DNA from: Methylobacter sp.
Lineage (GTDB): Bacteria > Pseudomonadota > Gammaproteobacteria > Methylococcales > Methylomonadaceae
Assembly (NCBI GenBank): GCA_030684815.1
Contig: JAUXXQ010000212.1
Location: forward strand, 1-35,060
DNA: 35,060 nt
Direction of reading: 5' to 3'
The notes under the pieces were generated by a model. It searched no databases. It was not told the DNA's origin and saw only the letters and a list, made by a program, of their open reading frames with translations. Each line of letters opens with the position of its first letter. Within the stretch, counting starts at the first letter, position 1. The translations under genes and the position numbers were made by a program. Below, one piece after another: positions 1-35,060 of this stretch.

Positions 1-32
1 CAAGCTCTGCTTGACTAACTACTGAGAAGGTC

Positions 33-194
33 ATGCCAAAGTTGGATGAAGTTAAAGCTCGACTGGATTGGCTTAAAGAGCAATTCAAGGTATTGGTCGC
101 TATTTTGGTGGCTGATGTTGCTGGGATTTCTAAATTGTGTCTCGTTCCCAAGCTCCGGCTTGGGAATGCCTACCCCCAAGCTCTGCTTGACTAA
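33..194 (+). pseudogene. Truncated duplicate of the small membrane protein gene
   Basis: An ATG at 33 opens a frame whose first 35 codons are identical to those of the gene at 209-439. It then runs into the palindromic repeat and stops at TAA 192-194, giving 53 residues. The last 18 residues come from the repeat and include the stretch VPKLRLGNA. The transmembrane C-terminal half of the intact copy is missing. It is most simply a broken copy left by the tandem duplication. Whether it is translated cannot be seen here. Confidence 0.7.
139..190. repeat. Dispersed palindromic repeat (TTCCCAAGC/GCTTGGGAA)
   Basis: A perfect 9-bp inverted repeat, TTCCCAAGC and GCTTGGGAA with a 4-nt TCCG loop, lies at 145-166 and is followed by CCAAGCTCTGCTTG. 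Palindromes of this type are scattered between genes in many environmental bacteria and read as VPKLRLGNA when translated. The first bases of the window match the tail of the same element, so a second copy probably lies just to the left. It may have mediated the tandem duplication. Confidence 0.7.
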
Positions 195-208
195 CTACTG
201 AGAAGGTC

Positions 209-439
209 ATGCCAAAGTTGGATGAAGTTAAAGCTCGACTGGATTGGCTTAAAGAGCAATTCAAGGTATTGGTCGCTATTTTGGTGGCTGATGTTGCTGG
301 GATTTCTAAATTGTATTTAGATGCGCAGCACGGCCTTTTGTTTTATTCAGGGCTGGTGTTGTTGGTGGTACTGACGGTTTCAATCATCATTGTGAGCCGT
401 AAGATAGAAATCCATTTAATTGAGTTAAAGGATATTTGA
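209..439 (+). CDS. Small hypothetical membrane protein (76 aa)
   Basis: The 76-residue product has a charged amphipathic N terminus (about residues 1-18), a hydrophobic segment near 19-33, and a strong membrane segment near 44-62. A short charged tail follows. I do not recognise a named family. An AGAAGG motif lies just before the ATG, with unusually short spacing. A 25-codon hydrophobic frame starts two bases after its stop, so the two are probably cotranscribed and end at the hairpin at 587-617. The start region is duplicated upstream at position 33. Coding is supported by the hydrophobic layout and the compact two-gene arrangement; function is unknown. Confidence 0.6.
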   Translation: MPKLDEVKARLDWLKEQFKVLVAILVADVAGISKLYLDAQHGLLFYSGLVLLVVLTVSIIIVSRKIEIHLIELKDI

Positions 440-440
440 T

Positions 441-518
441 ATGGTTACTCTATTGATGATTTTGGCGTTGGTTGTGGTCAGTGTCGCCTTTTTGTATCCG
501 GCGATTATGACCCGCTAA
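441..518 (+). CDS. Tiny single-span membrane peptide (25 aa)
   Basis: The frame runs from ATG 441 to TAA 516-518 and encodes 25 residues, almost all hydrophobic: a single membrane helix ending in a short tail with one arginine. AAAGGA at 427-432, inside the end of the preceding gene, is a well-placed ribosome binding site. The ATG starts two bases after the upstream stop codon, which favours translational coupling. Such two-protein small membrane units can be subunits or regulators of larger complexes, but nothing here identifies the partner. Confidence 0.5.
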   Translation: MVTLLMILALVVVSVAFLYPAIMTR

Positions 519-520
519 CC

Positions 521-563
521 CGCGTAACCCGCGTAAGGCGGATTCGCCGCTAGGCAATCCGCC
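521..563. repeat. GC-rich inverted repeat (GGCGGATT/AATCCGCC)
   Basis: GGCGGATT at 537-544 pairs perfectly with AATCCGCC at 556-563 across an 11-nt loop. It is preceded by a doubled CCCGCGTAA motif. It lies between the stop of the 25-codon gene and the terminator hairpin. It looks like a dispersed intergenic palindrome rather than a terminator, since no T tract follows. Confidence 0.6.
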
Positions 564-586
564 ACACTCGTGGTGATGTAAATTGA

Positions 587-617
587 CCCTCGTTTGGATG
601 TTCCAAGCGGGGGTTTT
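587..617 (+). terminator. Rho-independent terminator
   Basis: A 12-bp stem (CCCTCGTTTGGA with TCCAAGCGGGGG, two G-U pairs) with a 3-nt loop is followed directly by a run of T. It lies about 70 bp downstream of the 25-codon gene and would end the small membrane protein transcript. Confidence 0.8.
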
Positions 618-654
618 TTATGCCTGCCTGTTTATGATTGTCGATTATTTTCGA

Positions 655-736
655 TGTTAACAATAGGGTGAACAATAGAACAATAATAGGGGACAGACCC
701 CTATTAAATCACCTATTAAATCACCTATTAAATCAA
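655..736. repeat. Boundary repeat B1: AACAATAG motifs, palindrome and 12-bp tandem repeats
   Basis: The stretch opens with several AACAATAG or AATAATAG motifs. AATAGGGG and CCCCTATT then form a perfect 8-bp stem with a 5-nt ACAGA loop at 685-705. Three 12-bp units, CTATTAAATCAC with the last one slightly changed, follow at 701-736. Related boundary sequences occur at 1648-1808, 2480-2605 and 3184-3230, so this is one member of a local repeat family placed between accessory modules. Confidence 0.75.
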
Positions 737-801
737 CCATTGCCCTATCCAACCAAAGCATTCTACAATCACAACTTCTTTGACTTAGCCCACTGTCAAC
801 C

Positions 802-1647
802 ATGCAACATGCCATCGATCCAAAAATAGACTGCGTGTTCAAAGCCTTACTGGGTAGCGAGGAAAACCGTAATCTGCTCATCCACTTTCTCAACACTTTC
901 CTGGCGCAAGAACTGACTGAACCGTTAGTCTGGGTCGACATCCTCAACCCTTACAACGACAAAGAATTTCTTAGCGACAAACTGAGCATCGTTGACGTCA
1001 AAGCCAAAGACCGCCACGAACAGGTTTACCAAATTGAAATCCAACTGACTAGCTACTGCCACCTGCCGTTACGCATCGTCTACAATTGGGCTGACATTTA
1101 CAGCCAGCAACTCAAAAGCGGTGACGATTACGGCGAGCTCAAACCCACCTATTCCATTTGGTTACTGGCAGAAAATCTGCTGACTGGAGACAATGACTAT
1201 AGCCACCATTACAAACTGCGCGACGACCAAGGCCGCACCTTCAATCAACACGGTGGCATTTGGTTATTGGAATTGAACAAATTTAACGCCAACCCGATTG
1301 AAAGCGAAGAACAGCGTTGGCTCAAGTTTTTTAAAGAAGGCGAGCAACTCAACGACAGCGCCTTGCCCGACTGGATGTCCACACAGGAGATGAAACAAGC
1401 TATGAGCACACTCAGCATTTTTTCCGAAAAAGAACGTCGATACCATCAATACCAATCCCGCCAAGAATACTTGCGCGAGCAACGGACTATTCAATTGGAG
1501 CTGGAGCAAACCAGTCAGGCATTAACCCAAGCACAGCAACGTGAACAATTGGCTTTGTTAGAGAAACAGGCTGCATTGCAAGAAAAGGAAGCAGCCCTAG
1601 CTGAAATTGAACGCCTTAAAGCCTTATTAGCCAAGAAAAATCATTAG
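802..1647 (+). CDS. Rpn family PD-(D/E)XK nuclease
   Basis: The 281-residue protein fits the Rpn / PDDEXK_2 family of recombination-promoting nucleases, often annotated as transposase-like. The N terminus (DPKIDCVFKALLG) is typical. The catalytic core is visible as Asp65 followed by Glu79-Ile-Gln81 in YQIEIQL, the D-ExQ form of the nuclease motif. Residues about 210-280 are rich in Glu, Gln, Ala and Leu and form a long predicted coiled coil. Family members cleave DNA and promote RecA-independent recombination, and some have been linked to phage defence. The gene stands alone between two boundary repeats. No insertion-sequence ends are visible, so it is not obviously an intact transposon. All motif residues are present, so it is probably intact. 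Confidence 0.85.
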   Translation: MQHAIDPKIDCVFKALLGSEENRNLLIHFLNTFLAQELTEPLVWVDILNPYNDKEFLSDKLSIVDVKAKDRHEQVYQIEIQLTSYCHLPLRIVYNWADIYSQQLKSGDDYGELKPTYSIWLLAENLLTGDNDYSHHYKLRDDQGRTFNQHGGIWLLELNKFNANPIESEEQRWLKFFKEGEQLNDSALPDWMSTQEMKQAMSTLSIFSEKERRYHQYQSRQEYLREQRTIQLELEQTSQALTQAQQREQLALLEKQAALQEKEAALAEIERLKALLAKKNH

Positions 1648-1808
1648 GGGGAACAATAGGAACAAGAACAAAACAATAGGGGACATATAAACAAGGGAGA
1701 ATAAGGGAGAATAGGGGACAGACCCCCCATTAAATCCCCCATTCCCCCCTCTTTTCCTCCCTTTCCCCGCCTCCTGCCCTGCTGCGCATAATGGCGTTTA
1801 TGTTAAAA
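1648..1808. repeat. Boundary repeat B2, left flank of hicAB
   Basis: It starts one base after the nuclease gene stop with AACAATAG motifs and AGGGAGAATA repeats. A GGGGACAGACCCC palindrome follows at 1714-1726, then ATTAAATC, a long pyrimidine tract and GCGCATAATGGCGTTTATG. From about 1711 to 1807 it closely matches 2502-2604 on the other side of hicAB, with only small differences. The toxin-antitoxin pair is therefore bracketed by direct repeats of roughly 100 bp. Confidence 0.85.
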
Positions 1809-1874
1809 GTTTCAACACCATCTTGTTTGGATTTAATGCTTGCACACATGGCATAATGTGCTATCATTTTCGAC

Positions 1875-2129
1875 ATGAATAGCAAACAGCGTAAGACACT
1901 TGAAGCCATCTTTTCTGAACCGGTGAGTGGAAACCTGCCGTGGGATCGTATTGAGGCTCTGTTGCTGGCTATCGGTTGCAATGTTGTGGAGGGCAGCGGA
2001 TCTTCGGTGATGTTCGAAAAGAATGGCCGGCGAGCCTATTTCCACCGCCCGCACCCACAGCGAGAAGCACTCGTCTATCGCATCAAGGCGGTGCGCGAAT
2101 TTTTACTCAAGTTGGAGATAACGCCATGA
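1875..2129 (+). CDS. hicA: HicA-type toxin (mRNA interferase)
   Basis: The 84-residue product matches the HicA / YcfA family: a short double-stranded-RNA-binding-like fold that cleaves mRNA when free of its antitoxin. Typical features are LPWDRIEALLLAIGC near residues 21-35, GSGSSVMF near 40-47, and FHRPHPQ at 56-62, followed by the final helix ending in REFLLKLEI. In this subgroup the usual GSHH-like motif reads GSGSS, and the histidines His57 and His60 in HRPHP are the likely functional ones. Its stop overlaps the hicB start by four bases, and the toxin-first order is usual. The gene has its own upstream gap and is bracketed by the direct repeats B2 and B3. Confidence 0.85.
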   Translation: MNSKQRKTLEAIFSEPVSGNLPWDRIEALLLAIGCNVVEGSGSSVMFEKNGRRAYFHRPHPQREALVYRIKAVREFLLKLEITP

Positions 2130-2479
2130 AAAACACCATGACCTATCGCGGCTATATCGCTAGCCTGGAATTCGATCCAGACGACAATATCCTGGTCGGT
2201 CGCGTACTCGATATTGATGACATCGTCACCTTTCACGGCGAGTCTGTAGCTGCATTCAATGAGGCGTTTCAAGAGGCTGTCGATGACTATGTCGCCGCTT
2301 GCGAAAAGTTGGGGCAGGCTCCCGAAAAACCGGCATCCGGACGCTTGATGCTGCGTGTCGATCCCGTGGTTCATGCGGCGGCGCTCAAGGCTGCGGCACA
2401 TGCCGGGCAAAGTCTTAATCGATGGGCTGAGCGGGTATTGCGGCAAGCTGCCCAAGGCGGTGTCCACGGTGTCATATAA
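2126..2479 (+). CDS. hicB: HicB family antitoxin
   Basis: The start is the ATG at 2126, which shares ATGA with the hicA stop and gives 117 residues. The N-terminal part (about 5-60) is a HicB-type partial RNase H fold: YRGYIASLEFDPDD, then GRVLDIDDIVTFHGES, with a helix containing EAFQEAVDDY. Residues about 72-112 look like a ribbon-helix-helix DNA-binding domain (GRLMLRVDP, then SLNRWAERVLRQAA). HicB proteins of this layout neutralise HicA and repress their own operon. The last residues (GGVHGVI) run up to the boundary repeat B3. Both genes of the pair look intact. Confidence 0.88.
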   Translation: MKNTMTYRGYIASLEFDPDDNILVGRVLDIDDIVTFHGESVAAFNEAFQEAVDDYVAACEKLGQAPEKPASGRLMLRVDPVVHAAALKAAAHAGQSLNRWAERVLRQAAQGGVHGVI

Positions 2480-2605
2480 CAGTATAACAATATTAGAGAA
2501 CAATAGGGGACAAGCAGACCCCTATTAAATCCCCCATTCCCCCCCCCTCTTTTCCTCCCTTTCCCCACCTCCCGCCCCGCTGCGCATAATGGCGTTTATG
2601 TTAAA
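2480..2605. repeat. Boundary repeat B3, right flank of hicAB
   Basis: AACAAT and AACAATAGGGG motifs are followed by a modified palindrome (GGGGACAAGCAGACCCC), ATTAAATC, a pyrimidine tract and GCGCATAATGGCGTTTATG. The match to 1711-1807 is close along its length, with a few substitutions and short indels in the homopolymer runs. It begins directly after the hicB stop codon. Confidence 0.85.
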
Positions 2606-2675
2606 CTATGGGGCGCGTGTTATTTTTCGTTAATTTGAGCTACAATTGTTTCTATTTCGTTAGAGGTTCTTGGTT

Positions 2676-2945
2676 ATGCCGACTATTAGTATGTTTTACG
2701 GGATTATTATCCGGATGCTGTTTATGGATACCCAGTAACATCACTTACCCCATCTTCATATTGAGTATCAGGGCTTGCAAGCTGTAATTTCCATTTCTGA
2801 TGGGAATCTTCTGGAGGGTGACATTCCTGCCAAAAAGTTACGCATGGTGCAGGCGTGGATCGCTATTCATGAGGATGAGTTAATGGCGGATTGGTCGTTG
2901 GCGGTGAGCGGTCAGCCTGTATTCTCGATTGATCCTTTGCGTTGA
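2676..2945 (+). pseudogene. DUF4160 family gene interrupted by an in-frame TAA
   Basis: Read through, the frame encodes 88 residues plus one internal stop. It starts MPTISMFYGIIIRM, a typical DUF4160 opening, and continues after the stop as HHLPHLHIEYQ, with the family's His-Pro-His motif, then DGNLLEGDIP, VQAWIAIHEDELMADW and a C-terminal FSIDPLR. The break is a TAA at 2736-2738 (codon 21). The frame is otherwise uninterrupted, so this is a single nonsense change, not a frameshift. DUF4160 genes are commonly adjacent to DUF2442 genes, as here, and the pair has toxin-antitoxin-like genomic behaviour. It could be a real pseudogene, a sequencing error, or have a downstream start. Confidence 0.8.
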
Positions 2946-2956
2946 GAAGGCTGGCG

Positions 2957-3205
2957 ATGATTAATGTTAATTCCGTTGAGATTATGTCTGATTTTGTCTT
3001 GCTTCTGACTTTCTGTGGCGGCGAGCGACGTTTCTTTGATATGAAGCCTTATTTACATTATCCGGTATTTCGTCGCCTGGAGAACCCTGGATTCTTCTCG
3101 TTAGCTCATGTCGATTACGGTACGGTTACTTGGCCCGGTGACATCGACATTGCACCTGAAACGCTTTACGAATATTCTGTTCCTGCAAACAATAGGAAAC
3201 AATAG
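2957..3205 (+). CDS. DUF2442 domain protein
   Basis: Starting at ATG 2957, with GAGAAGG just upstream, the product has 82 residues. A TTG at 2942 would add five codons but overlaps the upstream gene. The sequence fits DUF2442: an opening beta strand (INVNSVEIMSD), FCGGERRFFDMKPYL, VFRRLENPGFFSLAHVD, and the hallmark GTVTWPGDIDIAPETLYE. It follows the broken DUF4160 gene by 11 bases. The last residues (ANNRKQ) and the TAG stop are supplied by the AACAATAG boundary repeat, so the natural C terminus may have been altered. By analogy with similar pairs it could be an antitoxin-like partner, but this is inference. Confidence 0.8.
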   Translation: MINVNSVEIMSDFVLLLTFCGGERRFFDMKPYLHYPVFRRLENPGFFSLAHVDYGTVTWPGDIDIAPETLYEYSVPANNRKQ

Positions 3206-3230
3206 CAAGGAACAATAAGGAATAATAGAA
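3184..3230. repeat. Boundary repeat B4: AACAATAG motifs
   Basis: Four AACAATAG or AACAATAA/AATAATAG motifs occur in about 45 bp, overlapping the end of the DUF2442 gene and supplying its stop codon. It resembles the first part of the boundary repeats at 655, 1648 and 2480 but lacks the GGGGACAGACCCC palindrome and pyrimidine tail. It marks the right end of the accessory strip. Confidence 0.6.
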
Positions 3231-3539
3231 GCTTTAAGAAAACCGTGTAAATCCGTTCTATCCGTGTTCTATTTCTTTTTTCACTGAAGTAGTTACCGGA
3301 TTTACAAAAAAATTGTCTACAAAAGGTATTGAAAGCACGAACAATATCACTCGATGAAGGGGGATGGTTGTGGGTTGAAATATCAAATCTGCTGATGACA
3401 ATAACACACAAAAAACAGTACAATACCCCGCGTCAGAAAACAGATGTTGAGTTAAGGGATTCCTAAATTGTTAGGTTGTCCGGTTATCAATGTTGTAGTT
3501 CTGTGTTAACCGTAAGTTTTTATTTTTAGGAGTTTCAAA
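3206..3539 (+). other. Gap with dispersed repeat and probable cspA leader
   Basis: No convincing gene is seen. Bases 3241-3298 carry the dispersed ATCCGT/GTGTTCTATTT and CTGAAGTAGTTAC repeat that reappears at 8262-8291. The remainder leads into the cold-shock gene. CGGTTA at 3481-3486 can pair with TAACCG at 3507-3512, and AGGAG at 3528-3532 is a good ribosome binding site for the ATG at 3540. Cold-shock genes often have long regulated leaders, but no cold-box sequence was identified here. Confidence 0.5.
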
Positions 3540-3743
3540 ATGGCAACAGGCACTGTAAAGTGGTTTAACAACACCAAGGGTTTTGGTTTTATTGCACCTG
3601 CTGATGGCGGCGAAGACGTTTTTGTCCACCATTCAGTTATTCAAGGTGAAGGCTTTAAAACCCTGACTGAAGGCGACACAGTCACTTTTGACATTGAATC
3701 TGGTCCAAAAGGCTTAACTGCTGCAAATGTTTACCCCAAATAA
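3540..3743 (+). CDS. Cold-shock protein, CspA family
   Basis: The 67-residue product is a complete single cold-shock domain. The RNA-binding motifs RNP1 (KGFGFI, residues 13-18) and RNP2 (VFVHHS, 27-32) and the opening GTVKWFN are all present. Such proteins bind single-stranded RNA and DNA and melt secondary structure during cold or growth transitions. The gene stands alone, with a clear ribosome binding site and a strong hairpin terminator 20 bases after its stop. A convergent neighbour at 3822-4250 encodes a protein with a cold-shock-like domain, so the two may be related by duplication. Confidence 0.97.
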
Positions 3744-3762
3744 TCAGGGATAAGCTGGATTT

Positions 3763-3801
3763 AAAAAAAGCCCTTGTAAGTGATTACAAGGGCTTTTTTT
3801 T
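3763..3801. terminator. Bidirectional rho-independent terminator
   Basis: A long perfect stem (AAAGCCCTTGTAA and TTACAAGGGCTTT, 4-nt loop GTGA) is flanked by an A run on the left and a T run on the right, so it can terminate in both directions. It lies between the convergent cspA-type gene and the TM2 gene. Confidence 0.95.
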
Positions 3802-3821
3802 GCGCCGCCTTTTTTAACCTG

Positions 3822-4250
3822 TTATTTTAACGGGCGGCCTTTAGCATCTTTGTTAATATGGCCGCCAAACAGCAAAATGCCTTCTATAAAACCCCAAAGC
3901 GCTGCAAATCCGGGCAGCCCTGTCACATAAAGTATTGCCGTCAATGCCAGTTGCGCAAAACCAAACCGGTAAAAACCCAGATAAAACCGATGCAAGCCTA
4001 ACCAACCCAAAAACAAACCTAGCGCTCCGGCCAAGTATTTGTATTTGACCGCTTTAGGCGGAGCTAAAAATGCGCCCATCAGCTTAACATTGTTTGCGCT
4101 AGCCCCTTCCGCATCAAAATTGACATCATCGCCTTCATCCGGCGGTACATCGGCGACCCAGTCGTCGATATGAAACTCAAAAAACTGTTCCCCGCTTTTT
4201 ACCACCCCGGTTTGCGTCTTGCTGTCGTAACTTTCAATCTGTCCAATCAT
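3822..4250 (-). CDS. Cold-shock-like domain fused to a TM2 membrane domain
   Basis: The 142-residue protein has two parts. Residues 1-56 look like a small OB fold related to cold-shock domains: GQIESYDSKTQTGVV, then FFEFHIDDW, then DEGDDVNFDAEG. The aromatic RNP1 and RNP2 residues of a true cold-shock protein are mostly missing. Residues 67-130 are a TM2 domain with two membrane helices and the signature GLHRFYLG (85-92). The start at 4250 has AAAGGTGG upstream. It lies convergent to the cold-shock gene and downstream of uspA. A role as a membrane-held nucleic-acid or ligand sensor is possible but is inference. Confidence 0.8.
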   Translation of the reverse strand: MIGQIESYDSKTQTGVVKSGEQFFEFHIDDWVADVPPDEGDDVNFDAEGASANNVKLMGAFLAPPKAVKYKYLAGALGLFLGWLGLHRFYLGFYRFGFAQLALTAILYVTGLPGFAALWGFIEGILLFGGHINKDAKGRPLK

Positions 4251-4312
4251 TTATCATCCACCTTTAAAATTAACGCACCCTGTTATTAGGATGCCTTTAT
4301 ACCATCGTTGAC

Positions 4313-4756
4313 TCACGCGTCCTGCAATCGCACCGCCAAAACATCGCAGCGCGCATGATGCAGCACCCCGTTTGCAGTCGAACCCAGCAACAATGCAAAA
4401 CCATGCCGACCATGCGAGCCGACGACGATTAAATCCACTTGATTTTCTTCGGCCACCCTGATTATTTCCAAGGTAGCACTGCCGGTTTCCAGCCACCGGC
4501 ACTCTTCAGCAACAGCCAATTTTTCGGCGAGGGCCGCCATCCTTTTTTTTGCCGCCGCCATCAATTCTGCTGTCAAATCCAAATCGAAAGGAATAGTTAA
4601 ACCGTAAGCCGCATCGGTAATCAATAAATTATCCATCACATGGACAATGCTCAGTTTTGCCTGATATTGTTCGGCCAGATCTTTCGCCCTGTTGGCAACC
4701 GCCTCGCCGTGTTCGGAAAAGTCAGCTGCCAGTAATATATGTTTATAGTTTTCCAT
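4313..4756 (-). CDS. Universal stress protein, UspA family
   Basis: The product is 147 residues, a single Usp domain of normal length. The opening HILLAADFSEH and the late motif GSHGRHG (113-119) followed by GSTAN (125-129) fit the ATP-binding G-x2-G-x9-G-S/T pattern. The final strand CDVLAVR is typical. Such cytoplasmic dimers bind ATP or other ligands and help survival under starvation, redox or energy stress. It lies eight bases downstream of the gene for a membrane protein and 60 bases upstream of the TM2 gene, so the three may form one minus-strand transcript. Confidence 0.95.
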   Translation of the reverse strand: MENYKHILLAADFSEHGEAVANRAKDLAEQYQAKLSIVHVMDNLLITDAAYGLTIPFDLDLTAELMAAAKKRMAALAEKLAVAEECRWLETGSATLEIIRVAEENQVDLIVVGSHGRHGFALLLGSTANGVLHHARCDVLAVRLQDA

Positions 4757-4764
4757 AATGTCTC

Positions 4765-5277
4765 CTAATCAATACCGGCAAGTTCAGGGAACAATAAAGC
4801 CATCACCTGATAAGTGACCAGCAGGTATAAAAACGCCAAACCCAGGCCAAACATCAAGGTTTGCTCCAATGCGTTGCGAATGATATGCCCGATAACCGCC
4901 CCGTGCCAAATCATTAATCCAACGGTGACTATAAATGCCAATAAAACGCCTTTTCCGGTCGTCATCGTTGCTATGCCCGGCAAAGCGATAAAGCCGATTA
5001 ACGCGTCAACACCCAACAAAGCGCTGGTAGTTTGATAAAATCGCGCGCGTTTTCCAGCGACATACAATATCACTGCGCTAAATCCGATCAGCAGCACAAC
5101 GCCGACAAGTGCCTGTAATAGCGCGCCAAACCAATGGCCTTGTATGCTGGCCATCAAAAAACCGACCGCCAGGTCAGCGGTAATTAACAGCCCCAACAAC
5201 GAGGCCGAAGAGGGCAAGTCCTGCGGGCCTTTTTTAAACAAGGCCATATCAAATAATCGCGTTATCAGTTCGAACAT
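4765..5277 (-). CDS. Conserved multi-span membrane protein, unknown function
   Basis: The 170-residue protein has about four or five hydrophobic helices, near residues 26-44, 50-73, 84-104, 108-128 and 140-163. A short charged N terminus contains FELITRLFDMALFKKGP. The layout is vaguely like Yip1-type membrane proteins, but I cannot assign a family. It is 26 bases downstream of the ABC-F gene and just upstream of uspA on the same strand, so it may share a stress-linked transcript. Nothing in it suggests catalytic residues. Confidence 0.7.
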   Translation of the reverse strand: MFELITRLFDMALFKKGPQDLPSSASLLGLLITADLAVGFLMASIQGHWFGALLQALVGVVLLIGFSAVILYVAGKRARFYQTTSALLGVDALIGFIALPGIATMTTGKGVLLAFIVTVGLMIWHGAVIGHIIRNALEQTLMFGLGLAFLYLLVTYQVMALLFPELAGID

Positions 5278-5303
5278 GATTTTTCCTGTTGCCGATTAAT
5301 GGC

Positions 5304-7187
5304 TTATTGAGCCGCGCCGATTTTTTCCTCGGCGTCCATCCAGGCCGCTTCCGCTTCATCCAGCGCTTTATCGACCTGCACCTTGCGTTCCATCAGTTGT
5401 TTTAAACGCCCTTTTTCCGATTCCGCATAAATATCTGGATCGGCCAATTGCAGCTCCAGTTGCCGCTGTTCATTATGGTATTTTTCGACGGCCAATTCAG
5501 CTTTTTTTAGCGCATCGAATAACGGCTTATGGCGCAGCCTGCGTTCCGCATCCAGTTTGCGCTGATCTTTTTTGGACACCGTTTGCACCGTATCGGCCAC
5601 GGTTTTTTCGTCGCCTTTTTTCTGCTCGGTCAGCCATACGCGGTAATCGTCCAAGTCGCCATCGAAAGGCTGCACCTTGCCGCCTGACACCAATAACAGC
5701 TGATCGGTGACCGAACGCAACAAATGCCGGTCATGCGACACCACCACGATGGCGCCTTCATAATCCTGCAAGGCCACGCTCAAGGCGTGGCGCATTTCCA
5801 GATCCAGATGGTTGGTCGGCTCATCCAGCAGTAATAAATTGGGATTTTGATAAACCAATAGCGCCAACACCAGACGCGCCTTTTCGCCGCCGGAAAAAGG
5901 TTTGACCACTTCCATCACCTTGTCGCCGCAAAAATCAAAACCGCCGAGAAAATTGCGCAAATCCTTCTCGGTCGCCTGTTTGTCCAGTTGCTGCAAATGC
6001 CATAACGGGCTTTCATCGACGCGCAACTGCTCCAACTGATGCTGGGCGAAATAGCCTATTTTTAGCGCTTCGGCTTCATTCCTGGTGCCGGATAATGGCT
6101 GCATATCGCCTGCCAGTACCTTAATCAGACTCGATTTACCCGCACCATTCGGCCCCAGTAAACCGATACGGTCGCCCGGCGAGATCGACAAGCCGGCCTG
6201 TTTGATCACGCAACTTTGCCCGTAGCCAATATCCACCTTATCCAGTGTCAATAAGGGATTGGGCATTTTCCCCGGTTTCGGGAAACTAAAATCGAACGGC
6301 GAATCGACATGCGCCTGCGCAATCAGCTCCATGCGTTCTAGCGCTTTAATCCGGCTTTGCGCCTGTCTTGCTTTAGTCGCCTGCGCCTTGAAGCGGTCGA
6401 CAAAGCTTTGCATGTGGGCGATTTCGCGTTGCTGCTTTAGATAAGATGACTGCTGTTGCGCCAGTTTTTCCGCACGCATCCGTTCAAAAGCCGAATAATT
6501 GCCGGTGTAAATGTCGGCCTTATTCTGCTCAATATTGACGATGTGGGAGGTGATGGTATCGAGAAAATCGCGGTCATGGGAAATCAGCAACAAGGTGCCG
6601 GGATATTTGCACAGCCAGTCCTGCAGCCAGATTACTGCATCCAAATCCAAGTGGTTGGTCGGCTCATCGAGCAACAACACGTCCGATCTGCACATCAACG
6701 CTTGCGCCAGATTAAGCCGCATCCGCCAGCCACCCGAAAATGAATTGACCGGCTTGACTTCTTGGTCGGCAGTAAAGCCCAAGCCGTTCATCAAGCGCGA
6801 GGCTCTGGCCTGTGCGGTGTAACCGCCGATAGTGTCCAAAGCGGCATGGAGTTCAGCCTGTTTTAAGCCGTCATCGGCCTGTTCAGCGGCAAGCAACTGC
6901 GCCTGCAGGCGCCTTAACGGCTGATCGCCGTCAATGACATAATCAATCGCAGAGCGGACAACCGCAGGTGTTTCTTGAGCAACATGGGCGATTTCCAGTG
7001 CCGGCGGCATTGAAAAATCGCCTTCATCCAAATGCAGCTCACCTAATACCAAGGCAAAAAAACTCGATTTACCGGCGCCGTTAGCACCGGTAAAGCCGAC
7101 TTTCTGGCCTTTATGAATAGTGAATGAAGCGTTGGCAAACAGCACCCGCGCGCCACGGCGCAGGGTTATATTTCTAAAATTTAGCAT
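5304..7187 (-). CDS. yheS: ABC-F family ATPase, YheS-like
   Basis: The 627-residue soluble protein has two ABC ATPase domains and no membrane segments, the ABC-F layout. Domain 1 has Walker A GANGAGKSS (34-42), signature SFSGGWRMR (149-157) and LLLDEPTNHLD (171-181). Domain 2 has GPNGAGKSS (345-353), FSGGEKAR (431-438) and LLLLDEPTNH (451-460). A charged linker with many Gln, Lys and Arg lies between them (about 235-295), and a long coiled-coil C terminus follows (540-627). The arrangement matches YheS. ABC-F proteins act on the ribosome to relieve stalling or tune translation, and some give antibiotic protection, though nothing specific indicates resistance here. Confidence 0.93.
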   Translation of the reverse strand: MLNFRNITLRRGARVLFANASFTIHKGQKVGFTGANGAGKSSFFALVLGELHLDEGDFSMPPALEIAHVAQETPAVVRSAIDYVIDGDQPLRRLQAQLLAAEQADDGLKQAELHAALDTIGGYTAQARASRLMNGLGFTADQEVKPVNSFSGGWRMRLNLAQALMCRSDVLLLDEPTNHLDLDAVIWLQDWLCKYPGTLLLISHDRDFLDTITSHIVNIEQNKADIYTGNYSAFERMRAEKLAQQQSSYLKQQREIAHMQSFVDRFKAQATKARQAQSRIKALERMELIAQAHVDSPFDFSFPKPGKMPNPLLTLDKVDIGYGQSCVIKQAGLSISPGDRIGLLGPNGAGKSSLIKVLAGDMQPLSGTRNEAEALKIGYFAQHQLEQLRVDESPLWHLQQLDKQATEKDLRNFLGGFDFCGDKVMEVVKPFSGGEKARLVLALLVYQNPNLLLLDEPTNHLDLEMRHALSVALQDYEGAIVVVSHDRHLLRSVTDQLLLVSGGKVQPFDGDLDDYRVWLTEQKKGDEKTVADTVQTVSKKDQRKLDAERRLRHKPLFDALKKAELAVEKYHNEQRQLELQLADPDIYAESEKGRLKQLMERKVQVDKALDEAEAAWMDAEEKIGAAQ

Positions 7188-7227
7188 TTAAGGTAAAAGG
7201 TGAAGGCTTGTAGGGGTAGATTAGTAG

Positions 7228-7300
7228 GTTGGGTTAGGCGGTAGCCGTAACCCAACACATTCGCGCAAAAATGTCGGGTTACGCTACCGCTAACCCGACC
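7228..7300. repeat. Large imperfect inverted repeat (about 30-bp arms)
   Basis: GGTTGGGTTAGGCGGTAGCC at the left and TACCGCTAACCCGACC at the right belong to two arms that pair over about 30 bp with a few bulges and G-U pairs, around a loop near 7261-7270. It lies between the DUF1902 gene stop and the ABC-F gene start, both on the minus strand. It could end or slow the upstream transcript, but it resembles a dispersed intergenic palindrome and no strong T tract follows. Confidence 0.8.
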
Positions 7301-7302
7301 GG

Positions 7303-7488
7303 CTAAGGGTTTGAGTAATCCAGCGTCAGTAATTCAGGTACTAAATCCCGCACTTCTTTTTTCAGTTCGTCTAACGTTTTCGCTTCGACAACCCGTCCTT
7401 TTAAATCAGGACTGGTTGCGACATAAACATTCACTTCGTTATCGTGAATAACTTCAACTTTAATTAACAGCGGCATGCCCATTTCCAC
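7303..7488 (-). CDS. DUF1902 family protein, HicB-like antitoxin fold
   Basis: The 61-residue protein has the DUF1902 pattern: an opening strand (LIKVEVIHDNEVNVYVATSPDL), LKGRVVEAKTLDELKKEV in the middle, and the ending LVPELLTLD. This family is a short version of the HicB N-terminal fold and often acts as an antitoxin-like module. No HicA-like or other toxin gene lies next to it; the neighbour 11 bases upstream is a YcxB-like membrane protein. Starts at 7488 or at the internal ATG codons just after it are all possible. It lacks a DNA-binding domain. Confidence 0.75.
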   Translation of the reverse strand: MEMGMPLLIKVEVIHDNEVNVYVATSPDLKGRVVEAKTLDELKKEVRDLVPELLTLDYSNP

Positions 7489-7499
7489 AAAAAATCCGA

Positions 7500-8030
7500 T
7501 TAAGCAAAGCGCTCAATCATCTTTTCCGCTTGCTCGGCAAACTGCTCTAAATTACCTCTTTTGACGGTTTCCACCGGAATAACCAGCGCGGTGCTTAGGT
7601 TAATATAAATATAAACATAACGTTTGCCGTATTCCACCCGGACTAACTCGCTCCAGGCCATTTTATTCTTGCCGCTGGGTGATTTTTCCAGCAGATAATT
7701 GGCATTTTCAGGGTCAATGGTCAGGGTATAAGTGCCGAACATATTGAGCTTTTCTTTAGCGGTATAGTTTTTAAGAATCTGCCTGCGCAAATCCAGCATC
7801 ATAATCTTGGGCGACAGCAGCGCCCAGAGTATTGCAATAACCACGATATAACCCGACGAAGTCATATCCTGATAATAAAAGTAATAAAACGAGCCGATAA
7901 GTCCCATAATCCCAGGCACTATCCAGCGGTTTTTCCTGATATTACTTTGTATTTCTTCATTCCTCATGAATTGCATTTCATTAAAATGAATTAAATCTTC
8001 TTCGCGGAATTCGTATTCAATTTCAAACAT
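7500..8030 (-). CDS. YcxB-like membrane protein
   Basis: The 176-residue protein has a charged N-terminal part, two close membrane helices (about residues 36-52 and 60-77) and a soluble C-terminal domain. The latter carries GTYTLTIDPEN, then MAWSELVRVEYGKRYVYIYI and LVIPVETVKRG. That order (two helices, then a beta-rich YcxB / PF14317-like domain) is characteristic. The function of the family is not established. The downstream DUF1902 gene follows after 11 bases, so the two are probably cotranscribed. The upstream gap is filled with repeats. Confidence 0.75.
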   Translation of the reverse strand: MFEIEYEFREEDLIHFNEMQFMRNEEIQSNIRKNRWIVPGIMGLIGSFYYFYYQDMTSSGYIVVIAILWALLSPKIMMLDLRRQILKNYTAKEKLNMFGTYTLTIDPENANYLLEKSPSGKNKMAWSELVRVEYGKRYVYIYINLSTALVIPVETVKRGNLEQFAEQAEKMIERFA

Positions 8031-8346
8031 GGTTTTGATCTTTTTAAAAGGTTATAAATATGGAAAACAGACTGGACGGATGTAAGCGGATTAAAATATT
8101 TATCCGTAACTATTCAGCCCTGCTAAAAATAATTAAATGGAACACAGATGACACAGATAAGGCAGATTTACACAGATTTTTAATCAGTAATTATCCGTTT
8201 GATCAGTGCCATCCGTCGACTGCAGGGATGCAGGAGGTAGAGCAATGCAGGAGCAATTGCCGAGTTCTATTTTTTTACTGAGTAGTTACATTTATCCGTA
8301 TTTATCAGTTAAATCCGTGCCATTCGCGTTCCATTATAATGTGGTT
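8031..8346. repeat. Intergenic block of nested inverted repeats, MITE-like
   Basis: No credible gene is present. GTAACTATTCAG (8106-8117) and CTGAGTAGTTAC (8278-8289) form an imperfect inverted pair. Outside and inside this, AAATGGAACACAGATGACAC (about 8134-8153) mirrors ATCCGTGCCATTCGCGTTCC (about 8313-8332). Several ATCCGT and ACACAGAT motifs lie between. The right end also resembles 3264-3298 upstream of the cold-shock gene. The arrangement suggests a small non-autonomous element or a composite of dispersed repeats; no target-site duplication was identified. Confidence 0.6.
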
Positions 8347-9654
8347 CTAATGCATTTTTATCGTGGCATGGGCGCTGCGCCGGAATAGATTGGACAGGGT
8401 CAACATGGCCGTTCTGAAATAGCCGTGTATCGCCACTTGGTGCATTTTGTATAGCGACAAATAAACCATCCTGGCGATAAAGCCGCCGACACTGACCGAA
8501 CCCATCAAGTTGCCCATTAGATTGCCGACCGTGGTGTATTTGCCCAGCGCCACCAAGGATCCGTAATCGAGATAAACATAATTGACCAGTTTGCCGCCTT
8601 GCAAGCGGTTGATGATCGATTTGCCCAGCGTCGATGCCTGCTGATGCGCCGCCTGCGCCCTCGGCGGCACGTTGCCGTCATGTCCCGGCCACGGACAGGC
8701 GGCGCAATCGCCAATGGCAAAGATGTTGTCATCGCTGGTTTTCAAGGTTGCATCGACCACCAGCTGGTTGATCCGGTTGACTTCCAAACCGTCCAGATTT
8801 TGCATCCAGTCCGGCGCTTTAATACCGGCCGACCAGACCTTGAGATCCGCCGGAATCATCTCGTCATCATGGGTAAGGACGCCTTCTTTGCTGACTTCGA
8901 TAACCCGCCGTCCCAGTTTAAGGTCGACGCCTAATTTAACCAATTGTTGTTGCGTGGCTTGGGCTAATTTGCCGGGCAAGGCAGGCAGCAGCTGCGTTGC
9001 GGCTTCAATGATAGTCAGTTTCACGTCGCTGGATTCATCCAGGCCGTAAACCGCCAGCAGATTGGTCACCTCATGTAATTGCGCCGACAGCTCGACGCCG
9101 GTAGCGCCCGCGCCGATAATCACGATAGACAGGGACTTGTCGGCGCTTTGACTGGCATGGCTTTTAATATAAGACTCAACCAATTGCCGTTGAAACTTAA
9201 ACGCCTGCGCGGTGGTATCCAGAAACAGGCAATGTTCCGCCACGCCCTTGATATTAAAAGTATTGCTGATGCTGCCGACCGCCATCACCAAGGTATCGTA
9301 ACTAAAAGTGCGCCGGGGAATCAATTCCTCGCCGCTGTCGCTCAGTGTCGGGCTGACATAAATTTCTTTTTTCTGCCGGTCTAAACCTTCCATCCTGCCT
9401 AGCCTGAAGCGAAAATGATTCCGGTACGCCTGCGCCAAATATTCAATCTGTTCCGACTCATCCAGTGTTCCCGCCGCAACTTCATGCAACAACGGCTTCC
9501 AAATATGGATAGGCGATGCGTCCAGCAAGGTCACTTCGGCCGCGCCCTTTTTGCCTAATTTTTTGCCCAAGCTGGTTGCCAATTCAAGACCCGCCGCCCC
9601 GCCGCCAACAATCACTATCTTGTGTTTTTCATTATTGTTATCAGTCATTGTCAT
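8347..9654 (-). CDS. ndh: Type II NADH dehydrogenase (NDH-2)
   Basis: The 435-residue flavoprotein transfers electrons from NADH to quinone without pumping protons. The FAD-binding motif VGGGAAGLE is at residues 16-24 and the NADH-binding motif IGAGATGVE at 180-188. AIGDCA (313-318) and AQAAHQQ (333-339) match the family's flavin and quinone-site signatures. The C terminus, rich in hydrophobic and basic residues, would attach it to the inner membrane. GAGGGG upstream is better spaced from the ATG at 9648 than the one at 9654, so the protein may begin two residues later. It is a single gene, divergent from manC. Confidence 0.93.
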   Translation of the reverse strand: MTMTDNNNEKHKIVIVGGGAAGLELATSLGKKLGKKGAAEVTLLDASPIHIWKPLLHEVAAGTLDESEQIEYLAQAYRNHFRFRLGRMEGLDRQKKEIYVSPTLSDSGEELIPRRTFSYDTLVMAVGSISNTFNIKGVAEHCLFLDTTAQAFKFQRQLVESYIKSHASQSADKSLSIVIIGAGATGVELSAQLHEVTNLLAVYGLDESSDVKLTIIEAATQLLPALPGKLAQATQQQLVKLGVDLKLGRRVIEVSKEGVLTHDDEMIPADLKVWSAGIKAPDWMQNLDGLEVNRINQLVVDATLKTSDDNIFAIGDCAACPWPGHDGNVPPRAQAAHQQASTLGKSIINRLQGGKLVNYVYLDYGSLVALGKYTTVGNLMGNLMGSVSVGGFIARMVYLSLYKMHQVAIHGYFRTAMLTLSNLFRRSAHATIKMH

Positions 9655-9867
9655 CCCCTCAAAAAAACATTATTTTTCCGTACCGGCAGCATTATATCGA
9701 ATAGCCTATTTCAATACAGGACTCCTTTAAAATCATTCGGGTATTGGCATAGGCAGGCTCTGGCTAAATACACGTGCTTATGAAACAATTAATCCTTTAA
9801 GCCGCGCCGCTTATGCCCGCCATCAGCGAATTGATTGGGGCTTAATGGTGACAAAATTAAGGATTTT

Positions 9868-11268
9868 ATGACTAACAATTACGCCATTATCTTGGCCGGT
9901 GGCAGCGGCAGCCGTTTATGGCCGCTGTCGCGCACTTTGCGCCCCAAGCAATTGCTCGCGCTCGATGGCGAGCAAACGCTGTTGCAGCAAACCGCCTGCC
10001 GTTTGCTCAAGCATGTTGATGCCAGCTGTCTGCTCACCGTCACCCATCAGGATCACAAGTTTGAAGTCAAAGGCCAATTGGCCGAAGTCGATGCTAGGCT
10101 TCCGGCAACAGTATTGGCCGAACCTTGCGCGCGCAACACCTTACCCGCGATTGCCTGGGCGGTTTGGGAGATTTTTAAACAAGATCCCGAGGCCATGATC
10201 GGCGTTTTTCCATCCGATCATGCCATTAGCGACGAACACAGTTTCCTTGCCGCCTGGCAAGCGGCTGAATTGGCGGCAGCACAAGGTTATCTGGTGTTGC
10301 TGGGCATCACGCCGACAGAACCTGCGACCGGTTACGGCTACATCCAGCCGGGGAATGCGCTGGACATCACCTCCGCTAAGCCGGTTTTGCAAGTGTCCCG
10401 CTTTGTTGAAAAACCCGATTTGGCCAAGGCGCAACAATTCGTCGACGGCGGCTATTTATGGAACAGCGGCATGTTCGTGTTCCGCGCCAGCGTTTTCATG
10501 CAGCTGCTGGCTCGTCATCAGCCGGACATTCATCAGGCGATGACATCGGCGCAAAGCGACGGCGTGGCGGCTTTTTATGCGCAACTGCCGAACCTGTCCA
10601 TTGATTACGGGCTGGCGGAGAAAGCCGAACAAGTGGCGGTCGTGCCTGTTGCCATGGGCTGGAGCGATTTGGGCAGTTGGGATTCGATTTATCAACATCG
10701 CGACAAGGATGAGGCAGGCAATGTCAGTCAAGGCGATGTATTGATGCAGGATACTCAGGACAGCCTGCTGTGGAATTCCCATGGCCTGCTGGCTACTTTG
10801 GGTGTGCGCAATATTGCGGTGATACAGACTGCTGACGCCACTCTGGTTTGCGACCGCAGCCGTACCGAAGACATTAAACAGCTGGTGGCTTTGGTGCAAA
10901 ACAGCCACCCGCAGCTAACCGAAACGCATACCACAGTGCATCGTCCGTGGGGGATTTACCGGGTTTTGGAAGAGGGGCCGAATTTCAAAATCAAATGCAT
11001 TGTGGTCAATCCCGGCGCCAAATTGTCGATGCAAATGCACAAACACCGTTCCGAACATTGGGTGGTGGTATCCGGCACTGCCAAAATCACCAATGGCACC
11101 CAGGATATTGAGCTAGAGGCCAACCAATCGACTTACATTCCCAAAACCCATCGCCATCGTCTGGAAAACCCCGGCCAGTTGCCGTTGCAGATCATTGAAG
11201 TGCAATGCGGCGACTATGTTGGGGAAGACGATATTGTGCGTTTCGATGACAGCTACGACCGGACTTAA
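9868..11268 (+). CDS. manC: Mannose-1-phosphate guanylyltransferase / mannose-6-phosphate isomerase
   Basis: Starting at ATG 9868, with TAAGGA upstream, the protein has 466 residues, normal for the two-domain ManC/AlgA type. The nucleotidyltransferase domain opens with [19 protein letters not shown] (residues 6-24) and has FVEKP further on. The C-terminal cupin domain with [18 protein letters not shown] is the type II phosphomannose isomerase. It converts fructose-6-phosphate to mannose-6-phosphate and mannose-1-phosphate to GDP-mannose. The upstream in-frame TTG at 9835 is poorly supported. The gmd gene starts four bases after the stop, so the two supply GDP-deoxyhexose for surface polysaccharide. 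Confidence 0.95.
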
Positions 11269-11272
11269 ACTT

Positions 11273-12358
11273 ATGAATAAAATCGCATTAATCACCGGCA
11301 TTACCGGACAAGACGGCGCCTATTTGGCCGAATTTCTGCTGCAAAAAGGCTACATTGTGCATGGCGTTAAACGGCGCTCCTCGTTGTTTAATACCGACCG
11401 TATCGATCATCTTTATCAGGAACCGCACAGCAAAAATGCGCGTTTCTTTTTGCATTTTGGCGACTTGACCGATGCGACTAATTTAATCCGCATCATTCAG
11501 CAAGTTCAGCCGGACGAGATTTATAACCTTGCCGCAATGAGCCATGTCGCGGTGAGTTTCGACACCCCTGAATACACCGCCAATGCCGATGGCATCGGCA
11601 CCTTGCGGCTGCTTGAAGCTATCCGTATCCTCGGCATGGAAAAAAAGACCCGTTTTTATCAGGCCTCCACTTCCGAACTTTACGGCCTGGTGCAAGAAAC
11701 GCCGCAGAAAGAAACCACGCCGTTTTATCCGCGCTCGCCTTATGCCGTTGCCAAGCTGTACGCCTACTGGATCACGGTCAATTACCGCGAAGCTTACGGC
11801 ATGTATGCGTGTAACGGCATTCTGTTTAATCACGAAAGCCCGATACGCGGCGAGACCTTTGTCACCCGCAAGATTACCCGGGCGTTGGCGCGCATTAAAC
11901 TCGGCCTGCAAGACTGCCTGTATCTTGGCAACCTAGACGCCCTGCGCGATTGGGGGCACGCTAAAGATTACGTGGAAATGCAATGGTTGATGCTGCAACA
12001 GGACGAGCCGGACGATTTTGTCATTGCCACCGGCGTGCAATACAGCGTGCGCCAGTTTGTCGAAATTGCCGCGCAAGAGCTGGGCATCAGCATCGCTTGG
12101 CAAGGCAGCGGGGTGGAGGAAAAAGGCTATGATGCCCAAGGCCGGTGCATCGTGCAGGTTGATGCGCGCTACTTTCGCCCGACCGAAGTCGAAACTTTAT
12201 TGGGCGATCCAAGCAAAGCCAAGCAAAAACTTGGCTGGACACCGAAGATCACTTTTCATGAACTGGTCGCCGAAATGGTACGCGAAGACCTGAAATCCGC
12301 CGAACGCGACGAATTGGTCAAAAAACATGGCTATTCGGTGTTGAATTGCCATGAGTAA
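11273..12358 (+). CDS. gmd: GDP-mannose 4,6-dehydratase
   Basis: From ATG 11273 the protein has 361 residues. The in-frame upstream extension overlaps manC and is unlikely. It belongs to the extended short-chain dehydrogenases: [11 protein letters not shown] (8-18) is the NADP-binding motif. The Ser/Thr-Tyr-Lys catalytic set is seen in ASTSELYG and [12 protein letters not shown] (Tyr-x3-Lys). [16 protein letters not shown] and the C-terminal [15 protein letters not shown] are hallmark Gmd segments. It produces GDP-4-keto-6-deoxymannose, the precursor of GDP-fucose, GDP-rhamnose and perosamine. No reductase or transaminase for the next step follows in this window. Confidence 0.96.
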
Positions 12359-12415
12359 GGTGATTTTCGAGAAAGAATGTCTCATCCATGAGGATATTGG
12401 GCTGTAGAAAAACAA

Positions 12416-12473
12416 AGTCCACGCTTATCACGAAAGCCACGAAAATTTCGTGTTTTTTCGTGGCTTTCGTGGA
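12416..12473. repeat. Inverted repeat of the GTCCACG/CACGAAA family, possible bidirectional terminator
   Basis: GTCCACG...AAAGCCACGAAAA on the left pairs with TTTTCGTGGCTTTCGTGGAC on the right; the left arm carries an extra 9 nt that would bulge. It lies between the convergent gmd and pilR genes. On the minus strand it is followed by TTTGTTTTT, so it may terminate pilR. Related palindromes occur at 26231-26279 and 26941-26967. Confidence 0.75.
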
Positions 12474-12519
12474 CAATTATTCAGGTCTGTCCTTTTCAGG
12501 AAATAGGCTAAAGCAATCT

Positions 12520-13863
12520 TTAACTTTCCATGCCCAGTTTTTGCAGGCGGTAGCATAAAGCCCTTAACGATAAGCCGAGTGCTTGGGCCGCGGCGGTTTT
12601 GTCGCCGTAATTGGCTTCCAGCGCCACTCTGATGGCTAAGCGTTCAATCTTATCCAAATGATCTTCCAGCGACGCCGATTCCGGTTCAGCACCCGCCGAT
12701 TTTGCGTCATCGTCACTCAAACCCGGCAAATTCAAATCATTGCGCTCGATGCGGATGCCTTCGTACAGCGCCAGCGCCCGCTCCAAAATATTTTCAAGCT
12801 CACGCACATTGCCGGGAAAATGATAGCGCTGTAAGGCCGCCAATGCCGCCGGCGTAACTGCCGGCAAATCCTGTTTGTTGGCGCCGGTCAGTTTGAGCAA
12901 AATGTGCTCGACCAGGGCGGGAATATCCTCGGGACGTTCGCGCAAAGCGGGTACATGCAGCTCGATGACATTAATCCGGTAATACAAATCCTGCCGAAAA
13001 CTGCCGTCTTGAACCATGTCGCCAAGATTGCGGTGGGTGGCGCTGAGCAAACGGACATCGACAGCAATTTCCTGCTGACCGCCGACCGGCCGTATTTTTT
13101 TTTCCTGGATGGCGCGCAATAATTTGACTTGCAGCGGCAGCGGTAAATCGGCCACTTCATCAAGAAACAAGGTGCCGCCTTCCGCGCTCTGAAAAAAGCC
13201 CATTTTGTCGCAGATGGCACCGGTAAAACTGCCTTTTTTGTGGCCGAAAAACTCGCTTTCCATCAGCTCATACGGAATTGCGCCGCAGTTGATCGCGACA
13301 AAAGCACGGTCATTACGGGCGCTGCGCTGATGAATCAAACGGGCCACCAGTTCTTTGCCGGAGCCGGATTCGCCGCTGATATAAACCGGCGCCTGGCTGC
13401 GTGCGAGCTTGTCTATTTTTGCCCGAATATCCTGCATCGCAGGCGAGTCGCCCAGCAGCGCATAACGGCTGCGCTGGTCTTTTTGGGGCGAGGCATCGGA
13501 CAGTTTTAGCGCATTATTAATCAGCAATTTAAGCGAGGCTAAATCGACCGGCTTGGAGACAAAATCGAAAGCGCCTTTTTTCATCGCGAGAATAGCCGAT
13601 TCCATGTTGCCATGCGCTGTGATCACGGCAACCGGTATCGGTGCGGGCAATGCCTGGATGAAGTCGACCAATTCCAAACCGTTGCCGTCGGGCAGTTTCA
13701 TGTCGGTCAGGCAAAGGTCGAAGGGTTTTTGTTGTAATAAGGCTTTAGCGCGACCCACATCTTCGGCGCCGCAGGTCTCGATAGCCATGCGGTTAAGGGT
13801 GATTTCCAGCAATTCCCGAATATCGGGTTCGTCGTCTACAATCAGGGCCAGTGGTTTTTTCAT
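12520..13863 (-). CDS. pilR: Sigma-54-dependent response regulator PilR
   Basis: The 447-residue protein has a receiver domain (1-120) with the phosphoacceptor Asp54 in CLTDMKLPDG and Lys104 in VSKPVD. An AAA+ domain follows with Walker A GESGSGKE (164-171), the sigma-54 contact loop GSFTGA (211-216, variant of GAFTGA) and Walker B TLFLDE (231-236). A Fis-type helix-turn-helix lies near 418-443 (KTAAAQALGLSLRALCYRL). It activates sigma-54 promoters, classically pilA and other type IV pilus genes. It overlaps the kinase gene by four bases, so kinase and regulator are coupled. The assignment to PilR rests on the partner kinase and overall layout. Confidence 0.9.
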   Translation of the reverse strand: MKKPLALIVDDEPDIRELLEITLNRMAIETCGAEDVGRAKALLQQKPFDLCLTDMKLPDGNGLELVDFIQALPAPIPVAVITAHGNMESAILAMKKGAFDFVSKPVDLASLKLLINNALKLSDASPQKDQRSRYALLGDSPAMQDIRAKIDKLARSQAPVYISGESGSGKELVARLIHQRSARNDRAFVAINCGAIPYELMESEFFGHKKGSFTGAICDKMGFFQSAEGGTLFLDEVADLPLPLQVKLLRAIQEKKIRPVGGQQEIAVDVRLLSATHRNLGDMVQDGSFRQDLYYRINVIELHVPALRERPEDIPALVEHILLKLTGANKQDLPAVTPAALAALQRYHFPGNVRELENILERALALYEGIRIERNDLNLPGLSDDDAKSAGAEPESASLEDHLDKIERLAIRVALEANYGDKTAAAQALGLSLRALCYRLQKLGMES

Positions 13864-15488
13864 AATTCAATTAGGTAAGGTTCCGCATTCAACAAGCACA
13901 GCCGAAAACAGCTGTGTTTATCGTCGGTTAAATAATAGCTCAATTTCGCCTGGTTTAATTCGGCCAGTTCTTTTGAAATATAAAGCCCTAAACCCGTGCC
14001 GCTGGACGAGGTGGTAAAAAACGGTTCAAACAAATGGCTCAAATGTTCGTGGCTGATGCCGGAACCGTTGTCAATCACTTCTATGCAAGCCCCTTGCGGG
14101 TTGGCAAACGCGCGCAAAATGATGGCGCCCAGTTCCGGTTTGCCGTATTTCAGCGCATTGCGGCACAGATTATCCATAATCTGCCGCAAATGCCCCGGAT
14201 CTATCAGCACATACAAGGCTTCATCGGCATACAGCAGCTTGAAGGCTGCGTTATTAATCGCGTGTTCAGCGCTGAAATTTTTCAGGTAAGCGTCCAGCCA
14301 GGGCTTTAAATAGATTTTTTCCCGGCGCGAATCGGTGCGCCGGGAAAGCTGCAAAATATCTTCGATAATATGATTAACGCGCACCGAGTGGGTTTGGATG
14401 ATTTGGGTCAAGCGCCGGTCTTGGGCGGACAGTTGTGTATTTTCCGACAGCAATTGGCTGGCGTGACTGATAGCGCCTAAAGGATTGCGAATTTCGTGGG
14501 CGATGCTGGCGGTTAGCCGCCCTAGTGATGCCAGTTTGCTTTGCTGTACTTGCTGGTTGTATAGCGCAATATCTTCAAGAATGATCATGTAAAAAAGTTC
14601 TTGGCCGGCAGGCAAAGGCATAAAGCGGCTGTGAATTTCGGACTGATTGGGCAATTGCAGCAAGGCAAGGTTGTATTCGGGGTCAGTGAGCCAGGTCTGA
14701 AAAGCTGTCGCTAAATGCGTCGAAATGTCGTTAAGTTGTGTGGGCAGTGCCGACAAATTGACCAGCCGTAAGGCGGCCTCATTAGCCATCTGGATAGCCT
14801 GTTGTTTATTGGTGATGATGATGCCCGATTGCAGATGCTGGATAATATATTTATTCAGGTCCTCAAGTTTGATGATGGTTTGCTGCTGTTGGTCGGCCAG
14901 CTGAAATATTTGCTCGCTACGCTTTGCCAAAATATATGACAACAGGGCAATGGTAAAAAAGGCCGCACCCAGCATCCCGGCATTGGCATAAGAGGTCGAA
15001 TCAAAACTATGCGTGTAATCGGCAACGACTTGTTCGCCCAATACCGCCAAACTGGCCAGTGCGGCAAACAGCATCGCGCAACGGCCACCGATTAATAAAC
15101 CGCCGGCGGCGATAGACACCGCAATCAATGTGCCCATGCCGCTGTTAATCCCGCCGGACGCGTGCATGATCAGCGTGAGTATCAGGATGTCGCTAAAAAT
15201 AAGCAGCTGTGCTTGCACGGTGTAGCCGGTCAATCGCCATACGATGCAAATGCCGGAGACGAACGAAATGATCAGATAACTCAGGCTGCTGTAGGTGAAT
15301 AAACGGCCGTCGTAAGCGCCAAGCAATGAAGAATCGGTATCGCTGTAAAACAACGCGACAAACAGAGCGGCCAAAATAAGGCGATAGCCGAGAAAAACTT
15401 TCAGCAACAGCCAGGCTTGTTTGGCGGGAATGCCGTAGCCTTTGGAGAAGGGACAGGGAAAGATAGTCTCGTTAGTATTTGGCGGCAT
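13860..15488 (-). CDS. pilS: Sensor histidine kinase PilS
   Basis: The 542-residue protein has about six membrane helices in its first 190 residues, the hallmark of PilS-type sensors. A short cytoplasmic PAS-like segment follows (about 205-310). The dimerisation domain has His331 in ASIAHEIRNPLGAI. The ATPase core carries the N box (NLCRNALKYG), the G1 box (VIDNGSGIS) and GTGLGLYIS. It phosphorylates PilR in response to membrane signals, in pseudomonads the level of pilin. The gene is transcribed away from sucC, and its stop overlaps the pilR start. Confidence 0.9.
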   Translation of the reverse strand: MPPNTNETIFPCPFSKGYGIPAKQAWLLLKVFLGYRLILAALFVALFYSDTDSSLLGAYDGRLFTYSSLSYLIISFVSGICIVWRLTGYTVQAQLLIFSDILILTLIMHASGGINSGMGTLIAVSIAAGGLLIGGRCAMLFAALASLAVLGEQVVADYTHSFDSTSYANAGMLGAAFFTIALLSYILAKRSEQIFQLADQQQQTIIKLEDLNKYIIQHLQSGIIITNKQQAIQMANEAALRLVNLSALPTQLNDISTHLATAFQTWLTDPEYNLALLQLPNQSEIHSRFMPLPAGQELFYMIILEDIALYNQQVQQSKLASLGRLTASIAHEIRNPLGAISHASQLLSENTQLSAQDRRLTQIIQTHSVRVNHIIEDILQLSRRTDSRREKIYLKPWLDAYLKNFSAEHAINNAAFKLLYADEALYVLIDPGHLRQIMDNLCRNALKYGKPELGAIILRAFANPQGACIEVIDNGSGISHEHLSHLFEPFFTTSSSGTGLGLYISKELAELNQAKLSYYLTDDKHSCFRLCLLNAEPYLIEL

Positions 15489-15619
15489 GTTGGTTTTTTA
15501 AAATGGCGTTTTAGTGGGACTTGGTTAAAATGCTTAAAAAAGCCATTAATCGTAGCATTTAGTTGTCAGTTGCGTGAAAAATACCCGCCGGATTTACCGG
15601 CTAATCCAAGGAGTCATCA

Positions 15620-16789
15620 ATGAATATTCATGAGTACCAGGCCAAACAGTTGTTTTTGCATTACGCGATACCGGTGCCTGACGGCAAGTGGGCCGACACG
15701 CCTGAAAGTGCGGCACAAGTCGCCCAAGAATTGGGCGGCGAGGGTTGGGTGGTTAAAGCCCAAGTCCATGCCGGCGGCCGGGGTAAAGTCGGCGGCGTCA
15801 AATTGGCTAAATCGCCGGTTGAAGTGGCTGAATTAAGCCGGGAAATGCTCGGTAAACGCTTGGTCACCAAACAGACCGGCGCGGAAGGTTTGCCGGTCAA
15901 CTCATTGCTGATAGAAAAAACCTACCCGATTAAACGCGAGCTCTATTTAAGTTTGCTGGTTGATCGTGGCACCGAGCGCATTATTTTTGTTGCATCGGCC
16001 GCAGGCGGTATGGATATAGAAACAGTCGCCCACGAAACGCCCGAACAGATTATCTCGGTTCCGGTGCATCCGGCCGCCGGTTTGCAAGGCTATCAATGCC
16101 GCAAAGTCGCTTACGCCCTGGGGCTTAAAGGCGCGCAGATCAAAGCTTTAAGCAAAATCATGCAGGGCTTGTATGACCTATTTTTAGCCAAAGACGCCAG
16201 CCAGATTGAAATCAACCCGCTGATAGAAACCGACAGCGGCGAGTTGATGGCGCTGGATGCCAAGATCAATTTCGACGATAACGCTGTTGCCGCACATCCC
16301 GAGATTTTGGCGATGAAAGACCCCGAGCAGGAAGATGAAAAGGAAAACAAAGCCGAACAATTCGGGCTGAATTACATCACGCTGGAAGGCAATATCGGCT
16401 GCATGGTTAATGGCGCGGGCTTGGCGATGGCGACCATGGATTTGGTCAAATTGAAAGGCGGCTTACCCGCCAATTTCCTCGATGTCGGCGGCGGCACCAG
16501 TGTTGACAAGGTTTGCGAGGCGTTCAAACTGATTTTATCGGATCACAGCGTCAAAGCGGTATTGGTCAATATTTTTGGCGGCATCGTGCAATGCGACATT
16601 ATCGCGTCGGGCATTTTGGCTGCGGTCGAGCAGGTTCACGTTACCCTACCGGTCGTGGTGCGCCTCGAAGGCACGAATGCCGAACAAGGCCGCGCCTTGC
16701 TCAGCAACACCGGATTGAACCTTTATGCGGCAGATAATTTAGCACACGCCGCAGAACAAGTAGTCGCACTCGCAAAGGAGGCCGCATGA
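15620..16789 (+). CDS. sucC: Succinyl-CoA synthetase beta subunit
   Basis: The 389-residue product has the full length of SucC and its usual opening [12 protein letters not shown]. The ATP-grasp fold is visible in [20 protein letters not shown], the metal-binding stretch [10 protein letters not shown], and the later [14 protein letters not shown] and [14 protein letters not shown]. It forms the nucleotide-binding half of the enzyme that makes ATP or GTP from succinyl-CoA in the TCA cycle. AAGGAG at 15608-15613 is an ideal ribosome binding site. The related malate-CoA ligase of the serine cycle is the main alternative, but no serine-cycle genes are nearby and the pair looks like standard SucCD. 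Confidence 0.94.
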
Positions 16790-17652
16790 GCATTTTAATC
16801 GACAAAGACACCAAAGTAATTTGCCAGGGCTTTACCGGCAAACAAGGCACGTTTCATTCCCAACAAGCGCTCGATTACGGCACTAAATTAGTCGGCGGCG
16901 TCACTCCGGAACGCGGCGGCGAAACCCATTTGGGTTTGCCGGTGTTCAACACGGTACAGGATGCTGTGAACGATACCGGCGCCACCGCCAGCGTCATTTA
17001 CGTGCCGCCTTTTTATGCGGCTGATGCAATTTTAGAAGCGGTCGATGCCGGCATACAACTGATTGTCTGCATCACCGAAGGCATACCGATATTGCAAATG
17101 CTGCGCGTCAAGGCCGCGATGGCGGGAACCGGTGTGTTGTTAATCGGCCCGAACTGCCCCGGCGTGATCACTCCCGGCGCCTGCAAAATCGGCATCATGC
17201 CCGGTCATATCCACCTGCCCGGCTCAATCGGCATCGTCTCGCGTTCCGGCACTTTAACTTATGAATCGGTGCATCAAACCACCGCGCAAGGCTTGGGGCA
17301 AAGCACCTGCGTCGGCATCGGCGGCGACCCGATTCACGGTATGAACTTCGTTGACGTGTTGAGCCGTTTTCAGGCCGATGAGCAAACCAAAGGCATCGTG
17401 ATGGTCGGCGAAATCGGCGGCGGCGAGGAAGAAGATGCGGCGGAATACATCAAAGCCCATGTCACCAAACCGGTGGTTGCTTATATCGCAGGGCAAACCG
17501 CGCCTCCCGGAAAGCGCATGGGCCATGCCGGTGCGATTGTGACCGGCGGCAAAGGCACTGCGGAAGGTAAAGTCGCCGCGCTTAAAGCGGCGGGGATTGA
17601 GGTGGTCAGTTCGCCGACTGATATTGGCGTGGCGATGAAGGGGTGTTTGTAA
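16786..17652 (+). CDS. sucD: Succinyl-CoA synthetase alpha subunit
   Basis: The 288-residue subunit begins [18 protein letters not shown], the CoA-binding fold, and retains [17 protein letters not shown] and SRSGTLTYE. The phosphorylated active-site histidine is His247 in [14 protein letters not shown]. Length and motifs match the enterobacterial enzyme closely. It shares ATGA with the sucC stop, so the two subunits are translated together. A perfect hairpin follows 10 bases after the stop and the AT-rich ATPase module begins after that. Confidence 0.95.
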
Positions 17653-17662
17653 AGTTGACTGT

Positions 17663-17686
17663 AGAGACGCGATTTATCGCGTCTCT
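17663..17686. repeat. Perfect 10-bp hairpin (AGAGACGCGA/TCGCGTCTCT)
   Basis: Ten base pairs with a 4-nt TTTA loop lie 10 bases after the sucD stop. There is no T tract, so terminator function is uncertain. GTAGAGACGCG palindromes of this type occur as dispersed repeats in cyanobacteria and other bacteria. It marks the junction between the housekeeping sucCD operon and the AT-rich module that follows. Confidence 0.8.
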
Positions 17687-17704
17687 CAATTCAGTATAAA
17701 AATA

Positions 17705-18991
17705 ATGGAAAACACTAAAATAATTTCGAAGATCACTACTAAAAACTACCGAAATCTGGTTAATGAAGACGGTATTGCCTTAAATAATCTCAATATTTTG
17801 ATTGGTTCAAACGGTTCTGGTAAAAGCAATTTGGTAGGTATACTGGAGTTCTTAAAAAATTGCTTAACGCCTACATCTGATTTAGATAGCCGGGGAATTA
17901 CTGCTTTTCAAAACGCATTGTCCAAGCTTGGATACAATATTTTAGATGCCTATATTGATAAACCGGCAACCGTCGACTTGATATTTAAGTTTCCTTATTT
18001 ACATTCATCCAGTGGTATGGAATTTAACTTGTCACTTTTTATAGATAAATCTACTGTATTTATTAATGATGAGACTTTAATTAATCTTAACCATGATACT
18101 AAATCAGAGTTATCATTTTATTACCGAAGCCATCTTAATACTCTTGGTAGAGCTTCTGTTTTTATTAAATCCGAGAAACCTGAAAGATATTCTTTAACAG
18201 AACTGGAAGAAATACCAACGAATGAATTGTCATTAATTGCTATTCCAAAACTATTAATAGAGAAGGGAATTCTTTCACCCGAACAAATTCCTTTATATAA
18301 AGCCAGCCGTGATTTAGAGGATACAGTCAAAAAATGGCAGTTTTACAATGCCAATGAAATGGATTTGGCAAAAATTCGTGGCGAAAGGCCCAAAGTGGGA
18401 TCAAGTGACGTAATACTTGCCACATCAGGCGAAAACTTGCCTGCCGTTTTAGACAACATAAGCAATCACATAAAATACGGTCTTGATTTTGATGAGCGCA
18501 TTAATAATGCAATGAAGGATATATTGCCTATGACCAAGCGCATCAAAACTTCCAGAGAAGGTATGTCGCTGACAGTACGATGGTATTTTGACGACATGGA
18601 AGAACCTTTCTATTTAAACGACATGTCGGACGGAACTGTGCGCATGTTGTGCTGGGCAACTATTTTACACTCGCCCATACTGCCGACGTTATTAGTCATT
18701 GATGAACCTGAATTAAGCCTGCATATCGCCTGGATGGGGATTTTAGCGAACTGGATAAAGCAAGCCTCGCAAAAAACACAGATTATTATTTCAACGCATA
18801 GCCCCGATTTATTGGATTACTTTACCGATTGTGCTGGCGATGTGATTTGTTTTGAAAAAACTCAACCTAAAGGGCATTTTAAAGCGCAAAAACTGCCTGA
18901 AGCTATCATAAAAGACAAAATAGCAGAGGGTTGGCAACTGGGCGACTTATATCGAACCGGCGATGATGTTATCGGGGGATGGCCTTGGTAA
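17705..18991 (+). CDS. AAA ATPase of a putative split-OLD defence module
   Basis: The 428-residue ABC-type ATPase (AAA_21, RecF/OLD-like) has Walker A IGSNGSGKSN (33-42), the signature-like MSDGTVR (307-313), Walker B LLVIDEPELSLH (329-340) and the H-loop STHSPDLL (363-370). Between Walker A and the signature lies a long insertion (about 60-290) without recognised motifs. The C terminus, LGDLYRTGDDVIGG, resembles that of ATPases paired with DUF4276 proteins. It overlaps the next gene by 13 bases. The reading frame is clearly richer in A and T than sucD or nadE, which suggests acquisition. Such ATPases typically sense invading DNA or phage proteins and control a nuclease partner; that role is inferred. 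Confidence 0.85.
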   Translation: MENTKIISKITTKNYRNLVNEDGIALNNLNILIGSNGSGKSNLVGILEFLKNCLTPTSDLDSRGITAFQNALSKLGYNILDAYIDKPATVDLIFKFPYLHSSSGMEFNLSLFIDKSTVFINDETLINLNHDTKSELSFYYRSHLNTLGRASVFIKSEKPERYSLTELEEIPTNELSLIAIPKLLIEKGILSPEQIPLYKASRDLEDTVKKWQFYNANEMDLAKIRGERPKVGSSDVILATSGENLPAVLDNISNHIKYGLDFDERINNAMKDILPMTKRIKTSREGMSLTVRWYFDDMEEPFYLNDMSDGTVRMLCWATILHSPILPTLLVIDEPELSLHIAWMGILANWIKQASQKTQIIISTHSPDLLDYFTDCAGDVICFEKTQPKGHFKAQKLPEAIIKDKIAEGWQLGDLYRTGDDVIGGWPW

Positions 18992-19737
18992 TTTGGCTGT
19001 TTGCCGGGGGCGGGGAATCTGAATTGGGCGAACGGGAAGGTGATATAAAAGGCATAGTTTGCTTTTTTGAAAAACATTTCCCTGATTTTACGTTTCACAG
19101 AATTACACCCGCAAGAAATAAACGCCCCCCTGCTAAAGTTTTACTTAATGCTGCCAATGATGCATTGGGTAAAACAGGAAAAGCTTTTGCCAAGCAAATT
19201 AAAGCCAAACTGGACGAGAAGATTAAATATCAGAGTCCGCCCGATGCGATATTAATCTTGGATGATCTGGATTGTAGTTGTGATGTTGAACGTAAATCGC
19301 TATTTGAGAACACCGTTAACCAAGCCGGAAGCGGGGCATTCAAAGAAATTCGTCGGATTATCGGCTTTGCCGCACCTGAGCTGGAAGCGTGGGTGATTGC
19401 TGATTGGGAGAATACCATCGCCAAACATATCGATTTTAGAGAAAACAATAAAGCCATGCAGCATTGGCTGAGCTGTAACGGCGTATCTTTTGCAACGCCG
19501 GAAACATTCAGCTTTTATAATAAAAGTAAAAAATCCTGCCACGATAAACTTTCTGATCTCTTAATCGAATCCTCTCGACAAAAAAATCAAACGGTTTATT
19601 CGAAAGCACAGCATACGCCTCAATTATTGCTTGCTCCTGATTTGAATCCTGATGTTGTGGCTAAAAAATGTCCAATTTTCAGAGATTTTTTCACTCAATT
19701 ACAAAAATTAAGCCCAAACTCGCAATACCTCCAATGA
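18979..19737 (+). CDS. DUF4276/TOPRIM-like partner protein, putative nuclease
   Basis: The 252-residue protein has an early GGGESELGE (10-18; Glu13 or Glu15), LILDDLDC (92-99) and PELEAWVIAD (133-142). That order fits DUF4276 and related TOPRIM-like proteins, where one Glu and a DxD (here Asp96-Leu-Asp98) bind metal. The C-terminal region has YSKAQHTPQ and KKCPIFRDFF, also family-like. With the ATPase before it, the pair resembles an OLD nuclease divided into two proteins, as in PARIS and AbiL-type systems. The ATG at 18979 overlaps the ATPase end by 13 bases. Its stop shares ATGA with nadE. Family membership is likely; nuclease activity and target are inference. Confidence 0.65.
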   Translation: MALVIWLFAGGGESELGEREGDIKGIVCFFEKHFPDFTFHRITPARNKRPPAKVLLNAANDALGKTGKAFAKQIKAKLDEKIKYQSPPDAILILDDLDCSCDVERKSLFENTVNQAGSGAFKEIRRIIGFAAPELEAWVIADWENTIAKHIDFRENNKAMQHWLSCNGVSFATPETFSFYNKSKKSCHDKLSDLLIESSRQKNQTVYSKAQHTPQLLLAPDLNPDVVAKKCPIFRDFFTQLQKLSPNSQYLQ

Positions 19738-21344
19738 CACTAAAAATAGCCCTAGCCCAAACCAACTTCCTAGTCGGCGACATCGCCGCCAATGTCGACA
19801 ATATCGCCCGCGCCGCCATATACGCCCGAGATCAATTGGGCGCGGAGTTGGTCGTCTTTCCTGAACTGACCATCACCGGCTATCCGGCGGAAGACCTGTT
19901 ATTGCGCGCCGATTTCATTGCCGCCGCCAATAACGCGCTGTATCAACTGGCCGACCGCGTTGACGGTATTGCAATGGTTGTCGGCTTTCCCGAACGCGCC
20001 GGAGACAAGCTTTATAACAGCGCGGCGGTATTGCATCAGGGCGCGATAACGGCCTGTTACCGCAAACGGGCACTGCCTAATTACGGCGTGTTCGATGAGC
20101 AACGTTATTTTACGGCGGGCAACCAACCTTGCGTATTTGAGTTTAACGGCACCTTTATCGGCCTGACTATCTGCGAAGATGTTTGGAAAGTCGGCATTAT
20201 CGAGGCCAACAAACAGGCGGGTGCTGAACTGTTGCTGACGCTGAATGCCTCGCCGTTCAATTCGGGAAAAATCCATCAGCGCGAAGACATTGTTTGCAGA
20301 CAGGTTAAAGCCGCGCAGATTCCTTTGGTTTATGTCAATCAAATCGGCGGTCAGGATGAATTGATTTTCGACGGCGCGTCTTTTGTCGCTGATGCGGACG
20401 GGAATATTGTGTTCCGTGCCGAGGAGTTTAAAGAACAAATCACTGTGGTTGAGTTTGAAGGCTGTCATCCACTAAAAAACAGCTGTGCGCCGCTGTATGC
20501 TGAAGTGTCCAGCGAGTATCAGGCGCTGGTGCTGGGCATTAAGGATTATGTGCGTAAAAACGGTTTTCAGGGTGCGATTTTGGGTCTGTCCGGCGGTATC
20601 GATTCAGCGCTGGTGCTGGCGTTGGCGGTCGATGCGCTGGGTGCGGATAAGGTTGAGGCCGTGCTGCTGCCGTCGCGCTATACGCAGGATATGAGCAATG
20701 AAGACGCGGTGCTGGAAGCGGAAGCCTTGGGCGTTCACTATCACAGCATTCCGATAGAACCTGCTGTGAATGCCTTTACTGCCATGTTGGCCGACATTTT
20801 TAGCGGTACAGCCAAAGACGCCACCGAGGAAAACATTCAGGCGCGTTGCCGGGGTGTGGTGTTGATGGCGCTGTCGAACAAGCAGGGCAAGCTGCTGCTG
20901 ACCACCGGCAACAAGAGTGAAATGAGCGTCGGTTATGCAACGCTGTACGGCGATATGTCCGGCGGTTTTGCGCCGATCAAGGATGTGCCCAAGCTATTGG
21001 TTTATCAGCTGGCGCGTTATCGCAATTCGTTATCGCCGGTAATACCGGAACGCGTCATAAGCCGTCCGCCATCGGCAGAGTTGGCGCCCGATCAGGTCGA
21101 TGCCGATTCGCTGCCGCCTTATGAAGTGCTCGACCCTATCTTGGAGCGTTATATCGAAAAGGATCAGTCCGCTGCTGAAATTATCGCCGCCGGTTTCAGG
21201 CGCGAAGATGTCGCCCGCGCCATCAGTCTGGTCGACCGCAATGAATATAAACGCAGACAATCGCCGCCGGGCATCCGCATTACGGCTAGGGCATTTGGCC
21301 GTGACCGGCGTTATCCGATCACTTCCGGTTATAAAGGCATGTAA
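19734..21344 (+). CDS. nadE: Glutamine-dependent NAD+ synthetase
   Basis: Starting at ATG 19734 gives 536 residues opening MTLKIALAQTNF, the normal start. An in-frame ATG at 19668 would add 22 unfamiliar residues. The N-terminal nitrilase-type glutaminase has the triad Glu44 (FPELTITGY), Lys111 (CYRKRALPNYG) and Cys147 (LTICEDVW). The synthetase domain has the ATP-binding SGGIDS (286-291). It makes NAD+ from deamido-NAD+ with ammonia taken from glutamine. Its start lies inside the last codons of the DUF4276-like gene, and no good ribosome binding site is seen, so translation may depend on coupling. It is probably essential. Confidence 0.95.
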   Translation: MTLKIALAQTNFLVGDIAANVDNIARAAIYARDQLGAELVVFPELTITGYPAEDLLLRADFIAAANNALYQLADRVDGIAMVVGFPERAGDKLYNSAAVLHQGAITACYRKRALPNYGVFDEQRYFTAGNQPCVFEFNGTFIGLTICEDVWKVGIIEANKQAGAELLLTLNASPFNSGKIHQREDIVCRQVKAAQIPLVYVNQIGGQDELIFDGASFVADADGNIVFRAEEFKEQITVVEFEGCHPLKNSCAPLYAEVSSEYQALVLGIKDYVRKNGFQGAILGLSGGIDSALVLALAVDALGADKVEAVLLPSRYTQDMSNEDAVLEAEALGVHYHSIPIEPAVNAFTAMLADIFSGTAKDATEENIQARCRGVVLMALSNKQGKLLLTTGNKSEMSVGYATLYGDMSGGFAPIKDVPKLLVYQLARYRNSLSPVIPERVISRPPSAELAPDQVDADSLPPYEVLDPILERYIEKDQSAAEIIAAGFRREDVARAISLVDRNEYKRRQSPPGIRITARAFGRDRRYPITSGYKGM

Positions 21345-21510
21345 GCGCCATTCTCTATTCCAGCTTATTTGTAATACAATGGGTCGGTTTTTTCAGCCGT
21401 TTGTTTCGATCATCTGATGCTCTTACCAACGGGTTATAACCAAATAAAACATTACTGCTACCTCTGCCCGCATGTAGACAGTATTTTATAATTTAAAAAA
21501 GGTCAGTTTT

Positions 21511-22266
21511 ATGTGTTGGAGTGGTGAAGCGTCTGGTGTTTTAGCTGTCGCAGGTCTGAGTACCGCAGCTTATATTGCAATTAAACAAGGGGAGTCGAAA
21601 GAGCTGTGGATTCCGTTAACTTATTTCGCCTTAATGGAATTATTACAGGCGGTGACTTATGTCTATATCGATTTATGTGACAATCCCAGCAATCAGATAC
21701 TGACATTGCTGGGTTATCTGCATGTGGCGTTCCAGCCGTTTTTCGTCAACATGGTGGCGATGTATTTCATCCCGGAAAGCGTCAAACTGAAAATAAGGAC
21801 GACGGTTTATACAATTTGCACCATCGGCACGCTGTTCATGCTGATAAAAATGTACCCGTTTGTTTGGGCGGGCACTTGCAACATCGGTGTTGAAGGTTTT
21901 TGCGGGCCTAATGTGTGCTCCACGTCCGGCGCTTGGCATATCGCCTGGCAAATGCCGTTGAACGGCTTGATGTCCGACCCGGTCGGCTGGTTGTTTGGTT
22001 TTAACTGGGGGTTACATGCTTTCACTTATATCGTGGTCGCTTTTTATCTGCCGCTGATGTACGGTTCCTGGCGTTTCGTCGGCTTCCATTATTTGATCGG
22101 CCCGCTTATTTCCGATCTGACTACTGATGACCCTAATGAATATGCGGCGGTTTGGTGCCTGTTTTCTATCGCCTTGTGCGTGTCGGTGATTAAAACCCCG
22201 ATTAGAAAATACCTGCATGTTAAAACGTGGCCTTTTTATAAAAAGCATATTGCCGATTTGCTGTAA
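21511..22266 (+). CDS. Conserved membrane protein, DUF5765-like
   Basis: The 251-residue protein has about seven hydrophobic helices, starting with MCWSGEASGVLAVAG. It carries Cys residues at positions 2, 52, 97, 123, 130 and 136, some of them paired. The opening and the ELLQAVTY motif resemble the DUF5765 group of uncharacterised membrane proteins, seen among other places in methane-oxidising bacteria. An AAGG ribosome binding site lies 10 bases before the ATG. It precedes dapF by 40 bases and may be cotranscribed with it. Function is unknown; the many Trp and Cys residues could hold a cofactor or metal, but this is a guess. Confidence 0.7.
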   Translation: MCWSGEASGVLAVAGLSTAAYIAIKQGESKELWIPLTYFALMELLQAVTYVYIDLCDNPSNQILTLLGYLHVAFQPFFVNMVAMYFIPESVKLKIRTTVYTICTIGTLFMLIKMYPFVWAGTCNIGVEGFCGPNVCSTSGAWHIAWQMPLNGLMSDPVGWLFGFNWGLHAFTYIVVAFYLPLMYGSWRFVGFHYLIGPLISDLTTDDPNEYAAVWCLFSIALCVSVIKTPIRKYLHVKTWPFYKKHIADLL

Positions 22267-22306
22267 TTGTTTAAACCGGTTTTCGTCTCACTGACATCAA
22301 TAAAAA

Positions 22307-23134
22307 ATGATTAACTTTACTAAAATGCACGGCCTGGGCAATGATTTTGTAGTCATTGACGCCATTAATCAGCACATTGATTTAACTTCAGAGCAAATAC
22401 AGCGCTTGTCCGACCGGCACTTTGGCATCGGCTTCGACCAGCTATTGCTGGTTGAAAAGGCTGTCAGCGCCAATGCCGATTTCAAATACCGGATTTTTAA
22501 CGCCGATGGCGGCGAAGTCGATCAATGCGGCAATGGCGCGCGCTGTTTTGCCCGCTTTGTCCGCGATAAAAAACTGTCGGATAAGGATGAAATCTGCGTC
22601 GAAACTAATACCGGCCAATTAGTGCTGCATTTTGATAGAGATGATTTGATTACGGTCAATATGGGTATTCCCCGGCACACGCCAGCTGAAATCCCGTTAT
22701 TGGCGGACGAAGAGTCCCGGTTTTATACCGTGCAGGTTAACGACACCGAAAAAGCCTTCGGCGCGGTTTCGATGGGCAACCCCCACGCCGTCATTCAAGT
22801 GACCGACATTAAGGCAGCGCCGGTGGCTGAATTGGGCCGGGCTTTGGAAAGCCATGCTTTTTTCCCTGAGCGGGTTAACGTCGGCTTTATGCAAGTGGTC
22901 GACCGCCAACATGTCAAATTGCGGGTATTTGAACGCGGTGCGGCCGAAACGCTGGCTTGCGGTAGTGGGGCCTGTGCGGCTGCGGTCATCGGCATTGAAC
23001 ACAACCTGCTCGATCATACTGTTTATGTTGACTTGCCCGGCGGCACACTGACCATCAACTGGCAAGGGCGAGGCGAACCGGTGTTAATGACCGGCCCCGC
23101 CACCTCTGTTTTTGAAGGACATATTGTGTTATGA
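22307..23134 (+). CDS. dapF: Diaminopimelate epimerase
   Basis: The 275-residue enzyme interconverts LL- and meso-diaminopimelate for lysine and peptidoglycan synthesis. The opening INFTKMHGLGNDFVVID is diagnostic. The two catalytic cysteines are Cys74 (VDQCGNGAR) and Cys218 (ETLACGSGACA). FNADGGE and GNPHAV are also present. The stop overlaps the DUF484 gene start by four bases. The order dapF-DUF484-xerC is the standard gammaproteobacterial arrangement and supports the lineage assignment. Confidence 0.97.
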   Translation: MINFTKMHGLGNDFVVIDAINQHIDLTSEQIQRLSDRHFGIGFDQLLLVEKAVSANADFKYRIFNADGGEVDQCGNGARCFARFVRDKKLSDKDEICVETNTGQLVLHFDRDDLITVNMGIPRHTPAEIPLLADEESRFYTVQVNDTEKAFGAVSMGNPHAVIQVTDIKAAPVAELGRALESHAFFPERVNVGFMQVVDRQHVKLRVFERGAAETLACGSGACAAAVIGIEHNLLDHTVYVDLPGGTLTINWQGRGEPVLMTGPATSVFEGHIVL

Positions 23135-23820
23135 ACGAACACACCCAGGAACTGACCTCAAGCCAGGTAGAAGACTATCTGCGTAAGCACCCCGAGTTTT
23201 TCCATGAACACCTAGAATTGCTGGAACATTTGAGCATCCCGCATCCTAGCGGCAGTGCAGTGTCGCTGATTTCAAAACAACTGGAACTGTTCAGGAGCCG
23301 GCATCATGAGATGGAAAACCAGCTGACAGCGCTGATCGACATCGCCCGGGATAACGACACCTCGCTCAACCGTATGCACAAGCTCACGTTGGCCCTGCTT
23401 GATGCGACGTCGCTTGAAGACGCCGTGGCCAATTTGGATGTGGTCTTGTCTGAGTATTTCCTGATTGATTTTGTTGCCGTGCGCATTATCAAACACACGC
23501 CGGACACGGCGATCAGTAACTTGTTTATTGAGCCGGGCAGCAAAGATTTGGAGCCCTTCCTTAACGAACTGTCCAGCGGCAAGCCCAAATGCGGGCGTCC
23601 GACAATTGCCCAGGCCAGGGTGTTATTCGGCGAACTGGCCTTTGAAGTCAAATCCTGCGCCATTATCCCGATGGCTTTCACCGAATTGGAAGGCATTTTG
23701 GCTATCGGCAGCCGCGAAGAAGGCCGTTTCCATTACACCATGGGCAACCTGTTTTTAAACCAAATGAGCGAAATCATCGCCACCCGCTTAATCACCTTGT
23801 TACAGCAGAGGGCATTTTAA
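23131..23820 (+). CDS. DUF484 family protein
   Basis: The 229-residue protein starts with the DUF484 pattern: VEDYLRKHPEFFHEHLELLEHL, then IPHPSGSAVSLISKQLELFR, followed by a coiled stretch and a GAF-like domain from about residue 95. The family lies between dapF and xerC in gammaproteobacteria, and its role is unknown. It shares ATGA with dapF and its stop touches the xerC ATG directly, which implies tight co-translation. The GAF-like C terminus (IIPMAFTELEGILAIGS) could bind a small ligand. Confidence 0.93.
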   Translation: MNEHTQELTSSQVEDYLRKHPEFFHEHLELLEHLSIPHPSGSAVSLISKQLELFRSRHHEMENQLTALIDIARDNDTSLNRMHKLTLALLDATSLEDAVANLDVVLSEYFLIDFVAVRIIKHTPDTAISNLFIEPGSKDLEPFLNELSSGKPKCGRPTIAQARVLFGELAFEVKSCAIIPMAFTELEGILAIGSREEGRFHYTMGNLFLNQMSEIIATRLITLLQQRAF

Positions 23821-24729
23821 ATGCACGCTGATGCCGAACTGATGCTGGACGCCTTTTTCCAGCAACTGACCGTTGAAGTTCGCGCCTCAGAACACACTAT
23901 CAGCAGCTATCGGCGGGACATCAAACAGTTGGCCAACTATTGTGCCGACAAAGCCATTGAGCATTGGACTGATCTGGAACACGCCGATATTCGCGCCCAT
24001 ATCGCCAGCCGCCATCGAAAAGGCATGGGCAGCGCAAGCCTGCAACGCGAGCTGTCAGCCATCCGTAGTTTTTATGCCTACCTGTTAAAAAACAACCAGG
24101 CCAGCATCAATCCCGCCCAGCAGGTTCAGGCGCCCAAACAAGCCAGAAAGCTGCCCAAGACACTGGATGTCGACCAGCTGTCAGGCCTGCTCGATGCCGG
24201 TATCAGTTCACGCCTGGACATCCGCGATGTGGCCATGTTCGAATTGTTCTATTCCTCCGGCCTGCGTCTGAGCGAACTGTCGGCACTGGATGTCAGCGAT
24301 CTCGATTTGCCCGATAACATGCTGACGGTGCGCCTCGGTAAAGGCGGCAAATCGAGGCTGTTGCCGATAGGCGGCAAAGCCGTTGCCGCACTTGAAAAAT
24401 GGTTGCAGCAGCGCGCCGTCAAAACGCCTGTTGCCGAAACCGCACTGTTTATTTCAACCCACGGCACTCGGCTCAGCCAGCGCAACATCGAATTAAGGCT
24501 GGAGCGTTGGTGCAAAAAAAAAGGCATTCCAGAACATATACATCCGCACATGCTCAGGCATTCGTTCGCCAGCCACTTGCTGGAATCGAGCCAGGATTTA
24601 AGGGCTGTTCAGGAACTGCTAGGACACGCCAATATCAGCACGACCCAGATCTATACGCACTTGGACTTTCTGCATTTGGCTGAAATCTATGACAAGGCTC
24701 ACCCACGCGCCAAAAAAAAACCGTCATAA
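23821..24729 (+). CDS. xerC: Tyrosine recombinase XerC
   Basis: The 302-residue recombinase has the N-terminal SAM-like DNA-binding domain (about 1-105) and the C-terminal catalytic domain. The active-site residues are Arg149 (SGLRLSEL), Lys177 (GKGGKSR), His243 and Arg246 (HPHMLRHSF), His269 (LLGHANIS) and the nucleophile Tyr278 (QIYTH). With XerD it resolves chromosome dimers at dif. Its position after dapF and DUF484 marks it as the chromosomal XerC rather than a mobile integrase. It starts at the base after the DUF484 stop. Confidence 0.96.
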   Translation: MHADAELMLDAFFQQLTVEVRASEHTISSYRRDIKQLANYCADKAIEHWTDLEHADIRAHIASRHRKGMGSASLQRELSAIRSFYAYLLKNNQASINPAQQVQAPKQARKLPKTLDVDQLSGLLDAGISSRLDIRDVAMFELFYSSGLRLSELSALDVSDLDLPDNMLTVRLGKGGKSRLLPIGGKAVAALEKWLQQRAVKTPVAETALFISTHGTRLSQRNIELRLERWCKKKGIPEHIHPHMLRHSFASHLLESSQDLRAVQELLGHANISTTQIYTHLDFLHLAEIYDKAHPRAKKKPS

Positions 24730-24752
24730 CCGTTTGCGCTGTAAGCAAACGG
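24730..24752 (+). terminator. Hairpin after xerC, possible terminator
   Basis: CCGTTTGC and GCAAACGG pair perfectly over 8 bp with a 7-nt loop, directly after the xerC stop. The downstream sequence on the plus strand is A-rich, not T-rich, so intrinsic termination is uncertain. Confidence 0.45.
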
Positions 24753-24851
24753 ATAAAAAACCTGCTAACATGTGGACGAATTTTTTATAAAAAACAGATA
24801 GGGTGAAATATTTTTCTACCCTGCAGAAAACCTCTTTACGGGACAGCGAAC

Positions 24852-25877
24852 ATGGCGGAAAACGAAACACTGAATGATATAAAATCTAAAGGGATACTCT
24901 GGGGCTTTGGCGTTTTTATCCTTGTTGCCGTCATTGTGCTGGTTATTCTGGGGGCTTGGTGGGGCAGGGAACCGGGACAATTTAATATTATGGATGAGGC
25001 GCTAAAGCGTGCCGAAGAAACCCATTCGACTGACAATATGCCGGTTGGCTACGTCTACACCAACACACTGGCGCATATCGCTGAAGTTTTGTTACATAAA
25101 AGCGGCGGCTATATCACCAACGACGTCGCCCCTCCCGGCGTGTTTCTGGACAATATTTCCAACTGGGAGTACGGTGCTTTAGTTATGTTGCGCGATGCTA
25201 CGACTGCGCTAAGAAATCATTTCGCAAGGGATCAGTCGCAATCTGCCGAAGACCCCGATTTGGCTGTTGCCGAACCTTATTTCTATTACGAACATAATTC
25301 ATGGGCCTTACCTTCGACCGAGGCAGAATATCAAAAGGGCATTGATTCGCTACATAAATATATGATGCGGCTGCAGAAATACGGCGGTCCGGTAAAAAAA
25401 GCCCAGTTTTATTCCAGGGCCGATAATCTTTGGCAATACACCGAAGTGGTGATCAAGCGTCTGGGCGGATTGTCGACCCGGCTGAGCGCAAACAGTGCCG
25501 GCGGCAACTACGGGCCGGGCTTGACCGAGCTTGAAAAACAAGCTGCGGATGAAAAAGGGACGCCGGTCATGCGCGTCACCTGGCTGGAAATTGACGATAT
25601 TTTTTACGAAGCGCGCGGTGCGAGTTGGGCGTTGTTGCATATACTCAGAGCCATCAAACATGACTTTGAAGACATTTTATTGGATAAACGCGCCATGCGT
25701 ACCGTTGACATCATGATTAAGGCGCTGGAAAACTCCCTGACCCCGGTGTTAAGCCCAATGATCTTAAACGGTAGTGGCTACGGTTTGTTTGCCAATTACT
25801 CGCTGTCAATGGCCAATTATATAGCCCGCGCCAATGCGGCAGCACTGGATTTACGTGACATTATGAACCGGGGTTAA
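24852..25877 (+). CDS. DUF2333 family membrane-anchored protein
   Basis: The 341-residue protein has one membrane helix near residues 17-37 and a large soluble region outside it. Features fitting DUF2333 are MPVGYVYTNTLAHIAEVLL, YITNDVAPPGVFLDNISNWEYGAL, ARDQSQSAEDPDL and WLEIDDIFYEARG. The function of the family is not known. A DUF4389 gene begins on the last base of its stop codon (TAATG), so the two are coupled. The initiator ATG is preceded by ACGGGACAGCGAAC, a modest ribosome binding site. Confidence 0.88.
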   Translation: MAENETLNDIKSKGILWGFGVFILVAVIVLVILGAWWGREPGQFNIMDEALKRAEETHSTDNMPVGYVYTNTLAHIAEVLLHKSGGYITNDVAPPGVFLDNISNWEYGALVMLRDATTALRNHFARDQSQSAEDPDLAVAEPYFYYEHNSWALPSTEAEYQKGIDSLHKYMMRLQKYGGPVKKAQFYSRADNLWQYTEVVIKRLGGLSTRLSANSAGGNYGPGLTELEKQAADEKGTPVMRVTWLEIDDIFYEARGASWALLHILRAIKHDFEDILLDKRAMRTVDIMIKALENSLTPVLSPMILNGSGYGLFANYSLSMANYIARANAAALDLRDIMNRG

Positions 25878-26188
25878 TGATGATGGATGAACAAATAAGC
25901 TACAACTTGACCCAGCTAGGCACCTGGAAAAGAATCTTCTTTATGCTGATTTTTGCCGCGATTGGCAGCTTGGTCAGAATGTTGCTGTGGGCGGTTATAT
26001 TTTTGCAGGTGGCATCAACATTGCTTACCGGAAAGACGAACGCCAACATTCTTAATTTCGGCCGCAGCCTGTCCATTTATACGTATCACATTCTGCTGTT
26101 CCTGACCTTCAATACTGAAGCCATGCCGTTCCCTTTCTCCGACTGGAACATGACTGCAGAACTGCAATTACCCGAAGTTAAAAAATAA
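25877..26188 (+). CDS. DUF4389 family membrane protein
   Basis: The 103-residue protein has two hydrophobic helices (about residues 19-48 and 69-83) with KRIFFMLIFAAIGSLVRML and FGRSLSIYTYHILLFLTF, typical of DUF4389. Three consecutive codons from 25877 can start it (ATG-ATG, then ATG two codons later). It is coupled to the preceding DUF2333 gene, and the inverted repeat at 26231 provides a plausible terminator. No biochemical role is known; the pairing suggests the two act together at the inner membrane. Confidence 0.85.
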   Translation: MMMDEQISYNLTQLGTWKRIFFMLIFAAIGSLVRMLLWAVIFLQVASTLLTGKTNANILNFGRSLSIYTYHILLFLTFNTEAMPFPFSDWNMTAELQLPEVKK

Positions 26189-26230
26189 GCGCTCTAACGG
26201 CGATTTCCTAAAAAAGACATATCAAAAATT

Positions 26231-26279
26231 GTCCACGCTTAGCACGAAAAATTTCGTGGCTTTCGTGCTAAGCGTGGAC
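26231..26279. terminator. Perfect 19-bp inverted repeat, probable bidirectional terminator
   Basis: GTCCACGCTTAGCACGAAA at 26231-26249 and its exact reverse complement at 26261-26279 flank an 11-nt loop. T-rich sequence follows on the plus strand and AATTTTTGA on the minus strand. It lies between convergent genes (DUF4389 and the lipoprotein), as expected for a two-way terminator. The sequence is shared with the repeats at 12416 and 26941. Confidence 0.85.
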
Positions 26280-26362
26280 TTTATTTTTTACAGATCATAG
26301 TCATCAAGGGATGTTGTTTCTCGGAAATTGCCTAATCGATTTTTATCCCACCTCTTGTTAAA

Positions 26363-26809
26363 TCAGTCCGCCTGTACTTTTCTGGAAAAATTCGGCCCTT
26401 TAGGTTGGGCATTCTGTTGCAGGCAGTGATACGCGGCATTTTCATACTTGATCACCAGTGACTGGGCATTTTTGTGTTCGCTAATAAACTTTTTAGCTTC
26501 CTCGGCGGTCAAATCTTTCATCAAGAATTTGGCGATGCACATGCACGGCTCACTGTAACGCTGCTTATCGGCTTCTTTATCCGCTGAATGTTTGATTTCC
26601 CGCTGTACGCATTGGGCGGCAAAATCATGCTCAAACTTATGTTTTTGTACGTCGGTCACTTCGGTATCGTGGGAGTGGTCGAACGGATTATGGGCGGCTA
26701 CTGCTGCCGTTGCCGGTTTTGCCTTCTCGTCCGAACAGCCGACAACGCCCAACGCGATAATAAGGCCGGTTACGGCAGAAAATAACGTTTTTTGTGCAAA
26801 TTGTTTCAT
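26363..26809 (-). CDS. Putative lipoprotein, cysteine- and histidine-containing
   Basis: Starting at ATG 26809, where AAGGA precedes the codon, the protein has 148 residues. A longer frame begins at 26854. The first 25 residues form a lipoprotein signal ending in the lipobox VVGC, with Cys25 as the lipidated residue. The mature part has HNPFDHSHD, then several cysteines including CMC (in SEPCMCIAKFL), and a final YHCLQQ. It could bind metal or form disulfides in the periplasm, but I do not recognise a named family. It stands alone between two inverted repeats of the same family. Confidence 0.65.
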   Translation of the reverse strand: MKQFAQKTLFSAVTGLIIALGVVGCSDEKAKPATAAVAAHNPFDHSHDTEVTDVQKHKFEHDFAAQCVQREIKHSADKEADKQRYSEPCMCIAKFLMKDLTAEEAKKFISEHKNAQSLVIKYENAAYHCLQQNAQPKGPNFSRKVQAD

Positions 26810-26940
26810 CAAATTTCCTTGCAGGTCTAAAACCTTTCCCTTCAGGAAGGTCATTTAAGTGTGACAGCGATTTATCCGCTTTTAGTAATGAGGTTATATT
26901 TTAGGTGGTTTCTTGAAAAGGACACACCAACAATGTCCAT

Positions 26941-26967
26941 CACGTGCACGAAAATTTCGTGCACGTG
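26941..26967. repeat. Perfect inverted repeat (CACGTGCACGAAA)
   Basis: CACGTGCACGAAA and TTTCGTGCACGTG flank a single central base, giving a 13-bp stem. It lies between the stator B gene and the lipoprotein gene, both on the minus strand. It shares the CACGAAA/TTTCGTG core with the repeats at 12416 and 26231. No T tract follows on the minus strand. Confidence 0.75.
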
Positions 26968-27001
26968 GCCATTATTAATGTGGGGAACGTGAATTCAATA
27001 T

Positions 27002-27871
27002 TTATGGGGTTACACCGTCTGGGTCAATTGCCCCCTCGACATCAATATTGCTTTGGTTCAGGCCTGAGGTCGGGTCGTCAGCCACGATAATGACTTCAAC
27101 ACGTCTGTTTCTTGCCCGATTTTCAGCTGAGTTATTTTCTGCTAAAGGTTGGGTGTCGGCATAGCCTTGTACCACGATACGGGCTGGGTCAATACCTTTA
27201 TTGTCCAGCATTTTCTGGGCGACAGTGACCGCACGTGATGCTGATAAATCCCAATTGGAGCGGTAAAGGACATTGGAAATGGGGACATCGTCGGTGTGTC
27301 CTGAAACCTTAACCTTGCCTTTTGTTTCAATGACAGCGAGGGTGATTTTGTTCATGACCTCAAAAAATGGGGGCTGTAGTACGGCACTGCCGGAATCGAA
27401 CGAACCTTTTTCCTGAATCCTGATGATAATACTCAGGTCGATGGTTTCCACCATGACTTGCCCTTTATTTATTTCTTCTTTCAATAACTCCTTAATCCGC
27501 TCGGCGTCATCTGCAACTTCGATGAGCTTGATATCCATCAGTTGTTTATTTGCTTCGAGGCTGGCGCCCAAGGTTGGCGATTGTTGAACTGTCGTCTGCC
27601 GGATTTCATTGATGATGGTGGGCTCTGTTTGTGCCGGCGAAAAATCCTGGGCGATAAAGCTAGTCCCCATCGGCGAATCGGGTTCGGCAATTTCATTTTG
27701 CACACCGAATGCCATCTTCATGGATCCGGCGACTTGCTTGAATTTTTTCGCATCCTGGGTTGCTGTCGACAGCATTAAGACAAAAAAGCACAGCAGCAAA
27801 GTGCATAGGTCGGCAAATGTTGCCAGCCACATAGGGGCGCCGGGTGGGCACTTGGGACATTTGTTAGCCAT
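27002..27871 (-). CDS. pomB: Flagellar stator protein B, PomB/MotB type
   Basis: The 289-residue protein has one membrane helix (about residues 14-37) with the ion-carrying Asp21 in TFADLCTLLLCFFVL. The N terminus CPKCPPGAPMW and the post-helix segment KFKQVAGSMKMAFGVQN closely follow PomB of sodium-driven stators. A C-terminal OmpA-like domain with SGHTDDVPI and NRARNRRVEV anchors it to peptidoglycan. It follows the A subunit by 6 bases. Whether it uses sodium or protons cannot be settled by sequence alone, but the similarity is to the sodium group. No other flagellar genes are in the window. Confidence 0.88.
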   Translation of the reverse strand: MANKCPKCPPGAPMWLATFADLCTLLLCFFVLMLSTATQDAKKFKQVAGSMKMAFGVQNEIAEPDSPMGTSFIAQDFSPAQTEPTIINEIRQTTVQQSPTLGASLEANKQLMDIKLIEVADDAERIKELLKEEINKGQVMVETIDLSIIIRIQEKGSFDSGSAVLQPPFFEVMNKITLAVIETKGKVKVSGHTDDVPISNVLYRSNWDLSASRAVTVAQKMLDNKGIDPARIVVQGYADTQPLAENNSAENRARNRRVEVIIVADDPTSGLNQSNIDVEGAIDPDGVTP

Positions 27872-27877
27872 GCTGCA

Positions 27878-28636
27878 TCACTCGTCTTCTTTTTTACGCT
27901 TATGGTTAGAGATGTAGGCGGTTAATACTGTCTCCAGTATTTTTGGGTTCATACCTTCTTGGATACCGTTAATGATTTCAATAATCAATTCCATATTGGT
28001 GCGCTCATATTCGAGTACTGTGGCCAGTTTATCGACGATGGGGATGGCGAAACAGTTGGCTATTATCGCACCGTAAAGCGTGGTTATTAGTGCGATCGCC
28101 ATGGCAGGGCCGATGCTGGATGGGTCGGACATATTGGCCAGCATCTGCACCAGACCGATTAATGTCCCAATCATGCCCATGGCCGGCGCCAGGTTGGCGA
28201 CGCCTTGCCATAGCGATTGGCCTGATTCATTACGGGCAACCATTTGGTCTATTTCTTTAGTCAACATCTTTCTGACTAGCTCAGGGTCGTGTCCGTCAAC
28301 ACATAAGCTGATGCCTTTTTTTAAAAAAGGGTTGGCAATTTCTTCATTATCCAGTGCCAACAGGCCGGTTTTCCTTGCCACACCGGAAAGGCGTATCGCA
28401 TCTTGAATTAGGAGCTGGGGGTCTTCCCTTTTGTTGAAAAAAGCTTTTCCTAGCACTTTAAATGACCGGGAAAGTTCACTGATGGGAATGCGCATGAGCG
28501 ATACGCCGAATGTGCCGCCAAATACAACCATGACAGACGGTATATCAACAAACAGCATAATGTCACCGCCAGTAACAATAGCAGCGGCGATAATACCGAC
28601 GCCCAGAAAGAAACCGACGAGGGAGGCTATATCCAT
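27878..28636 (-). CDS. pomA: Flagellar stator protein A, PomA/MotA type
   Basis: The 252-residue protein has four membrane helices: two at the N terminus and two around residues 150-200. Key segments are MDIASLVGFFLGVGIIAAAI, DIPSVMVVFGGTFGVSLM, and the conserved APAMGMIGTLIGLVQML with GPAMAIALITTLYGA. With PomB it forms the ion channel of the stator that turns flagellar motors. Length and opening match PomA rather than MotA. Stator genes outside the flagellar cluster are common. Promoter signals in the upstream 414-bp gap were not identified with confidence. Confidence 0.9.
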   Translation of the reverse strand: MDIASLVGFFLGVGIIAAAIVTGGDIMLFVDIPSVMVVFGGTFGVSLMRIPISELSRSFKVLGKAFFNKREDPQLLIQDAIRLSGVARKTGLLALDNEEIANPFLKKGISLCVDGHDPELVRKMLTKEIDQMVARNESGQSLWQGVANLAPAMGMIGTLIGLVQMLANMSDPSSIGPAMAIALITTLYGAIIANCFAIPIVDKLATVLEYERTNMELIIEIINGIQEGMNPKILETVLTAYISNHKRKKEDE

Positions 28637-29050
28637 TGTTGGTCTCCAAATGCTACCGAATGCATGGTGTCAAAAAATATTTGCCCATACGGCTTCTTAT
28701 TATGAATGGGGGTGAAACTATCAATAGGCATATTTAAATTCATTAAAAACAATGGAGATAAAGGCAAGTCAATAAAGTTTTAATACTAAAATTCAGTCAT
28801 GGGAGGTTAGCGACCAAAAGCCGATAAATTATACTGCAAATGGGTCATAGTACATCAAAATTCACTGGCGTTGTGCGCAGGAGGGCATCGTATGTTTATT
28901 GTCCGCAATAAATGGCTTTATCTTTTGCGTTGTTCGTTGGCAATGAGGTAACATCAAAAACTGTCTTGCTCCTAATATATAGAAGCCGATTTAACTTAAC
29001 CATTCTCACTGCGCCATGCCGTTGCATGGATCAAATAACAGGACACGCTA
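28637..29050. other. Divergent gap between pomA and amrB
   Basis: This gap must hold the promoters of pomA on the minus strand and amrB on the plus strand. TAAAGTTT (28773) and GCCGATAA (28820) resemble halves of a flagellar sigma-28 promoter, but they are 39 bases apart and point away from pomA. An AGGAGG at 28879-28884 precedes a 19-codon open frame at 28892-28951. No further gene is seen. Confidence 0.5.
28892..28951 (+). CDS. Possible 19-aa leader peptide
   Basis: A 19-codon frame starts at ATG 28892 and ends with TAA 28949-28951. It has a near-perfect ribosome binding site, AGGAGGG, at 28879-28885. The peptide is basic and hydrophobic. It lies 99 bases upstream of amrB. The strong ribosome binding site is the only support; the frame is short enough to occur by chance. 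Confidence 0.25.
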   Translation: MFIVRNKWLYLLRCSLAMR

Positions 29051-29830
29051 ATGAACAGACATCCCGCTGTAGCAGGTTCTTTTTATCCTGCAAATCCGCA
29101 ACAACTTCATCTGATGCTGGATCAATTCTTGAATGATGCCGCAACCGATGCCAAAGTCCCGAAAGCCATCATCGCACCCCACGCAGGCTATATTTATTCT
29201 GGCCCGATTGCCGCAACAGCGTATGCACGCTTAAAAAAAGCCCATGACCGGATAACCCGCGTGGTTCTTATCGGCCCCTCCCACCGTGTCGCTTTTAGGG
29301 GGATGGCTGTGAGCCGGGCGGAGGCTTTCAGCACGCCTTTAGGTAGCGTCTTGGTTGATCAGGCTGCGGTGCGGGCTATCATCCAACTGCCCTTTGTCGA
29401 ATACCTTGAACAGGCCCACACTTATGAGCACAGCTTGGAAGTGCAATTGCCTTTTTTGCAGGAAATGCTCGATAGTTTTGAAATTGTGCCCATTGTTGCG
29501 GGTGATGCTTCGGCGGAACAAGTCAGCCAAGTGCTTGATGCGCTGTGGGGCGGTGATGAGACGCTGATTGTGGTCAGTTCCGATTTGAGCCATTACCATG
29601 ATTACGCGACCGCACGGCAGATGGATCAGGCAACCAGCCAGGCCATAGAGCAGCTGCACTATGAGCAACTTGATTTTGAATCTGCCTGCGGAAGAGTGCC
29701 GGTCAGCGGATTGTTAAAGCTGGCGCGAAAAAAGTCGTTGTCCGTCACCGCCATCGATCTGCGCAATTCCGGCGATACCGCAGGCGATAAAGCCAGCGTC
29801 GTGGGGTACGGTGCTTATGTCGTTGACTAA
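29051..29830 (+). CDS. amrB: AmmeMemoRadiSam system protein B (Memo-like)
   Basis: The 259-residue protein belongs to the Memo family: it opens HPAVAGSFYPANP and contains APHAGYIYSGPIAA, VLIGPSHRVAF, HSLEVQLPFL and SSDLSHYHDY. The His and Cys/Asp residues at these sites form a metal-binding pocket in the human homologue. In bacteria and archaea it is often encoded beside an AMMECR1-domain protein and a radical-SAM enzyme. The first partner follows here with an overlap of at least 14 bases. The radical-SAM gene is not in this window. The substrate of the system is unknown. Confidence 0.92.
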   Translation: MNRHPAVAGSFYPANPQQLHLMLDQFLNDAATDAKVPKAIIAPHAGYIYSGPIAATAYARLKKAHDRITRVVLIGPSHRVAFRGMAVSRAEAFSTPLGSVLVDQAAVRAIIQLPFVEYLEQAHTYEHSLEVQLPFLQEMLDSFEIVPIVAGDASAEQVSQVLDALWGGDETLIVVSSDLSHYHDYATARQMDQATSQAIEQLHYEQLDFESACGRVPVSGLLKLARKKSLSVTAIDLRNSGDTAGDKASVVGYGAYVVD

Positions 29831-30380
29831 GGCGAACCGGCAACGCCTGCTGGAATTGGCGAAAAACTCGATACAACACGGTTTGCAGACAGGCCGCCCG
29901 CTAACAATCGATTTGGCCGATTATCCGGCAGAATTAATACTGCCGCGTGCTACCTTTGTCACCTTGCAAATCAATCATCAATTGCGCGGCTGTATCGGTA
30001 TGCTGGAGGCGGTCAGGCCGTTAGCCGAAGATATTGCCGAAAATGCCTTTGCCGCGGCCTTTAACGACCCGCGCTTTTTGCCGTTGAATGCCGATGAATT
30101 TGCCGATTTGACTATTCACCTGTCGATACTCACACGCGCCGAGCCGGTGGCGTTTAGTTCCGAACAGGATTTAGTGGCGCAATTGCAGCCCGGCGTTGAT
30201 GGGTTGATTTTAGAAGAGGGGCGGCGGCGCGGAACCTTCCTGCCTTCGGTGTGGGAGTCATTGCCCGAACCCCAGGAATTTTTGCGCCATTTAAAACAAA
30301 AAGCCGGGCTGCCGCCTGATTACTGGTCGGATAATATCCGTATATATCGTTATCGGGCCGAGCTAATCGGCGAAGATTGA
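29817..30380 (+). CDS. amrA: AmmeMemoRadiSam system protein A (AMMECR1 domain)
   Basis: The product starts at ATG 29817 (187 residues) or at GTG 29811, both inside the end of amrB. The AMMECR1 hallmark LRGCIGMLEA is present, preceded by ATFVTLQINHQ, and NDPRFLPLNADEFADL and LPEPQEFLRHLKQKAGL follow. The gene overlap with amrB indicates that the two are coupled. The domain's cysteine in RGCIG is fully conserved in the family. The reaction is not established. Confidence 0.92.
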   Translation: MSLTKANRQRLLELAKNSIQHGLQTGRPLTIDLADYPAELILPRATFVTLQINHQLRGCIGMLEAVRPLAEDIAENAFAAAFNDPRFLPLNADEFADLTIHLSILTRAEPVAFSSEQDLVAQLQPGVDGLILEEGRRRGTFLPSVWESLPEPQEFLRHLKQKAGLPPDYWSDNIRIYRYRAELIGED

Positions 30381-30591
30381 ATAATGATCGTGGTGGCGGC
30401 TGTCGCTGATCAAACGGATAAAGTACGGCATATTTTTAAAAAAATCTGTGTCAACCCGTCCCATCCTCGCCCCATTTCTTTTTAGGAACAGACTTTAATG
30501 CCTGCTCGGGCAGCCAATAATGGTAATCGTCAGTGCGTTAGACAAGCAAGGGTGTTGTTGTTATCCTTGTGCAACATCGATACATGAGTAA

Positions 30592-33500
30592 ATGAGCCCG
30601 CCATTTGTTTATGCTGTATGGCTTAATGGGGGCTCCAACCTAACTGAGAATATGCATCTGATTCCTTTAAACAGCTCCCATTCCACCAAATTCTTGCTTC
30701 TGAGATTAATCGGTTTCATTTTTATTGGCGAGATGATCAGCCATTCGATCATTGAAATGTTACCGCCGTTGTCGCATTTTCATATGGCCTTGCTTGACGC
30801 CTCGTTGCTGTTAGCGTTGATTTTTCCGGCCATTTATGCCCTGGCATTTCGCCCGCTTAAAATCCAGGAAGCTAAGCACGAGCAAGCGGAAATGCTGCGG
30901 CAACAAGCGCAGGATAGGTTGACCAAGGTTGCAGGCCAAGTACCTGGCGTAGTTTTCCAGTTCCAATTGCGGCCTGATGGCAGCTGCTGCCTCCCTTACG
31001 CCAATGAACAATTGCTCAACATTTACCGGGTGGCGCCAGAGGCGGTGCGGGACGATGCGGCCTATGTTTTTACCGTGGTGCATCCTGATGATTTAGAAGC
31101 GCACTTGGCCGCAATTCAAACATCAGCACGAGATTTAACACCCTGGTTTGATGAGTATCGATTAAAGTTCGGCGACGAGCCGGACTGTTGGTTGCTCGGT
31201 AATGCCCTGCCTCAGCGGCTGGATGACGGCTCAACGCTTTGGCATGGTTTTATCACCGATATTACCGCACGCAAGCGCATAGAGCATGAACTGCAGCGGG
31301 CTACCGATAAGCTGCAAGACCATCATGCCGAATTGGAGGCGCAAAACCATGAGTTGCAACAAGCCCATATCCAGCTGGAAGAGTCACGCAACCGTTATAT
31401 GGATCTGTTTGATTTTGCTCCTATCGGTTATCTCACACTGACCGGCGACGGCCTCATTGAAAAAATTAACCATACCGGCGCGCAGTTGCTGTGCGGTGAG
31501 CGCACGGCGTTACAGCGCCGCTCGCTTAACTACTTTTTGGAGGCGCAAGAATGTGAGCGCTGGCAACAACATTTTCTATCTGCGTTGACACTCAACACGA
31601 AACAAAGCTTTGAATTGGTCATGCGCCGCGATGATGGCAATGATTTCCATGCCTTGCTCGATTGCCAGCGCATGGAAAATTCAGAACCGGCTATGATCCA
31701 TGTTGCATTCACTGACATTAGCGAGCGCAAACAGGCAGAGATTGAGCTGCAAATTGCCGCCACCGCCTTCGAGTCCCAAGAAGGCATGGTCATCACCGAT
31801 ACTGACAATGTCATCGTCAAAGTCAACCATGCTTTTGCCCGACTTACCGGCTATTCCTGTGAGGAATTGCTCAACCGCAGAATGAACATCTTAAAATCCG
31901 GCCATCATGATGCGGAATTTTATAATGAAATGTGGGGCAGCCTGATTCGTAAAGGTGCCTGGCAGGGCGAAATCTGGAACCGTCTTAAAAATGGCGAAGT
32001 GCATCCTACCTTCGTCACCATTACCGCCGTCAGAAATAAAGACGGCCAAGTGATTAATTATGTGGCAACTTATACCGACATTACCGAGCGCAAGATAACA
32101 GAGGATAAGGTCAATAATCTGGCTTTTTACGACCAACTTACCCAGTTGCCTAACCGGGTTTTATTTGCCGACCGCATCAAGCAAACGTTGGCGCTTTGCC
32201 GCCGTAACCGGGAAATTGCCGCTGTGTGTATGCTCGATCTGGATGGTTTCAAGCACGTCAACGACACCTTGGGTCATGCGGCAGGCGACCAGTTGCTGTG
32301 GGAAGTGGCGCAACGTTTGAAAGACTGTATCCGCCAGGAAGACACCGCCGCCCGTTTTGGCGGCGATGAGTTTGCTTTGCTGCTCGGCGGCTTTGCAAGA
32401 GTGAGTGAGTGTGAGCAGACTTTAGCGCGTATTGTCACTGTTATCGCGGCACCCTATCTGATTTTCGGGCAGCTGGCGCATATTTCAGCCAGTATCGGCG
32501 TGACCTTGTTTCCCGAAGATAACAGCGAGCCGGATTTATTGTTGCGCCATGCCGACCAAGCCATGTATCAGGTCAAGCAGGCGAGCAAAAACGGCTATCA
32601 GCTGTTTAATGCCGTTTATGAAAAACGCAACCAAACCAATCAGGATTCGTTGGCAAGAATCAGCGATGCGTTGGCGCAAGGGCAGTTTGAACTCTATTAC
32701 CAACCCGAGGTGGACTGCCGCCAAGGTAAGGTCGTCGGCGCTGAGGCTTTGCTGCGTTGGAATCATCCGGTTCTCGGTGTGCTGTCGTCTGCCGAATTTA
32801 TTCCTGTGATTGAGCATGACGACCTGATGATTACCTTGGACAGCTGGTCGCTGCAACATGCCTTGCGCCAACTTAAAGGCTGGCATGAGGCCGGATTTAA
32901 CATTAAGGTCAGCGTGAATATTTCCGCGCGCCAGCTGCTCAACCCGGAATTCCCTGCGCGGCTGCAAGCCATACTGTCCGGCTATAATGCTGAAATTATT
33001 CAGTATTTGGCAATAGAAGTGATCGAATCGGCAGTGTTAAAAGATGTGTTGATGGCGGGTGACGTGATGCGCCAATGCCGGGCAATGGGTGTTGGCATTA
33101 TTCTGGATGACTTTGGTAGCGGTTTTTCGGCACTGGTGCAATCGCTGGTGCGGCTGAATCATTTTAGCGTTGATGCCTTAAAAGTCGATTTGGGTTTTGT
33201 CTCCGACCTATTGGGCAACTCCGAAGAAATGGCTATTGTCGAAGGCGTGGTTGGTTTGGCGGCATCATGCCACGCACAAGTGATTGCCAAGGGCGTGGGG
33301 CACATTGATCAAATATTAATGCTGATGGAATTGGGCTGTGATGTGATGCAGGGCGGTGTGCTCACCAAGCCGATGTCGGCTAAACACATGGACTCATGGC
33401 TGGCGGTGTTCATACCGGATCCGCTGTGGGGTGCCGCCGCGCATTTAACCTCGCGGGATTATTTTGAATTGCTGTTGACCGAAGCTAAACATCGCTGCTG

Positions 33501-33825
33501 GATAAACCGGGTTATCGCCAATCTCGATGATCCGGACAGCGTGGCGACGCCGGAATTGCTGCAGGATCACCGGCAATCTCATTTTGGCCACTGGTATCGT
33601 GAGGAGCGCGCCAGTCATTTTCGCAATACCAGCGAATTCCATGAACTTGATGCTATACATCGCGATATTTATCAGACCACGGCGCATTTGTGCGAGCATC
33701 GTCAAGCGGGCATGACGGTTGAAGCTGATGCAGACACGCTGCAATTGTTGGCCCAGCAGCATACTATGAGCGGTCTGGTGCATCGCCTGTTGGCTGACGA
33801 ATTGCTCAAACAGCAAAATTCATAA
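30592..33825 (+). CDS. PAS-GGDEF-EAL signalling protein with CZB-like tail
   Basis: The protein has up to 1077 residues. Two membrane helices lie near 33-86, followed by three PAS-like regions (about 105-235, 267-384, 388-506). The GGDEF domain has intact RFGGDEF (GGDEF at 590-594), so cyclic di-GMP synthesis is possible. The EAL domain keeps EALLRW (718-723), SVNISARQL and LDDFGSGF (DD at 839-840). The usual AEGVE reads AKGVG (899-903), so two conserved acidic residues, including the proposed catalytic Glu, are lost. It is probably not an active phosphodiesterase. The C terminus (about 960-1060) resembles a CZB zinc-binding domain, but its cysteine is Ser996 (SHFGHW). A start at ATG 30652 is also possible. 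Bacteriohemerythrin follows after 10 bases. Confidence 0.85.
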   Translation: MSPPFVYAVWLNGGSNLTENMHLIPLNSSHSTKFLLLRLIGFIFIGEMISHSIIEMLPPLSHFHMALLDASLLLALIFPAIYALAFRPLKIQEAKHEQAEMLRQQAQDRLTKVAGQVPGVVFQFQLRPDGSCCLPYANEQLLNIYRVAPEAVRDDAAYVFTVVHPDDLEAHLAAIQTSARDLTPWFDEYRLKFGDEPDCWLLGNALPQRLDDGSTLWHGFITDITARKRIEHELQRATDKLQDHHAELEAQNHELQQAHIQLEESRNRYMDLFDFAPIGYLTLTGDGLIEKINHTGAQLLCGERTALQRRSLNYFLEAQECERWQQHFLSALTLNTKQSFELVMRRDDGNDFHALLDCQRMENSEPAMIHVAFTDISERKQAEIELQIAATAFESQEGMVITDTDNVIVKVNHAFARLTGYSCEELLNRRMNILKSGHHDAEFYNEMWGSLIRKGAWQGEIWNRLKNGEVHPTFVTITAVRNKDGQVINYVATYTDITERKITEDKVNNLAFYDQLTQLPNRVLFADRIKQTLALCRRNREIAAVCMLDLDGFKHVNDTLGHAAGDQLLWEVAQRLKDCIRQEDTAARFGGDEFALLLGGFARVSECEQTLARIVTVIAAPYLIFGQLAHISASIGVTLFPEDNSEPDLLLRHADQAMYQVKQASKNGYQLFNAVYEKRNQTNQDSLARISDALAQGQFELYYQPEVDCRQGKVVGAEALLRWNHPVLGVLSSAEFIPVIEHDDLMITLDSWSLQHALRQLKGWHEAGFNIKVSVNISARQLLNPEFPARLQAILSGYNAEIIQYLAIEVIESAVLKDVLMAGDVMRQCRAMGVGIILDDFGSGFSALVQSLVRLNHFSVDALKVDLGFVSDLLGNSEEMAIVEGVVGLAASCHAQVIAKGVGHIDQILMLMELGCDVMQGGVLTKPMSAKHMDSWLAVFIPDPLWGAAAHLTSRDYFELLLTEAKHRCWINRVIANLDDPDSVATPELLQDHRQSHFGHWYREERASHFRNTSEFHELDAIHRDIYQTTAHLCEHRQAGMTVEADADTLQLLAQQHTMSGLVHRLLADELLKQQNS

Positions 33826-33835
33826 GGAATACCAC

Positions 33836-34273
33836 ATGGCTGATTACGACCTTATCGTATGGGATGAGCGGCTTGTTACCGGCATCGACAAGATTGACGG
33901 GCAGCACCAAATCCTGATCAATCTTTTCAATGAAGCCAATACCCAGTTGACGGCTGACAATAGCGCTGAATTTTTAGAGCACATCACCCGCGACTTGCTC
34001 AGTTATGCGCTGTATCATTTTGAAACCGAAGAGCAATTGATGCAGCAATACGGCTATGTTGACGATGCGGCTACCCATATCCAACAGCACCGCAGCTTTT
34101 CTGCCAAAGTGGTTGCTGTGCGCAATGATATTAAAGCGGGCGTGTTGATTTCGCGTGAGGATTTGCTGTCTTTTCTCAACCGCTGGCTAATCGATCACAT
34201 CTTCAATACCGACAAGCGGCTGGCGGACTTTTTGCTGGCATCAACAGAATATTCTGCTAAACAGGGAAGGTAG
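33836..34273 (+). CDS. Bacteriohemerythrin
   Basis: The 145-residue protein has all diiron ligands of the hemerythrin fold: His24 (DGQHQ), His61 and Glu65 (HFETE), His81 and His85 (HIQQH), and His121 and Asp126 (DHIFNTD). Such proteins bind oxygen reversibly and are known in methanotrophs, where they may deliver oxygen to particulate methane monooxygenase. It starts 10 bases after the signalling protein gene, with AAGGAA upstream, so the two are almost certainly cotranscribed. That link suggests oxygen sensing or buffering for cyclic di-GMP signalling, or simply co-regulation. Confidence 0.95.
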   Translation: MADYDLIVWDERLVTGIDKIDGQHQILINLFNEANTQLTADNSAEFLEHITRDLLSYALYHFETEEQLMQQYGYVDDAATHIQQHRSFSAKVVAVRNDIKAGVLISREDLLSFLNRWLIDHIFNTDKRLADFLLASTEYSAKQGR

Positions 34274-34331
34274 GTAGGTTTTGATGGGGGGAATACGCCC
34301 AGAACAGGGCGCATATTTCAGCGGGGCTAAA

Positions 34332-34364
34332 CCCTATCAGGATAGCTAAGCTTACCTGATAGGG
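34332..34364. terminator. Inverted repeat between convergent genes, possible terminator
   Basis: CCCTATCAGG and CCTGATAGGG form a perfect 10-bp stem around 13 nt that contain AGCT and AAGCTTA. It lies between the bacteriohemerythrin gene and the convergent exported protein gene. T tracts are weak on both sides, so termination is likely but not certain. Confidence 0.6.
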
Positions 34365-34374
34365 GCAAATCAAT

Positions 34375-34761
34375 TTAGATTAACGGCTTCAGGTCATTAA
34401 ATGCTTTAAGGGCATCTCTTAATTCTTGTTCAGCTTCTTGCAGAGCGGCGTCTTTAGCATGTTTTCTGGCTGATTTCAGTACGTTATTAGCTTTTGCACG
34501 GGCGACATCAACTTTATCATTTGCGTTGATTTCTTTGCTGGCATCGGATGCCTCTTTAATAAGATCAGCAACTTGTCCGCCTTCTGTACCGCTGGTTATT
34601 GCGTCAAGCGCTACTTTGATTTTACCTGCTACTATATCAATCGCATCGGCAGGCGAGTAGGTGATTCTGCCTGGATCAGATTCAGCGAATACTGAAGTTG
34701 AAACAGTACCCATAGAAGTTGCAATCAATAAAGATAGTAAGATTTTTTTTAAGCTTTTCAT
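34375..34761 (-). CDS. Small exported helical protein, unknown function
   Basis: The 128-residue precursor has a classic signal peptide: basic MKSLKK, a hydrophobic core, and a likely cleavage after SVFA (residues 23-26). The mature part of about 100 residues is rich in Ala, Asp, Glu and Lys in a pattern of amphipathic helices, with few aromatics and no cysteine. ASDASKEINANDKVDVARAK and later KHAKDAALQEAEQEL suggest a helical bundle. I do not recognise a named family. GAGGACGAG upstream provides a possible ribosome binding site. It would act in the periplasm. Confidence 0.7.
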   Translation of the reverse strand: MKSLKKILLSLLIATSMGTVSTSVFAESDPGRITYSPADAIDIVAGKIKVALDAITSGTEGGQVADLIKEASDASKEINANDKVDVARAKANNVLKSARKHAKDAALQEAEQELRDALKAFNDLKPLI

Positions 34762-34882
34762 ATTGCACTCGTCCTCAAGTTGTTAATTTTTTAATTAAGT
34801 TGGCTGTATAGCTATCGGTAACAGTTATATAGCGGGATGGATTCTAACACATTTTAAAATTTTTCAACTATGTGACCGATTG

Positions 34883-34904
34883 AAAAGGCCGCTTTTTAGC
34901 GGGC
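34883..34904 (-). terminator. Probable terminator of the right-edge gene
   Basis: On the minus strand GCCCGCT and AGCGGC can pair around an AAAA loop and are followed by CTTTT. The hairpin lies about 33 bases after the stop of the partial gene at 34937, where a terminator would be expected. Confidence 0.5.
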
Positions 34905-34936
34905 TAGGAGTTTGTCGGCCTTACCAGAATCCAATG

Positions 34937-35059
34937 CTATTGGGTTAACATAGCCCGGAATAATTCTTCATTAACCGGATAACTCCCATCAGTAAGCAAT
35001 TTATCGACATTAACCGCAACCAACCTATCAACCTGCCGGGTAACTGTGAAGGCTGGCTG
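34937..35059 (-). CDS. 3' end of an unidentified gene (partial)
   Basis: Reading leftward from the window's right edge, one frame stays open for 40 codons and ends with TAG at 34939-34937. The residues include FTVTRQVDRLVAV and YPVNEELFRAML, which look like ordinary protein sequence. A hairpin follows the stop. The rest of the gene lies beyond the window and the family is not recognised. The other two minus-strand frames close sooner. The frame is short, so coding status is likely rather than certain. Confidence 0.45.
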   Translation of the reverse strand, partial: QPAFTVTRQVDRLVAVNVDKLLTDGSYPVNEELFRAMLTQ

Positions 35060-35060
35060 G

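Follow-up and report, generated by a model that had tools for sequence, protein, structure and literature searches.

The Methylobacter DNA analysed here (a stretch of 35,060 nt, hereafter the window) carries, between the housekeeping genes sucD and nadE, two genes encoding an ABC ATPase and a DUF4276 protein, and this pair is probably an intracellular immune module of the split-OLD kind, which would work by hold-and-release at a cargo site rich in defence genes. The reading is supported by matches to the HEC-01 models, by a patchy distribution, by the sharing of the site with other cargo, by a hypervariable segment at residues 98-170 of the ATPase, by the kinship of the ATPase to AriA, GajA and PtuA, by the ends of Methylase_S-type genes that precede three other pairs and by a profile alignment of DUF4276 with OLD-Toprim. 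Against it stand a missing metal-A glutamate, a clade profile that does not itself align with OLD-Toprim, a pN/pS peak below 1 in the variable segment, a weak HEC-01B match, the lack of relatives of the DUF4276 protein in the phage and plasmid collections searched and one group of related ATPases, the FLLEE type, which has no marked dip in conservation. Three points are new, namely the cargo hotspot between sucD and nadE, the hypervariable ATPase segment and an alanine (Ala9) at the position of the Toprim metal-A glutamate.

The Locus

The pair and both flanking genes are read from one (+) strand in the ORF map (Table 1), in a genome assembly of 4.29 Mb and 235 contigs. An earlier note had described a 13-base overlap of the two genes and a second protein of 252 residues, and the ORF map agrees with it to the base, the overlap being 18979-18991. 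The nadE start is probably at 19734, because the NadE sequence proper begins there, and therefore the stop of the DUF4276 gene shares 4 nt (ATGA) with the nadE ATG. The same note had found the pair to be AT-richer than its neighbours, and this is confirmed at third codon positions: GC3 is 0.353 in the ATPase gene and 0.369 in the DUF4276 gene versus 0.562-0.664 in nine other window genes, that is, the GC3 of the pair is foreign relative to its neighbours in the window.

Table 1. Coordinates in the window of the pair, its motifs and its flanks
Feature	Position	Strand	Basis or remark
sucD	16786..17652	+	left flank of hotspot
Hairpin, two perfect 10-nt arms, 4-nt loop	17663..17686	+	fold z -4.2
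OLD/AriA-like ABC ATPase, 428 aa, putative sensor/holder	17705..18991	+	AAA_21, AAA_15, HEC-01A
Walker A GSNGSGKS, residues 34-41	17804..17827	+	7/7 invariant
Hypervariable segment, residues 98-170, putative trigger-recognition surface	17996..18214	+	identity, pN, shuffles
ABC signature SDGT, residues 308-311	18626..18637	+	motif reading, clade alignment
Walker B LLVIDE, residues 329-334	18689..18706	+	motif reading, clade alignment
H-loop His365	18797..18799	+	motif reading, clade alignment
DUF4276 protein, 252 aa, putative Toprim-family effector	18979..19737	+	PF14103, HEC-01B
Ala9 at canonical Toprim metal-A Glu position (VEG)	19003..19005	+	10/10 clade members
Glu13 and Glu15	19015..19023	+	Glu13 in 7/10, Glu15 in 10/10 clade members
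DxD motif D96-L97-D98	19264..19272	+	invariant 9/9 in A3 (nine clade sequences)
E134-x-E136-x-W...D142 motif (PELEAWVIAD)	19378..19404	+	cf. VECMEAWFMAD in other DUF4276
nadE	19734..21344	+	right flank of hotspot

The sucD-nadE Junction

nadE was found in 21 of the 23 genomes of the genus, and the sucD-nadE junction is readable in 19 of the 23; of the other four, G031 and G035 gave no match to nadE, G044 has its nadE at the edge of a contig, and in G048 the 8.1 kb upstream of nadE contain no sucD. The synteny comparison proposed in the earlier note shows variable occupancy, the site holding restriction-modification or PARIS-like cargo in other genomes. The pair studied here lies at 5 of the 19 junctions (G000, G041, G039, G029 and G034), a C5 DNA methylase with HNH at three, an EEP nuclease at four (at one of them with further toxin-antitoxin-like genes), Unstab_antitox/ParE genes at two, an AriA-like ATPase with DUF4435, which is PARIS-like, at one (G047) and a 453-nt remnant at one; three are empty (101, 167 and 167 nt). 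These types were assigned by Pfam on one representative of each and by likeness for the others. The G034 junction holds an extra toxin-antitoxin-like pair besides the pair itself. All genes assigned to cargo run by eye in the direction of sucD and nadE, and ORFs on the minus strand (46-126 aa; gaps of G027, G033, G034, G036, G037 and G040) were put down to chance. The junction measures 0.1-3 kb, lies among housekeeping genes that all run the same way and carries a single small cargo in a given genome; it is a small cargo hotspot in the genus.

The hairpin between sucD and the cargo forms the left edge of the variable interval, and the same hairpin precedes differing cargo at 6 of the 19 junctions. 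That it might be a repeat element was weighed and discarded, its 20-nt core being single-copy in the genome at up to one mismatch. No integrase was seen among the gap ORFs (by eye, and by Pfam on a single representative of every cargo type), and the 35,060-nt window contains no tRNA gene. The cargo would be transferred by homologous recombination, as is suggested, through the flanks, for the cDHS of Pseudomonas aeruginosa (PMC10250203), where the immune cargo likewise varies while the core genes on either side stay the same; the present site differs from the cDHS in its size, in its single small cargo, in the lack of any integrase seen and in its co-directional housekeeping surroundings. A simple recent single transfer is unsupported, since pS among four genomes is 0.34-0.57 for the pair, which at most moderately exceeds the 0.32-0.40 of sucD and the 0.36-0.48 of nadE.

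These data bear directly on the view that the two genes are an ordinary host operon pair with a metabolic or repair role tied to sucD and nadE. The common strand, the 4-nt overlap with nadE and a pS that exceeds that of sucD and nadE by little would suit it, but the pair is absent from 14 of the 19 readable junctions, lies elsewhere in G063 and G226 and has foreign GC3, so that the view is already contradicted by the occupancy of the junction and is to be regarded as very improbable.

Distribution and Other ATPase-DUF4276 Pairs

Relatives of the DUF4276 protein occur in 7 of 237 genomes of the family, in 1 of 369 in a draw from the class and in 4 of 398 in a draw from the phylum, the own genome being included in each count. 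Conservation across the whole order with ordinary codon usage, which the earlier note had named as evidence against a defence role, was not found. The three further phylum members have 38-40% identity in DUF4276, and among relatives of their genomes 2 of 18 and 3 of 48 carry the protein (overlapping sets that include the three). A scan of genome contigs gave six related loci of 70-99% identity, all from metagenome-assembled genomes. Below, A3 denotes nine clade DUF4276 sequences, and counts of ten also take in the near copy from G041.

Members of the wider DUF4276 family are common, occurring in 48 of the 121 genomes sampled from the family, and the own genome carries three ATPase-DUF4276 pairs. 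In an operon survey that parsed 26 of 33 loci, some pairs lie between the co-directional housekeeping genes cysD and cysN (G000, G006), ftsB and ispD (G000), prfB and lysS, and guaB and guaA, and further pairs lie upstream of proB and ubiA; neighbours were identified by Pfam, each gene on a single locus and prfB and lysS on separate ones, and the finer names are our reading. At two loci (L081, L084) the gene downstream of the pair is on the opposite strand, unlike operon embedding. Three pairs (L090, L091, L093) do not fit it either and follow a gene end that Pfam matches best to Methylase_S, the specificity domain of type I restriction, below its cut-off (17.3-18.4 of 22 bits). With the DUF4276 protein as query, no relative was found in the phage collection or in the plasmid collection; in viral contigs no match was found with A3 or P0001 as queries, and one locus matched the VEGGGD-type query A5.

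The ATPase and Its Hypervariable Segment

The ATPase matches AAA_21 (118 bits) and AAA_15 (68 bits) in Pfam, and the solved chains nearest to it are AriA, GajA and the retron PtuA; AriA is called an antitoxin in its PDB entries. The ABC-type motifs read in the earlier note, i.e., Walker A, signature, Walker B and H-loop, are intact and invariant in all seven aligned clade ATPases. The same note had seen a central insertion of about 230 residues without a known match, and this must be given up, as AAA_21 covers residues 29-371 over the full length of the model; only residues of about 98-170 are unusual, because they are hypervariable.

When six lineages are compared (G041, a near copy of G000, being left aside), amino acid identity in residues 98-170 is 24-56% in 14 of the 15 lineage pairs, while the N- and C-terminal parts of the ATPase outside the segment are 74-97% identical in all 15. 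In the 14 divergent pairs pN in the segment is 0.28-0.47, with pS similar. The G000 and G034 ATPases, for example, are 97% identical over residues 171-428 and 52% identical in the segment, and their pN is 0.28 there versus 0.02-0.04 in the remaining ATPase, with pS of 0.48, 0.43, 0.42 and 0.41 across the ATPase segments and of 0.54 and 0.39 in DUF4276. In sliding windows pN/pS has its maximum, 0.69, in the segment, compared with 0.02-0.28 in ATPase windows away from it, and none of 500 column shuffles of the ATPase reached the observed maximum of window pN. Positive selection is not claimed, the pN/pS peak being below 1. The fifteenth pair, G039 and G029, is 96% identical in the segment, and its pS is 0.14-0.26 in residues 1-170 and 0.48-0.58 in the rest of the pair; on account of this low pS, residues 1-170 have probably been exchanged between the two lineages.

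The net charge of the segment ranges from -4 to +7. Among 28 further DUF4276-linked ATPases in five groups, a dip at the corresponding place was judged by eye to be present in four groups, the FLLEE-type group having no marked one. The AlphaFold2 model of the ATPase, made from a 7-row alignment, is poor (pLDDT 43.4) and was used for the local strand pattern only, in which antiparallel β strands at residues 88-171 (pLDDT about 52-66 over 91-180) may be taken as a hint. Because AriA of PARIS is reported to sense phage proteins such as Ocr (PMC12409363, PMC11455837), the segment may by analogy be the part that recognises a trigger.

The fast segment also bears on the idea of an addiction (toxin-antitoxin) module, in which the ATPase would be the antitoxin and the pair would persist without specific sensing of phages. 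This is an improbable account, although other genomes have toxin-antitoxin genes at this junction and AriA itself bears the name of antitoxin, for a fast patch confined to one segment of the ATPase better fits a changing partner than a fixed antitoxin.

The DUF4276 Protein and the Toprim Question

The second protein belongs to DUF4276 (PF14103, 36.7 bits, above the Pfam gathering cut-off of 30.2), and all nine A3 sequences match that family at E<=0.01. The earlier note had called it TOPRIM-like, and the profile support for this comes from the wider family. In hhalign comparisons (L092, L097 and L099 of DUF4276, L110 of OLD and L129 of DUF4435 having been dropped beforehand), the diverse DUF4276 set aligns with OLD-Toprim on VEG at 91.9% (E 7e-7) and with DUF4435 at 30%, and the clade aligns with the diverse set at 96.8% (E 2e-10) from residue 67, while the clade compared directly gives 0.97% with OLD-Toprim and 0.17% with DUF4435; as yardsticks, OLD versus DUF4435 gives 68% and an unrelated control (the ATPase alignment) 0.1-0.4%. 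A Toprim fold of the second protein is therefore supported indirectly, through the profiles of the wider family. The AlphaFold2 model of the protein (7-row alignment) is poor, and Foldseek with this model of pLDDT 44.6 found no match at E<=0.001; likewise, no relative was found when the clade profile was compared with solved chains.

Of the residues by which a Toprim site is known, the DxD is present as D96-L97-D98 and the metal-A glutamate is not, Ala9 occupying its position in 10 of 10 clade members. The clade N terminus FAGGGESEL falls in ungapped register (MAFFT) with VEGGGDTN of other DUF4276 proteins, and since the clade profile matches the diverse set only from residue 67, the register of Ala9 rests on this ungapped N-terminal motif. 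In other DUF4276 loci of the family the first strand ends in VEGxxE/D or LLEE, with Glu in all 29 assessable of 31 loci (L078-L106 with L065 and L066; 27 by pattern and two, L103 and L106, by eye; L092, mis-parsed, and L097, a fragment, not assessable). Of the acidic residues singled out in the earlier note, Asp96 and Asp98 of its DDLD are invariant, and Glu13, which gives way to Y or H in three of the nine A3 sequences, was rejected as the best catalytic candidate and is, to judge from the alignment, probably the wrong choice.

In OLD the metal-A ligands are reported as E400, D455 and D457 and the metal-B ligands as including E404, four residues beyond the first Glu (PMC7049728, in BpOLD numbering); the metal-A mutant E398A of P2 OLD abolishes lethality (PMC7049728), and E26A of AriB is reported to be inactive (PMC12409363). 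No match aligning AriB E26 with the metal-A Glu was found, E26 being its putative equivalent. With Ala9, these dead mutants mean that the effector may not be a nuclease, and either Glu15 may take the place of the metal-A Glu or the effector may differ from a standard Toprim nuclease. A variant explanation is that DUF4276 has lost catalysis and serves as a binding or structural partner (a decoy or regulator), activity then residing in the ATPase. Ala9 in every clade member, the variation of Glu13 as well and the single mutants of P2 OLD and AriB favour it; however, the DxD, Glu15 and E-x-E-x-W...D are invariant in A3 even at 38-40% identity, which argues for a retained acidic site, and pN/pS stays low along the gene (windows of 0.18-0.33). 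We consider this variant unlikely, if still the weightiest of the rivals discussed.

Relationships to Known Systems

The pair resembles HEC-01 of PADLOC, also of two genes for an ATPase and a DUF4276-type protein. The PADLOC check proposed in the earlier note placed the pair with this candidate defence system, matches to HEC-01A (162 bits) and HEC-01B (29 bits, weak) lying side by side, as judged by bit score and not by the per-model cut-offs of PADLOC. The pair differs from HEC-01 in that the HEC-01B match is weak and confined to residues 59-245, whereas the two sister DUF4276 proteins encoded in the own genome match HEC-01B at 207 and 254 bits, and in having Ala in place of the metal-A Glu. 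The literature search found no paper describing HEC-01 among the matches listed and no mention of 'hma-embedded' or PF14103 among the matching papers listed; HEC/HMA is not mentioned in PMC9252829, and among the listed matches on phage defence in Methylobacter none concerns this pair by title and start of abstract.

The likeness to PARIS and AbiL proposed in the earlier note holds for the split into ATPase and DUF4276 genes and not for the effector. As in PARIS, whose ATPase is hexameric, the ABC ATPase and the putative Toprim-family effector are in separate genes; no solved chain is closer to the ATPase than AriA, and a PARIS-like pair stands at the same junction in G047; PARIS, in which the ATPase is reported to sense phage proteins and then free the Toprim effector (PMC12409363, PMC11455837), differs in that its effector is DUF4435/AriB, for which no match to the DUF4276 protein is listed at E<=1. 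AbiL is not indicated either, AbiLi giving 75.5 bits for the ATPase and AbiLii no match listed at E<=1. MADS membership was rejected, as MAD3 and MAD4 match the ATPase and the DUF4276 protein at 71 of 420 and 17.5 of 160 bits, respectively, under the NCBIfam cut-offs. OLD of classes 1 and 2 (P2 OLD, GajA) shares the OLD-type ABC ATPase and the DxD of Toprim metal A, and differs in being one protein instead of two and in its metal-A Glu, which is Ala here; GajA differs further in that no GajB-like helicase gene adjoins the present pair, the neighbours being sucD and nadE. With ATPase and effector in two ORFs, the pair falls outside OLD classes 1-3, and ATPase-TOPRIM dyads as such are already known (PMC12839542, PMC10568477).

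Defence against plasmids or other incoming DNA instead of phages has also to be weighed, given that the SMC-like ATPase systems Wadjet and Lamassu are reported to act against both plasmids and phages (PMC10586767). Nothing specific speaks against it, and we rate it as improbable, slightly more so than the addiction module.

Proposed Mechanism

In the split-OLD-kind module that we prefer, the ATPase would assemble with the DUF4276 protein and restrain it until the hypervariable patch bound a phage-made product, whereupon an ATP-dependent rearrangement would free the effector. The effector would then cut nucleic acid with a metal site formed by D96/D98 and Glu15, perhaps with Glu134/136, and this cleavage would stop the infected cell (abortive infection). 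The defence role, like the specificity for phages, is inferred from kinship, context and variation of the sequences.

A more far-reaching form of this account, which can be offered only tentatively, is that the clade has a re-wired Toprim site with Glu15 replacing the metal-A Glu, a receptor-like, recombining and β-rich sensor patch, and integrase-free homologous exchange at core-operon sites. The landing sites in that account are sucD/nadE, cysD/cysN, ftsB/ispD, prfB/lysS and guaB/guaA.

Significance

The literature search found no paper naming DUF4276, yet the family is present in 48 of the 121 sampled family genomes. Residues 98-170 of the ATPase are a specific and testable place for trigger recognition, for which the G000 and G034 ATPases are natural variants for domain swaps, and the clade offers a natural experiment on whether the metal-A glutamate is dispensable to a Toprim effector. 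The sucD-nadE junction is, moreover, a compact place in which to seek more small defence genes in methanotrophs.

The sucD-nadE junction and its occupants

Across 19 genomes of the genus, the sucD-nadE junction, which occupies 17653-19733 in the window, is a small cargo site, and where the ATPase-DUF4276 pair is missing, an occupied junction carries genes for toxin-antitoxin, restriction-modification or PARIS-like systems or for an EEP nuclease. In the relative G047 (locus L049), the junction carries a DUF4435 protein and an AriA-like ATPase, with an AriB model score of 48 bits, and this pair is possibly a relative of PARIS in Methylobacter. In another relative, G041, nadE is present in two forms on separate contigs, a 5' fragment and a full-length copy.

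Forms of nadE in the relative G041
Feature	Locus	Region	Remark
nadE 5' fragment	L062	1873-2508	follows the pair; length estimated by eye at about 123 codons
full nadE	L063	229-1836	start 229 bases into its contig

Pairs at other loci

ATPase-DUF4276 pairs are also harboured by core operons (L066/L002 at G000:C11 and L065/L003 at G000:C5 in the own genome, and L100, L101, L102, L096, L079 and L095), and the core-gene junctions that hold them include cysD|cysN, ftsB|ispD, prfB|lysS and guaB|guaA. Upstream of the pairs L090, L091 and L093 lie gene ends whose best match is a type I restriction specificity domain, all the matches being under the domain's cut-off. Around the pair copy of G063 (L019, 6645-7797 and 11329-13723), inspection by eye gave a PIN-like gene plus further small genes on one flank, and genes resembling thrC and hom on the opposite flank. 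The own genome further contains a 654-aa open frame (L115, G000:C90) with an OLD-like_TOPRIM match of 63 bits.

The DUF4276 proteins of loci L101-L106 have N-terminal LLEE/FLEE motifs, and their partner ATPases are without a marked variable dip, the low-identity stretch corresponding to ATPase residues 98-170 and a putative trigger-recognition segment; the LLEE/FLEE-type pairs perhaps have a different trigger mode.
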